Assembly: GCA_946699065.1 (NCBI GenBank)
Contig: CAMPDV010001062.1
Span: 62,001-126,000 of the forward strand
Direction: 5' to 3'
Source of the DNA: Loxodes magnus
Taxonomy: Eukaryota; Ciliophora; Karyorelictea; Loxodida; Loxodidae
DNA: 64,000 bases
Part shown: positions 1 to 64,000 of the stretch, in pieces
Position numbering within the stretch: the first letter of the stretch is position 1
How the letters are laid out: the number at the start of each line of letters is the position of its first letter
Made by a program: the position numbers and the translations under genes
Notes under the pieces: model-generated
What the model saw: only the letters and a program-made list of their open reading frames with translations
Told to the model about the DNA's origin: nothing
The model's database searches: none

Positions 1-1183
1 TCTTATAAAATTTCTGTATAAATGGGAACTAATTTATAATATATGGTGTATTATCTCAACACATCTTATAATCTAAATTCTTAAACTTTATCATCATATT
101 AAATTTTACTCACCATTTTATCAATATCAGATATTAAATTAATTGAAAATTCCATAGTGATAAGCTACATATTTTCTTACATTAGCATCGTATAAAAATG
201 TTTAAAAAAGCATACAATTTTTATCTAAAATATTTTTATTTTTTAGCTTTCTGAGAAATTTTAAATTCTTTAAGACAAGAAATTCTCTGTGCTGCTTAAT
301 CTGAATGACTCTTAATTAAAATATAATAAAAATTCTTCTAACTATTTTTCGTAAGCAATGAATAGTGAGAATACTTCTTAATTTAAGAATTTAAATCCTA
401 ACTAATCAAATAATTGTTTAAATACATTTCCTTAAAGATATTAAATTAGAATGTTCAGAAGCATAATCAGATAGTTAGATATCTCACTTCATCATTCTTT
501 TGGCCTCAATAATCTAATTTTTTAAAGTATTTATTTTTATTTTTTTAATAAATCTATAATTAGATATAATAATAAGATTAATACAGTCTAATTGTAGTGG
601 ATATATACATCATCAATAGGTTAATACTTCAAAGTTTATATTCTAAGTTTTATATCTATTTCCTTTTTCTCGATTATATATTCTTGCAGTAAGTATTATA
701 AAATTTCTGAATCTATTTGTTTAACTTTAATAATTACATTTCTTCAAAATAGCTCGAAGACACAAAAATATTAGGATAGATTATTAGTCTGGTATATTTT
801 CTCTTGAGAGAAGTGTAAATATAAGCAAGTGTTCTTTTTACTTTTAGCATCTACATTCTTAATTTTTTGCTTAATTACTGGAAATTAGAATATTAGGTTT
901 AATATCCATGAAATAAAGAAGAGTAGTTTATGATTAAAGCTGCTTATTTACTTATTTTTGATTTTAATAAACTTGATTATCAGACAATTTATACTTGTCT
1001 GCATTATAATTAAAGCTTACTTTCTGCTTATTTATTTTCTATTAAATATATAACAAAAATAATGATTAAATAACTCATCGTATAAACTTAACTATCTGAA
1101 TCTCATTTCTCCTTAGATGGATAATTATTTTAAAATTAAATATAGCTTAATAATTAATAAGAAGATAACCTAATTTTTTAATT
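1..1183. other. AT-rich stretch, possible upstream exons
   Basis: No domain is recognisable. On the + strand, parts of about 330-680 and 690-1180 read as helix-like, Leu/Gln-rich peptide in the all-sense code, in frames that would have to be joined by short introns (for example a GTAAGT at about 693). They may be upstream exons of the gene ending at 1477. Because AT-rich DNA gives Ile/Leu/Asn/Gln-rich peptide in any frame under this code, I do not call them genes. Confidence 0.25.
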
Positions 1184-1477
1184 TTAGAGAAAGGTTTAAG
1201 TTATCATAATAGGTAATTTAGAAATTTTATAATCAAGAAAGATATAAATCATAGAAATTATGAAGAAGTTAAGATATTATGCCTATTAAATCTTTATTTC
1301 AAACTAAAGCAAGATGCTAATGAAAGTAAATTATGCTTAATATAAAAATATTTAATAAAAGAAATTAACTTAAACATATCAAGTGAAGAATTAATGGAAC
1401 TTAAAGAAGAATAAGTTTATGTAGAAGAATCGGAAGAAAATGAACCAAGAACGGTATCTACCCTAGATTTTCTGTGA
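1184..1477 (+). CDS. 3' exon of a protein gene of unknown function
   Basis: A 97-codon open stretch is coding-like and ends in TGA (1475-1477). The predicted C-terminus is rich in charged residues, with a Glu-rich stretch (ELMELKEEQVYVEESEENEP) just before the stop; several of its Gln residues come from TAA. The 5' border coincides with TTTTAG, a plausible 3' splice site, so this is probably the last exon of a longer gene whose upstream exons I could not fix. The middle part looks helical (NYEEVKILCLLNLYFKLKQD). I do not recognise the family. The gene is followed at once by a LINE 3'-end remnant and a full LINE copy, so its 3' UTR must be short or interrupted. Confidence 0.5.
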
Positions 1478-1496
1478 AATTATTAAATTTTTTTGA

Positions 1497-1542
1497 TTTG
1501 TGGGAATCCAAATTAAGTTGGAACTACATTAATTTATTATAT
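1497..1542 (+). repeat. Isolated LINE 3'-end remnant
   Basis: The bases GTGGGAATCCAAATTAAG and what follows match, with changes, the hairpin 3' terminus of the two LINE copies (CGTGGTGAACCAAATAATGG at 6806-6825; CGTGGTGATCCAAATAAAGG at 42391-42410), including the ACTAATTTATTA-like tail. It lies directly in front of the 5' end of LINE copy 1, as if one element inserted at the tail of another. Confidence 0.55.
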
Positions 1543-1554
1543 ATACATTTTTTA

Positions 1555-2560
1555 AAGTGGCTCTTGGTAATCTAAAAAAATATCTCCTGCTTTCACATAT
1601 CGCCCAACTTGGCAGTAGATAAATCTCGATTGGCAAAGACTTGGAAGAGCTTCCTTATCTCTCCTCTAAAATATTTTAGGAAATTCCATGCTTCAAAACT
1701 TATAAAATATTAGTGCTACAGAAAGGAAACAGAATATATTAGGTGGAATGGAAAATCAAGCTTAAACAAATATTCAAAAAGGAAAGAGGCAATATAGGAA
1801 TGAGATAACGGCACTAGCAACCATCCCAAAAAGAATATGAAGAAATTATTCAGATAGTAGGTACAAATAAGCAACAAGATCTTTAAACTATCCATGAAAA
1901 TGCGTAGAAGAATTATTCCAAATGAATAGTGCTGCCTATGTTAACTCTTTTCTTAACAAAAATACGGTAACCAAAATATGAATAATTAAATAATTGAATA
2001 GAACAAAGCAATGTAAGAATTTTTTAAGTAATTTAAGCAAAATTATGATTAAAATATTGCAAGGGTTTAAGGGCTACAAACAGGAACAATCTTAATAGCA
2101 TTAATAAGCATAGAAACTTACATAAAGCTTAGTCAAAAAACCAAATGGAAGTATAAGACATAAGTGATACCAATTGAGAAAAGAGATATAGAGAAATATT
2201 TCAACTACTTAAATTATCCAGTGCATAATACTTTAGATATCAACTTAGCCACTGCCCAAATGAAAGTAAAAATTAAAAAAATTTGGTAAAATAAGCCAAA
2301 CAGTCATCAACGTCCATGAAAACATAACTTGGCTAAATGGCAAAATAAAATTTTGCATGCAACTAGAAAGGCAAGAAGACATATAGAGGATTCCATTCTT
2401 AATAAAAATCCTAGATAAGACGGCTATATTGAACCAACCAGATATATGAAATTGCGAGAACTATCAAACAATTGGACACAGCACATATCAATGTAAAAGA
2501 AGGGAAGTAAAAGCCATTATAAAGGAGACAAAATTTTACAGAGCAATTTTACGCAGGTTG
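1555..2560 (+). pseudogene. LINE copy 1 ORF1 (gag-like, CCHC), decayed
   Basis: It begins at GTG where copy 2 has ATG in the same context (GTGGCTCTTGGTAAT against ATGGCTCTTAGTAAT). The N-terminal half is Gln/Lys/Asn-rich. Near 2452-2497 lies the zinc knuckle NCENYQTIGHSTYQCKRRE: the second Cys of the CCHC motif is replaced by Tyr, so zinc binding is probably lost. Such ORF1 proteins bind the element's RNA. The frame is interrupted relative to copy 2. Confidence 0.65.
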
Positions 2561-3089
2561 AATTAAGAAGCAACTCTTTGCAGAACGTAGTAGAAGAAGA
2601 AAAATAAGAAAATGCAAATGAATAACAACATAAAGAAGCTTAAGTAAACTCCTCACTAGGTAATAAAATGATACTCTAAATTTTAAATAAAATAGATTTA
2701 TTTTTAGTCAAATGACATTTAGAGCAAGCGTCACAAAGCAAGATAAATCTCTAAAAATGACGTAAAATGATAAGAAGAGTGATATATAACTACAAGAATT
2801 AATAATATAAGATACAAGATAAAAAATTTCCTATTTAAAAAAATTAAGAAAAAAGTTAAAAAACACTTGTGAAACTCATTAACTAAGTATAAACAGTAAT
2901 GACAATAAATATATACCTGAAAATAAAAAATATTAAAAATCAAAAGACTATGGTTTTGAACATCAACAGATAATATCATAAAATATCTTGAAGAATGAGA
3001 AACAACCAACAACACTTTAAAACAACATAGAAGATGCATTTAATATAAAGCAACGTTAAACATAAAACAACAATACTCATATAAATATA

Positions 3090-6000
3090 ACTTTTAACTC
3101 TTCGCAAATAGAGTGAGAGAAAATAAATTTAGACATTTCAAATATAAGAGGAATAAGACCAAATAAAGCTTAAATACTAAAATTCATGGAAGAAAAAATG
3201 ATAGATATCATGGTGCTATAAAAAATAAATATAGCGTATATTGATGGTATGTTACATTTTTATGGATTTAGAGTGAGTATAAAAGTAGGCACAAATCAGA
3301 TTGAAGTAGCATTCTATGTCAGAGAGAAATTAATAAATAAAATAAATAGAATTTTAGTATCTTAACTAGGTGGAATTATATTAGAGCAACCGAATAATTG
3401 GTATAAATCTGGATAACAGATTAGCGATAATAAATGTCTACACACCGACAACCTCAGAGTAAACACAACTGGATATTTTTTATGACCGGATAAGATAATT
3501 TGTACACACAACAATTGGTTTAGGACTTCAAATATTAGTGATTTGCGATTTTAATGTCCACATACCATAATTTTTGACAAATTAACTAAATATAGCAGGA
3601 CAAAATTTACTGAATTTCATGGAAGATTTTAATCTGATATATAGAGATCCAAAATAAGATCTAACGATATTGCAATATAAGGTAGAGGAAAATTTAAAAT
3701 TGACTACTTCTTAACAGATCAGTTTATTACACCCAACATTATTATATAAATTCTACCAATGCTGGACAGTAAGATATCATTAAACTTGCAGGCTAATACT
3801 AAAAATAGTAAAAAACAGCAAATACTAAATATAGAAAAAATAATTTTCATTAAACTCCAATAAGAATCTATCTAGGAAAAATTTAAGAAATAATTTGAGG
3901 AGATGGAACAAGCGATTTCCAACATCTAAGTGGCGAAGGTTTTCATGATGAATAATAAGAAAAACTTTATTAATATGCAGCCTTAATATGTGGTCACACT
4001 ACCTAAGCAATAAGAAAATACAACTAATCAAACGAAATAAAGTAGATAAGAAAAAGATCTAAAAACTAAGCCAAAAAAGTAAAGCAATTAATAAGGCAAG
4101 GTGAACTAGAAATAACTCGAGAAATTAAAATAAGATAGAAATTTAGGTGAAAATATAGATAATGTATGAAAAAAGATTAAAAACTCAATTTAATATTTTC
4201 CTCAAAAAAATCAACAAAAAGAACCTAAATGACAAATGAAAAGGATTACAAAGATGATTTAAAAGAGGAAAAATAGCACTAAGAACATTAGTAAACGAAG
4301 ATATATTCAACATTTCAAAATAAGCTAAGAAAATCTGTATCAGAATGGGAATAATAATCTATCAAATTAATTTAGAAATTAACAATCGATAGAAATCAAA
4401 ATAAATGATATAGAATAATCCATAAGAAAATTAACAAAATGAAAAACAAAAAGACTTGATCAAATACAGGAAGGTACAACAATCCCTGGAGGGAAATAGT
4501 TGATAAATATAACAGCTTAGCTATTAAAAGAAATATTAAATGGGAAATATTCCTAAAAGAATTAAGGAATCATATATAATACCCATATACAAAAAGAAAA
4601 TATAAATGATTCGATGAACTGTAGACCCATCTCTCTTATTAATCATATCCTTAAAATTATAGATCTATGAATATTTGAATAACTAAATCCATGCCTATCG
4701 TGATAAGATGAAGAGTTATAAAACAGATTTAAGCCAAGTAAATAATGCATTCATCAAATCTTCAAATTAAGCACAATATAAGAATGATTTTATTAAAAAA
4801 ATACAAAAGTAGTTTGTAATTTTTATTTATATAAAGAAAACACTCGACTCCGTAATAAGATCGGACAAATGACACTGCCTAAATGAAATTAAGTTCCAGA
4901 AAAGTTAATAAAACTATTTGCCAAAATATCTAAGAAAAAACACCAAATTAAAATAAGTGATCTTCTTTCAGATAAATTTGCGTCATAAAAAGGAGTCAAA
5001 TAAAGATTTACGTGCTCCCCTAATCTTTTAGAATTATAAAAAACACTTACTAAGTGGTCTAAGAGTAAAAAAGATTGGAGTAACAATGGAACTCGAGACA
5101 GAACACTGTATAATGAATAGATACTGTGGCATACTTGCATATGCAGATGATATAGCATGCATAGTGCAACCAGACCAATTGCAGGATCTACTTGAAAATT
5201 TAACAACATGATCTAAAAGATATATAATGCAATAGCTGATAAACAAAATGAATACTATGAAATGGAAATAATATGAAAAAATAAGCAACAATAAATATAG
5301 ATGGAATGTAAATAGAAAAGGTGGATAATTTTAAATATCTTGATCATTGAATAAAGGAAGAAATATCATTTCAAAACATCTAGAATTTCAGAATGTCAAA
5401 ATTCATATGCATGAATCCTAAACAAGATCACAATATAAAAGGGGTATCACTGCCTATAATGCATAAATGATACTAAAGATCTTTGTTAATCAAATTTTTG
5501 GATATGGAAGTGAATGCATTCGATCCATAGAAGAAATCATAGGATAAGATATAATAGAGAAGCTGGAAATAATTCAATGAAAATCACTTAGAGCCATAAT
5601 AGATGTGCCATTCTGTGCTGAAAATGAAATACTAGAAAAAGAACTGCAATTAACTAAAATACAGTACTATCAATGATAACGCATGGTATTATTCAGGTGT
5701 AAATTACTCCTAAATAAAGAAACAACAAAAGATGATTGATTGTTTTAGATCACGAAAAAAAATTTCTTATTCAAAAATTACTCATAAAAAGTGTCAGAAA
5801 AATTAGCACTTAATAATCAAATTTTAATACATGATGAATGAAATGGTTAAAAAATAAAAACACTAATAAATGATTTTATAAAATTCAACAATAAAGTAGA
5901 GGCTATAGTCCGAACGCAAGACATGACAACAACTTTTATTTATAGAAGTCAATGGATAGAATCCTTTATTAAATGTCCACCAAATTACCTAAGGCATAAT

Positions 6001-6790
6001 AAAAATCGAAATTAGAAAAATTGCTACCTGTTTAGATTAAGAGGTAAAAGCAGCGGGACAGCACAGACACTGAAGGTAAGGCACTTAATAGAGAATGAAA
6101 TATGTAATCTATGCAGAAATGGAGTAGAGGATGAAGTTCATATAATTGAAGAACGTTAATAATACAAAAAGGAAAGTGAGGAATTATAGCAAAAACTAAT
6201 TGCAATAGAACTTAATAAAAGTTAAGCAAATTTATTGCAAGCCAAATTAAATTTAGCCAAAATAATTTGAGGTAATTTTGATTTTGAAAACTGAATTCGG
6301 TCATTTCAAATAGACCAAAAAAGCATAATAGATGTATGAATTAAAGATTTTGTCAAAAGCATTTTAGAAAAAAGGAAGCAGAGATATATGAGCTAAGCTT
6401 CTCTCTTTCCATAAAGTAATAGGTAAAGATTAGAGAGTTGACTCAAGCGAATAAACTTGAATATATAAAATATTATCAACAGGTTAAAACATAAGGTAGT
6501 AAAAAGAAAATAAGATAAATTCAATAAAAAGACGCTATAAAATTAAAGGAAAGTTAAAAAGAAATATACAGATGAAATAGAAATGACTAAAAAGATGAAT
6601 AAAATAAGAAATCAATATATATAAATCAATGTACAATTACTTTAGGAAGATCTTTTAGAAAAAACTTATTCAAACCTTTCAAATTAATAGGTATTAGACA
6701 TGCTAGAAGAGCAACTGGAAGTAGCACAAGAAAATCAAAGAGACCAGATGAAGCTAGAAGCATTTCTAGCCTATTATTAACAATTAAATA
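3090..6790 (+). pseudogene. LINE copy 1 ORF2 (APE endonuclease + reverse transcriptase), decayed
   Basis: The endonuclease region starts near 3125 with LDISNIRGIRPNKAQ (the NIRG-type first motif) and continues through NVYTPT and a DFNVH motif near 3550; the segment that should carry the terminal SDH motif is damaged. The reverse transcriptase spans about 4400-5400, with YADDIACIVQP near 5138. Motif A reads IYIKKTLDSV where copy 2 reads IDIKKAFDSV, so the first catalytic Asp is Tyr. A one-base deletion follows at about 4893. The conserved GVKQGCTCSP is GVKQRFTCSP. Together these make the enzyme almost certainly inactive. Confidence 0.75.
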
Positions 6791-6860
6791 AGTTTTCTTA
6801 TTTTTCGTGGTGAACCAAATAATGGTGGTTCCACACTAATTTATTAATTAATTAATTATT

Positions 6861-8267
6861 TATCATAGATAAAAATTATTATTGAGCAATAGTAATTGAT
6901 TATATTAATTAAATAAAAAGTCTAAAATTTAGATTAAAAATGTTTTTTTATGGATTAGTAAATAAAGGAAATATATTTATAAATCGGGGACTTTCTTAAT
7001 AAACGATGATTTATGAATTTGGATTATGAATATAAAGATAATATAATTTACCGCTTTATAATAAAATTTAACCTATTTTTTATATACAAATACTCTAACT
7101 TGTGGGGTATGAATATTAGTTAAAAGTAATTTGATTCTTGTTAAAAAAAATGAATTGTATTTTTCGAATCTTTCTGAACATTTTATTAGCATAAAAGTTG
7201 GAAAATTAACAACTTCATTATTTATTTACCATCAAATGAAAAAAATGTCCAAACGACTTATAATAAAGGTATTTTAAAATTATGCATTCTGAATATGTAT
7301 TTGCAAGATCTCTGATTCTTTTACTCATATATAGTAATGTAAAACTTTTGAAGAAATTATTAAAGAATTTAAATAATTAAAAATTATGATATAATGAACT
7401 CTTATTCTATAATCAAAAGTTATTTTAATCATTATTTCAAAACCTAAAGACAGCTTTAGAAAGTTGACTTAAAATTAAAAAAAATTCATCAAAAATTACC
7501 ATAAAAACTAATTGATATTCTTGAATAAAATGATGAAATTTAAAGGAAATACAACTTTGATTGGAAGACTTTAGAGAGATGTAGAAGAAGATGAAAAACG
7601 ATAAGATGATAATGAAAATGAAAGCATTAAAGGAAGTAAAATAAATAGATGAACAAGAAGTACTTCAAGATGTTTGGAGAATAAGTATTAAAAACAAATT
7701 TATTTCTTTATGAAATATAGTTAAAACATATTAATTCTATTTTTTGCATTATCGAAACTCTAAATGTTTCTCTATCCATCCATTAAAATAATGAGATAAA
7801 ATAAGTTTATCTTTGTTATAATTAGATAGTTCTACTTGTTTTTAAGGCTAAAAGGTTTCTTTCCCTCATTTATAAGAATTTAGAATGATTAATTTTTACA
7901 CTATTATTTTGAAATTTAATATTATATTTCTATATTTTTACAAATTATTCTAAAAAACTCATTACATTCTTTTTAACTGTTAAAGTAACAAAATGATTCA
8001 AAATTTATAAAGTTGAGAGTAATTAGTATTAACCAGGTTTTAAAACTAATAAAAAATAGCTATATCCAATAGACTTTTAGTTAGTTTTAATTACGATAGT
8101 AAATGAATATTATCTGTATATTTAGTTATAATTAAATATCTACTTAAAATAATAAAAAATTAGGAAATTAGTTTAATTTTCTATGATAAAATAGTATTAT
8201 TCAATTATTATTTTATTAAGAATTATGCAAATTAACCAAAAATAGTTACTTTAAATTAAAAATTATA
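6861..8267. other. AT-rich intergenic stretch with a coding-like patch at 7425-7700
   Basis: Most of this stretch shows nothing recognisable. At about 7425-7700 (+) two overlapping frames are rich in acidic and basic residues (for example EVKQIDEQEVLQDVWR, and GRLQRDVEEDEKRQDDNENE followed by TGA). This suggests the 3' part of a small spliced gene, but I could not choose the frame. Confidence 0.3.
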
Positions 8268-9110
8268 ATTAATAATAATAATAATATACTTAATGTTAAT
8301 AAAATTGTTTGCCGATCACAGGACTTGAAACTTGGTCGCAGCTTCCACTATTTTTTTGCGTGGTTGGGTTCCACGGTCTTTTTTATAGAGAAGACAACTA
8401 TCATGAACAGTTTCAGTGCTTAAATTCTAAAATATTTTTCTTTTATAGATCCCTTCCTTTGTTACATAAAGTCTTGATAAAATTCTTAATGTTTTTTATT
8501 CTTCAATTTTTTGTTTAGTTTAAAAACTTTTGCATCTTCTTAGAATATGTCATTATGATCGTCAGTATCAGCATTTTTTCCTTTCAATTTTATTTTGAGT
8601 TCTTATATTCAAAATTTTTTCAATGTTTTTAATTCTTTTGTTCATTTAGGTTGTTTCTTTACTATTTTCTTATTCTGTTATTTTTTCTTAGGATTGAGAG
8701 ATTATTAATTTATTTTGAGGATCTTCAATCTACATTGATACAACTGATGATGGAGGCAGTTAAGATTAGGACCAAATTTATTATCTCGTGATTTATTTAT
8801 TATTTATTAATATTGTCTTGAATTAGTCTATTTCAAGATTGAGTTGTTCGTAGTTAGTAAGAATTTCTCGAATTTAATTAGTCAGACTTCAGATAGTTTC
8901 TTCTTATTTGACTATAACTTTATTTAATTTTTCAACTTATTCTTTTTCTATTCAAGAAGTTTCTGGGTCAACCATGCGCTTTCCCTAGGAAGGAGATGAA
9001 GAGCTTGATTATTCTAAGGCCTACTTTTTTTATTTTTAAATTAGATTGGCTTTTCTTCTAGCCTTCTTAATTTTGGCCTTGCTAAGATGCTGTCCGATAT
9101 TAAACTCCAT
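8268..9110 (-). mobile_element. CCHC-ORF retroelement, copy at 8.3-9.1 kb
   Basis: A minus-strand ORF starts at ATG 9110 (MEFNIGQHLSKAKIKKARRK). A Ser-rich stretch, a long Gln/Glu/Asn coiled-coil-like middle and a degenerate zinc knuckle follow. The knuckle reads KCWYWRSQWHILRRC: the second Cys of CxxC is Trp (TGA for TGC). Next comes VTKEGIYKRKIF, matching a segment found after the knuckle in the other family members. The 3' end holds the hairpin CGTGGAACCCAACCACG and an (ATT)n tail, seen on the + strand as AATAATAATAATAATA at 8271-8286. No endonuclease or reverse transcriptase is present, so it is presumably mobilised by the LINE. Confidence 0.7.
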
Positions 9111-10097
9111 TTTATTAAAAAATTATAATTAATAAACTAGCTATTTTAATAGATTTAAAGAGATAAAGATCTAATATGATTTAAAAATATACAGTTATTT
9201 AATAATTTAAATAAATAGAAATTAAATCAATACTTAGTTCCTAAATTACCTTTACAATCAGTATATTTAAGAGACTATTTCTATTTATAGGCTGAGAACA
9301 ATCTTAATTATTATTATAATAAAAATACATAAATAATAAATCCTACAACTAAATATTAAAATTATACTAGGGGCTTTGTAATGTAATTTAAAACTTTTTA
9401 CTTCTTATAAATAAACAATAGAAGATAAAATATTGAACAATAGTAATAATATCAGTTTATTTTCAATTAGCAATGTAAAATTCTATTTAATAATATGTTT
9501 TATAAAAAAGTGTAATTTTATATTCTTTCTAAACTTAAAATAAATATATTTTTATAACCTAAAAACATCAATGGAAGCAAACTAAAGTCTTTAAAAAACT
9601 GAAAAAAATTTTGTTTATTATCTTTTTAAAGTAATGAGATAAGTGAAAACTGATTTGAAATATTATCAAATATAAAACTATACTATTTTTTCCTATCGTA
9701 AGCACATATTTAAACTATATCATAAAACTTAAGATAGTCTAAAAAAAGATAATTTTAAAAATAACTTAAAATTATTCAAAAGTACATCCTTGCCTTTGAT
9801 GATAGAAATTAATGATTTTTATATTAAATATTATTACTTTATTAGAAGTAAAACTTATAAATATATGAATTTTCACTATACAAATATCCGATGATAAAGC
9901 ATTAAGCTATTAATTTTTTCGATAAATAAGCAAAAAATAATATTTTTTAATATAATTTCATTAAGTCTTTTATCTAGATTTTCTTAAGAAAATATTTGAA
10001 TTAAACTAATAAAATAATAAAATATTAGTTAATTATTATTTATAATAGCTTTTAGATATATAAAATTAGATTGATTCAAAGATAGATAATTAAATGT
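9111..10097. other. AT-rich stretch, no gene seen
   Basis: Very AT-rich with no domain, repeat family or convincing codon sense on either strand. Confidence 0.5.
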
Positions 10098-11135
10098 TTG
10101 GCGTTCTTGGGGAATTTTCAGCCTCTTTCATGCCGGCCTATAGAATGTTTTAGAGGCTAAAAATAAAATCTTAAATCTTCTTATCCTCGCATTCTCTGCC
10201 TTATTTAAACTTCTTAAAATTTCCCGTTCTGTTGGTACTTTTCTTCATTTTTCTTGTAAACTTATCCTAGCTCATCGTATTATAATAATCTTATTTATAT
10301 ATATTAAATAAAATGGCTCCTAAGAAATAATAGACCAAAAACTAACAGGAAATAGAACAATAAAATTATCTAATCTAAATATACTCCCTAGAAGCGGAAA
10401 ACAAAAAAATGCAACAATCACTTCTAGACTTGATTTAACGATTAGATTCTCTAACTTTTACTGTGCAATAATTATAAAACGAAAATTAATGGTTAAAAAC
10501 GGAAATAAGCACTAAAGCCTTGATGTTGCAAGGTAATTAAAAACTGAAAAAAATGGAGCAAAAAATAGTAGAAATTAATAAACCATACAATTCTATTCTT
10601 AATAATGATCCTAAAGTAATAGAAGAACAAAATTTAATCTCTTTTTCGGATCGGAAAAAAATTGTCAATTTTTTAAAATTCCAAAAATGCTTAAAAATAG
10701 GACATAACTTGAAATATTGTAAAACAAGATGTTTTTTTTGCTAAAAGGTTGGACACATCTTTAGAAGATGCTAGTATTTTCAGAAGAAGCAAGAATCTAA
10801 TTATTGAAAGATATGAAATAATATGACAAAATTATACTATTCTCCAGAAGGAAGATTTTACAAGAAAAAATTATACGGTGGAGATTAATTACTATTGAAT
10901 GTAGTAAATGCTCAAAAAAGAAGGACGAGGAAGATGTTGGGACCTAATTGAGATTTAAAAAAATTCCTAAGATCAAGAAAGGTTAAATCTGTACAACACG
11001 AGATGCAATAGAAGAAGCAAGTTCTGAAGAAGCCCTGAACGATTCCTTTACATCTTAAAACTCATAAACTAATTAGTGGCAAACCAAATAAAGGTGAAGT
11101 CACTTTAATAAATTATGTTATTATGTTATGTTATT
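10098..11135 (+). mobile_element. CCHC-ORF retroelement, copy at 10.1-11.1 kb
   Basis: The element comprises a leader of lower AT content (about 10098-10312), one ORF and a 3' end reading AGTGGCAAACCAAATAAAGG...GTCACTTTAATAA. That 3' end shares the CCAAATAAAGG core and flanking stem bases with the LINE 3' ends. The tail is a TTATG/TTA-rich run. The shared terminus suggests trans-mobilisation by the LINE machinery. Confidence 0.65.
10313..11080 (+). CDS. CCHC zinc-knuckle protein of a retroelement
   Basis: The start is ATG in AAAATGGCTCC, the same context as the LINE ORF1 start. The N-terminal ~90 residues are Gln/Lys/Glu-rich and likely coiled coil (QSLLDLIQRLDSLTFTVQQL). Two Cys/His clusters follow: CLKIGHNLKYC, and a canonical knuckle CFFCQKVGHIFRRC. 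Then comes YYSPEGRFYKKKLYGG, the segment conserved downstream of the knuckle throughout the family. Many Gln are TAA/TAG and several Trp TGA. Gag-like nucleic-acid binding is inferred. No in-frame TGA lies close to the element's end, so the stop is uncertain. Confidence 0.65.
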
Positions 11136-12585
11136 GTTTTTCTATCTTTTTCTTAGTTTTATTTACTTCTATTTATTCCTTTTTTCATTTTAACTATCTT
11201 AGCTATTCCCAATATTCTTTTTTAAAGTTAATAAATTACTTGCATCTTCTTCAATAATGTACTACTGAACTACAGTAATAGCATTTTTAGCTATTCTTAT
11301 TGGACTTGATGGTCAGATATAATCTTTCTTGATTATCATATAACAATTTTTTGCTTCTTTTGATTAATTTAAAGCTACATTTTTCGTTTATTTTCCATTA
11401 TTTCATTCATTTTTTGACTATATTTTTAAAATTGTTATTTATAAGATTAAATGCTATAGTCCTATGATATGTTTCAGAAATATCCAAATTACCTCTTTTA
11501 GAGCATTAGTCACGATTCTATTTATTTGTTAATTATAGTTAATTTCAATATTTAAAATTATACTTAGAAAAACTAATTACCTAACTAAGGCTTATTAAAT
11601 TTAAAATATTTAGCAATTTTAAAATTAAGTTACCAAAAGCGATTTAGCATTTATAATTTGGATATTTTGGATGTTTATTAATTAAATTAAGCAAAATAAC
11701 AGATTTTTTATAATTTAAATCTTTATAAAATATATTTTATATATCCATATTTCAGAATCATTACGCAAATTTCAGAAAGTTGTTACTCAAGATAGTAAAA
11801 TATTTTGGTAGTGTGATTACTTTCACAAATTTAAAATAAATATTCTAAATTAATAAAAACTTTTTATAATACTTCTATCATATTTTGCTATTTACAGTTT
11901 TCTACTTTAATAAAGATAAGTATTTAAAAGAAGAAATTTGAGAACTAAATAAAGAAAAATAAGAAGGAGGTAATTTAAATAACATGCTTAATAAAATATT
12001 AATATTTTTATCATTTTACTAATTCAGCTTCTTCCTATAAATTCTCTATTTTACTTTAATCCCTACTATAAGAGGTTTTTTGATGTATTAAAAGTTCATT
12101 TGATTAAATAATGTCTAGCATAATTTTTGATATTCATTATAAGAATAAGGAATGCAAAATGCTTAAAATAAATAATAATAATAAAAGTAATAAAATATTA
12201 TATTTATAGATATATTAAGTTATTAGCTAATTAATGCTTAAATTACTATTTTAATTCAGAGGGATAAAAAATATCAGAGAATATAGATTAAGCAATCAAA
12301 AGTTGATCTAAGCTAACTTTAATATAATATGCTTGATTATAATTAAATGTATAATATCAGATAAATTATTAAAATAGTTAATCTTGCATAAATAGCACTT
12401 TATTTAGTTAAATCTGTATAATAAAATTATATTTGTTAATGTATAAAACAATAAACAATATGATTAATAATTATCGTTAAATGGAAGAATTAAAGAAAAT
12501 TTAAAATTCTGAAATTTAGATAACTTACTTAATTATTTTTTCTATTAATAAGATATTAATCTATTTTCTAATAATTTCAATAAAC
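11136..12585. other. AT-rich stretch, no confident gene
   Basis: No family is recognised. Around 11935-11975 (+) there is a short charged patch that could be an upstream exon of the gene ending at 13499, but I cannot support it. Confidence 0.35.
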
Positions 12586-12589
12586 GTTA

Positions 12590-13499
12590 AAATAAAAAAT
12601 TAAATGAGAAAGTTAAGTTGGAATACAATGAAATTGAGATTCATAACATTAAACAGTGTTTTTAATAAGTTAGAATAATTAGAAGAAGATATAAAATGCT
12701 TTTAATCTTTCTTTTCATTATTTTTTCTTCTTTTTTTATTCTTTTATATTTATCTTTCTACTACTTAAAATGTCATTCTTCTTCATTATTATAGATAGTA
12801 AAATATCTATATTTTTTCTTGTAACATCTTTATCATATTCTATTTAGAATTTTCAAAATTAAGGAAATATCTAGAAACTCGTAAAATCATACGAAGTACT
12901 TTAAGATTTTGAAAGATTACTAAATGTAACTGCATAATTAGACGAAATAATAATTTTGATTAATTTATTTCAATTATTGAAAATTAAATCAAATTTCATT
13001 AAAATAATTAAAGATAAAAAGAGAATAAATAGTAAATTGAATGCTTTACAGAAAGAATTTAATTTAAAATCCAAAGAAAGAGAAGTTTATTTACTAAAAA
13101 TAGTAGTTATTAATGATAGAGCAGGGCAAAGATGAAGTTTAATTATAATTAACGCAATAAAAACTAAGTCTAAATAAAGATATGAAAGTGAAAAAATTTT
13201 AATTAAATTGGTTTAACAAAGAATTTCGAATAATAAAAAATATTTGTGAAGAAAAGTATGTATTAAGAAAAAAAAGCGAATTATGTACATATTTAACTAA
13301 GATGATGAAAGTTTCCTAAATAATCAGAAAAAGCAAAAAATTAGTCTTAAGGTTTTGAAATACAGACTTAAATAATTTTAGTGTAATGTAGACTTAACAA
13401 AAATTGATTATTATCTTATATTTAGAAAAAAAATGGTAGAAGGTTTCAATCAGATAGAAGGGAAGCTGCATATTTTATGAAGGAGAAGCAAATTTTTGA
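12590..13499 (+). CDS. Probable membrane protein, unknown family (5' end uncertain)
   Basis: One continuous + frame runs from about 12590 to TGA 13497-13499. Near its start is KVKLEYNEIEIHNIKQCF, then a strongly hydrophobic run (MLLIFLFIIFSSFFILLYL) likely to be a transmembrane helix. A long Lys/Gln/Asn-rich, helix-prone region follows (FNKEFRIIKNICEEKYVLRK) with a few Trp codons that are TGA. The start codon is not fixed; the frame extends upstream without a clear ATG. It is convergent with the RING gene on the opposite strand, with about 120 bp between the two TGA stops. No family is recognised. Some short introns may be hidden in the frame. Confidence 0.45.
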
Positions 13500-13619
13500 G
13501 AAATGGGTTAAACTTTGGAAAGTAATAAAAATATTTGTAAAGAAATCACTTTAAAATAATAGAATATTAATAGTTTAATGCATTTAAGAAAGTTTATAAA
13601 GTCATTTTGAATAAGTTCA

Positions 13620-14568
13620 TCAACTCCAACCCGTTTCTTCATTATCACCTTTCCATTCATACTACTAAATTTCTTAATTACATACATTACTTTAGTTTTA
13701 TCCTTCCCAGATTATTTTAATATCCTCCTTCTTATCCTCTATTACTTCGGAGATACCTACCAGATTAATTGAAACCTCTTCTCTATCCTCTAGTTTTCAT
13801 TTTTTTAGTAAGGCCTTAATTTTGTTTCTTTAATAAAATAATCTAGTTTTAAAAATTAGTATTCTCCTACTATATACTCTATATTTAGTGATTTAGCTAC
13901 TAAATCTAAATAACATAGTTATTGTTATCTTGATTAAAGCTATTCATGACGACGTTGACATTTTTTAATTACTCATTAATTTTAATCAATACCTAAGAGT
14001 TCTGCTACATGTCTTTTTAAGACTCATTTATGAGTTGCTAAATTTTCTATTCCAATTGAGGATTGTCGAAGCTCATCTATTAGAACTACTAGTGTTACTA
14101 GTGATTCTCTTGCTTAGTCATTATGCTCTACTATAGTTTTAGATAGTTTAACTACTAACTTATTAACTTAGCAATCTTTTTCAACTCTCTCTAAATAGTT
14201 AAACTGTCTTTTAATACGTGAGCGCTTAGAAGCTACATAACTTAACTAATCGTTTTAGCTTGCTATTAAGCTAGCTAATTGTGAAATGATCTAACTTAAG
14301 TCAATTATTTTTCTAGTAAGTCTATGCTATCTAGTATGACCTTTTGCTCTAAGAGCTTCAACAATTAAGAATCTTCACGTAATTTTAAAAGATGTATCTT
14401 ATGAATTTATTAGCAAGTTTAGTAAGCACATTTGATGGACATGTTTTTCTAGTACTATTCAGTTGCACACTCAAAACATATATTATGCTCACAAGGTAAA
14501 ACCGTTGGAACCTTCATCTAGCTATCGAAATCTCCTTGACAAGATTGACATTTAAAAATCTAAGACAT
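13620..14568 (-). CDS. RING-finger / coiled-coil protein (E3 ligase-like)
   Basis: ATG is at 14568-14566. An N-terminal RING reads FKCQSCQGDFDSQMKVPTVL, then PCEHNICFECA and KCAYQTC, giving Cx2C-x15-CxHx2Cx2C-x12-Cx4C. This predicts a zinc-binding ubiquitin ligase domain. About 200 residues of Gln/Leu/Asn/Lys-rich coiled coil follow. The frame continues only if a 28-nt intron is removed (GTAGGAGAATACTAAT...AACTAG, with a TACTAAT branch-site-like core). The spliced frame then gives VSINLVGISEVIEDKKEDI and YEWKGDNEETGWS before a double TGA (13622-13617). Gln is mostly TAA/TAG. It is a clear paralogue of the RING-Ubl gene at 52.8 kb (GDFDSQMK, LPCxHNIC and CxxxxCQ are shared) but lacks the microexon train. 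Confidence 0.75.
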
Positions 14569-14923
14569 TTCACTTTTATTACTTTTTGAAAATTTTACCC
14601 TTAGATAGTTAATTTTTAATTTTGGTAAATTAGTAGTTTTACACAAAAAAATGATGTCATTAAAGCTTTTATATCTTTAGATTTTTAATTTAATTATTAG
14701 TTGTAAATTGAAAATAAAGGTACTAATAACTTAATAGATAAATACTTTACTTTTTTCTTAAAATTAATGCTTGTTTGGAAATATTGCTCTATTAAAAAAT
14801 CAAATTAGGTATTTTTGAAACTAGCAAGTAACCAATAACAGATTCTAATTTTTTTAATCCTGTATGTGGTTATTTATTTTTAATTTTAGAATTAGTTTGA
14901 ATAGACTTATTAAAAGTTTAGAC
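14569..14923. other. AT-rich upstream region of the RING gene
   Basis: Contains the 5' flank of the minus-strand RING gene. No promoter motif is recognised. Confidence 0.4.
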
Positions 14924-15180
14924 TAAAGAGTGAGTAGCACCCTATTGGCGCAAAGCGCTATCATTAGTAACGTTTTTCGGGATTATTTCTCTAAATGCAG
15001 TGTGAAGTTCTAGTTTAAACATATTCTGATATTTAAAATTCTTTAGCTTAGGGAATCCTTCATCACGAAATCTCTTAAGATATTGAATTTTTCTATTAAA
15101 GTTTACCCTCCAACAGTGCTTTCTTCTAATTACCTGGTTAAACCTCCCAAAGGAAAGAGCTAACCACCCTATTTAAATTA
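14924..15180 (-). repeat. Short retroposon family A, diverged copy
   Basis: It has the two family ends in the minus orientation. The 5' box TAAATAGGGTGG appears as CCACCCTATTTAAATT at 15164-15179. A diverged 3' hairpin (GAGTGAGTAGCACCC...GGCGCAAAGCGC) lies at about 14926-14960. The interior is only weakly like the other copies. Confidence 0.5.
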
Positions 15181-15189
15181 AATCATTAA

Positions 15190-15537
15190 ATATTCAAAAC
15201 TTGAAAACTAAATAAAATAAGATTTATTTGCCTCTTTACTTGCTAGAATGATTTCTTCTAATTAAAGAAATTTATTTCGAAATGCTCATCACTGTACTTT
15301 CTCTTACTCAACTATTTTTCCAGTATTTTCTTATTTAGCTTTCATCCAACGTAAAAATTCTAGTCTTCTATTAGTAAAATTTTGTGGAATAGTTTTATTT
15401 GCAAATCCAAAAATTACAATTAATTGCTTGCGACTTAGTTAATTTAACTTTGATGATATATTATAAAACACATAAAACCATAATTTAAAAACCTTTTGCT
15501 CTAATCATTCCCTAATATCTATAGAAATTAAATCCAT
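15190..15537 (-). CDS. Protein fragment, possibly a diverged LINE ORF2 C-terminus
   Basis: The minus frame from an in-frame ATG at 15537 reads MDLISIDIREWLEQKVFKLW. It continues through a basic stretch (NFTNRRLEFLRWMKAK) with two Trp encoded by TGA in the first half. The frame also continues upstream, where FCICWGQYNLEQIM recalls the Cys-rich region before the end of LINE reverse transcriptases. The order of features resembles the LINE ORF2 tail, but similarity is too weak to be sure. An inverted repeat (GATCATCAAC...GTGATGATC, about 15579-15605) sits just upstream. Alternative: a small cellular gene. Confidence 0.35.
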
Positions 15538-15782
15538 GATTTGTTCAAGGTTATATTAACCTCAACAAATACAAAAGAGATCATCAACAGAGAAGTGATG
15601 ATCCTTATAAAATTTAAACAATATATGATTAATAAGAAGTAATAAATAAGATAATCTTAACTTTCTAGGCTATCATAATGGCAAACAAAGCATGGCAATA
15701 TGAATTATTTATATCTCCAAATATCTAGTTTCAATAATTTTAATTTAGTAATTTAGATATATAATTATTTCTAGTTAATTAA

Positions 15783-16150
15783 TTAATTGGATTATAGAGT
15801 GCGTGGCATTCTCGTTGGTGCGCAGCTCTTTAAATTAATTTTATTTAATGTCGAAAAATTCAATTTTATGGGTCTCTCTATCCTTGTTTTCTCTTCCTGC
15901 AGTACATTCCTGTAACTTTTCCTTCCAAAGCATAGGATGCAATATGCGATTACGGGTTCATCTTTCTCCGACCTATTATGAAGAAGGTTTTCTCCTGACA
16001 TTCAGAGTTCTCCAGCTTGTCGAATCTTCCTTCTCTTGTTATTGATTTCTCTTCCTCCGATTTATCCTTCATTCGCGCTCATTTTTTTAGTTGCCTTGTT
16101 GGACCTCCAAGCAGCATCCTAAGAAAAGGGTTTTCCACCCTATTTAAAAT
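15783..16150 (-). repeat. Short retroposon family A, copy A2
   Basis: About 365 bp. In the minus orientation it runs from TAAATAGGGTGGAAAACCC through AGGATGCTGCTTGGAGGTCC to the 3' hairpin GAGCTGCGCACCAACGAGA...CTCTATAATCC and an AATT-rich tail. It is nearly identical to, and inverted with respect to, the copy at 17655-18022. The body holds an ATG (AAAAAAATGAGCGCG) opening a roughly 110-codon frame with a CILCFGRKSYRNVLQEE segment that looks like a decayed zinc knuckle. It may therefore be a miniature of the CCHC family rather than a true SINE. Confidence 0.75.
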
Positions 16151-17065
16151 ATATTTTATTTAATATTTTCACAATAAAATATAAAATTTAAATTTAATCT
16201 CGATTTCAAACAAATAAATAAACTTACATCCAAATACCTAATTTAAAATAAATAATAGATCTCATATTTTAAAAATTCATAAACCATCATTCAGAATTTA
16301 TAAGAAAAAGTGAAATGCATTATTTTCATTCTATAGAGCTAAATAATAATAAAGCTATACTTTTAAGACTATTAATACTTATTGCTATATATTTATTTTA
16401 TGATTATCTTTCTATTTATACTTGTTTTTTAAATTTCTTATTTAAAACTATTTTAATCCTGATGATTGAGAGATTTTATTCTTCAGTGAACCAAACAAAA
16501 CTCTTCATTAAATCATTTTTATATAATTATTGTGATATAAATTTTAAAGTGGGAAACTAGAAATTTTTCAAAAAAAAATGACTAAAAATTTTGTAAATGG
16601 AATTTAGTTTCGTGTCAATATAAAAAAATGAAGTAAGGAGAATATGATCTAATGAAAGCGCTCTTTAAGATCAAAATTTCTGAAAATTATTCTATAAAAG
16701 AAATCACTTCAAATGTGTCATTTTTAACACCCCGCAAAATAAAAAGATATTAATAGAAAGTCACTTTTATAACAGTTAATTCTAAAATAAATACATTATT
16801 AAATATCTCTTTTATTTCAATATTTCTACATATGCAAAAAATTTTAATTTTAAAACTACTAAAATTCGAAGAAAAATTCAATGTTGTAATTTAATTTTTT
16901 TTTGTTTAATTTTTGATTATTTAAATTAATTTAAAAGTGGTTTATGATTTTATTTAAAGAATTTAATAATATTGTAGCAAGGTAAATCAATTTACTTATT
17001 TAATTAATATTTTGAAAATTTATGATATTTTGAAAATTAAAAAATGATTAAAAAAAATGCTTTTA
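16151..17065 (+). other. AT-rich segment with a coding-like stretch
   Basis: From about 16280 to 16920 the + strand reads as plausible protein in the reassigned code: a hydrophobic segment near 16350-16460, then FKCVIFNTPQNKKILIESHF near 16705. I do not recognise it, and neither start nor stop is certain. Confidence 0.25.
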
Positions 17066-17352
17066 TAGAGTGCATAGCCCTATAATAGGGCGCATCTCTT
17101 TAAAAAAGTCAATTTATAAGTCTCAATAATCTCCAATATTTCCATAGCATTCTCTCTTCTATTTGTGGAGAATATTGCGGTTCAAAATTCTTCAAAGAAC
17201 AGGACGCCAACAGGCGATTACAGGTAGGTCTTCAACCCATGATGAAGAGATTAACCAGGTCCAACATTTATAAAAGGTCGCTTCACAGTCAGTTTCTCTC
17301 TGAGGAATTCTTCTCGCGACCTCAAAAGGTAAGGACCACCCCATTTAAATTA
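17066..17352 (-). repeat. Short retroposon family A, diverged copy A3
   Basis: On the + strand it opens with TTATAGAGTGCATAGCCC...GGGCGCATCTCTTT (3' hairpin of the minus-oriented element) and closes with GGACCACCCCATTTAAATT (5' box). The interior is strongly diverged from the copies on either side, so it is an older insertion. Confidence 0.6.
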
Positions 17353-17654
17353 AATTATAAAATCTAAGAAGTTGAAAGTGACTTAAATAAGTTTGATAAT
17401 ATAAATAAGAATAAGCAGAAAGTTTAGAAATGGGAAAAGCAAGTTATAGTAACTGTTTAAGCATTAATGTTTAATAATTTTTTCTCTCGCTACCTTTTGC
17501 ATTATCATATTTTATTTCTTTGAGTAACTATTACTATTTAAACTATTTTTTCTATAAATGAAAACAAATTTATTTTTAAATGAGTTGCTCTTTGTTCATT
17601 TATTTCAATCTTATTTTATGTGAATATATTATGCTTCTTTTTAATTATTATATA

Positions 17655-18022
17655 TTAATTTTAATAGGGTGGAAAACCATCTTCTTAGGATGCTGCTTGG
17701 AGGTCCAACAAGGCAACTAAAAAAATGAGCGCGAATGAAGGATAAGTCGGAGGAAGAGAAATCAATAACAAGAGAAGGAAGATTCGAAAAGCTGGAGAAC
17801 TCTGAATGTCAGGAGAAAACCTTCTTCATCATAGGTCGGAGAAAGATGAACCCGTAATCACATATTGCATTCTATGCTTTTGAAGGAAAAGTTACAGGAA
17901 TGTACTGCAGGAAGAGAAAACAAGGATAGAGAGACCCATAAAATTGAATTTTTCGACATTAAATAAAATTAATTTAAAGAGCTGCGCACCAACGAGAGTA
18001 CTACGCGCTCTATAATCCAATT
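17655..18022 (+). repeat. Short retroposon family A, copy A4
   Basis: Nearly identical to A2 but in the opposite orientation. It has the 5' box AATAGGGTGGAAAACC, ATGAGCGCGAATGAAGG, and the 3' hairpin GAGCTGCGCACCAACGAGAG...ACGCGCTCTATAATCC followed by TTTATTTA repeats. High identity implies a recent insertion. Confidence 0.75.
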
Positions 18023-18073
18023 TATTTATAATTTATATATTTATCTGTTTTTTTTATATTTCAATAAATAATA

Positions 18074-18653
18074 TTAACAGGTTAGATCAGGAATCTCCGA
18101 GATTCAAAAAAGGAGTTAAAATATTGAAAGCTAGGATTAGCAAAAAGGCATAAAAAAGGTTACCTAATAATCGAGACAACCATTATTGAAGAAAAGCCTA
18201 GGAATTAGGCTAAAAATATAAGGAATCTAGTTGACTCTAATTTCACAACAAAATAGTAAATAAGATGTTTATTAGCTGATTAGAGTTATCCTTACCTCCA
18301 GGTCAGAATCAAAATCTGAAGAAAAGTTATATAATATTATTAGAAAAACTAAAAAAAAGATCAAGACTTATAGCATAAGAAAAGATCTAACAACTTCTGA
18401 AATATTTCTCAAAATCAGAATAGCAAATTTAAAATTAGTAATAGAAGCAGAAAGAACTAGATAGTTAAAGGAGAATAATCTTAGCATAAGCTGGCCCAAA
18501 ATGGAACCAAAAGAGTAGGAAAATGACTAAATGATAATAAAAGAAGAATAAAAATAAATATTTAAGCCTGAATTAGAAATGGAAGGATATTTTTACTACA
18601 ACTCTCAAAAGTATCTGTAAAAAGATGCAAAATATTTCACAACTTCAAGCTGA
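18074..18653 (+). CDS. Multi-exon protein gene of unknown function
   Basis: Coding sense is strong on the + strand. The first exon frame gives NLRDSKKELKYWKLGLAKRH and later EEKPRNQAKNIRNLVDSNF. After one or more short introns between about 18300 and 18470, the last exon gives PKEQENDQMIIKEEQKQ and LEMEGYFYYNSQKYLQKDAK before TGA (18651-18653). Exact junctions are not resolved; a 20-nt GTCAGAATC...CTGAAG and a 27-nt GTAATAGAA...GATAG are candidates. The product is basic to mixed-charge and helical. The family is not recognised. Confidence 0.45.
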
Positions 18654-19054
18654 AATACTAAAAGAAATAGTAGAACAAAAAGAAAAAGCAAGATAAAAAA
18701 ATCTAAAGATAGAAAGATTATATCCTAAGAAATTAAGAATCATATACAAGAAAAAAGATATCTAACATTATTGGTTAAAAAAATTTCGTTTTAAAAGTAT
18801 GAGAACGAAGTTAAGCTGATTATGTAAATTACCCATAAATGGAATTAGAATTTTATTTTATAAATAAATGATGTTAATCAAAATATATTAATTAAAATTA
18901 TCTATAAGGATCTAAACTTTTAAAAGTGTGCAAATTAATTGTTTGAAAAATTAGGCTTCATGTTTTAGAAAAGTACTTAAATAAAAAGAATTTGAAAAGT
19001 TTGTGAAAAATCTCTATCTAATAAAGCAATGTTAATGTGATATGATATGATATG
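18654..19054. other. AT-rich spacer before the rRNA fragment
   Basis: No gene recognised. A short TGATA repeat (TGATATGATATGATATGATAA) occurs at 19037-19057. Confidence 0.4.
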
Positions 19055-20000
19055 ATAAAACAATGTATTTTCTGACTAGTGCTTTGAATGTCAAGGAGAT
19101 AAGATTCAACGAAGCGCGGATAAACGGCTGGAGTAACCATGATTCTCTTAAGGAGCCAAATAACTTGTCATCTAATTAGTGATGTGCATGAAAGGATTAA
19201 CGAGATTCCTACTGTCCAACTACTACTTAGCGAAGCCACATCCAATGGAACGGCATGGCATGATCAACAGGGAATGAAGACCCTGTTGAGTTTGACTCTA
19301 GTCTGGCGCGTAGAGGGGCGTAGGAGGCGTAGAATAAGTGGGAGGCCGCGATCTTGAAATATCATTACTCTTAATTTCGCTTTACTTATTCTGTCATACA
19401 GTGATTTTCTAGCAATGTAACTGGGTGGGAGAAATCACCAGGTTGAGAGTTTGACTAGAGTGACATATCTGTTAAAAGATAATATAGGTGTCCACGGCTA
19501 GCTCAGAACGAACAGAAACCGCTCACAGACCAAAAGGGAAAAGCTGGCTTCATTCAACCTCTCAGTGTAGATTTGGGAAACCATGGCCTATCGATCCTTT
19601 GCCTTTTACGAGTTTTAAGCCAGAGGTACCAAAAAATCACCCCAGGAATAACTGGCTTGTGGCAGCCAAGCGTTTATATCGACGTTGCTTTTCAATTCTT
19701 CGATGTCAGCTCTTCATATCACTGTGAAACAGAATTCACCAAGCGTCATATTGTTCACTCGTCAAAAGGGAACGTAAGCTGGATTTAGACCGTCATGAGA
19801 CAAGTTAGTTTTACTCTACTGATCACTGCATCGCATCAGAAGTCCAACTCAGTTCGAGAGGCACCTTTTTCCCAGATTTCTGGTATCGCCATTGATTGAA
19901 CAGCCCGCGTGGCAACGCTACCATCTGCATAGATTATGACTGAACGCCTCTAAATCAGAATCTAATCTGGGAGCGACGCCTTCTATCTACTTATGAAAAC
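19055..20000 (+). pseudogene. 3' fragment of large-subunit (28S-type) rRNA, degenerate
   Basis: Conserved LSU helices are readable in order: ATTCAACGAAGCGCGG, the GATTAACGAGATTCC region, GACCCTGTTGAG...ACTCTAGTCTGGC, AATAACTGGCTTGTGGC (peptidyl-transferase region), TTCTTCGATGTC and AACGTAAGCTGG. The copy is not a normal gene. It starts in the 3' third of LSU and has small deletions in invariant positions (CTCTTAAGGAGCC for CTCTTAAGGTAGCC). The sarcin-ricin loop reads AGTTCGAGAGGCACC, whereas the functional loop has AGTACGAGAGGA. No SSU, 5.8S or LSU 5' part is present. An orphan rDNA fragment or pseudogene is most likely; a fragmented rRNA gene is less likely. Confidence 0.85.
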
Positions 20001-20879
20001 AATACTTTTTATATCCCCAAGTTCTCCTCATTTCTGCTAACAGAATAAAATCGACTCATCACAAAAAATTAGATAGGATAGTTCCTTTGTAGACCAATAA
20101 ATATTGACCTGGGGTGTACACATGAGAGTAAGCTCTCCTTACAGTCTGTTGAGACTCTCTCATGGTTACTCGATTTATCTCATCTTTATCTCTACTGGTT
20201 TTTACTCGCTTTATTTGTTTTACTTATTTTTAGTAAGATACTTTAGTTAATTTAGTTACTCTAGTACCTTTAGTTCATGCACTCGTATCAACTGCTTCTG
20301 CTGGGGATTAATTTTTTTATAAGAAAACTATACCTAAAAATTAACCATTTTATTGCTTTTATCTAGAAATTAATCAAATAATCATTACGCATAAAAGTGA
20401 TAAATTAAAATAAAAAACTATGATTAAATACAAATTTTCCTTAGGAGATGCCTTTTCTGATTGATCTATACGTTTAAACCATATAACTTTTCCACATAAT
20501 TTAAAATTAAAAAAATATTTTTTTACTTTTTTTCTCATTTAAATTTCTTAAAAAGTAAGTGCTTTATTAATTATCCTTATTATGTTTTTTTGTATCCCCT
20601 TCATATTTTTTTAGCAATAATTTCATAAATTAATCTATTTTTATTTTATACAAAAGATTCTGATATTTAAATTACTTAACTCCTTTTTAGATAAACTACT
20701 CTTAAGCTTATATTTGTTTTGATGTTTCGGTCTCATTTAAATTCCATTGTTATTTTCTAAAATGGAGTAAAACTTTAAATTTTATAAGTTATTCTTGCTT
20801 TCTGTTTAGACTTTCTAATTGCTTATATTTTAAATTTGTATATCAATTTTTTTCTAGCTAATTAAGCAAATAAATAAAT
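20001..20879. other. AT-rich region with a hairpin downstream of the rRNA fragment
   Basis: At 20121-20164 CATGAGAG...CTCTCATG forms a hairpin with additional inner pairing (GAGAGTAAGCTCTCC). It could be an rDNA 3' processing or termination remnant, or another repeat end. Nothing else is recognised. Confidence 0.35.
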
Positions 20880-21110
20880 TGGATTATATAGCGCGTAGCA
20901 CTTTCGATGCCGCGCAGTTCTTTACTAGACTTCACCGATTTTCCACTTCTTTAGGAGTTCCTCAATCGAGATTTTTGCATGCTAATTTTTCAAAAGTTGC
21001 TTAAAAAAGATTTGTGCTTTAGAATTGACGCTTCTGTCTTTCTCCCTACTATTAGGAAGGTGAGCTAAAAGCCTTTTTTGCTAACATCTTCCTTTTTTAA
21101 TAATATAATA
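20880..21110 (-). repeat. Short retroposon with family A 3' hairpin
   Basis: The + strand starts GGATTATATAGCGCGTAGCAC...CCGCGCAGTTCTTT, the hairpin 3' end of a minus-oriented element. The body to about 21110 (ending near TAGGAAGGTGAGC) is less AT-rich than its surroundings but unlike the family A body. The 5' end is not certain. Confidence 0.45.
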
Positions 21111-21489
21111 AATCCTTCATATATAAGCACTAAAGTTATTTCCCTAGTTTAATATCCAAACTAAAACCCTTTTTTGGGTTTATAATAAATCAGAGATACT
21201 TAAAGAAGAATCTCAAATCTTAATTCTTAAACTTAACAACAAAAGCTATTAAAAATATCAAAATTAAGCATTGAAGCAATAATAAAATCTCAAATGCAAT
21301 GAATTTACTATAAATAGAATAAATAAACTTTTAGCTAAATTTAAATAGAAAAGAGCACAATTCTTTAGGAAACCTATAGTAATTAAATAACTATTTTGGT
21401 TAATTTAAAAATTTGTCAATCAACCAAAAATTAAGAAAATATTAAAATTATAATTTTATCAATTTGAAAGGCTATTTAGTTACCAAATG

Positions 21490-22125
21490 CCAAAATAATA
21501 GATTAATAGTTTGATAATAAAAAAAGCGTTAAAAATATCAAGGAAATATAAAAGATGTAGTAATAAACATTTGGCAAGATAAAAGGAAATTAATTTAAAA
21601 ATTGTAAGATAATTAGAATCATAAAGTTGATTAGAGAGATTTGCAATATTTGTTTCTAGGTGCATTCAATTTCATCATTATTTTTCAATAGAAAATTTCT
21701 TAGAAAAGGATAAAAAGGAATTAAAACTATAAAATTAAAATAAAAAGTATAAAAATAAGGGAAAATTAATTAATATGATTATTATAATTTAATAACAAAT
21801 AATGGTTATAGATTTGCTATATTTTTCTTTAGTTAGCAATGGAATAAAAATTAAACTTTCTAGGTATAAAAAGAATAAAAATAAAATAAAACTAACTAAA
21901 TTTCATGATAATGAAGAATAGAAATTGATTAAAGAAAAAGGAAGTTATATTTTATATCTAGTTAAGAATAAACTAGCGAATCAAGTAAATTTCAAGGCAA
22001 AAGTCATCATAGTTTTCAAAGGTATTTGTTTTGTAGAACTCTTATTTACTACCTTTATAAATTAATTAGTAGAGCTAATATTAATTAATACTATATTATA
22101 TGCATACTCAAATATTTGTGATTGA
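21490..22125 (+). CDS. Protein of unknown function (5' end uncertain)
   Basis: A single + frame of about 210 codons ends at TGA 22123-22125. It starts within a basic segment (KYKRCSNKHLARQKEINL), continues through SIENFLEKDKKELKLQNQ and FHDNEEQKLIKEKGSYILYL, and ends in a hydrophobic stretch (VELLFTTFINQLVELILIN). No intron is needed, but the beginning is not defined; the frame runs upstream without a clear ATG. No domain is recognised. It is tail-to-tail with the Snf7-like gene on the other strand. Confidence 0.45.
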
Positions 22126-22365
22126 TAGGGATTCAAGAACGAACAAATAAATAGTAACAAACTAGCTAATAATTTATCATTATTTAAAATTAAAAGCTTT
22201 ATGGCTTATAATCTAACAATATTTATTGTATTTCTATTACGTAAATTCGTCAAAATAGCTTTAATAAATCTCATGTTAAATCAACAGTATTTTTATTACC
22301 CTCATTTCATAACAATAAAAAATTACATCTCTAATCTAAATTTATCTATTATATCATTATGTTAA

Positions 22366-22735
22366 TCATATACTTACTCTTCAATTTTAGAACTTAGTTT
22401 CAATAACCTTCTCCTTTTTATTTTTACTCTAATACTATTATTACAAGCCAATAGATTATAGGCTTTTATCCTAAACTTATCAATAAAGACTTGAAGATTG
22501 ATATTAGCTATATTTAAGTATGACTCTAAATCGTTTGTAATAGCTTCTTTTGATTATAGAAGCTGCTTTTTCTTATTTAAAATTCTTTTTATACTGCTAA
22601 TAGCTTTTCCCTTGTCTATTTATTACTAAATAGCTCTTAATTATGAAATATTCAACCTTACAAGTTTTTGTTTCTTAGTAACTTTTACATGTTTTTACCA
22701 AATACAAAGTTTAGCTAAGTTCAAAAATTTCTTAA
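22366..22735 (-). CDS. Possible Snf7/ESCRT-III-like (CHMP) protein
   Basis: The minus frame reads HVKVTKKQKLVRLNISQLR, then QQQIDKGKAISSIKRILNKK, KQLLQSKEAITNDLES and NINLQVFIDKFRIKAYNLL. It ends KLSSKIEEQVYD before TGA (22368-22366). The pattern recalls the first two helices of Snf7/CHMP proteins, where a basic segment with a GDKxxALxxLKrKK-type turn is followed by a long amphipathic helix with LE and Q repeats. ESCRT-III subunits polymerise on membranes in vesicle budding and abscission. The stretch is shorter than a normal 200-residue CHMP, has no clear ATG and lacks a MIM tail, so it may be partial or a coincidence of helical composition. Confidence 0.35.
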
Positions 22736-22751
22736 TGCTTTATTCAATTTT

Positions 22752-23066
22752 ATTTTAAATAGGGAGGAGCAATCCGCCAACTGATTTGACTTAAATTCTG
22801 GTACCAGGAAGTACCCCATAGGCGAAGAACAGAAGAATCCTGGTAGAAGCCAAGAGAAGATAAGACTATAGAGGTATTAAGTAGCGTTAATGATGAAATG
22901 TTCCAGATACTAAATTCTCTTAGGGAACAATTCAAATAACATCCCTTTATAAGACAAGATTCGTAAGGGAATTCTAGTACTATGGAAGATTTCAGCAAAT
23001 AAATTCTTTAACTTTAAAAACTTTATTAATGATCTAATCACCATTGAGGCGCTACGCGCTTCTTAT
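22752..23066 (+). repeat. Short retroposon with family A ends (A6)
   Basis: It begins TTTTAAATAGGGAGGAGC (5' box variant) and ends with GAGGCGCTACGCGCTTC, a version of the GC-rich 3' hairpin. The interior (TAGGCGAAGAACAGAAGAAT and onward) is distinct from A2/A4. It sits about 20 bp from the 5' side of the Snf7-like gene. Confidence 0.6.
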
Positions 23067-23344
23067 CTTTTCTATTTTTCTTCCCCAATTTAAATAAAAA
23101 CTCACATTTAGACTATAAATTTTGCTAATAGTTATGAGAAGTTACTTATAGTCTTATTTAAACCTAGTAAAGCTTATTTGATATAAATAAAAAGTTTTAA
23201 ACTAGAATTAGAGTTAAAATAAGCATTTCACTGTATGACACTCTTATTTATTTCCTTTCTTCAATTTAATTTAATTTATTAGTTTGCAATAACCAAATAC
23301 TTATATTAAGTATTAATTATAAAATAATAATAATAATAATAATA
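23067..23344. other. AT-rich with (AAT)n tail
   Basis: No gene. The run AATAATAATAATAATAAT at 23325-23345 is the 3' tail of the minus-strand CCHC element that follows. Confidence 0.5.
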
Positions 23345-24095
23345 ATGTAAACTAAGAATTTTAAATGTTTTGCTTTCCCTGGGCTTTCAACCAGGTACAT
23401 GCTGACATTTTTTTATACGTGGATGTATACCACGACCTTTTGTGCATGTGGATGGTTACCTCAGAGAATTTTCATCTTTTCTAACGAACAATTTTTACCT
23501 ATATACTCCAGTCTATGTTATAAATAGTTGATTAAGGGCACTTCATGTTCTCTATTCTTCTTTTAGTTTAAATTATTTTCATTCTAGGCATTGTCGTAGT
23601 AAGTGAAATTTAGAGTTGCAGTACCAGCAAGGTTTATACTTTTCTAAGATTATTTAAGAAAAACTTTTTTTTTCTAGTTTATCAATTCTCTTCAACAAAG
23701 TTAAGTCGATAATTTCATATTGTTTTTCTTGATCTTACTTTTAAGGAGATACGTTTTCTATAATCATATTTTATTCTTGCTTGAAGTTCGATTGAGATTA
23801 TTCATAGAGTTATTATTCAGTAACTAGGTTATTCTTGATTAGTTGACGTCTAAGTATCGTTAATTAATTATCTTGATCATCTATGTTATTCATGAGTTCT
23901 CTAATTTTCCCCTTGATTAAAGATTGTTTCTTCATACCTTGAAATGAGAGCTTTCATAGATTCAAGTTAAATTTGAATATTTAGATTGCTTTCGGTTTTT
24001 GATTCGTTCATCTCTACTAATCCAACCATTATTTTTCCTTCAGATGAAGAACTTGATTTTTAATCTTATTGCTGCTTTTTCATGAGTTCCTTCAT
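23345..24095 (-). mobile_element. CCHC-ORF retroelement, copy at 23.4-24.1 kb
   Basis: ATG is at 24095. The N-terminus reads MKELMKKQQQDQKSSSSSEG; a Gln/Asn-rich middle with at least one frame change follows, then an intact knuckle CWYCNSKFHLLRQC and TGVYRQKLFVRKDEN. The 3' end carries two hairpins, CGTGGTATACATCCACG and CCTGGTTGAAAGCCCAGG, then an (ATT)n tail. The same double-hairpin 3' end is seen at 63.4 kb. No replicative enzyme is encoded. Confidence 0.7.
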
Positions 24096-24847
24096 CGTAA
24101 CTATAGTAAGTAAGAAAACTATAAAAATAGTTTAAACACAGTATTTATTTCCTTATTTTAGAAGCTATTATTTAACTATCCACTTTCTTATTACTAATTA
24201 ATTTAAATTTATTATTTAACTAATCTCTTATTTAATTATTACAAAAGTAGTTTATTATTTTATAATTCATTAAATAAATAAAAAAAATGGAGCAGTCTGT
24301 TCGCCTTTCAAATAGTTAGTTAAAAAATGCTAAGAAGAAAGCGGTTTTTTATTTAAAATGATGGGAGGTTATAGTATTTAATTAATGATTAAATTCAAGG
24401 GAAAAACAATAGTTAATAGCAGCAATTTTAAAAGTATCCTAATCTAACATTTTACTTATTATTATTATAAAAAGGGTTTATAAAAGAAATGGAGTTTTTT
24501 ATTAAAAAATTTAGATTAAAACTCAAATAAGCTATAATCAATAAAAGCAAGGCAAAGTTACTATAATAAGGATATAAACTATTGCATATAACTTTTGATA
24601 AAATAATTTAAAAGCAAAAAAATAAAAAATTGCAAAACTTATTTAAACTGAACTATTTTAAATAATATCAGTCTAATCGAAAGTAAAAAATAAATTTTTT
24701 AAATGATGTTTTAATATTAAAGTACCTATATCCAAGATTCTAATAAATAATTTAAATATAATAGTGTTTAATTTAAGTAATGAGAAGTATTTTCATAAGA
24801 TGGATTGTTTTAATTGAGTAATTATTAAAATAATTTATAAAATAAAA
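24096..24847. other. AT-rich upstream region of the WD40 gene
   Basis: No gene recognised. It contains the promoter side of the WD40 gene, but no motif is identifiable in the AT-rich background. Confidence 0.4.
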
Positions 24848-25905
24848 ATGGAAAATAAAGAAGCACAATTTGTTAAAAGTATCTTTTTAAGAAAAATTCT
24901 AAGACAAAGAAATATTTCCCTAGGCAGAATACCTTTTCTTCTTTTTAAATACGAAATCCTGCCAAACTTGAGCTTTTTAAAAGTTGAAAATAAAATTATA
25001 TACGACTAATCTAAAAGTAATTCTTTAATATTTTAGACTAAACTTTGGCCGGACATTCTTACGCAGTTAACTCAGTAATAATAACTAAAGACTAGAAATG
25101 AATAATTTCAGCGTCTGACGATGAAACGATAAAAATCTGGGATTTCCAGACTGGAACATGTTCGAGAACTTTGAATGGACATACGGATTACATTAGATCG
25201 ATAGCAATAACAAATGACCAGAAATGAATTGTATCGGGAAGTGGAGACAAAACGATAAAAATTTGGGATTTACAGACTGGAAGCTTTACAAAAACTTTGA
25301 CTGAACATAAGGGTAAAATTTTATCGGTAGCAATAACAAGTGACCAGAAATGAATTATATCTGGAAGTGCAGATAATACGATAAAGATTTGGGATTTCTG
25401 TACTGGAATCTGCATGAGAACTTTGAATGGACATACGAATTGAGTTAATTAAATAGCAATAAAAAGTGGCTTGAAATGGATCGTATCAGCATCTTCAGAT
25501 AGAACTATAAAGGTTTGGGATTTTCAGACTGGAAACTGTATAAGAACTTTGACTGGTCATTCAGATTATGTATAATCTGTAGTGTTATCAAATGATAATA
25601 ACCTCATAGTATCTGGATCTGGTGATAAATCATTTAAGATATGGGATTTCTAAACAGGATAATGTATAAGAACTATACCAGAAAATCGTTATGGTGAAGT
25701 GTTAATAAGTAAGGATAATAAGTTCATAATATCAGGAAATCAAGCTAAACTTATTAAGATATGGAATTTCTCATAGGGTGAGTGCGTATGTACTTTATAA
25801 GGTCATACAGATAAAGTAAATACTGTGGCTTTGAGTAGAGATAACAAGTGGTTAGTATCTGGAGCTAATGACAAGACAGTTAGAAAGTGGAAGATTGCTA
25901 ACTGA
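24848..25905 (+). CDS. WD40-repeat beta-propeller protein
   Basis: ATG is at 24848 and TGA stop at 25903-25905. After a ~60-residue N-terminal region there are seven WD40 blades. They show GH dipeptides (LAGHSYAVNSV, LNGHTDYIRSI, LNGHTNWVNQI, LTGHSDYVQSV, LQGHTDKVNTV) and IKIWDFQTG-type ends; blade 6 has lost the GH. The protein is only continuous if a 20-nt intron at 25017-25036 (GTAATTCTTTAATATTTTAG) is removed, if KTGAI-type codons are read as KWI (TGA for Trp in at least four blades), and if TAA/TAG are Gln. It is the clearest single demonstration of the code in the window. WD40 propellers are binding scaffolds; the partner is not apparent. Confidence 0.9.
25017..25036 (+). other. 20-nt intron of the WD40 gene
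   Basis: GTAATTCTTTAATATTTTAG is bounded by GT and AG. Removing it restores the frame into the first WD40 blade (KNQTLAGHSYAVNS). It sets the scale of introns in this genome. Confidence 0.8.
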
Positions 25906-26811
25906 GCAAGCAAATATATTTAAGACTTATAAATTTTTACAATTTAAGAAGATAATTGATAAAATTAAGTAAATTCATGTAAGTATTTATAAAGTAAAGA
26001 CTTTATAAATATAAAAATCTTTTAAGTTTTATATAGTTAATAATATCTCATTTGTGTGCATGCTATTATTTAATATGAAAGTCTTTCCTACTGCTTATTA
26101 TTAAAAATTTAGGTATATGAAAGTGAAATAGATTGACTTATTTAATGGATGTTATTTTTATCTATATGAAAAATAATTTAATGTGAATTAAATTGATATA
26201 ATGTATTTAGTATAAAGGGGAATATGCTTAAAATTTTTTAGTTTTTGAAATAAAGAATTTCGATTAATTTTAGCAAACATATGAAAGGTAGTAAACTTTG
26301 TAAAAATTTTAGGTTCTTCTTCTTATCTTTTTTATTTTATAAGAAACTATGGAGGATAACCTAATTATTTCAGGTTGGTATTTTATAAATTCTTAAAATT
26401 TGATATCATTAGATTTTTTTAATGATCAACTATCTATTTTTTTAATTTTTTAGCTTTAATTATTATTTTTAGAATTTTTCTTCAAAATTCAATTTTATAA
26501 ATTTTAATTTCTAAAAATGAATTTAAGCTTCTTTTTGAAATCATGTTTTCATTTATTAATATAAAAAACTCAAAATGAAATATTTGAAGTTAAGATTTTT
26601 GAAAAATAAATTTGTTATTTTATATGCAATTTAAAGTAGAATATATTTTTGGAGCTGATTAAGATTTTAAATTTTTGGATAATTAAATAAAAAATTTAAA
26701 TTTTTTTTTAAAAATGTTAAAGAAATTTTAAAATATAAATTAAATTATTTATTGAAGAATTTTTCTTTTAAATAATGTTTATTAAAATTTGTCATAAATA
26801 AATAAATTATT
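25906..26811 (+). other. 3' flank of WD40 gene; weak coding-like stretch
   Basis: AT-rich. From ATG 26349 to about 26800 one frame is continuous (MEDNLIISGWYFINSQNLIS and onward, very hydrophobic, with FEVKIFEKQICYF). It could be a small membrane protein gene interrupted by the retroposon at 26812, but composition alone could give this. Confidence 0.25.
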
Positions 26812-27205
26812 ATAGAGCGCGTAGCTCTTTCAATATTAATATTTAATAATAAGAAAAATGTTCTCATGCTTCTTGTTAAATTCTAGAAGTCCAATGAGTC
26901 ATGTCAGCTTCTCCAAATGGGAATCTTCTTATTAAAATATATTCTTAAATCTTGAGTCAAATGTTTAGTCTTCTTGAATAAGATCTAAATAAGAATTAGT
27001 TATTAAGTCGGTAATTAGAAGGCCCGCCAGTCAAACTTTCATACTGCTAGAGAGAACCCTCGGGGTTAGTTAGGTATGTCTCAACAGAGCTTATCCACCC
27101 TTCCCGTGGTGACATATAGTACGAGATTACTCGCAATGCAGTATACACTGCACCAGATTACCTACTAATTTATCTGATGCGGACGACTTCCATTTTATAA
27201 TATAT
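26812..27205 (-). repeat. Short retroposon family B, copy B1
   Basis: The minus strand begins near ATGGAAGTCGTCCGCATCAG and contains GGTAATCTGGTGCAGTGTAT and ACGGGAAGGGTGGATAAGC. It ends in a shortened version of the family A 3' hairpin (GAGCTACGCGCTCTATAAT). It is the inverted counterpart of 33560-33978, with high identity in the GC-rich 200 bp. Confidence 0.75.
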
Positions 27206-28536
27206 AATATTTCATTGTATATTCTTAAAAAATAGATAAGAAAATTGTAAGATGAAGAATAGATAGAATAGAATAAATATATTAAATAATTAAAAATTAA
27301 AATTCCCTTTCTGCTTAAAGATATATATACCTATGATTTTTGGAAAAAAGTAAACATTTTTTATAAATACAACTATAAAATAATAAACACAATTATAAAA
27401 TAAATATAGAAAGGATATTAAAAAAGAACTTTAAAAATTTATTTTTGAAAAATTTAATAATTAATGTTTTTGATTAAAAAGATATTTCAGAATATTCTGT
27501 TATTTTTCATTCAAAAAATGTAATAAAATTTTTTTTTTTAAATATAACAGAAATTCGCTTAAACTAAAAACTGTCATCTAATTAAAAAATTTAATTAATA
27601 AAAGCTTTTAAAAATTTTGAAGAAAAAAGTTAATAAAAAATCTTACATTTTAGTTTGCTTGAAAAAATGAAAGACTAAATTGTGAATCATTATTTTAAAT
27701 CTTAAAATAAAAATAATATTAAATGAAAAATATTTCATAATTAGAAGATTTATTAAAATAGTTTCCTACTAAGTTTTTTTAAATGAAAAATCTCCAATAA
27801 TTTTAAACTAAAATAAAATAGCTTTAATTAAATTAACTTATATGAAAATCAAACATATTTAATCAAAATCTAATTGACAATCATTCAAGAGTTAAAATAA
27901 AAAAGATAAAAATAAAGTAATATATCTAGTCAAAATATAAAACTTGTAAAAAATCAAAAGAAATTAAAAAAAATACTAAAACTTTGTAAAGAATTTTTAA
28001 TTTCACAATAAAAATAAAATGACGAAAGAAAATTTAAATAATAAATAAAAAAAGCTATAATAAAAAGATTTTAAAAAAATTATAAGAAAGAAAAAATTTA
28101 AAAGTAACTTTAAAAAACTTTTTCTTATCTTAAAAATAAAAAAAAGGAAATAAATTTATAATTCGACCAAAAAAGTAAAAAAATGAATAAATTTTTGCTG
28201 TTTTTCAAATTTTTAAAAGAAAAATAAAAGATAAAAAAAATCTAGAATAAAAGTATCTCTAAACCAAATAAAATCTAAAAGAATTACAAAAAATATTAAT
28301 AAATGTAAGAAGAAAAAATGTAGAAATAATTTAAATAAATTCCTTATTAAAAAATAGTAATATAATTATAAGATAAAAAAAATTAAATCGTCTTTAACAA
28401 CCATTAAGAAATAAAACTAAGATAAAAAATATTAAAAAATCAAAATAAAAACTTAATTTTAAAATAAAAAAGTTAGCATAATGTAGAGGAAAATGATGAA
28501 GATATGTAACTAATAAGAGAAGAATTTCTATTATGA
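27206..28536 (+). other. Purine-rich, Lys/Asn-rich coding-like region ending in TGA
   Basis: The + strand is strongly A-rich. The last part reads QHNVEENDEDMQLIREEFLL then TGA (28534-28536), which looks like a genuine C-terminus. Upstream the translation is Lys/Asn/Gln/Ile-rich low complexity in several frames, so exon structure cannot be set. It could be one spliced gene of about 1 kb. Confidence 0.35.
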
Positions 28537-28596
28537 AGGCTTACTTGAAGAAACAGAAACATATAGAAATATGGAAAGAGCTATGTACCTAGGTGG

Positions 28597-28640
28597 CTAC
28601 GCGCTCTATAATCAAATTTATTTATTTATTATTTATGCTC
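28597..28640 (+). repeat. Isolated 3' hairpin tail of a short retroposon
   Basis: GGTGGCTACGCGCTCTATAATC followed by AAATTTATTTATTTATTATTTA is the 3' end shared by families A and B, with no body. It is a 5'-truncated insertion, as expected for target-primed reverse transcription. Confidence 0.6.
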
Positions 28641-29405
28641 ATTTTTATTTTCCATATACTAAATTTTTCAACTATAATTTGTGTTTAGGATTTTTTATAA
28701 ATTTAAGAGATTAAATCTAACTTAATTTTTTAAGAATTTTCTTTTAATTTAAAATTCATTATTATTTTATTCAAAATTATATATTTTATATTTAAAGTCA
28801 ATATTTTTTATTTCTTTAAATATCCTATTTTTTAATTATTTTTTTTAACTTAAATTTTTAGTTTGCTTTATTTAGAAATCCAATTTCTTTTTTGCGTTTC
28901 TTGCTTTCTTTCTTGAAACAATATTTTTTAATTTCGATTTGGTTCTGAAGTATATTTAAATGTTTTTTACTTATATGCTATTTTTATTGTCTTATATTGT
29001 TTTCTAAGAGATTTTTTTTAAGAATTAAAATGTTTATATATTTTTTATTTCTAAAAAATTAATTTTTTATGAATTTTAAGTTTTATAAATATTTTATAAG
29101 TCTCGTTGATTTCATAGATAAAAAGATGATCTATTACTAATACAAAATTAAATCTTGATTAATTAAGATTTCAAAACTATTAAGAATTTAAGTTACCTTA
29201 TCTTTGTATGATTGCAAAGAATAAAGTTTTGATTTGATTTTAGATCTGTTTGAACATTTTATATTTAGATAAATGCTTAATTTAAAAAGATTGATTGTTG
29301 ATTTTAGGAATATATAAGTTTTGCATGTGCTTAATAATTTAATAAGCTTTATAGATTTAATATTTTTATATCTTTAATTTTTAAATTAATTAATTAATTT
29401 CAACT
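28641..29405. other. AT-rich stretch, no gene seen
   Basis: T-rich on the + strand with no recognised domain. It ends in an ATTA run at 29384-29398 that borders the family C repeat. Confidence 0.45.
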
Positions 29406-29705
29406 AAAAGATTTTTTGGACCGGAAACTCCTTTTCGATTGCACGACCTGACGCTCTCTTTTTAAGGAATAACGGAGATATCCTGTTGTACTCCAGGCAC
29501 AACTTCTAGGGAATTCCATCGCTATGAGTAGCCAGGCTTCAAGCCCCTACCAAAAGCGGATAATCTCAAAGAAGGTGTTCCCTTCAGAAAACGACTCTGA
29601 TCAGTGACTTTCTCAACGATAGAAAAGGAACTTATTCCTAACCATAAAACCAGAAAGTTTAGTCAAGAAATTCAATATCAGTTCCTAGCATCTTTTCAAT
29701 TATAA
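29406..29705 (+). repeat. Short repeat family C, copy C1
   Basis: GC-richer island in AT-rich DNA. Shared with 44655-44945 are GGGAATTCCATCGCTATGAG (other copy GGGAGTTCCATAACTATGAG), a small hairpin with the loop around TTCAAG, ACTCTG and TTCTCAACG...AGGAACTTATTC. The hairpin reads GGCTTCAAGCC here and AGACTTCAAGTCT there, so paired bases change together. Orientation is arbitrary. The TTCAAG stem-loop recalls a tRNA T-arm, but no whole tRNA is visible. Confidence 0.55.
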
Positions 29706-31372
29706 ATTTATTAAAATGATTATCTTGACTTAAAAAAATGAAATATTTAAAATCTTTATATTTGCTAATAGAAATTAAAATAATTTATATTCCAATACTA
29801 TTAAGTTTATTTTTGCTGTTTTATGAATAAGCATTTAATAACTAAAGCTTATAATATTTTTAAATAATTTCCTATCTAATATAATTAAGTCATCTTTTCT
29901 ATACTAATTTTATTTATCATTTTATATTTTGCTTAGCTATTATTTTCTCTCAAAGCTTCTTTCTATATAAGCATTAAAATATTTCATTTTTTTATTTTAT
30001 GAGATATAGATATTTTTTTATCCAATTAATAAATTTATAGAATAGTTTGTTTATGATAATTAACTCATTTCAGATATTTTATTAAAAATGAATTTAGCAA
30101 ATAATAAAAAATAATTAAAATATTTCTTTTACTTTTTCCAAATTTATTAAATTTGATTAATCAAATCCGTGCATAAACGTTCTTATAACATACTTTCTAA
30201 CTCTTTTTCATACTTTTCTTCATGTTTTTCTTATTCAAAGTTTTCTTCTATTAATTCATTTTCTTCTAAATTTATACCTATCTACTATCAAAAAATATTC
30301 AATATTTTCTTTAGCTAATTTTCTAAACTCTTTTACTCCTTTTATTGATCTTAAGTAATTATTTTATTATATTTTATCCTTTTAAATTAATTTTTTTCTC
30401 TTATTTTTCTAACTTTTTAACAAATTATATGGAATATTGATTTTCTTAATAAGCTCTTTTCAAATTTTTTTTAAAACTATTTTTTCATATTTTCCTTATT
30501 TAAATTTAGCATATAATTTTTAGCATATTTTTCTCTTCTAAATTTATACCTTTTAGCAAATTAAAAAACAGATTGATTGCTCATTTTTATCTTTCTTCAA
30601 TTCATTTTTCTCTTTTCTTCAACTTTTTTTCTTTTTTGAAATTTTCATATTTCCTTAAATATCTTTTTATTCTACTTTATAACCATTTTTAACAAACTAA
30701 AAACACAATTAATTTGATTTTTAAGTTTTTTAATGCAAAATAGATTTTTTTCAGTTTTTTTTACTTTTTATTATATTCTATTTTTGTTTGATTTTTTAGT
30801 ATAGTATTTTTCACGATTTATTTAAGTTTCAAAATTGATATTTATTGATTCTAATTGACTTTTGTTTTATTAAAATTTTTTCTAGATTTTCAGAGTTTAA
30901 TTAGTTCATAATTTTTAATTTTTTATGTATGTGATTTCTTTTGGTTTAAGATTTAAAAATATAGGATCATTTTAACTCTTCCTGTCTTTAGCAACATTCT
31001 CTTTTGCACGTTCTTAATCTTTATTATTATCGCTAAGCATATTTGAGCTTATTGCATAAAAACCAATCAGACACTACAGATTAAGATATACTTATCTAAT
31101 AGGAATCAATACTTAATAGGCTATCTATTTGGTCATCGATTACAAAATTTGGCATCTTTATTATTGAGCAAAAATTAGTTTCATTATCTACTTTAGTTAT
31201 TTTAATTAAAATATAGAAGTAATTATAAAAAAGATAAAATAAGAAAGATAAAAGTGAAAGAGTGAAAGAGTGAAAAGAGAAAAAAAATATGATAAATAAA
31301 ATTGCAATGTCTCATTGTACAAAGCATTTAACTTCATTTATTAATTTAACTTAAAATGACTTTTATTTTATT
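29706..31372 (-). other. Pyrimidine-rich region; Lys/Glu-rich coding-like patches on the minus strand
   Basis: On the minus strand, about 30290-30170 reads INLEENELIEENFEQEKHEE and KYEKELESMLQER. A related start (GGTATAAATTTAGAAGA) recurs about 260 bp further on, near 30545. These look like exons of a Lys/Glu coiled-coil protein, but frame and ends cannot be fixed. The rest is low-complexity AT DNA. Confidence 0.3.
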
Positions 31373-31775
31373 TCATTATTATATTTGTTAATTTTTGTAT
31401 TCTGGATAATCTTTCTCATCATTTTTAAAACGTCCTTCTGCATTCGTATTCTTTAGTTTTCTTGAAATTCTTAAAAATATGCTTTCCTACTCTATTTCTT
31501 TCTTCAGAGCTTCTATTTCATTATGCATTAAAATATTTCGATCCATGGATCTGAGCTTAAAAATTTTCAGTAAAATTCGGTTCATTAATTCTGCCGATAA
31601 ACATGAAGCTCATCTTAGATGATATTTGCTCTTGGAATGTCTCAACTAATGATATGTTATAGTAATATCCTTCAATATCTGTGATACTTCGGCAATACTT
31701 GTAAAATAGTTGCTTCAAATTATTGTGTGAATATGCTTAAAATTTTAAAGCATTTAGTGTTTTCATGGTAAGAAC
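31373..31775 (-). CDS. 3' part of a protein gene, unknown function
   Basis: Two minus-strand frames with strong coding sense must be joined by a short intron. The upstream one contains NLKQLFYKYCRSITDIEGYY and LVETFQEQISSKM. The downstream one contains NRILLKIFKLRSMDRNILMH, NEIEALKKEIEQESIFLRIS and KNTNAEGRFKNDEKDYPEYK, then TGA (31375-31373). A candidate intron starts GTTGAGACATTCC. A MADS-like or bZIP-like reading was considered but no signature is clear. Confidence 0.45.
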
Positions 31776-31974
31776 TGATCAAAGGTGAAGAACTTTGCTC
31801 TAGTAAAGAAAATTATATTAAACCTTCTAGATATCAAATAGAAAAATAGAGGGAATATTTAGAAATAAATCTTTTATCTTAAATTAGAAATTAAGTCATT
31901 TATAAAATATGCCTCTTTTTACGTGATTTGAAATTAAAAAAATTATATCTTAGCTTGCAAATAATAAAGCTACA
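31776..31974. other. AT-rich spacer
   Basis: Nothing recognised. Confidence 0.4.
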
Positions 31975-32212
31975 GGATGTGAAGGCGCAAAAACTCTCGG
32001 ACTTGGACTTAAGTTTTCAATATTTGTACCGAATCATCTGACAGTCTTTCATACAGCTAGAGAAAACTTTCGAATAAGTTAGGCTTATCTTCTAAGAGCT
32101 TATTGTTCCAATTTATGTTTGCATCTATTACGAGACTACTCTTTATATAGTATACTCTGTATCAAATTACCTATTAGGTTTTCCAATGATTAATTGTCCA
32201 TTTTTTATATAA
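31975..32212 (-). repeat. Short retroposon family B, old copy B3
   Basis: It aligns with B1 over its GC-richer half (GACAGTCTTTCATACAGCTAG, GAGACTACTCTTTATATAGTATAC, CAAATTACCTATTAGG) but is heavily diverged and lacks a clear 3' hairpin. Confidence 0.55.
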
Positions 32213-32704
32213 CTAAATACTAAAAGAAGATAAAATTAAAATAGAATGATTAAACAATAAATAGAAAATTTGAAATCTTCATATTGTCCACTTAAAACTT
32301 TTTATATATATCTTTTCTTTATTCTGTCTTCATTTATTCCATTAATTTGTTTGTAAAATTTATTTCTTCAAATATTTTCGCAAAATTAGTTAATTATATC
32401 TATCACTTTCATTAATATAAATTAATGCTGATGTTCCATTATTATTTAATTAAATTTAATTTTTTCTTAGATTCTAATTGTAAAATTATGGGATCTCTTA
32501 TGAATATTTCTTCATTTAAAATAGTTATATTTTTCTTAAAGTTAAATGTTTGATGTTTTCGTAAAAATTTTATTTTCACTTCTACTACATAGAAAAAAAA
32601 TCAAATTAAATTATACTTATAGAAATATAATCAGAAAAAATATACATCGTTCTTAAAAAAATTTGAAATATAAGAATAAAATTATGCTTTTTATTATATA
32701 ATTT
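32213..32704. other. AT-rich stretch, no gene seen
   Basis: No recognised gene or repeat. Confidence 0.45.
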
Positions 32705-33090
32705 AGTTTAAATAGGGTGGAAAGCCCTCTCTTTCGGATACTGCTTGGAGGCCCAGCAAGGCAACAAAAAAATGAGCGCGGATGGAGGATAAATTGGAAG
32801 AAGAGAAACCAATAACAAGAGAAGGAAGATGTGACAAGCTAGAGAACTCTGAATGCCAGGATGAAACTTTCTTCATCATAGATTGGGAAATTTACCTGTT
32901 ATCGTATATTGCATCCCTGTGCTTTGGAAAGAAAAATTACAGGGATTTACCGCAGGAAGAGGAAACAAGGAAAGAGAGAAAAGAGAGACCTTTAAAAAAA
33001 AATTTGAAATTAAATAAAATTAATTTAATTTAATTTAAAGAGCTGCGCACAAACGAGAGTGCTACGCGCTCTATAATCGAATTTATTTAT
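32705..33090 (+). repeat. Short retroposon family A, copy A9
   Basis: It starts AAATAGGGTGGAAAGCCC, contains ATACTGCTTGGAGGCCCAGC and ATGAGCGCGGATGGAGGA, and ends with GAGCTGCGCACAAACGAGAG...CTACGCGCTCTATAATCG and a long (TTTA)n tail. A single-orientation insertion argues that A2/A4 are retroposons, not terminal inverted repeats. The body frame shows a one-base insertion in the CxxC segment. Confidence 0.75.
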
Positions 33091-33244
33091 TTATTTATTT
33101 ATATATTTATTTAATATTTATTTATAAAACTTATTAAAATGTGTAAAAAATTTATATTTAGCTATTAAAATATCTAATTAACCATATTTAATTAAATTTC
33201 ATAAATTAAAAAAATTAAAATTCCCAATATTTTAATAATAATAA

Positions 33245-33562
33245 TGTATATTAAAGTGATGTCACCTTTGTTCGGTTTGTCATTAATTTAAAGTTTTCGA
33301 AAGTTTCAAATTCTTAATAAGTTTCATAATCGAATCCTTCTGGTTTTTCTGGATCATAAATTCTTATTATTTACTTGCTTTCTTCTCTTGTTAGTTGGTT
33401 ATAATGAAAACCAAATTATCATCTCTCAAATCTTCTCGTTGTATCTGTTATCTTTGGTGCTTCCACGTATGGTTAAAATATTTTTTTCTGATAAAGTCTT
33501 CCTTCTGGCGTACAATAAATATTAAATAGATTGTAGATTCCTTTTTCTTTTATTAGATATAT
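33245..33562 (-). mobile_element. CCHC-ORF retroelement, 5'-truncated copy
   Basis: Only the 3' part is present on the minus strand. TPEGRLYQKKIFQPYVEAPK is followed by an acidic segment (YDPEKPEGFDYETYQEFET). The 3' terminus ATGACAAACCGAACAAAGG...GACATCACTTT resembles the 10.1-11.1 kb copy and the LINE 3' ends, and there is an (ATT)n tail. The zinc knuckle is missing. It abuts family B copy B2 on its right. Confidence 0.65.
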
Positions 33563-33978
33563 TATAAAATGGATGTCGGCCGCGTCAGACAAATTAGTAG
33601 GTAATCTGGTGACGTGTATACTGCATTGCAAGTAATCTCGCACTAGGTGCCACCACGGGAAGGGTGGATAAGCTCTGTTGAGACGTACCTAACTTACCCC
33701 GAGAGTTCTCTCTAGCAGTAGGAAAGTTTGACTGACGGGCCTTCTAATTACCGACTTAAAAACTATCTCTTATTTGGACTTTATTCAAGAAGACTGAAGC
33801 ATTTGACTCAAGATTTAAGAATAAATTTGAATAAGAAGATTCCCCATTTGGAGAAGCTGGTATGATTCATCGGACCTGTAGAATTTTAACAAGAAACATG
33901 AGAATATTTTTCTTAATATTAAATATTAATATTAGAAGAGCTGCGCACCAATGAGGTGCTACGCGCTCTATAATCATT
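33563..33978 (+). repeat. Short retroposon family B, copy B2
   Basis: It starts near ATAAAATGGATGTCGGCCGC, shares the central 200 bp with B1, and ends with the hairpin GAGCTGCGCACCAATGAGG...CTACGCGCTCTATAATC, the same 3' end as family A. From ATG 33570 a frame of about 115 codons stays open in sense (MDVGRVRQISRQSGDVYTAL to LEKLVWFIGPVEF) and is broadly preserved in B1, so the body may be, or derive from, a coding sequence. Confidence 0.7.
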
Positions 33979-35425
33979 TTTATTTATTATTTTATTTATA
34001 TCATATTTCTACTAAAATTTGTAGCAGTTTTTTATCATGTATCTCTATTTTTTGCAAAATCTGGATTTTAGCTTTCTCTTTTAGTATACAAAGTCTAGGG
34101 ACACGCTCTGTTTCTCTCTTGATTCTGGGTTATTTAGTTAATTTATGTTTTTACGTTCCAGTTAATTAATTATCTGATCTAAAGTTTATCTTAAATTCCT
34201 TTTTATGTGTTAAATTATTTTTCCATCTATTATATCTGAGGCTATAAGTTATTTTCTTAATTTGCGCACTTTTAGTTGACTAATTTGTTAATAGTTAGCA
34301 TAAGATTTTAAGTTATTTAATTTATATCTTCGATTTCTTTTGTTAATTTCTAATTATCCAGTTGTAGTATATAGAAATCGTTGTTTAAGTCTTTTTTATT
34401 GCTAGAAATTTTCGCATGCAATTCTTATTTCTTGAAAACCATCTTTTTTATATATAATAAATAAGAATCTAAAAGTAAAGGAAGGGTAATATTTATATTA
34501 ATTAAATTAATTAACTTTTTAGTTTAATAATACTTATTAAAATAGCTTAGATATTTTTTATTTAAACCTTATGAAACGTTTAATGTAAAAAGATTTATAG
34601 AAAAATAAATTAAAAATTACTTTTACATTTTACAAAAAATACTTTATTCAAGGAATAAAAATACTTAGAGATCTAAAATTAATTAGACTAAAGCTTTAAA
34701 ATGCTTGATATTATTATTTAAACTTTAGATAATTAAAATAATAAAGATTCTTCTATAAAATGTTTATTCATAATAATTCAATTTTAATAATTTTCAAATA
34801 TCTATTTTTTATTTTCTAAGTAAAGATATAATAATAAATTTTTAAATACGCTATATTCAAAAATTTAATTAAGTATATTATTTATATTAATATATAATAT
34901 TTACTAGTTATGCTTAAACCTATATCTAGTAGGTTAATTCAAATTCTATAATAAAATCAAAACTTATAAATTATTAAGTTATTTCACGATATAATCTATT
35001 TCTAAGTTTATTTTTCATCAATAAAGATAAAATGCCAATTCTTTATTGAATCACTATCTTTATCTCAATGTGATTATTTTTCCAACTATTTCAAAAGCAA
35101 AAAAGCAACCATAAATTAGAAATAAGATATGCAGCTATACTAATAGTTTTACAATAATACTCTATCATAATATTATAACAGCAATGCTTTTATATAATTA
35201 ATATAATTATTTTATAAAGCTTTCTTATATAACTAATTTAACTTATTTTCAATTTCCTTTAATATAAATACAATTTTATATTTTTAACTTTATCTTATTA
35301 TTATCTATATTATTAGAAATAATCAGTTATTTATATCTTTTTGTTCATTCATTTATTTTTTATTTTTTCACATTTTTTCATTTTTTTGTAATTAATTATA
35401 TTTTCAGTATTAACTAATTACTCTC
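33979..35425. other. AT-rich stretch, no gene seen
   Basis: No recognised gene. A possible 20-nt intron (GTAATTAATTATATTTTCAG, about 35388-35407) lies just upstream of the small gene that follows. Confidence 0.4.
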
Positions 35426-35431
35426 TGAAAA

Positions 35432-35686
35432 AGCAGAAAATAAATAAGTAAAAAAACTGAAAAAGAGTGTTGGAACTGAACTATCTGCTTTCTTAAATGC
35501 GCCGAATTTGAGAAACTGAGAAAAAAGAAGTTAGAAGACATTAAATAAATTGAACATGCTTTGGATTACACCTTAGTTAATTTACAAAAGGAAGATATTG
35601 GACTCAAGGGGTTACAAGTTCTTTTCAAGAAACAGAGATATAATTTGATAAAGTTGAAAGGCAACTTTTATTTTAATGATTAATGA
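35432..35686 (+). CDS. Small protein gene, unknown function (5' end uncertain)
   Basis: The + frame reads KKTEKECWNWTICFLKC, then FEKLRKKKLEDIKQIEHAL, NLQKEDIGLKGLQVLFKKQR and YNLIKLKGNFYFNDQ before TGA (35684-35686). Strong charge patterning supports coding. Trp and Gln use TGA and TAA. An upstream exon ending at a GTAATT...TTTCAG intron is likely, so the true N-terminus is unknown. The Cys residues are few and irregular; no zinc motif is claimed. Confidence 0.5.
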
Positions 35687-36504
35687 TTTAGTTCTTTAAA
35701 ATATTTCTTCATAATTAGAATTTCATTCCTTTAGCATATAGAAACTATTTTCACTTTGCCTTTTTTTATCAATCTAACTTGAAATTCTGTGATTTAAAGC
35801 TAGAAAATTAATATAAAAATAATAATATAATTTGTAATTTTCTTATCATAATTTTACTAATACAGCTTATTTTCACATTATATTAAATGTGTATTTTATC
35901 AAAATATCTTAAATTGTACATTTACATTTTTTTATTTTCTACTTTACGAGTTTTATGCTCCTTATTAATTAGATACTTTCAAAAATAAAATGTAATGCTA
36001 ATTTATTTACCTGCTATATAGAATAAATTTTTTATATATTTTTCTTGAAAACATAAATAAATATTAAGAAGTTACTTTTAAAAGCTCTACAAATCGAAGT
36101 GATTACGTTTAAATATTTTATAATCAAATCTAAATAATGTAGAAAGTTATTTAGATATATACCTTATTAGAAAAGCTAGTCTAATGCTTTCTCAGTTGAA
36201 ATTTACTCGTATATTAACAAAATAATACATTAAAAATATGAAATTAAATTTTAAATTATTGACTTCTTTACTTTGATAAAGAGAATTTCTTTATCTAATG
36301 CTTTTTTATAAATTTATTTAAGTACATATAATTTAAAATTATTACTTATAGTATTTAGTTTATGTGATAACTTTTCCATTTTTGTTTTAATATATTAAGA
36401 TATAATTATATAATTTTCAATTAATTATCTAAAAATTAATTTTATTTAATACATTTTTGCTATATTTCAAATAGATAATTAATACTTCTTTTAAATCTTC
36501 CAAC
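35687..36504. other. AT-rich stretch, no gene seen
   Basis: No recognised gene or repeat. Confidence 0.4.
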
Positions 36505-37250
36505 TCACTAACTTTGATTTAGTAACCTTTTGAAGTACTTTTATTCTTTTACAATCCTATTAAAGTGTTTAAGATATTATTCAGTTATTTCATTTATTTA
36601 TCACCATGTTATAGAATTTAAATTCTTCTTTGAAGTAGCTTTAAATTAAAGCATTTAATCCTTTAATCAATCTGCTAAAGTTGTTTCTACTAGGAAAACT
36701 ATGATTTATATAGTTCTAATTATAGGTTAAGAGTTTAATATATCATAATTTCTTCATCTTGGAATTCTTAATAACATATTGTAAAACTTCAAGGCTCTAT
36801 ATATTTATGTAGAATCCAAAGATACAGCAAATACATATCTCAGAGTGCTTTATGTAGTTCTTATACTTGTCTTAATAAGTTAAAATTTTCTTGTTTCATG
36901 ACTCTGAGTTCTTAAAGTATTTTTTTATATTTGTTGCTTGATTAAGATGAAACCTTTTAAGAAGAGACTGATGACAAAAAATTCCCCTTTTTTTCCTCTT
37001 GTTTTTATAATATTAAAAGGGTAATTTATTTAAATTTACAAATGAGTTCCTAAAATGTTTAATTTTAACTTTACACTGCATGTCTTGCTTTTTTATCTAT
37101 CTTACTCTTAAATTTTTTACTATAATTCCTCGAAGAATTATTCACGAAATTAACTTCGAATTCATATTCCACTTTTGGAAGTAAAAAAGCATGAAAAAGT
37201 TATTTAAAATTATTTCAGAGATAAAAAAACTAAATAATCATATCACTTCT
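36505..37250 (-). CDS. Protein gene, unknown function (5' end uncertain)
   Basis: A minus-strand frame ends at TGA 36507-36505. It reads through TRGKKGEFFVISLFLKGFI, SHETRKFQLIKTSIRTTQST, ETTLADWLKDQMLQFKATSK and NEITEQYLKHFNRIVKEQK. About 150 codons are convincing (about 37010-36505). Further upstream the frame is open but weaker. No domain is recognised; helix-rich. Confidence 0.45.
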
Positions 37251-37442
37251 AAACTTATACTTCTTTGCTAAATGTTTAGGATTAATAACTTTTTATTTTT
37301 AGATCTAAAATTCTGATTTTCTTGCTTATGAATCTAACTTTCGTTTATCCTCACATCCTTAATCAGTTAAATTAATTAAATATTAAATATATTATATGTA
37401 TCTTATAGTTCAAAATTATAATATTAAATATATATTTTTAAA

Positions 37443-38480
37443 ATGGCTCTTAGTAATTTTAAAGCTATCCTCTGCCTTCGCATGTCGCTCAACTCGGCAG
37501 TAGATAATAATGAACAGCCAAAGACATGAAGGAGCCTTCTCATCTCACCCCAAAAATACGCTGGAAACTATAATGTACTAAAGCACTAAAAAATAGTATT
37601 ACTTCTGAAAGTAAACAAAATACTATAAGGAGGAATGGAAAGATAACAACAAATCTATAACCAAAAAAACAAGAGACAATATAGGAAGAAACTAACGGCT
37701 CTAGCAACAGTACAAAAGAATGAATATGAAGAAATTGTCCAAACAGTAGGCACGAATAAGCAATAGGATCTGCAAACTGTGCATGAAAATGCTCAGTCAA
37801 ACTTCTCCAAATGAATAGGAGTCGCCTACTTTAACTCCTACCTTTAACAGGCATACGGCAATCAAAACATAAATAATTAAATTATCGGATAAGATGAAGC
37901 AATCCAAGAATTTTTTAAATAACTGAAATAGAATTACGATTAAAACATTGCAAGGGTTTAAGTCCTACAAACAGGAATAGTACTTATAGCATTTAAAACT
38001 CAGAAGCATATGAACAGTTTGGACAAAAAACTAAATGGAAATATAAGACGTTGGTTATACCAATTGAAAAAAGAAATATAGACTAATATTACAACTACTC
38101 AAACTACCCAGTACACTATAACCTAGATATTGACTTAACAACGGCCCAAATGGAAATACAGCTGACAAAATTTGGTAAAATTATCTAAACGGTCATTAAT
38201 ACCTACGAAAATAAAACCTGATTAAATGGCAAAATAACTGTATACTTGCAACTTGAAAGACAAGAAGACACTTAGAAAATCCCAAACTCAATAAAAATTC
38301 TGGACAAGACGGTTAGACTAAATCACCCAGCTATATGAAAATGCGAGAACTGCTAAGCAGTAGGGCATAGCACATATCAGTGTAAAAGAAGGGAATCAAT
38401 CTAAGCAATTATAAAGGATGCAGAAAATCTTCAGAACAATGTGATGTAGATTGAGCTAAGTAGCAATTCTTTGCAGGATG
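37443..38480 (+). CDS. LINE copy 2 ORF1, gag-like CCHC protein
   Basis: ATG is at 37443 (MALSNFKAILCLRMSLNSAV). The N-terminal part contains KLTALATVQKNEYEEIVQTV and a Gln/Asn-rich region. A canonical zinc knuckle lies at about 38335-38385, CENCQAVGHSTYQCKRRE (Cx2C-x4-H-x4-C). At least one frame change separates the ATG frame from the knuckle frame, so the copy is not intact or contains a small intron. The inferred role is RNA binding and RNP assembly for retrotransposition. Confidence 0.65.
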
Positions 38481-38899
38481 TGAAAGAAGAAGCAAAAATA
38501 GGAATTAAAAAAGAAGAACAAGTTATGTAAGAGAATCCTAAGTAATTTCCTCAATAATCAATAAAATAATATTCCTAATTTTAAGCAAAATGGAATTATT
38601 TTAATCTCATGAGCTTCTAGTACAAGCTTTATAATGCAAGACAAACTTCTAAAGCTGATGAAAAATGGTAAGAAGAATGATATGTAACTACAAGAATAAA
38701 TAACATAAGTTGTAAGACAAAAGAAATACCTCACTTAAAAAACACATAGAAAACCAAAGCTGAACTCCAAAACACTGATGAAACTAAAGAACTAATCAGT
38801 AATAATCTCGACAGAAAGCATATACTTGAATTTAAAAAAGAATAAAACCCTTGAAGACTATGGATTTAAATCTTAGCAAATAATTTCACAAAATAACCT

Positions 38900-41800
38900 A
38901 CAAAAAGTTGAACAAGTAATAGCACCAGAAATCAACATCACAGGCGACTAATCTAATATAGAACAAGATTAAGATTAAATCAGCCATAGCAGATTAGCAA
39001 TAATAAACATTTATGCTCAGACAACCTAAGAGTAAGCACAACTGGATATTTTCTATGACGGATTACGACAATTTGTACACACAGCAATCGGTCTAGGACT
39101 TCAAATAATAGTAGTGGGTGATTTCAATGCTCACATACCATAATTTCTACCAAATGAACTAAATATAGAAGGTAGCATTTACTAAATTTTATGCAAGAAT
39201 TTGATCTGACATGCAAAGACCCAACACAAGATCCAACATACATCACAATTTAAGGTAGAAGCAAATTCAAAATTGACTATTTCTTAACAGATCCATTTAT
39301 ATCACCCAATATCATTAACACTTAATTTTACCAACGCAGAACAATAGGAGATCATCAACCTGGAAGATTAATATTACAAATAGTTAAAAAAAGTCGCTAA
39401 TATATTTAGAAGAAGATAATTTGATTTATAAAACTCCAACAAGAATTGGTCTAAGAAAAATTTCAGAAATAGTTTGAGGAAACGGACATAAATCAGTTCT
39501 CACATCTAAGCACTGAAGAATTTTATGTCAAATGATAAGAAAAAATCTATTAAAACGCAGTCTTAGTATGTGGTCACTACCTAAACAGCAAGAAAACATT
39601 ATTACTCAGATGAAACGAAGTAAGCAAGGAAAAGATTCAAAAGCTAAGCAAAAAAAGTAAAGCAATTAATAAGACAAGGCGAGCTAGAAACAATTCGTGA
39701 AATTAAACTAAGATAGGAACTTAGGCTCAAATATAGATAACATATGAAATAAGACTGAAAAACTAATTTAATATTTTTCTCGACTAAATCAATAAGGGGA
39801 ACCTTAATGACACATGAAAAGGATTAAGGAGATGATTTAAAAGAGGGAAAATAGCACCATGAACATTAGTAAATGAAGAAGACATTCAACATTTCAAAAT
39901 AAGCTGAGAAAATCTTTATAAGAATGGAAACAACAATCTACCAAACTAATTCAAAAATTAGCAATCAATAGAAATCAAGATTTTTGATATAGAATAATGC
40001 ATCAGAAAACTAGCCCAATGAAAAGCAGCCGGGCCTGACCAAATATAAGCAGGTACAATTATCTCAGGAGGGAAGTAATTGATAATGGTAACTGCCTAAC
40101 TACTTAAAAAAATATTAGAGATAGGAACTATTCCTAAAAAAATTAAAGAATCATACATAGTACTTATACACAAAAAAGGAAGCTCAAATGATCCAATGAA
40201 TTATCGACCCATTTCTCTTTTTAACCATATCTTAAAAATTATAGACATATGAATATTTGAATAACTAAATTCATATTTAATACGACAGGATGATTAATTA
40301 TAATATGGGTTTAAACCAAGTAAATCTTGCGCCCAACAAATCTTCAATATAAGGACAATATAAGAATGGCTCTACTAAAGCAACACAGAAGTAGTAGTAA
40401 TATTTATTGATATTAAGAAAGCATTCGACTCTGTAATAAGATCAGATATATGACATTCCCTAAATGAAATCGAGGTCCCAGAAAAACTAATAAAATTACT
40501 AGCAGAAATATATAGAGAAGAGGACATCAAATTGAAAATAAATGATCTTATATCAGATAAGTTTGAAACGGAGAAAGGAGTTAAATAAGGATGTACATGC
40601 TCCCCTAATCTTTTTAATATTATAATAAATATACTTTTAAAAGAATTAAGATAAAAATAGATCGGAATAACAATGGAACTCGAAGCAGAATACTGTATAA
40701 GGCAAAGATATTGTGGTACGTTGGCTTACGCGGATGATATAGCATGCATAGTTCAGCCGGAACAAATACAAGAACTAAGTGATATTCTAACAGCATGATC
40801 TAAAAAATACAAAATGTAAATAGCAGATAAAACGAAATGAATACTATGAAATGGAAATAGTATAAAAAACTAAACAATAATAAATATAGATGGAATGTAA
40901 ATAGAAAGGGTGAAAACTTTTAAATATCTGGGACATTGATTACAGGAAGAAATAGCTTTTGAAAAGCACTTAGAATCTAGAATCTCTGAATGTCAAAAAA
41001 CACAAGCATGAATCTTAAGCAAGATCACAATATAAAAAGGTATCACCCCCTATAATGCATAGATGATATGTAAACTAAATTTTTGGATATGGAAGTGAAT
41101 GCATTCCATTTATAGAAGAAATCATAGGACAAGGTATTCTAGAGAAACTAGAAATAATTCAACGAAGATCTCTTAGAGCAATAATAGATGCTCCATTCTG
41201 TATTCAAAACAAGATACTTGAAAATGAATTACAATTTACTAAAATGTAATACTATTTATGATAACGTATGCTGATGTTCAGACGAAAATTACTCCTAAAC
41301 TCGGAAACAACTATGGATGATTGAATGTGCTAAATCACAAAATAAAAAAACTTTGTATTTGAAATCTACTCATAAAAAGTGCTAGAAAAACTACGATTAA
41401 ACGATCAAATTTTAATGCAAGACGACTGAAATGGTTAAAAAATAAAAATAATAATAAATGATGCTATAAAATTCCATAATAAATTAGAGGCTTTAACTCG
41501 CATGGCAAACATGACAACAACCTTTATTTATAGAAGCCAATGACTTGAATCCTTTATAAAAGGTCCTCCAAATTACCTAAGATATAATAAGCATAGAAAA
41601 TAAGAAATTTGTTATCTATTCAGATTAAGAGCCAAATGTAGCGGTGCAGCACAGACAATGAAAGTAAGGCATTTAATAGAAAATAACATATGTAATATGT
41701 GCAGAAATGGATAGAGGATGAGGCCCATATAATTGAGATATGCGAATAATATTAATAAGAAAGAGAAGAATTGTAATAAAAATTAAATAAGATAGAACAA

Positions 41801-42385
41801 AATTAAACCTAAATAAATATTATGTAGACCAAACTAAATTTATTCAAAATAGTTTGAGGTAATTTTGAATTTGAAAATTGAATTCGATCTTTTCAAATAG
41901 ATCAGAGAAGCTCAATAGATGCATGAATTAAAGAATTTATTAAAAGCATACTAGAAAAAAGAAGACGGGGATATATAAACAAAATCCTTCCTTTTAATAA
42001 ATAATAGGTAAGGATTATAGAGCTGGTTCAAGTGAGCACACTTGAATATTCAAAAAGCTAGTCAATGAATAAAAATAAAAAGTAGAAAAAAGAAAATGAA
42101 ATTTATTTGACAAATAGATAGAATAAAACTTAAAAAATACAAAAAAGAGACATACAGATGAAATGTAATTAAATAAACAAGCAAAATAGATAAAAATTTA
42201 ATAAATAATAATTGACGCTCAATTACTCTAAAGAGATCTTTAGAAGAAATTGATCCTGAACTCTCAAATTAGTAGGTATTAGATATGCTAGAAGAGGAAC
42301 TTGATGAAGCACAAGAAATTCAAAAAGATTAGATGAAGCTAAAATCATTTCTAGCCTATTATTAACATATAAATTTGGTTTCTTT
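38900..42385 (+). CDS. LINE copy 2 ORF2, reverse transcriptase with truncated APE endonuclease
   Basis: The remaining endonuclease part has GDFNAHIPQF near 39120 and FKIDYFLTDPFI near 39270, ending IGDHQPGR near 39350 (the SDH-type motif). Reverse transcriptase motifs follow: MNYRPISLFNHILKIID (about 40197), IFIDIKKAFDSV (motif A, about 40400), GVKQGCTCSPNLFN (about 40577) and LAYADDIACIVQPEQ (catalytic YADD, about 40721). A Cys-rich region near 41690 and an acidic C-terminal tail (VLDMLEEELDEAQEIQKDQ) run almost to the 3' hairpin. TGA as Trp and TAA/TAG as Gln are needed in the motifs themselves. No TGA stop precedes the hairpin. Frame breaks occur around 41080. Confidence 0.8.
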
Positions 42386-42435
42386 AACTTCCGTGGTGAT
42401 CCAAATAAAGGTGGTACCACGATAATTTAATTTAT

Positions 42436-42657
42436 TTATTTAAGATTTTATAACTCCTAGAAAGATCAAGTACTACTAAGTAATACTTATTAGATTTCCA
42501 CAAGAAATTGTATCAGAAATTGCTTCAGTTAAAAATAACTAGTTCAATATTTCATTGTTCGAAGACCAGCTACCAAAGCCAGGTATTTTATCATTTGTTT
42601 CATTTTAAGTACAAGTTTCTATTTAAATTCTTAACTACATAATTTATTTAATATTTT
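42436..42657. other. AT-rich spacer
   Basis: Nothing recognised; 3' flank of the minus-strand gene. Confidence 0.4.
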
Positions 42658-44100
42658 TCATTAAGCTTGATTTTAATTTTTAATATAATCTAATCTATTA
42701 GTAGATATTAAAATTTTCTATTTTGTTTGCATTTTCTTTAAAATCTTTCGTTTAACTGAAGTAATCTACATCTAATTTTCTAATTCTCTAATTTTCTCAT
42801 TAGTCATTTGATCTTTTAAATTTAATCTAAATTGTATTAGCCTAACATTATTAATCCTTGCATCAAAGTTTAGTTTTATCCAAAGCAATTCTTCATTAGA
42901 TGCTCATTATCTTGCAACTATTTTTTTATTTTCCTCTTGCTTTTATTTGTTATAAAAATATTCAAATTTAATTTATGAAATTATAGCAGGATATTCCAAA
43001 AATTTAAGCTTTGAAGATTTACTTAATATAATTTATCGTTTTACTACACTTTTATTTTCTTAATTGAAGCATATTAACTCTGAAATTTATCTTACATTTT
43101 TTTTGCAATTAAGCATGATTTTCCTAATAATATTTTTATTTATAATGAATAAACATTCTTAAATTTCAGGCTTCATTTTAATTCTGGGTTGATAGACCCT
43201 AAACACTTAATTCTTTTTACTATAATTGTAACTATAATAACATACAATAGTCAGAGCTAATTTGATACTTCTTCTCGTATTTTTTGCATAAAAATATAAA
43301 TAAATTTTATAAATCCTAGAATTAATTAGTCAGCTATTTTTCTAGAATTACAAATATCTTATATTAATATCTGATTTTGATATTCATTTAAATTGTATGT
43401 ATTTTAATCAAAAAATTTATGAATTTATAACTAGTTGATCTTTAATTAATTTATTACTATTGATAAATTTCAATTTAATCTCTATTTTTCTCATCACTTG
43501 TCTCATCTTTAATTTAATTTATTTTCTGATTTAATTATGAATTTAAGATTTTAGGGAATCTAAATCCAAAGTATCTTATTTTTCTAGTATTTTTTACCAC
43601 CACTAGAATTTATTACTTTTCACTTTATTTTGAAAATTTTAGGGTAATTTTTGTTTATTATTTCTTTCTATTTTAACTGAGTTTCTTATAAATTAGATTA
43701 TTCTTATTAGATATATTCGATATTTAAAGAGGGATTCCAATTAAAAAACCGAATATTATAAATTTTATTCTTTCCAGATTTTATTGTCAAATTCGTTAGA
43801 AATTAAGCGCTTCTTATACGAAAAATTGAGAATCCAAAATATAAGTTTAAGTCTTTCCACTATTTAATTAATTTTACCTTTTTAACAGAAATCTTCAATT
43901 AAGATAATTTCTAAGTAGATATCATTTTGCTTTAAGAATATTACTTTATCTTCTTCAAATTTTTAAATATCTCATATTAACAATTTTTGCTTAGTTAAAT
44001 AGAAAACATATAAGAGTAAAGTTTTGTTTAATTTCCTTAATATAATTTTAAATAAAACTTCAAGCATTTCATAGTTATTTAGTACTTAAAAGGTATTCAT
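42658..44100 (-). CDS. Large helical protein, unknown function
   Basis: A single minus-strand frame of exactly 481 codons runs from ATG 44100 (MNTFQVLNNYEMLEVLFKII) to TGA 42660-42658, preceded by TAA read as Gln. Segments include FEEDKVIFLKQNDIYLEIIL, GKINQIVERLKLIFWILNF, ASNEELLWIKLNFDARINNV and MTNEKIRELENQMQITSVKR. The C-terminal 100 residues are predicted coiled coil; the N-terminal half alternates hydrophobic and charged residues. No intron is needed. I do not recognise the family. The opposite-strand gene begins about 90 bp beyond its start, so the two may share a divergent promoter. Confidence 0.6.
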
Positions 44101-44189
44101 TTCAAGTCATAAAAATAATAATAAGAGGAAAAGGAACTAATCAGAAAAATAAAAGAAATAATAGAAAGTTAATCCAAAATGCAACATTA

Positions 44190-44520
44190 AAATGATCATA
44201 AAGAACAAGGAAGCATATGATGATATTAAAGGAAAATAAGATACAATCATCAAATTCAAAAAGAATAAATAAGAAAACCTATTATTTTAATTAAAAAAAT
44301 TATGAAGAAGATGTAAGTAATTTATTATCTTCAAATATGAATTATGGAAATAACAAAGATAGAAACAAGAAAAAAGAAAAAAGAAGACATAGCAGATAAT
44401 GAAATTAGAAAGATAGAAAAATAGTTATGTGCTATTCTAAATAAAATTACAAGAAAAAATAAAATAAGTACAGATAGAAAAACGGGAGATTTCAAGATTT
44501 GCATGAAAGGCAATGAGTGA
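44190..44520 (+). CDS. Small Lys-rich protein, spliced, unknown function
   Basis: The first frame from ATG 44190 reads MIIKNKEAYDDIKGKQDTII. A later frame reads KIETRKKKKEDIADNEIRKI and STDRKTGDFKICMKGNE before TGA (44518-44520). A GTAAGTAATTTATT sequence at about 44312 is the likely 5' splice site joining them. Highly basic; possibly nuclear, but no motif is recognised. Divergent from the 42.7-44.1 kb gene. Confidence 0.5.
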
Positions 44521-44654
44521 AAACATAGAACATTTAATTTTATTTTTTTATATCAAAAGCAACACGGGAGATATCAGGAAAGATGTTGAAAATCCTCCAA
44601 GAACACCAAATGTTTAAATATCAATTTAAATTAGATTAACTTAATATGTTTCTA

Positions 44655-44945
44655 GTGACTGAAAACTTCTTCCCAGATAAAAAATACATAGTACTCTCTT
44701 TAGGCACATGATATTGATATCCTTTTGCTTAATCCAATAAACTTTGGTAGGGAGTTCCATAACTATGAGCTAACAGACTTCAAGTCTTCGCAAGAGGTGA
44801 TAGCCAAAAATTTTTTATTCGCTTGTAGGAATTGACTCTGGCCAAAGACCTTCTCGTTGACTAGATCGGAGCTTGACCTTATTCATAAAGCAAAAATTTT
44901 TATTAGACAATCAGCCTAAACTCCTGCCATCTTTTTAATCATTAA
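44655..44945 (+). repeat. Short repeat family C, copy C2
   Basis: Matches 29406-29705 in order: GGGAGTTCCATAACTATGAG, the hairpin AGACTTCAAGTCT, GACTCTGG, CTTCTCGTTGACTAGATCGG and CTTATTCAT. Diverged by substitutions and small indels. The hairpin stem is preserved by paired changes. Confidence 0.55.
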
Positions 44946-45029
44946 TTCTATATATCAATCTATCTATTTTCTAAATACAATTTGTCAATTATTTCTTTTC
45001 CTCATTTTTATTTATTATATAATTTAATT

Positions 45030-45400
45030 TGGAAATATACTAAATTTGAGGGTGAAGAGGAAAGGGACATCTTCATCATAGAATGGAGAAAGGTAGTACA
45101 CATAATCTACTGTTGTCTTCCTCTGATTGGGTTGGACTTTGGAAACATTTTTATTAGTTCTCGGTAATGGTGCTACTCCTTTCAAAAACTTGACCCAAGG
45201 CGTTTTTTCTTTCAAAATATTTTTCATCAGAGGTTGGAGAAACAGAATATCTATAATAGATTTTTGTCTCTCTCAACTTTTTTTTTACTCTACGATTCAA
45301 TACGTAATTAACCTGAAGATCGCAAGAAATTTTTATTTTTATCAATATTAAACAGTAAAAGAGCTGTGCACTATCAAAGTGTTCGCACTCTCTAAACTAA
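45030..45400 (+). repeat. Short retroposon family A, diverged copy A11
   Basis: ACATCTTCATCATAGAATGG resembles CTTCTTCATCATAGGTCGG of A4. The end at 45360-45395 (GAGCTGTGCACTATCAAAG...GCACTCTCTAAAC) is a decayed form of the 3' hairpin. The 5' box is not found. Confidence 0.45.
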
Positions 45401-45479
45401 TTTTTAATTTAAAATTGTCCAAAACCAGTAAATCACTGCCGTATAAAATAAGTTTGAAAGTTTAGATTTCTTGATTGCT

Positions 45480-46216
45480 AAAGTCGTGTTGTCCTCTCTT
45501 TGGTCCAATTACTTTTGGAATCTTGTAACCCTAGGTTTTCTGTAAATCTACTCATTTTTGCTACAATAAAATTGTTCCCTCTTCTTTTGTTATTAGATTC
45601 AATATTATCTTTAAAAATTTCGGAATTTCAGACAGTTCAGATGCAAGTGTCTTTCGCTATTGCAGTAATATCATTTCTTTATTCTTTTTCCTCAGTTTAA
45701 ATTTTCTGTGGCTCTTTTTCTCCAATTTCCATAATATATCTCTTAATTTTCGCTGACTAGATTAGCTTTTTTAACTTTGGAGTCTATTTTAGCTTTTTAA
45801 GTTATTTTAAATCTATTCATTTTAGTCCTAAATCTATTGTACTTGGGAGTTCATCTACCTAAACTGTTCTTGCTAGTATTTCCATAATATATCAAGCTAC
45901 TCCTGATTATCCCTTCTGAGGTCAAAAGAGTCTTGAAGTCCATGATGAATCTGTTCCGATAACTTTGAGTTCTCTATTCGTAGTTTCTTAATCACTTCCT
46001 GGAGGTTTAGCGCTACTTTAATAAACTGCTACATACATATCTGACCGGAAGGATTAAGCTCTGAAACCTCTTTGGGCAGTACGGACTTTCTAGACTTCTC
46101 TTACGATGTTGGTGTTTGTGCTTGAGTCACTTTCTGGATATTTTTATTTTCCTTGTATTTTTGCTACGTACCAGGCTCCTAAGAGCAGGAAAAAATTCCT
46201 TTCTGAAGTCCGCCAT
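45480..46216 (-). mobile_element. CCHC-ORF retroelement, copy at 45.5-46.2 kb
   Basis: ATG is at 46216 in AAAAAAATGGCGGAC (MADFRKEFFPALRSLVRSKN). A basic and Gln/Asn-rich region follows, then WYYCNSERHLHLNCLKF, where the first Cys of the knuckle is replaced (TGC to TGA) and the rest kept. YCSKNEQIYRKPRV occupies the place of the conserved post-knuckle segment. Frame changes are present. It lies immediately beyond family A copy A11. Confidence 0.6.
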
Positions 46217-47112
46217 TTTTTTATTATTTTTTCTCATTTTTATAAATCTTTTTTTTACTTTTAATAATTTTCTTTTTATTACAATCAATTTAATCCACTA
46301 TAAATTTTATTTTTATTACTTTTTTTGATTTTAATTATTTTTCTTTTTATAACATTTTTAGTAATTCTAATTATTTATGCTTATTCTTATTTCATCTTAT
46401 AGTTTATTTCTGAGTCATAAAATAGTTTTTTACGTTTGATGTGTTTTTTTAATTTTTAAGTAAATTTAATTTTTTAATAAGCTTAATATTTTAATTAAAT
46501 ATTTATCATATTTTAATTAAATATTTATCATATTTTAATTTTGTTAAAATATAATAATTAATTATTTACTTTTATTTTTTCAATTTTATTATTAAAAATT
46601 TTATTTTTTTATTTTAAATAATTCTAAAACTCTTAAACATACCTTAAACATATCTTAAACATATCCTAAACACTTAATCTTGAAAAAAAACTAACTTAAA
46701 ACGTAAATTTTTTAAGATTCAATTACTTTGTAATTTCTTTAAGTTTTAATCTTCTATAACTTAAATTTAATTTATTTTAGTTTCAATTATTATTCTTAGT
46801 TTTCTGTCTTTTTAAGACAATTAGAATCAATATAATTACTTTAGATAAAAAGTTTAATTCTAATTATGCAAGTATAAGGGATCTTATTTCAGTTTTTCTA
46901 AATATTATCCTTCATATAGGCATCTAATACTTTTACTATTAGTATAAATATCATAATAATTTAGATATCAGTGAACTTAAGTCCGAAAAATAGAAAAAAG
47001 GTCAGTATTTAGTATTAATAGAAATAACTATCTTGTACCAATTTCCATAATTTAAGTATGCAAATTAGTCATGAAATCTGAGCATTAACTTACAAAATAA
47101 GTATAATTAATC
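46217..47112. other. AT-rich region with short tandem repeats
   Basis: Contains two copies of ATTTTAATTAAATATTTATC-like sequence at about 46489-46535 and four or five copies of an 11-bp CTTAAACATAT motif at about 46630-46674. No gene recognised. Confidence 0.5.
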
Positions 47113-48784
47113 ATGCAAAAATATCAATACAGCAAGAACTTGTGGGAAGAACTCGAAATAATTATAATTCAGGTGGTAAATTATAAAGATAAGTTTTTAA
47201 TCCTATTTAGCTTTACCAGAGTTTACTTAAAAGCAAGTTTATCTAAAGTAAGCAACTTCAATAAATCAAGCTTTGTGCTAACAGCTAAGCAAGAGGAATG
47301 CGATACTTTTAAAACTAATCTGATGGTGAAATAGACAACAAAAATAAAACATTAAACTAATCCAAATCTAACTATCTAACTATATAAAAAACCAGCTTAA
47401 TAAGAACGTATAAAGTTATTTTTTAATAGTTGATTTCGTCTTTGTTAAAGGTTAATATAGCTATCAGTAAGATATAAGCAATTTTTAGAACTAAGATTAG
47501 TAGGAAGAATATAACCGAGAAAAAGAAATCTGATAATTTAAGAAAAATTCAGTGTTTTCATATAAATGATGATAATAAAGATTTTAAGTCTCAATACTAG
47601 GAAAAAAAGGAGAACATGAAGTTTTAGAGAAGATATAGAAATAAAAAGTAAAATAATAGTCAAACGCAGTAACTTGGAAGCAGAGATAAAAGAACAATTC
47701 AGAAATTATTGTAGGCAAGCAAATGATATTCGTCCAATATAATCAATTAACCTTATTCAACTCAGATTACTATAATTGACAGGAGAAAGAAATTAATATG
47801 AAGTCTTAAAACATAAATGTAACTAAGGAATACCAAATTAGCTAGAGGATAAGCAAATAAATCATATAAATAGAAATTATTCCTATAACCAAATGCACTT
47901 GCTATAGTTTTTAAATATAATTTAAAGATTATAATGGCTATAAAAACTCCTTGAATAAACATTATTTAAAGATATTTTTGAAACTTTCTTTTCTTTCTCT
48001 GAAGTTGGCTTTAGAAACTTGTGTGTTTTTTCAACTTTTAATAGTAAATAAGACTAATCAGGTCTTACTTATGAATGTTGGCAAGACAATTCTGAGTAAG
48101 AGAATAACTTATCAGTGATAGAGTAAAGGACTTTAGAAAAGATTTAAGAACTAAATTCTGAAGTCTCTCCCTCAATAATAAAATATTAAAGAAGCTACTC
48201 TCTAATTATTTTTTAGACGATCCAAGTAAATTTCAATCTGAAAGCTTTACAGATGAATTTAAGACTAATTTCTTAATAAAAATTTAATATTTATCTGATA
48301 AATTATTTAGAGTGCTTTATGAAGGATAGCACTTTAAAATTTGGAATAATAGAGTACTTAAAGTAGCGAAGCAAAAAATTAATAAAGATTCAGAGATTAC
48401 TGTTATAATGAGTTGTACAAGAGTGTAGAGGAGGAGGATAAAAATAGACAAAATAAAGAAGTTAAAATTTTATTAGAAAGTAGCGATAGATTTGTCATAT
48501 GGCAAATCAAATATATTTACATAATATACGAGGTAGAGGATGCCGAAGCATTATAAAGTTATAGGAAAGTAAAAATAAGAATAAAAGAATTAAGTATAAG
48601 AAAACTTAAGCAAAATCTAGAAATTTAATTTTGGAAAAGTTAAGGATAAAAAGAAATTCTAGAGAAAATTAACATGAATAGAGAAGATAAAAGCACTTAA
48701 TATGAAATCCATTTATTTGAAGACGCAAAATCATATTAGCTTAATCAAATATTAAATCATAAATTAAGCAAAAATAACATTTGA
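47113..48784 (+). CDS. Multi-exon protein gene, unknown function
   Basis: From ATG 47113 (MQKYQYSKNLWEELEIIIIQ) one frame runs to about 48170 through NLEAEIKEQFRNYCRQANDI, GERNQYEVLKHKCNQGIPNQ and SGLTYECWQDNSEQENNLSV. Removing a 29-nt intron (GTCTCTCCCTCAA...TATTAAAG, starting about 48159) gives NYFLDDPSKFQSESFTDEF and LYEGQHFKIWNNRVLKVAKQ. At least one more short intron precedes the last exon (NREDKSTQYEIHLFEDAKSY) ending at TGA 48782-48784. About 500 residues, helical. Family not recognised. Gln is mostly TAA/TAG. Confidence 0.6.
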
Positions 48785-49839
48785 AAATATTAAACCTAGA
48801 TCTTTGTAAGTAAAATAAACAAAGCTGAAAAAGAAAAAAATAAAGAAAGAAATAAGATAGTTAATATATTATATATCTATCTTTTAGAACAATAATTTTA
48901 AATAATTTATCTCTAACTAAAGACAAAAATAAACAAAAATAATATAGATACATATAGACAGAGAGGATAAATTACTTAATTAAAAATCCAAGTTTATATT
49001 TTAGAAATTACGAAACTTTTTTTAAAATTTTACAATATAAATAATATTTATTTTCGTTGCTTGTTTATTTACATAAAATAAAATAATTTTATGATTTAAT
49101 ATTTTAAATTTGATTTTCTTTCTTATTTTGCTATAAATTCAAACCAATTTCATATAGATGAAATTTTTTTTAGTATTTTTTTTAGTTAAGAAATATTAAT
49201 TTCAATCTTGAATATAATACATTTATTTATTTTTAAATACTTATATTCTGCTAAAAAATTACAAATTTAAAAATTATAAAATAATAATTAAAAAATAAGT
49301 TAGACCTTTATGTTTAAAATAAACTCTTAGTTTTAAAACTGTTTAACTTAGCATTTTATTTTTTTATTAAATTTTAATCTGATTTTTATATTATTTTTTC
49401 TAATATTTTTAATTTATTAGCCATAAAATAATTTTTAATATTTAGAAAATAATTTTTAATAAATAAAGTTTTTAATCTCATAATTAAAAAATTAAATTAT
49501 ATTAAATTAGCTTAAAATAATTTAACTATTTTAATTTATAAGCTTAATTTAATTCTAATATATTGTTATTTTTAATTAATATATTATTTTATTTTTTCAT
49601 ATTTACTCTAATTATTTATTATTTAAAAATTAAATCTTTCAAAGCTATGTAGTATTTAAAAAATATAAACATTCAATTACTGTATATATTTCTTAACTTT
49701 ATCTATATTTTAAAATGTTTTAATTTTTTCCGTTAGAACTAGAAAAACTTTATCTAGATAAAAAAAGCAAATAGATATGATTGAACAACTTACTAAGATG
49801 TTATATTATTATTTATGATACAGAGAGTTAGTTAGTTTG
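48785..49839. other. AT-rich stretch, no gene seen
   Basis: Extremely AT-rich low complexity with no recognised gene or repeat. Confidence 0.5.
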
Positions 49840-50475
49840 CTATAGAGCGCGTTTCACTTCTTATAAATTTTGTCGGGTTTCTCCCCTTCTGATTTCCTTC
49901 AGTCCTGCACTTATCCTCATTAGCTTACAGCCCGTGTATAAGTTCTTGACGTCAAAAGGGAAGTTTATTCCCATAATAGATTCTGTCATAGAGAGTGATC
50001 AGTCTCCTCTCTGTTAGTTCAATAAATATCAAATTTCTCTCGATTTATCTAATATTTACATATGAACGAAATTTTCATCCCCTAGCTTAGTTCTAATTTG
50101 GGAGATAATCAGGTTGGCTAGTGAAAAGAAGGCGGTGAGGGCAGAAAGAGCACAATGACTTGATAAATAATCATTCGTTCTGATTTTAGTTGAAGAGCTC
50201 GCTTTTGCTAAGACCTGGATATTCTATTTTCCAATCTTACGATATGCCTTCCTTAATTCCTGAGGGTGTACTGAGAAAGTGGATCAGAGCGCATATCAGC
50301 TCTTTCTCCAGCCCTGCATCTAGCTCCTTATCGTGTTAATATAGGAGGGCAGATTCTGCTAGATGTAATTTCATCTGAAATGGAAGATGGAACTTCTCTT
50401 TCAGGCGTACCTTCCGAACAATGTCTACCCATCCAAATGTCGAATGGAACCATTACTTAGGAGAAGATTGAGATT
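49840..50475 (-). mobile_element. GC-richer element with the shared 3' hairpin end, possibly coding
   Basis: The + strand opens TATAGAGCGCGTTTCACTTC, the 3' terminus of families A and B, so the element points left. The body is far less AT-rich than its surroundings. In the minus orientation two frames look protein-like (one from ATG at about 50451: MVPFDIWMGRHCSEGTPERE; the other with KLPFWRQELIHGLQANEDKC). I cannot choose between them. It may be another short-ORF retroposon family. Confidence 0.4.
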
Positions 50476-50649
50476 TATCTTTGTTCTAAGTTTATTTAAT
50501 TCTCAAACTCTTTCATTTATTTAAACTTTTTTACTAATAAAATCCTTCTTTAACATCTTTCAACGAATTTACTAAGTTTTTATGAACAAAAATTTTTTGT
50601 ATAGATAGTAAATGATTTTTCTTTGTTTAAATTAAATTAAAAATTTTAA

Positions 50650-51266
50650 GGCTAATGGAGTGTTCCCTTAAAAGATCCATAACCCCCTGTATTACCTTTT
50701 ACAGGGTCTCGGACTCCCCAGTGTCTCCACCCAAGTTCACTTCCGAGCTTTCCGAATGGCCTTTGAATTATCTTTTTCCGTCATAGCTAACCATCCGAGG
50801 ATGGGTAAAGCGTAGTCAATTCGTTTCAAATTTTTAATCTAATTTGCATATTCTCCTTGCATCGTCTTCAAAGGTGATATTAGCTGCCGCATATGTGGCA
50901 CTCCTTTTTGAAGAACTTTTATTTAGTCGTGGGCTGTTCTTCTATTATCATTTGATCTTTATTTTTTTAGGATTGTTAATTCTCTAATTTTGCTAATCTT
51001 TATTTAATTTCTATAATTTGATAGAAGACATTTTCATATTTTTGAAAATCTATTCCCATTTGTTCATCTAGTCTTACAATATCGCATTCTATTTCTTAAT
51101 ACCTATTATTAATGTCCTATTTTGTTATAAATTCAGGGCGCGGCTTCTCATCTTCGACATGATCTTGTAAGTCTTGTTATATGTTTATGACATAGTGTTC
51201 GAGATTCTCTACTTTATCGATGTAGTCGAAAATGATCTCTACAAGTTATTCCTTATCTAACTTCAT
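50650..51266 (-). CDS. CCHC zinc-knuckle protein of a retroelement (best preserved copy)
   Basis: ATG is at 51266. The frame stays open in sense for about 205 codons: MKLDKEQLVEIIFDYIDKVE, a coiled-coil region, then IEEQPTTKQKFFKKECHICG and SQYHLWRRCKENMQIRLKI, giving an intact Cx2C-x4-H-x4-C knuckle. SSDGQLWRKKIIQRPFGKLG follows. It ends near the element 3' terminus, with GGAGACACTGGGGAGTCCG and an ACCCTGTAAAAGGTAATACAGGG hairpin. No TGA is found before the 3' end. It serves as the reference member of the seven-copy family. No endonuclease or reverse transcriptase is encoded. Confidence 0.75.
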
Positions 51267-52804
51267 TAGTTATTCGAATGTATGCCTCTTTTTTGGAATT
51301 TTGGAAGGCAGTTATTTTTCTTCTGAGATTTGGCAATATTGTTTTTTTAGATCTTAGTTGGTGTTTTTTAGTTCTAGAAAGAATGATCAGAAGTGCTATG
51401 AATCGTCTTTTTTATAAGAAAACCTTTGTTCCAACTCTTCATCTTTTTTTTAATTATTTTTCTTTGTTAATGAATATAATTTTTATAGTTTTTAGTTCTA
51501 ATTCCTGTAAGTCGTTCAATATTAAGGGTTGTTTCTTTCTTAAAGTTTCTAATTTTGTAATTTTTCTTACGATATTTTATGTCTATAAAATTATCCCTTA
51601 AATTTACTATAATGACGGTTTATAGATATATTTTATCTTACCATTGAGTTTTTTTTTATTTTAAAATTTCATTCAAAACTTAAAAAACCTTAGGCTAAAT
51701 AAGAAATTAATATTTTAATATTTTTTAATTTTTAAACATCTTAAAAAATGCAAAATATTGTTTTCTCATTTTTACTGTATAAAATTTAATTTTTAAAAGC
51801 TGAGAGTTCATTTTTTAATTTCAGATATAAAAAAAGGAAGAATTAAAATATTTTTAAGAATAAATTGAAAATTTACATATTTTATATTCTAAAAATTTTA
51901 TATTGATATTTGAACATGAGAAGTTATAAAAGGATTCGGAATTTGTCTGAGTAGAAAAATTCCTGGTAATAATTATTTTTGTTAATTGTTAGTCTTAAAA
52001 ATTTATTTGAAGCAATATACAACTTTATACAAATATTTTACCAAAGGGTAAATTAAAGTATAAAATTTGTCTACTGCTAGATTCAGCATTATTATTTAAT
52101 TCTAACAAATATCTTTAATATTATATTATTTTTTTTAATTCTAATATGTTGTTTATTTTGTTTTTACGAGATATTTTTTAAATTGATTTTTAATTCATAA
52201 ATTTTTTTTCATTATGAGTTTTGAATAAAAATAAAATTATTTTTTTAATTTTTTTATATCATGTTTATAAAGGAATTTTATAATTTTTTAATTAGATTAT
52301 ATTTCTTATTAATTTTTTAATTAAGTAATTTAGTTTATTTAAAGAATTTGATTTACATTTTTTAATTTTTAAAATTGATTACTTAAATTTTTTTTATAAT
52401 ATTTTTAATATATATTTTAGAATTAGAATTATTAATATATTTAAAATCTAATATTTTTTTAATTTCTTGATTAGTAATTTTTTAAATATTTGTAGATATT
52501 TTTTTATAAGATATTTCTATTTTTTACAAATTATTTTTAAATATTAATATTTTTATATAAAAGGTTTATACTTTATTACTTTTTTATATAGTTTGCAGTT
52601 ATAATAACATTAATTATTTTCTAGTTATTAAATTTAGTTTATTTAAAAATATATTAGTTTATTTAAAGTAATTCTAATTAAAATAATTTTATTATAATGA
52701 ATTACTTTTTTTATTATAGATATTTTCTTTATTATTTATTATTATTATTTAACCTATACATACGTGTATTTTGTTTATAAGCAAAAGTTTTTCTTAAATT
52801 AATA
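51267..52804. other. AT-rich upstream region of the RING-Ubl gene
   Basis: No gene recognised on either strand; very AT-rich. Confidence 0.45.
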
Positions 52805-55800
52805 ATGTAATCTGAAATGTCCTAGACTGCTAAATGTTATTAGTGTCAAGGAGATTTTGATAGTTAGATGAAAATCCCAATGTTGCTACCATGTAAGCAT
52901 AACATTTGTGCAATCTGTACTTATGATTAGTTTTAGAAAATTTAAGCGATCAAATGTTTTGACTAAAATTGCTAAAAAGTTCATAAGGTTCATCCAGTAA
53001 AACTTCAAGAAGATACTTAGTTACTCCAGCGTCTTGAACAAAAGAACCTCATAGAAAATATAACGATGTTAGAGAATCAATCATTAAGATTACGTTAAGC
53101 CTAAACTTAATTAACAAAGGTCTACAGTGTTTTCATATAATAGTTGATAAAGCACGTAAGCTTTTACATTTTTAAGGAGAATATCGTCTTAAAAAGATAG
53201 TTGGTTTAGCAGAAAAACTAAATCCAAGAATAGTTAAGGTTTTTCAAAATTAAAAAGTAGTTGATGGACAAATAAGGGAACAACTAGTAGTAGTTTGTTT
53301 AGTAAGAATATCTATCTCATCAGAGAGAGCAATAAGTTTCAAAATTGGTAGCCGATGCCTAAAAGATCATCTAGTAGAACAATCAGATATCGGTTAAAGT
53401 TTTTGAAGAGTTAGACTCTTGCAAGTTTAATTTTACTAAAGTAACATAGGAAAATAACTAATTGAAAAAAGAGATATAAAATTTAAGTGATTAAGTTTAA
53501 ATTTAGTAATAGTAGTTATCTTCTTTATAAGCACAGTTGATCTAACTGTAAAAAATAAAACCAGTAGATCAACCTTAACAACCTCCATAACTTTAAAATA
53601 TTCCTTAGTAGAAAAAACCAACGGACATCTAAATAATAATTGTATCGCCTAATGGTAAAACGGTATAGTTATAAGTAAAATAAGAGAATACCATCGACTA
53701 AATAAAACATTAGATTTAATCATAAACTTAGTTACTATCTAGCGGTTTGAGTATCGTTAAGAATAAGTTTGCTTTGGATGACGGTTAAACCGTAGCTAGC
53801 TTAAATTTTTTGAATGGTGAGAAGTTGCAAATGGAATTCAGTAAGTTCAAATTTAATGTTCTCCGTTAAAAAATATTATAGATGGTAAAAATTTTTTTAA
53901 TCTAAATTAAGAGCTTGGTAAGTTTAAGAATTTCCATTTTATTTAAAGGATGCAAGTCTTAAATAATTATATTACAGGGAGTATGGGTTAATAAAATCTT
54001 TAGATGGTAAGATAACATTTAAATTTTTAGAATGTAAAGTTCAATTAACTATTTTGTAAAAAGATTGTAAGTATCTTTTTCATAAATTTAGGGGAAAAAG
54101 AGAGTAAGATAAATTTGAAAATAATTAATAAATTAGGTAATTGAAATTTAAAGGTGAAACTTGAAGTCCGTAAGTGAAATTTAAAGGTGAAACTTGAAGA
54201 ACGTAAGTGAAATTTAAAGGTGAAACTTGAAGAACGTAATTGAAATTTAAAGGTGAAACTTGAAGAATGTAAGTGAAATTTAAAGGTGAAACTTGAAGTC
54301 GGTAAGTGAAATTTAAAGGTGAAATTTGAAGACCGTAATTGAAATTTAAAGGTGAAACTTGAAGAACGTAAGTGAAATTTAAAGGTGAAACTTGAAGTCG
54401 GTAAGTGAAATTTAAAGGTGAAACTTGAAGAACGTAATTGAAATTTAAAGGTGAAACTTGAAGAACGTAAGTGAAATATAAAGGTGAAACTTGAAGAAAG
54501 TAAGTGAAATTTAAAGGTGAAACTTGAAGTCCGTAAGTGAAATTTAAAGGTGAAACTTGAAGAACGTAAGTGAAATTTAAAGGTGAAACTTGAAGTCGGT
54601 AAGTGAAATTTAAAGGTGTAACATGAAGACCGTAATTGAAATTTAAAGGTGAAACTTGAAGGGAGTAAGTGAAATTTAAAGGTGAAACTTGAAGTCCGTA
54701 AGTGAAATTTAAAGGTGAAACATGAAGAATGTAAGTGAAATTTAAAGGTTAAACTTGAAGACCGTAAGTGAAATTTAAAGGTGAAACTTGAAGAACGTAA
54801 GTGAAATTTAAAGGTGAAACTTGAAGAACGTAAGTGAAATTTAAAGGTGAAACTTGAAGAACGTAAGTGAAATTTAAAGGTGAAACTTGAAGTCGGTAAG
54901 TGAAATTTAAAGGTGAAACTTGAAGAACGTAATTGAAATTTAAAGGTGAAACTTGAAGAACGTAAGTGAAATATAAAGGTTAAACTTGAAGAATGTAAGT
55001 GAAATTTAAAGGTGAAACTTGAAGAGAGTAAGTGAAATTTAAAGGTGAAATTTGAAGTGAGTAATTGAAATTTAAAGGTGTAACATGAAGACCGTAATTG
55101 AAATTTAAAGGTGAAACTTGAAGGGAGTAAGTGAAATTTAAAGGTGAAACTTGAAGAATGTAAGTGAAATTTAAAGGTGAAACTTGAAGACCGTAAGTGA
55201 AATTTAAAGGTGAAACTTGAAGAGGGTAAGTGAAATTTAAAGGTTAAACTTGAAGAATGTAAGTGAAATTTAAAGGTGAAACTTGAAGAGAGTAAGTGAA
55301 ATTTAAAGGTGAAATTTGAAGTGAGTAATTGAAATTTAAAGGTGTAACATGAAGACCGTAATTGAAATTTAAAGGTGAAACTTGAAGGGAGTAAGTGAAA
55401 TTTAAAGGTGAAACTTGAAGAATGTAAGTGAAATTTAAAGGTGAAACTTGAAGTCCGTAAGTGAAATTTAAAGGTGAAACTTGAAGAACGTAAGTGAAAT
55501 TTAAAGGTGAAACATGAAGGGAGTAAGTGAAATTTAAAGGTGAAACTTGAAGGGAGTAAGTGAAATTTAAAGGTGAAACTTGAAGGGAGTAAGTGAAATT
55601 TAAAGGTGAAACTTGAAGTCGGTAAGTGAAATTTAAAGGTGAAACTTGAAGAACGTAATTGAAATTTAAAGGTGAAACTTGAAGAACGTAAGTGAAATAT
55701 AAAGGTGAAACTTGAAGAAAGTAAGTGAAATTTAAAGGTGAAACTTGAAGTCCGTAAGTGAAATTTAAAGGTGAAACTTGAAGAACGTAAGTGAAATTTA

Positions 55801-56317
55801 AAGGTGAAACTTGAAGTCGGTAAGTGAAATTTAAAGGTGTAACATGAAGACCGTAATTGAAATTTAAAGGTGAAACTTGAAGAACGTAAGTGAAATTTAA
55901 AGGTGAAATTTGAAGACCGTAATTGAAATTTAAAGGTGAAACTTGAAGGGAGTAAGTGAAATTTAAAGGTGAAACTTGAAGACCGTAATTGAAATTTAAA
56001 GGTGAAACTTGAAGGGAGTAAGTGAAATTTAAAGGTGAAACTTGAAGAACGTAAGTGAAATTTAAAGATGAAATTTGAAGAAAGTAATTAAAATTTTAAT
56101 GTTTCATATTGATTGTAATGTGTTATTTTAGTATGTAAGCATGTTTTAATCTAATTTTTATTTTCAGATCGTACAAGTTTTAATTTATTTAGATGGCAAC
56201 TTTTTTTTAATTATCATTTCAGAATGTAAGTATATTTGAAAATATTATTAGGGGGTAATGAATACTTATTATAATACAGGATGTAAAAATAAGCCTTAAT
56301 ATTTAGTGATGAAGTGA
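52805..56317 (+). CDS. RING - coiled coil - ubiquitin-like protein with a microexon-encoded tail
   Basis: ATG is at 52805. Residues 11-56 form a C3HC4 RING (C11, C14, C30, H32, C35, C38, C51, C56). About 200 residues of Gln-rich coiled coil follow. From about 53610 comes a ubiquitin-like fold: DIQIIIVSPNGKTVQLQV, then NTIDQIKHQIQSQTQLLS, FALDDGQTVASLNF and GEKLQMEF, which track ubiquitin's strands and helix. RING plus Ubl suggests ubiquitin-pathway ligase activity. The first large exon ends at 53840 in phase 1. The remainder (53841-56317) is about 74 tiny introns separated by mostly 3-nt exons. Joining them yields about 80 further residues, and the stop is TGA 56315-56317. A 21-nt intron at 53156-53176 (GTAAGCTTTTACATTTTTAAG) is probable and does not alter the frame. 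Paralogue: the gene at 13620-14568. Confidence 0.8.
53841..54136 (+). other. Upstream train of tiny introns and microexons
   Basis: Consecutive GT(or GC)...AG introns at 53841-53881, 53885-53911, 53918-53948, 53952-53977 (GC-AG), 53981-54003, 54007-54030, 54034-54063, 54067-54091 and 54104-54136. Between them lie exons ATG, AGCTTG, GAT, GGA, ATG, AAT, ATT and a 12-mer GGGAAAAAGAGA. All exon lengths are multiples of three, while intron lengths vary (23-41 nt) and their sequences are unrelated. Joined to the phase-1 base at 53840 they encode NELGWNEYWEKE. The last intron abuts the array with no exon between (AG|GT), as in recursive splicing or a single 63-nt intron. Confidence 0.75.
54137..56083 (+). 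repeat. 59-unit, 33-bp intron/microexon tandem array
   Basis: Exactly 59 units of 33 bp without an indel (1947 bp). Each unit is a 30-nt segment beginning GTAAGTGAAATTTAAAG and ending AACTTGAAG, almost invariant, followed by a variable triplet. Triplet counts: AAC 17, ACC 9, GGA 8, AAT 6, TCG 6, TCC 5, AAA 3, AGA 2, TGA 2, AGG 1. Fourteen units start GTAAT instead of GTAAG; a few have TATAAAG, TGTAACATG or AATTTGAAG variants. Blocks recur: triplets 8-15 equal 45-52, and 26-31 equal 34-39. Read as introns plus one-codon exons in phase 1, the triplets encode IQQQFDQLEQQIQLD and onward. Confidence 0.9.
56084..56306 (+). other. Downstream train of tiny introns and 3-nt exons
   Basis: Introns at 56084-56131 (48 nt), 56135-56167, 56171-56192, 56196-56222 (GC-AG), 56226-56251, 56255-56279 and 56283-56306. 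They are separated by the 3-nt exons TAT, ATC, ATG, AAT, GGG and GAT. The intron sequences are unrelated to the array unit and to each other, yet AG-NNN-GT spacing is kept six times in a row. After the last intron the frame reads TTG ATG AAG TGA. The encoded end is QIYHEWGLMK. Confidence 0.78.
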
Positions 56318-57690
56318 GAATGAGAGAACGAACTCAAATACTTTTAAAACTCTACTTAACTAAGAATTAAAAAATTATGCATCATGTTTATCTTTATTAT
56401 TTATAAACGTTTATATTTGACAGATCTATGTTAAATATATGAATTTAACATTTAAGTATGTATTTTCTAATGTTATTAGATAATCATTTTCTTTTTTTAA
56501 ATTATTAGTAATATTAATTTATTAGAATAAAATAATCTATAAGTAAGTATTTAGAATATTTTTTCGTATATTCGAGTAAGATCAATTATTAAAGTTAATC
56601 TTAACAAATTGTTGAGTAAAAAGAAGTAGTAAATTATAGGTAATAAGATAGTTTGTTTAATGATATATGTAATGTTGATATTTTTATAAAAACATAGGTT
56701 TTATTAAGCATAATATAAAAAGGTATATCATAGTATTTAAAGATTAAATTTATTTATAAAGGTTTTATCATTGTTAAATGAAAAATATACGATACATTAA
56801 TTTACAATTAAGTAGAATTATAAGATTTTAATTTAAAGAAATTTATATATCTTTGTAAATTAAAAAAAATTTCCTATTTAATAAAAATTTTACGTAAATT
56901 TTAAGTTAAGTAAAACTTATATAAAAATTTATTTAAGAGATTACATTTATTGATTTAAATTATTTGGTAATTTCATGTTTTTTAATAGTTTTTTTTTAAA
57001 TTTTTTGTTTATAAAATATAATTTAAATTTAAAAAATTATTAAAAAGTTACATATTAAATACAAAAAAAAATCGTATTATTAAAATTAAAAATATTTAGA
57101 TAATAAAATTTCTCAATAAATAATTTTAATTTTTTTCATTAATAAGATTTATTTAAAAATAAAATTTGTAAAAGAGTAGATTTATAATATGTGTACATAA
57201 TTTCATTTTTTTAATTAATTCATTATTTTATTAGTTTATTTCTTTATTTTTTCTATTTCATTTATAAAGTTTTTATAGTTTCATGTTTTTATGTTTGAAT
57301 TTTATTAAAGTCTAAATTTTTTTATTCCGAGAGTATTAAGTATTTTTTCTGGACTTGATAAACTAGTCGAATTCAAACAAAAAATGTTCAAGATAAAAAA
57401 AGGGAAATTTAGAAAGTTAAAGTTTAAGATTAGTAATAAAGTTTTAAATAAAGACAAAAAGTTATCTAGTGAATTTTTTTGTACAATTGGCGTGTCAATA
57501 GTTTTATACGTGATTAAAGTAATTTAAATAAATAATTTTTTTTTTCATAAATAAGAATCAATTTTATTTTTTTAAATTAATATATTCTAATTTTTGTTAG
57601 ACGAGCACGGGGGGGGGGTAGAGAGCTATATTCTAAAAAGGCGGGTATAATCCGAACCTTACTAAAAACATTTATGTTTTTAAAATAATG
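56318..57690. other. AT-rich stretch with a G10 tract
   Basis: 3' flank of the RING-Ubl gene; no gene recognised. A run of ten G at 57609-57618, followed by TAGAGAGC and AAGGCGGG, is exceptional in this composition. Confidence 0.45.
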
Positions 57691-57759
57691 AGTTTTTTAT
57701 AATAGTATTTCTTCTAAAATAAACCTGCTTTTTCACGATTAACGTATTAACCAAAAAAT

Positions 57760-57979
57760 GTAGCCTATTTTATATGGCTTCTTTTTTCAAAAAAATAAGC
57801 TATTATTTAGCTTCTATTTTTCTAAAAATCTAATTTTAGTTAAAACAGTTCAAATTTCTGACCTCAATCTTAAAATCTTAAACTTAATGAATTTTAATCC
57901 CGAAAAACAGCTGAAACAAACCCATTAAGCCAAAAGCACTGAAGATAGTCCTCATAAGCTGCAAGAGATCATTACATGA
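57760..57979 (+). CDS. 3' exon of a small protein gene, leucine-zipper-like
   Basis: The + frame reads LLFSFYFSKNLILVKTVQIS, DLNLKILNLMNFNPEKQLKQ and THQAKSTEDSPHKLQEIIT before TGA (57977-57979). The Leu/Ile spacing is heptad-like. The 5' part is unresolved. Family not recognised. Confidence 0.45.
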
Positions 57980-59156
57980 TTAGGTACGATCCTTTATTTT
58001 AATAATGCATCTATAGAGCTAACTAAATATAGAATTATCTATTTTATGATTTGATTATTCACTTATTTATGCTTAACTTAAATTTAGACTATCTAATTAT
58101 AATTAAGTAAGTAATATTTTACTTAGTACTTATATATAAGGTTATTTTTAGTTATCCTTAGTAATTTAAAGATGCTTCTTTTGTTTTACCAATCTTATAA
58201 ATTCTGAAAATATCTATTTGGCTCACACACTATCTACTCTTAGGTTTTTAAGCACAATAAACAATTTTTCCAATATCTAATCAGAATAAATAGTAGATTG
58301 AATAAATATGCTTCAGAAAACTAGTGGTATTTTTAGATAATAAGAAAGATGAAATCTTAAGAAAAAAGGATATTAAAATATCTTAAAATACAATTATATT
58401 GCAAGCTAGCTTAAATTTAATATACTAAAGCTAAATTTAATTAGAAATGTAAATATAAATAATTTTATGCTATTAATATACAATTATTTATTTAATGTTA
58501 TGTTTATCTACTAATAGAGTATTAATAGATAAAAGTGTAATAATGTGGCTAGGTAAACAAACAAGATTGTAAGTTTACAAAATAAATAAAATTTAGACGA
58601 TTAATAAGCAAGTAAATAATTATTTATAGAAATCAATCATCTTTAGCAACCTTTTTATACATTTTTTAAATATATATTCTTAAGCATTCATTTCTTTAAT
58701 ATGTTAATCTTCCTCTTTTTCATTATTAAATGTTTGGAAAATTATAAATCATTATATCGATAAAGATTTATAACTCGAATCTTACTGTAAAAATTGGTAA
58801 TGCAATTTAAACAAAGCTTTTCTCATAAATACTTAAGTTTATTTAGCCTAAGTTATTAAAATAAATTAGAATTGCATTTTTAGATAAACCATAAGAAATC
58901 TGAAAAATCTTTATTTTCTTTTATATAATATTACATTTTTTCTATTGTAGGAAACTTTAACTGTTTCTAGAAGAAAGAGCACTTTTTTATAATTGAGGTT
59001 AATGATAGTAAATCAGGTTTCAGAGTATATTACTTAGTAGGATTTAAATACAAATAAATAAATAAGCATAATAATGTAGTAAAAAGAAATAAAAATTTGA
59101 AGGAAATCTTTGTATTTGCATATAAGCAAACGATAAGCATTTTTTATTAAAATAAA
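57980..59156. other. AT-rich stretch, no gene seen
   Basis: No recognised gene or repeat. Confidence 0.45.
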
Positions 59157-59561
59157 ATGGAAAGTCTAATTTTATGAATTTTTCGATATTTTCCAACAAA
59201 ATTTGATTATTTAATCTGAAGTGAGTTTCACAAAATATAACCTAAGAGTTGAAGTGTCCATCTCGAAATTTTAAGTATTGCTCAGTGGGTTAAAGACTTT
59301 AATAATAAAAAAAATTGCCTGATATCTAGTGTAAATGAAAATCAAGAGAAAGTAAATGAATAATTTGCGCCTTCATTTCCAGGATAATTTAAAAATTGGA
59401 TCTTAAATTCAAAGTTTCAGTAAAAAATAAGATTTTTGATATGCTGAAGTAAGAAAATTAAAAAATTAATATGAAATTACTAATTTTAATGAGTAGATGA
59501 ATGCAATAGAAAAATGGAGAAAAAAAGTAAAAAATAATAAATAAAAACCTTCTAAAAATGA
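59157..59561 (+). CDS. Small single-exon protein, unknown function
   Basis: ATG 59157 to TGA 59559-59561, immediately followed by a second in-frame TGA. The 134 residues include MESLILWIFRYFPTKFDYLI, EFHKIQPKSWSVHLEILSIA, NEQFAPSFPGQFKNWILNSK and a Lys-rich end (CNRKMEKKSKKQQIKTFQK). It is Trp-rich; most Trp are TGA. No intron is needed. No domain is recognised. The doubled TGA at the end matches the RING gene at 13.6 kb. Confidence 0.55.
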
Positions 59562-59564
59562 TGA

Positions 59565-62500
59565 AGCATTATTAAAACATTAATTAAAAGATAGCATAAG
59601 TTATAAAGTAAGTTTTATAGTTCATTAAAAGGATGTAATATATTTAGTTTTAAAAATAAAATAAAAGAGAAAAAATGAAGTAAATAATCTAAGATCTTTA
59701 AGTAATTAAATCTTTTTAAACTTTTATCTAAACTTTAATTTTAAATTAAGATTTATAAACCTAATAAAAGCTTTCTTCTCTTAAGAAAAACTCAGCTTTA
59801 ATTCTTTATATTTTCAATTAAGTTTTAATTGACTACTATTTTTTATATATTCACATTTTATGCATAAATTAGCATCTTAATTAAGGCCTTTTTTAATTAA
59901 ATTAGATGTAGTGTATCAGAATCAAATAACATCAAACAAATTATTTTGTATAATAGAAAAGCAATAATTCTTTTAAAGTTTAAGTTATTTAATTCAAATT
60001 TAAAAGATTTTATAAGATATTTTTTAGAATTTTGAAAGGAAGCAAGGGAAGGTTTTATTAAAATTATCTCTAAATTAACTTAGTATTAATTTTAGTTATG
60101 TAATTAAGGCATAAAGATAGTGAGTCAGAGAAATATGTAAGAAAAATTTTGTTTATTTTAGGTAAAATCTTAACAAAAATAAAAAATTCTATAAAAATTC
60201 AAAGAAGCTTTAAACTTATCAATAATTTTTAAATTAATGAAGCAAAAAAATGAAAGAAATGATTCCAATATGAATTTATAAAAAAGAGATATTTAAAAGA
60301 AAGGATAAATAAAATTATAAAATATTCAAAGTAAAATTTAATTTATTATAAGAAAAACAAGTAAAACATCTAAATTAACAACAATAAATGTAAAAAATTT
60401 ATAAAAATTTATAAAATAAAATAAAATAATAATTTAATATTTTCTTTTATATCTTTTAGAATTATAGTTTTTAATTGCTATAATTTATAATCTAATTTGT
60501 TCATTTTTTAGAAGATTTATAATTTCTTAATCTAAAATATAATTTAAAACAGAAATTCTCAAATTTCTTATACTTTGCATTTTATTTTTGTTAAATTAGA
60601 TTAGAAAAAATAAGATTCAATTTTTACTGCTTGTTTAGCGATTTAATTAACTATCATTTTTCTCTTTCTCTAATTACATTTTGAGAAAAATGATATTAAA
60701 AGCAACCAAGTAACTATTTCTATTTACTATCATACAAATGATAAGAAATAATTTTTATTATTTACTATTTAATTTATTTATTAGCCTATTTTTTCTCTAT
60801 TAGTATATCAAATTATTTAATAATTACTTTTTTATTGCTTTTAAACACTAGAGACTTATTAAGCTACTTATGTTAAAAATTAATAAAAATGTTAGAAAAA
60901 ATTTGCTATATATTAATCCAAATTTATTTGAATTATAATTTAACAAAAAAATATCTAATAAATATGTTGTATTAAAATATTTTTAACGCGTTATTATAAC
61001 CCTCAAATCGAAGTATATAACTAAGAAATATTATAAAGTTGAAATAAAAATTACAAATTTTATTATTTAAAATGTATAAATTTTAATTAAATTCTTATAA
61101 TAGAAGGTTAGAAAGAAATAACTCAAGTTCCATTTTAAATTGCAAGAAACAGGATTTTGTGATACTAAAGAAAATTACAAAAATAATTTTTCTGTCAGTA
61201 TATAACAGTTAATAGCTAATAATTTAATGAAAATGAATATATTTCGTACAAAATAATATTAAAGGAAACTCTTCATTTGCAATATTAGAAAGCAATTAGC
61301 ATATTTTTATAATATTAGTCGATATTTTTATGAATTACACTTTAGATTTTAATATAATTAATATAGTTTTGACTAGTTAAATGTAAATTGAAATATATTT
61401 ATAAGCTAAAATCACATTAATTACTAATGAAAAACTTAAAAAAATGTTATAAATAAGAGATAAGCTTAAGTAAAGTGAAAACATATTTAAGATAATAGAA
61501 CTTCTTTAAAAAATAATACATTAATATGATTAATGCAAAAACAAATTAATAATCAGTTTATATGCATAAATGTAAATATAATTAAAATTTTGCAAGAATT
61601 AAGTTTTACTTAAATTTTAGATAAATAGGAAATAAATAAAAATTTCAAATTATCAAAGAAAATTAAATTAAAATATTCAATAGATTAAATTAAAAAAGGC
61701 CTAATGGAAAATATTTTCAGATAATTTAAACTAGTAAAAAGAATATTTTTAACTATTAAATAAATAAAAATTTGAATAATAGATAAAGAGTGGCAGGAAA
61801 AATACTTTTAGATGTATTTCTTTTCACTTAAACCTTGGAGAGCTCTTGTGCTCGATTTTAGATCTTTATGATAATAATTAAAAAAAAATTGTAATTGTAA
61901 AAGTATGGGAGAAACAATTTAAGTTTAATCAAGATTTATTTGAAAATTAAATAGGAAATAAGTTTTGGAAATATATGTCATATGAGTTTGGAATTAACCC
62001 TTAAAAAGTTCTTCAAATTATAATATGCAAATATACATTTTTTTTCGTACGTTTTGTTTTCATAAACTTAACGGTAAATATTTTTTCTATCTCCTTTAAA
62101 ACACTGTTTAGATTAAAAATTACGTTAGAACTTAATTTTCCAAAAAATACTGAGTTATCAATCGCACCTATTTTATCCTAAATTTTTTTTATAATTCAAT
62201 TATAAAATTTTTATTAGCATAAATAATAAAATGAAATGTGCTTTATTCTTTAAAAATAGATTATTTAAAATTTGATATTATACATTTATAGATTTAACTA
62301 CTTTAATTTAAATAGCTTAGATAATTTCTTTTTTTAAAGCTTATTAAGAATTTGAAAAATAATATTCTAAATACTGAGATATTTTTATAATTAGTTTGTT
62401 AACATTTTTAGGATTAGAATTTATTATTAGAAAATAGTGTAAAATATATAATAGATTAAAATTTAATCCTATCAATTAAATTTCTTTTATTACATAATGA

Positions 62501-62636
62501 ATATTACATAAAAAATAAAAATTATATAGATAATTAATTTAGTTATATACAAATTAAAAATTATTTTTAAATATTAATTTAAATTGATAGTCGATCTCAT
62601 AATCATAATTTATCTAATTATTGTTTAATTTTTGTA
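59565..62636. other. Long AT-rich stretch, no gene seen
   Basis: Three kilobases with no recognised domain, repeat family or convincing coding sense. Low-complexity A/T runs throughout. Sparse genes cannot be excluded because all frames are open. Confidence 0.45.
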
Positions 62637-62638
62637 AA

Positions 62639-63195
62639 ATGGAATCATTAAAAGTAATAATAAAGAATTAAAAAATAAATGAGAAGGCAAAATATGATAA
62701 TTCAATATAAACCCTGATATTTCTTTGATTTAGATAATATTGAAATAGAATAAATGGATCCTTAATAGATGAAACAGCTAATTTATACACTAATAAAAAA
62801 ACTAAAAAACTCGAAGAGGTTTAAACTCATAGAAGGAAGAAATATTCGAAATAAGTAAATATCTAATAAATCATTAAGATGATGATGAAGTCCATATGGT
62901 AGAATGAAGAGCTAAAGCTGAAGTCTATGAACGAATGTCAGGATTAGAAAATGTTATTTGAATAATGAGAGACAAGACAAGAAAAATTGAGTAAAATAAG
63001 TCTCATGATTTCAATTAATAGTTAGCAGAAGACTTCAAAAAGAACCTCCATTAAAATAAAAAGACAAGAAATAAACACTTCATAGATCAAGAAAAAGATG
63101 TTACTTTTCAATAGTGCGTGACATTTGTGACGGAAATGTCCAAAAAAAGAATAAAAGGTAACAAAACTAGATTATTCTGTATTGTAATGGAATGA
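62639..63195 (+). CDS. Spliced protein gene, unknown function
   Basis: The last part is clearly coding: DDDEVHMVEWRAKAEVYERM, QLAEDFKKNLHQNKKTRNKH and TFVTEMSKKRIKGNKTRLF before TGA (63193-63195). From ATG 62639 the first exon reads MESLKVIIKNQKINEKAKYD to NLYTNKKTKKLEE. A 14-nt GT...AG segment at 62819-62832 (GTTTAAACTCATAG) joins the two in frame as KLEEKEEIFEISKYLINH. A competing frame in the same area (IEQMDPQQMKQLIYTLIKKL) is also protein-like, so exon structure upstream of about 62880 is unsure. The product would be charged and helical. Confidence 0.45.
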
Positions 63196-63461
63196 TTAAA
63201 AATTAATCATTAATATAGTTCGTCCTTAGGCTTAAATGAAAAGTAATTTTGTTTTCATAATAAGCTCTTCTCCTAATTTCCTTGTTTTGCATTTAATCTT
63301 AAATTTCGTTGGTTTCTCCGATTTTTGCAGTTCATGAGGGTAAATTTCAGAATTTCTTTCTTTCAATTTCTAGAAGTTATTGAAAATTGATTAATGATAT
63401 TATAAAAAATGGAAAAATTAATAAACCTTATTGGAAATTATCGAACTTTAATAATAATTAT

Positions 63462-64000
63462 AATATACTTAAAGTTAGTAGAGTTTTGCATTCTCTGGAA
63501 TTGCAACCAGTTCCTGCGGACAGCTTTTTTAACGTGGGTGTGATCCACGACCTTTTTATTAAGTGGAAGGTTACCACTGTAACCGTTCAAGTGGTCTTGC
63601 AAAAAGCTTTTATTTGTAGATCCCTGTTGGAGTTATTCATAGTTTATTGAGTTGTCTCCATGTTCTTTTCTGCTCTTATTCGTTTATTTTCTTTCACTAT
63701 CAACAGTTTTTTAAAATATGTTGATTTGATTTGCAACATCAACAAAGTTTGTATTATTGTCTTTATTTCGTTCTTTTTTATGATAATTTATTTTCTATAT
63801 TTTCTAATCTTTTAATGAAACTTGTAGCAATCATTTCTTTTTCTGGATTCAATTCTGTTTTTAATTCTATTGGTATTTTTTCTATTTCCATTTTTGTGTC
63901 GTATTTAAAATTTTATTATGATTAAGTTCAGAGTTATTCTTCCGTTATTAATTTGCTACAAATAAGTTATCTTCTAAGTATTAGTAATTCGTTGTTCTAA
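63462..64000 (-). mobile_element. CCHC-ORF retroelement, copy at the window end (cut)
   Basis: The minus strand enters from beyond the window and includes PIELKTELNPEKEMIATSFI and an intact knuckle CWCCKSNQHILKNC. TGIYKQKLFARPLERL follows, then the 3' hairpins CGTGGATCACACCCACG and CTGGTTGCAATTCCAG and an ATTATAATTATTATTA tail (63450-63466 on the + strand). The 3' end matches the 23.4 kb copy. The N-terminus lies outside the window. Confidence 0.65.

Follow-up and report, generated by a model that had tools for sequence, protein, structure and literature searches.

Tandem tiny introns with putative one-codon exons in the 3' tails of a RING-like/ubiquitin-like gene family of Loxodes magnus

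Results and Discussion

Structure of the gene and of its 3' tail

The gene described here lies on the forward strand of a 64-kb window of the Loxodes magnus genome (the window being the whole stretch of 64,000 nt that was analysed), and its features are listed in Table 1. Translation of the frame in the 5' coding part gave, from 5' to 3', a RING-like finger, a coiled-coil-like/Q-rich middle and a ubiquitin-like domain. The window protein matched the Pfam ubiquitin model at 6.2e-05 (23.1 bits, below the cut-off of 25.4), and the same model was over its cut-off in four of five relatives and under it in L051. The match to zf-RING_UBOX (0.0034) was below the cut-off; RING models were also listed, all at sub-cut-off scores, for the window protein, for four of the five relatives and for the 13825-14577 paralog, and the L051 stretch begins downstream of the RING part. 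The PDB matches of the window protein were ubiquitin chains, with single ubiquitins at about 1e-3. The gene is placed, as a prediction, in a RING-like/ubiquitin-like family with a recognised domain.

Table 1. Features of the gene and its 3' tail in the window
Feature	Position	Strand	Description
5' coding part	52805..53840	+	one open frame, table 27; exon end after codon position 1
5' non-repetitive flank	53841..54103	+	8 introns, 8 exons
5' flank introns 1-4	53841-53881, 53885-53911, 53918-53948, 53952-53977	+	GC donor in 53952-53977
5' flank introns 5-8	53981-54003, 54007-54030, 54034-54063, 54067-54100	+	
5' flank exons in order		+	ATG, AGCTTG, GAT, GGA, ATG, AAT, ATT, AGA
6-nt exon	53912-53917		AGCTTG
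Ambiguous spot	54104..54166	+	63-nt intron, or 33+30-nt pair without exon between, or 12-nt exon
33-bp tandem array	54137..56096	+	59.4 copies, Tandem Repeats Finder
3' non-repetitive flank	56081..56306	+	7 exons, 7 introns
3' flank exons in order		+	AAA, TAT, ATC, ATG, AAT, GGG, GAT
3' flank introns 1-4	56084-56131, 56135-56167, 56171-56192, 56196-56222	+	GC donor in 56196-56222
3' flank introns 5-7	56226-56251, 56255-56279, 56283-56306	+	
Last coding exon	56307..56317	+	TG ATG AAG, then TGA stop in the spliced frame

For the 3' tail, all AG-NNN-G[TC] sites between 53801 and 56340 were listed and parsed by dynamic programming. The first-pass annotation had proposed that about 74 tandem tiny introns with one-codon exons fill 53841..56306, and the parse bore this out, dividing the region into 74 GT/GC...AG introns, all of 22-48 nt apart from a single 63-nt one, and into 72 3-nt exons and a single 6-nt exon; the exons sum to 222 nt and the introns to 2,244 nt. 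A GT or GC donor and an AG acceptor, as in U2-type spliceosomal introns, bound 74 of 74 introns, as the parser demands; since it also favours 3-nt exons and penalises other lengths, the exon-length counts depend in part on the parser itself. The annotation had further counted 71 spacings of 3 nt, one of 6 and one of 12, which holds everywhere except at the ambiguous spot, where three parses are possible. Each array unit pairs a 30-nt intron that hardly changes (GTAAGTGAAATTTAAAGGTGAAACTTGAAG and variants) with a variable 3-nt exon, as judged by per-position entropy. Over 9 arrays the exon variation is 0.88-1.95 bits per position and the intron mean 0.09-0.29; a codon that varies next to an intron that is nearly constant is the reverse of normal conservation.

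The host is a ciliate, and other ciliates excise short segments from DNA, which raises the alternative that the segments are internally eliminated sequences (IESs), cut from DNA in macronuclear development and not from RNA. This is extremely improbable, because the segments are still present in an assembly that is almost certainly macronuclear, because their GT/GC...AG ends with GTAAGT-type donors are spliceosomal, and because no classical IESs are reported for L. magnus (PMC11441545).

Spacing of the introns

The longest chain of introns at a spacing of 3 nt comprised 7 introns in each of the two non-repetitive flanks (296 and 256 nt), while the other spacings between 0 and 12 gave chains of at most 2 introns in the same flanks; when each flank was dinucleotide-shuffled 1000 times, the longest chain was 3, reached 13 and 8 times. 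These chains lie outside the array and exceed chance; the view taken earlier, that repeat structure alone does not explain the 3-nt spacing, is upheld. On both strands of the 64-kb window, chains of at least 5 were observed at this tail alone and at spacing 3 alone, none being found at 12 other spacings. At 8 further loci, the only chain of at least 4 introns seen at 9 other spacings had 5 introns and was found at spacing 7 in L048. Genome-wide, 11,490 AG-N3-GTAAGT pairs were counted against 1 for the reversed-pattern control; the N4 and N6 pairs numbered 22 each (controls 13 and 9), and three in a row occurred 8,934 times with N3 versus 32 with N2. When units were defined by donors alone, 1852 of 1911 had an AG exactly 3 nt upstream of the following donor; in the older heterogeneous tails (n=9) 167 of 177 did.

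An internal AG at intron nt 15-18 is found in 1629 of the 1911 units; it could compete as an acceptor, and it lies close to the modal L. magnus intron length of 17 nt (PMC11441545). Its use would remove a 16-17-nt intron per unit and leave exons of 15-16 nt. We regard such splicing as quite improbable. The 16-nt exon in the window's clade would shift the frame with the number of units, and the counts of 28-31-nt introns differ modulo 3 among 15 copies (0 in ten, 1 in four, 2 in one). Furthermore, 37 of the 108 units of L017 are without the internal AG, and the older tails carry it in 52 of 177 units, compared with the 167 that have AG at -3.

A large family of paralogous tails

The architecture had been taken for that of a singular gene. 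The one-codon reading is supported, but the uniqueness is not: the predicted architecture is shared by the members of a very large gene family, with at least 150 scored matches of 580 candidates. Among the three-element matches listed, 8 of 8 loci were of the same family; two of five two-element singletons also belong to it, and the other three showed neither a chain nor a family match at E<=0.01. Before units, periods, frames and shuffles were counted, the near-identical L014, L015, L019, L020, L024, L026 and L041 were dropped, leaving 24 copies; one of the 24 arrays was too short for the shuffle tests, in which 23 were used.

Fifteen complete copies, near-duplicates included, gave parses that run from the domain donor as far as the stop and contain 52-126 introns. 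Ten more diverged copies have different array introns (27-30 nt) and still have exons of 3 nt, the exceptions being one 6-nt exon each, or one 15-nt exon in L041. Over 21 copies (near-duplicates included), 2013 exons are of 3 nt, 22 of 6 nt and 4 of 12 nt. Flank acceptors are missing in some copies, three in all (L016; L022/L024/L023; L025/L026), and the C-terminal motif is damaged in L025/L026 and L045. No spliced retrocopies were found with a 92-nt spliced 3' query, which matched 40 places (40 of 51 candidates scored); 39 of these matches begin at query base 19 and the remaining one begins at base 21, both in the last exon. Exact matches to two joined-exon patterns were likewise absent.

The array could also be read as a coding minisatellite that is left unspliced and encodes an 11-residue repeat in which one residue varies. 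The 33-nt unit is divisible by 3, the frames are open under table 27 and, by the coordinates, the unspliced frame running on from the domain in the window would read each array triplet as one codon. However, the homologous arrays have unit periods of 30, 31, 32 and 33 nt, not all of them multiples of 3; a 99%-identical copy has single-base indels within its array introns, some of which may be sequencing errors; and the length differences among flank introns are not multiples of 3. Taken with these data, the minisatellite is highly improbable.

Conservation of exons, introns and splice sites

In the paralog comparison, splice dinucleotides were invariant in 27 of 30 cases and internal GT/AG in 13 of 28 (p=0.0005). 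A lower variability of exons than of introns was not found in the flanks of close paralogs, in which 12 of 45 exon sites and 113 of 381 intron sites were variable. In six near-identical pairs the per-site rate of change was higher in exons (18 substitutions in 1311 sites) than in introns (19 in 10,860); L039/L040 supplied 14 of the 18, plus one exon indel, and the exon changes are possibly unit shuffling. The pair of the window gene and L014 differs by 16 substitutions and 11 indel events, with 0 in exons.

These comparisons bear on a further alternative, in which the array and its flanks mostly leave the transcript as a single large intron, with its donor at 53841 and its acceptor at 56306, the inner sites are decoys and the protein ends in ...MMK. 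Such an intron would be in frame, with phase 1 at both ends, and would need a single event; it also fits the flanks of close paralogs, where exon bases do not exceed intron bases in conservation. Nevertheless, the inner splice dinucleotides are conserved above the inner GT/AG controls, the exons remain 3 nt as the introns change, the spliced frame set by the upstream domain contains 1 TGA in 2073 codons (the other frames have 152 and 66), and the codons of an EWGL-type C-terminal motif are found again in distant paralogs whose introns differ. All four features would be unexpected within a single intron. Removal as one large intron is thus improbable as the general reading; it may occur as an alternative isoform beside one-by-one splicing.

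Reading frame and composition of the tail

In the spliced frame the window gene ends in ...YHEWGLMK*. A chain ending xxW[GS][LMVW] before the stop was found in 18 of the 22 tails covered (L025/L026 are not among them), E being present in 14 of the 18 although the search did not demand it. Of 8 loci whose chains were built without a motif requirement, 4 read EWG and one reads QWG. Identity among 10 members was 0.70 for the C-terminus versus 0.56, in a search conditioned on W and G/S. In the spliced frame only, the residue order surpassed 500 of 500 triplet-order shuffles in helix propensity (499 of 500 in another run).

A general coiled-coil (heptad) tail was considered but lacks overall support, the a/d contrast giving z of -0.6, 2.0, 0.2 and 0.0 in native phase (4 of 16 copies). 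A general period of 7 was likewise absent from the repeat periods (20 of 24 copies were long enough) and from the hydrophobic spacing. L017 and stretches of L046 have a heptad-like look as single copies.

Proposed splicing and its implications

We consider it very probable, from the DNA, that each tiny intron is removed individually and that the 3-nt exons are joined and translated as a tail. Spliced one-codon exons are favoured because exon length is held while the intron sequence and length of paralogs change. About 74 very short spliceosomal introns would leave the pre-mRNA one by one, probably sequentially, because neighbouring sites are too close for simultaneous use. The exons would join in phase 1, the last base of one and the first two of the next making a codon, and the product would be a variable, K/Q/E/L-rich, helix-favouring tail with an EWGL-type C-terminus. 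The array would gain or lose whole exon-plus-intron units, which would keep the frame because each unit adds exactly 3 nt.

Introns of 28-30 nt are long for L. magnus, since the published mean is 19.3 nt, with 93% at most 25 nt and introns called with a 40-nt upper limit (PMC11441545). RNA reads spanning 3-nt exons would be difficult to align, and such tails would probably be overlooked by the usual methods of RNA mapping and gene prediction.

A more speculative possibility, which we hold to be rather unlikely, is that the tail is a splicing-based diversity generator, by which one gene would give an enormous set of C-termini varying in length and sequence. Any array donor joined to any downstream acceptor would stay in frame, because the introns share one phase and the exons are of 3 nt (occasionally 6 or 12). 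If this were true, very many genes with private codon palettes would multiply the variety of tails.

If the introns are spliced, the spliceosome joins dozens to more than 100 consecutive 3-nt exons in order, far exceeding what exon definition and spliceosome footprints permit at once, and the family would offer a natural system for testing sequential splicing, minimal exons and fidelity. Such an extreme split gene would test the lower limit of exon size and the upper limit of exon density.

Comparison with known systems

Spliceosomal exons of 1-3 nt exist, for example a 3-nt exon in mouse Ncam and a 1-nt exon in Arabidopsis APC11 (PMC8042270, PMC4674806). Those are single short exons, whereas here there are 72 in one gene and the pattern runs throughout the sampled family.

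The micro-exon genes (MEGs) of Schistosoma have exons of 3-81 bp and introns up to 5 kbp (PMC10526429). Like them, the Loxodes genes form a family in which a good part of the protein would be coded by strings of very short exons. Unlike in MEGs with their long introns, the introns of the Loxodes tails are mostly 17-48 nt (in the window 22-48 nt and one of 63), almost every exon has a length of exactly 3 nt, and the unit of exon plus intron recurs in tandem. MEGs encode secreted proteins, in contrast to the RING-like/ubiquitin-like protein predicted here.

Tiny introns are known in ciliates, with 15-16 nt in heterotrichs and a mode of 17 nt in Loxodes, and tandem introns one codon apart were not found described in the available part of the same source (PMC11441545). 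Compared with the other tiny Loxodes introns, those of the array are longer (27-30 nt), tandem and one codon apart.

Tandem duplication of genomic segments can give rise to introns. The array resembles introner elements in consisting of near-identical intron copies; introners are scattered over unrelated genes, whereas these copies, as sampled, lie in the tails of one family at a fixed 3-nt spacing.

Architecture of the window gene and its tail

The coordinates of the window gene, a member of a RING-like/ubiquitin-like family, and of other features of the window are presented in the table below. TAA and TAG stand for Q inside open frames in the translations of this gene and of the family matches. 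Against the Pfam ubiquitin model the window protein scored 23.1 bits, below the cut-off of 25.4, and 4 of 5 relatives scored above it; the Pfam RING models stayed under their own cut-offs wherever listed. In the PDB search of this protein, the best scores (down to 2.3e-27, summed over repeats) belonged to the longest polyubiquitins, single ubiquitins reached about 1e-3, and the coiled-coil-like part was matched by two haemagglutinin chains at about 2e-3. The paralog stretch on the minus strand showed no ubiquitin-like match and no 3-nt-spacing chain of at least 5 nearby.

Features of the window
Feature	Position	Strand	Description
Window gene, 5' coding part	52805 to donor at 53841		Single open frame; RING-like finger, Q-rich coiled-coil-like middle, ubiquitin-like domain; donor directly after codon position 1
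Tail array	54137-56096		33-bp tandem repeat, intron unit plus variable 3-nt exon
Second RING-type paralog	13825-14577	-	40% identity across 251 residues
Tandem repeat	25120-25568		126-bp unit, 3.6 copies; consensus reads WD40-like by eye, with in-frame TAA and TGA

The tail was parsed as 74 introns with 72 exons, each 3 nt long, and a single 6-nt exon, in agreement with the first-pass annotation, which had claimed about 74 tandem tiny introns with mostly 3-nt exons. Judging from the DNA, it is very probable that these are tiny spliceosomal introns removed singly and that the one-codon exons are translated. The spacing between an acceptor AG and the next donor (k nt) was analyzed in flank chains, whole-window chains and genome-wide counts, with no built-in preference for 3. 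The non-repetitive flanks of the array gave 7-intron chains at spacing 3 only and chains of at most 2 at the other spacings from 0 to 12; in shuffled flanks (1000 per flank) the longest chain was at most 3. Over the whole window, chains of at least 5 were confined to the tail of this gene and to spacing 3.

According to the covered main-text parts of the L. magnus paper, the macronuclear assembly spans 706 Mbp, the code is code 27, introns are short and tandem repeats are numerous (PMC11441545). In the genome of 705,730,643 bases and 7,843 contigs, two consecutive AG-Nk-GTAAGT sites occurred 11,490 times at k=3, 22 times at k=4 and 22 times at k=6, the spacings counted for pairs, and the reversed-pattern controls gave 1, 13 and 9, respectively. 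Half of the N6 places (11/22) lie on contig C826, in the array of family copy L023, where an extra AG stands ahead of the 3-nt exon. Runs of three such sites, counted for two spacings, numbered 8,934 at k=3 versus 32 at k=2.

A family of probable one-codon-exon tails

The window gene is not alone in having such a tail, which belongs to a family. With the last stretch of the open frame as DNA query, 40 matches were obtained (the best 40 of 274 candidates scored), and the ubiquitin-like domain as protein query gave 150 with E ≤3.2e-17 (150 of 580 candidates scored); these numbers are not gene counts, because some matches are duplicates or haplotypes, such as L014 and L015. Twenty copies were taken for parsing; with the window copy, 15 were complete and 6 ran off the sampled stretch. 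Each of the 15 parses completely between the domain donor and the stop, and their intron numbers range over 52-126. Odd pieces were seen in a few copies, namely a second 6-nt exon in L013 and introns of 50-63 nt in L016, L018, L023, L025/L026 and others. Among 10 more diverged copies the array introns differ in length (27, 28, 29 or 30 nt) and in sequence, and the exons are still 3 nt; compared by eye with the window unit, the 29- and 30-nt units are similar and the 27-28-nt unit is dissimilar. The parse of L041 requires a 15-nt exon and a 57-nt intron.

Eight loci were picked for holding a 3-nt-exon chain among the matches listed on contigs C5 to C59, with some listed clusters left out. All eight carry relatives of the window-gene protein (33-73% identity), and at nine other spacings they show no chain of at least 4, with the sole exception of L048, where spacing 7 gives a chain of 5. 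Two of five two-element singletons are family members; in the other three there was no chain, and nothing matched the family at E ≤0.01. Arrays of the 29-nt intron unit, spaced by 2, 3 or 4 nt, were observed at L060 (G000:C675) and on contig G000:C4762. No family match was found in 2 kb sampled from C675, and these arrays are perhaps decayed tails turned satellite.

Reading frame and C-terminus

The phase was fixed beforehand by the upstream domain, with no fitting, in 24 non-redundant copies. Among the joined exons, TGA made up 1 of 2073 codons in phase 1 (exon break after codon position 1); phase 0 had 152 TGA among 2097 codons, and phase 2 had 66 among 2073. TGA is the sole stop in code 27, and coding TGA is depleted upstream of true stops, as stated in the covered parts of PMC11441545. 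The low phase-1 count is due to the triplet palette and not to triplet order: just 1 of 1706 array triplets in the 24 copies begins with GA, and this near absence removes TGA from the spliced frame. Q, K, E and L are abundant among the 1713 array residues in phase 1, and P makes up 0.1%. In helix propensity their order exceeded all 500 triplet-order shuffles (499 of 500 in another run), in a test that is optimistic because blocks are repeated; phases 0 and 2 did not exceed such shuffles. The tails tested for heptad periodicity showed none in general, a point against the one-codon-exon reading.

A six-intron chain ending xxW[GS][LMVW] and a stop was found in 18 of the 22 tails searched, and the residue before W, left free in the search, was E in 14, Q in 3 and V in 1. 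Three tails lacking a match read YREWGLMK (L042), YREWVMS (L045, with one motif codon lost) and LYREWGL (L050), and in the fourth, L053, the chain ends at LYRE. Outside the 22, L025/L026 read YYQW, with the G missing and an acceptor lost there. Motif-free chain building in the eight pattern-picked loci gave EWG in four (L047, L048, L049 and L054) and QWG in L052. For 10 members (6 pattern-picked), C-terminal exon identity was 0.70 (shuffled 0.30), a value raised because the search was conditioned on W and G/S, and intron-body identity was 0.56 (shuffled 0.50).

Splice sites and a possible order of splicing

In flank alignments of close copies, 27 of 30 splice dinucleotides were unchanged, compared with 13 of 28 GT/AG elsewhere in those introns (Fisher p=0.0005). 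Conservation was no higher at exon bases than at intron bases (12 of 45 sites variable, versus 113 of 381 in introns). An internal AG at nt 15-18, close to the species' modal intron length, is present in 1629 of 1911 array units and counts against the one-codon-exon reading; in 9 older tails it occurs in 52 of 177 units, versus 167 of 177 with AG at -3. This AG lies near nt 16-17 in the window copy, L037, L038, L042 and other arrays despite their differing unit lengths, at about the modal length. Genome searches found no spliced retrocopies, among 40 of 51 candidates scored for a spliced 3' query and with two joined-exon patterns, which also counts against that reading.

The size of the spliceosome makes it unlikely that separate spliceosomes act at once on introns so short and 3 nt apart. 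For a 1-nt exon, it has been proposed that the two flanking introns leave in succession (PMC4674806). On these two grounds, the tail introns would be removed sequentially from the pre-mRNA. With exon lengths in multiples of 3 nt and a single intron phase, units could be skipped in any number without loss of frame, which makes a splicing-based diversity generator possible but unproven. No description of serial one-codon exons was found in the listed titles and abstract openings of the literature searched, with preprints and most subscription journals outside its coverage, and the covered main-text parts of PMC11441545 do not mention them.

Variable codons and near-constant introns

In nine arrays, entropy per position was 0.88-1.95 bits for exon bases and on average 0.09-0.29 bits for introns, with single intron positions up to 1.29. 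The commonest intron in each was paired with 4 to 9 different triplets, and the triplet sets are small and private to each copy, near-duplicates aside. In six near-identical pairs, per-site change was more frequent in exons than in introns, which counts against the coding-exon reading. The contrast within arrays could reflect either homogenisation of the introns, with the codons staying different, or diversifying pressure on the codons, and the data favour neither. A near-constant intron with a variable codon is the opposite of an ordinary coding repeat.
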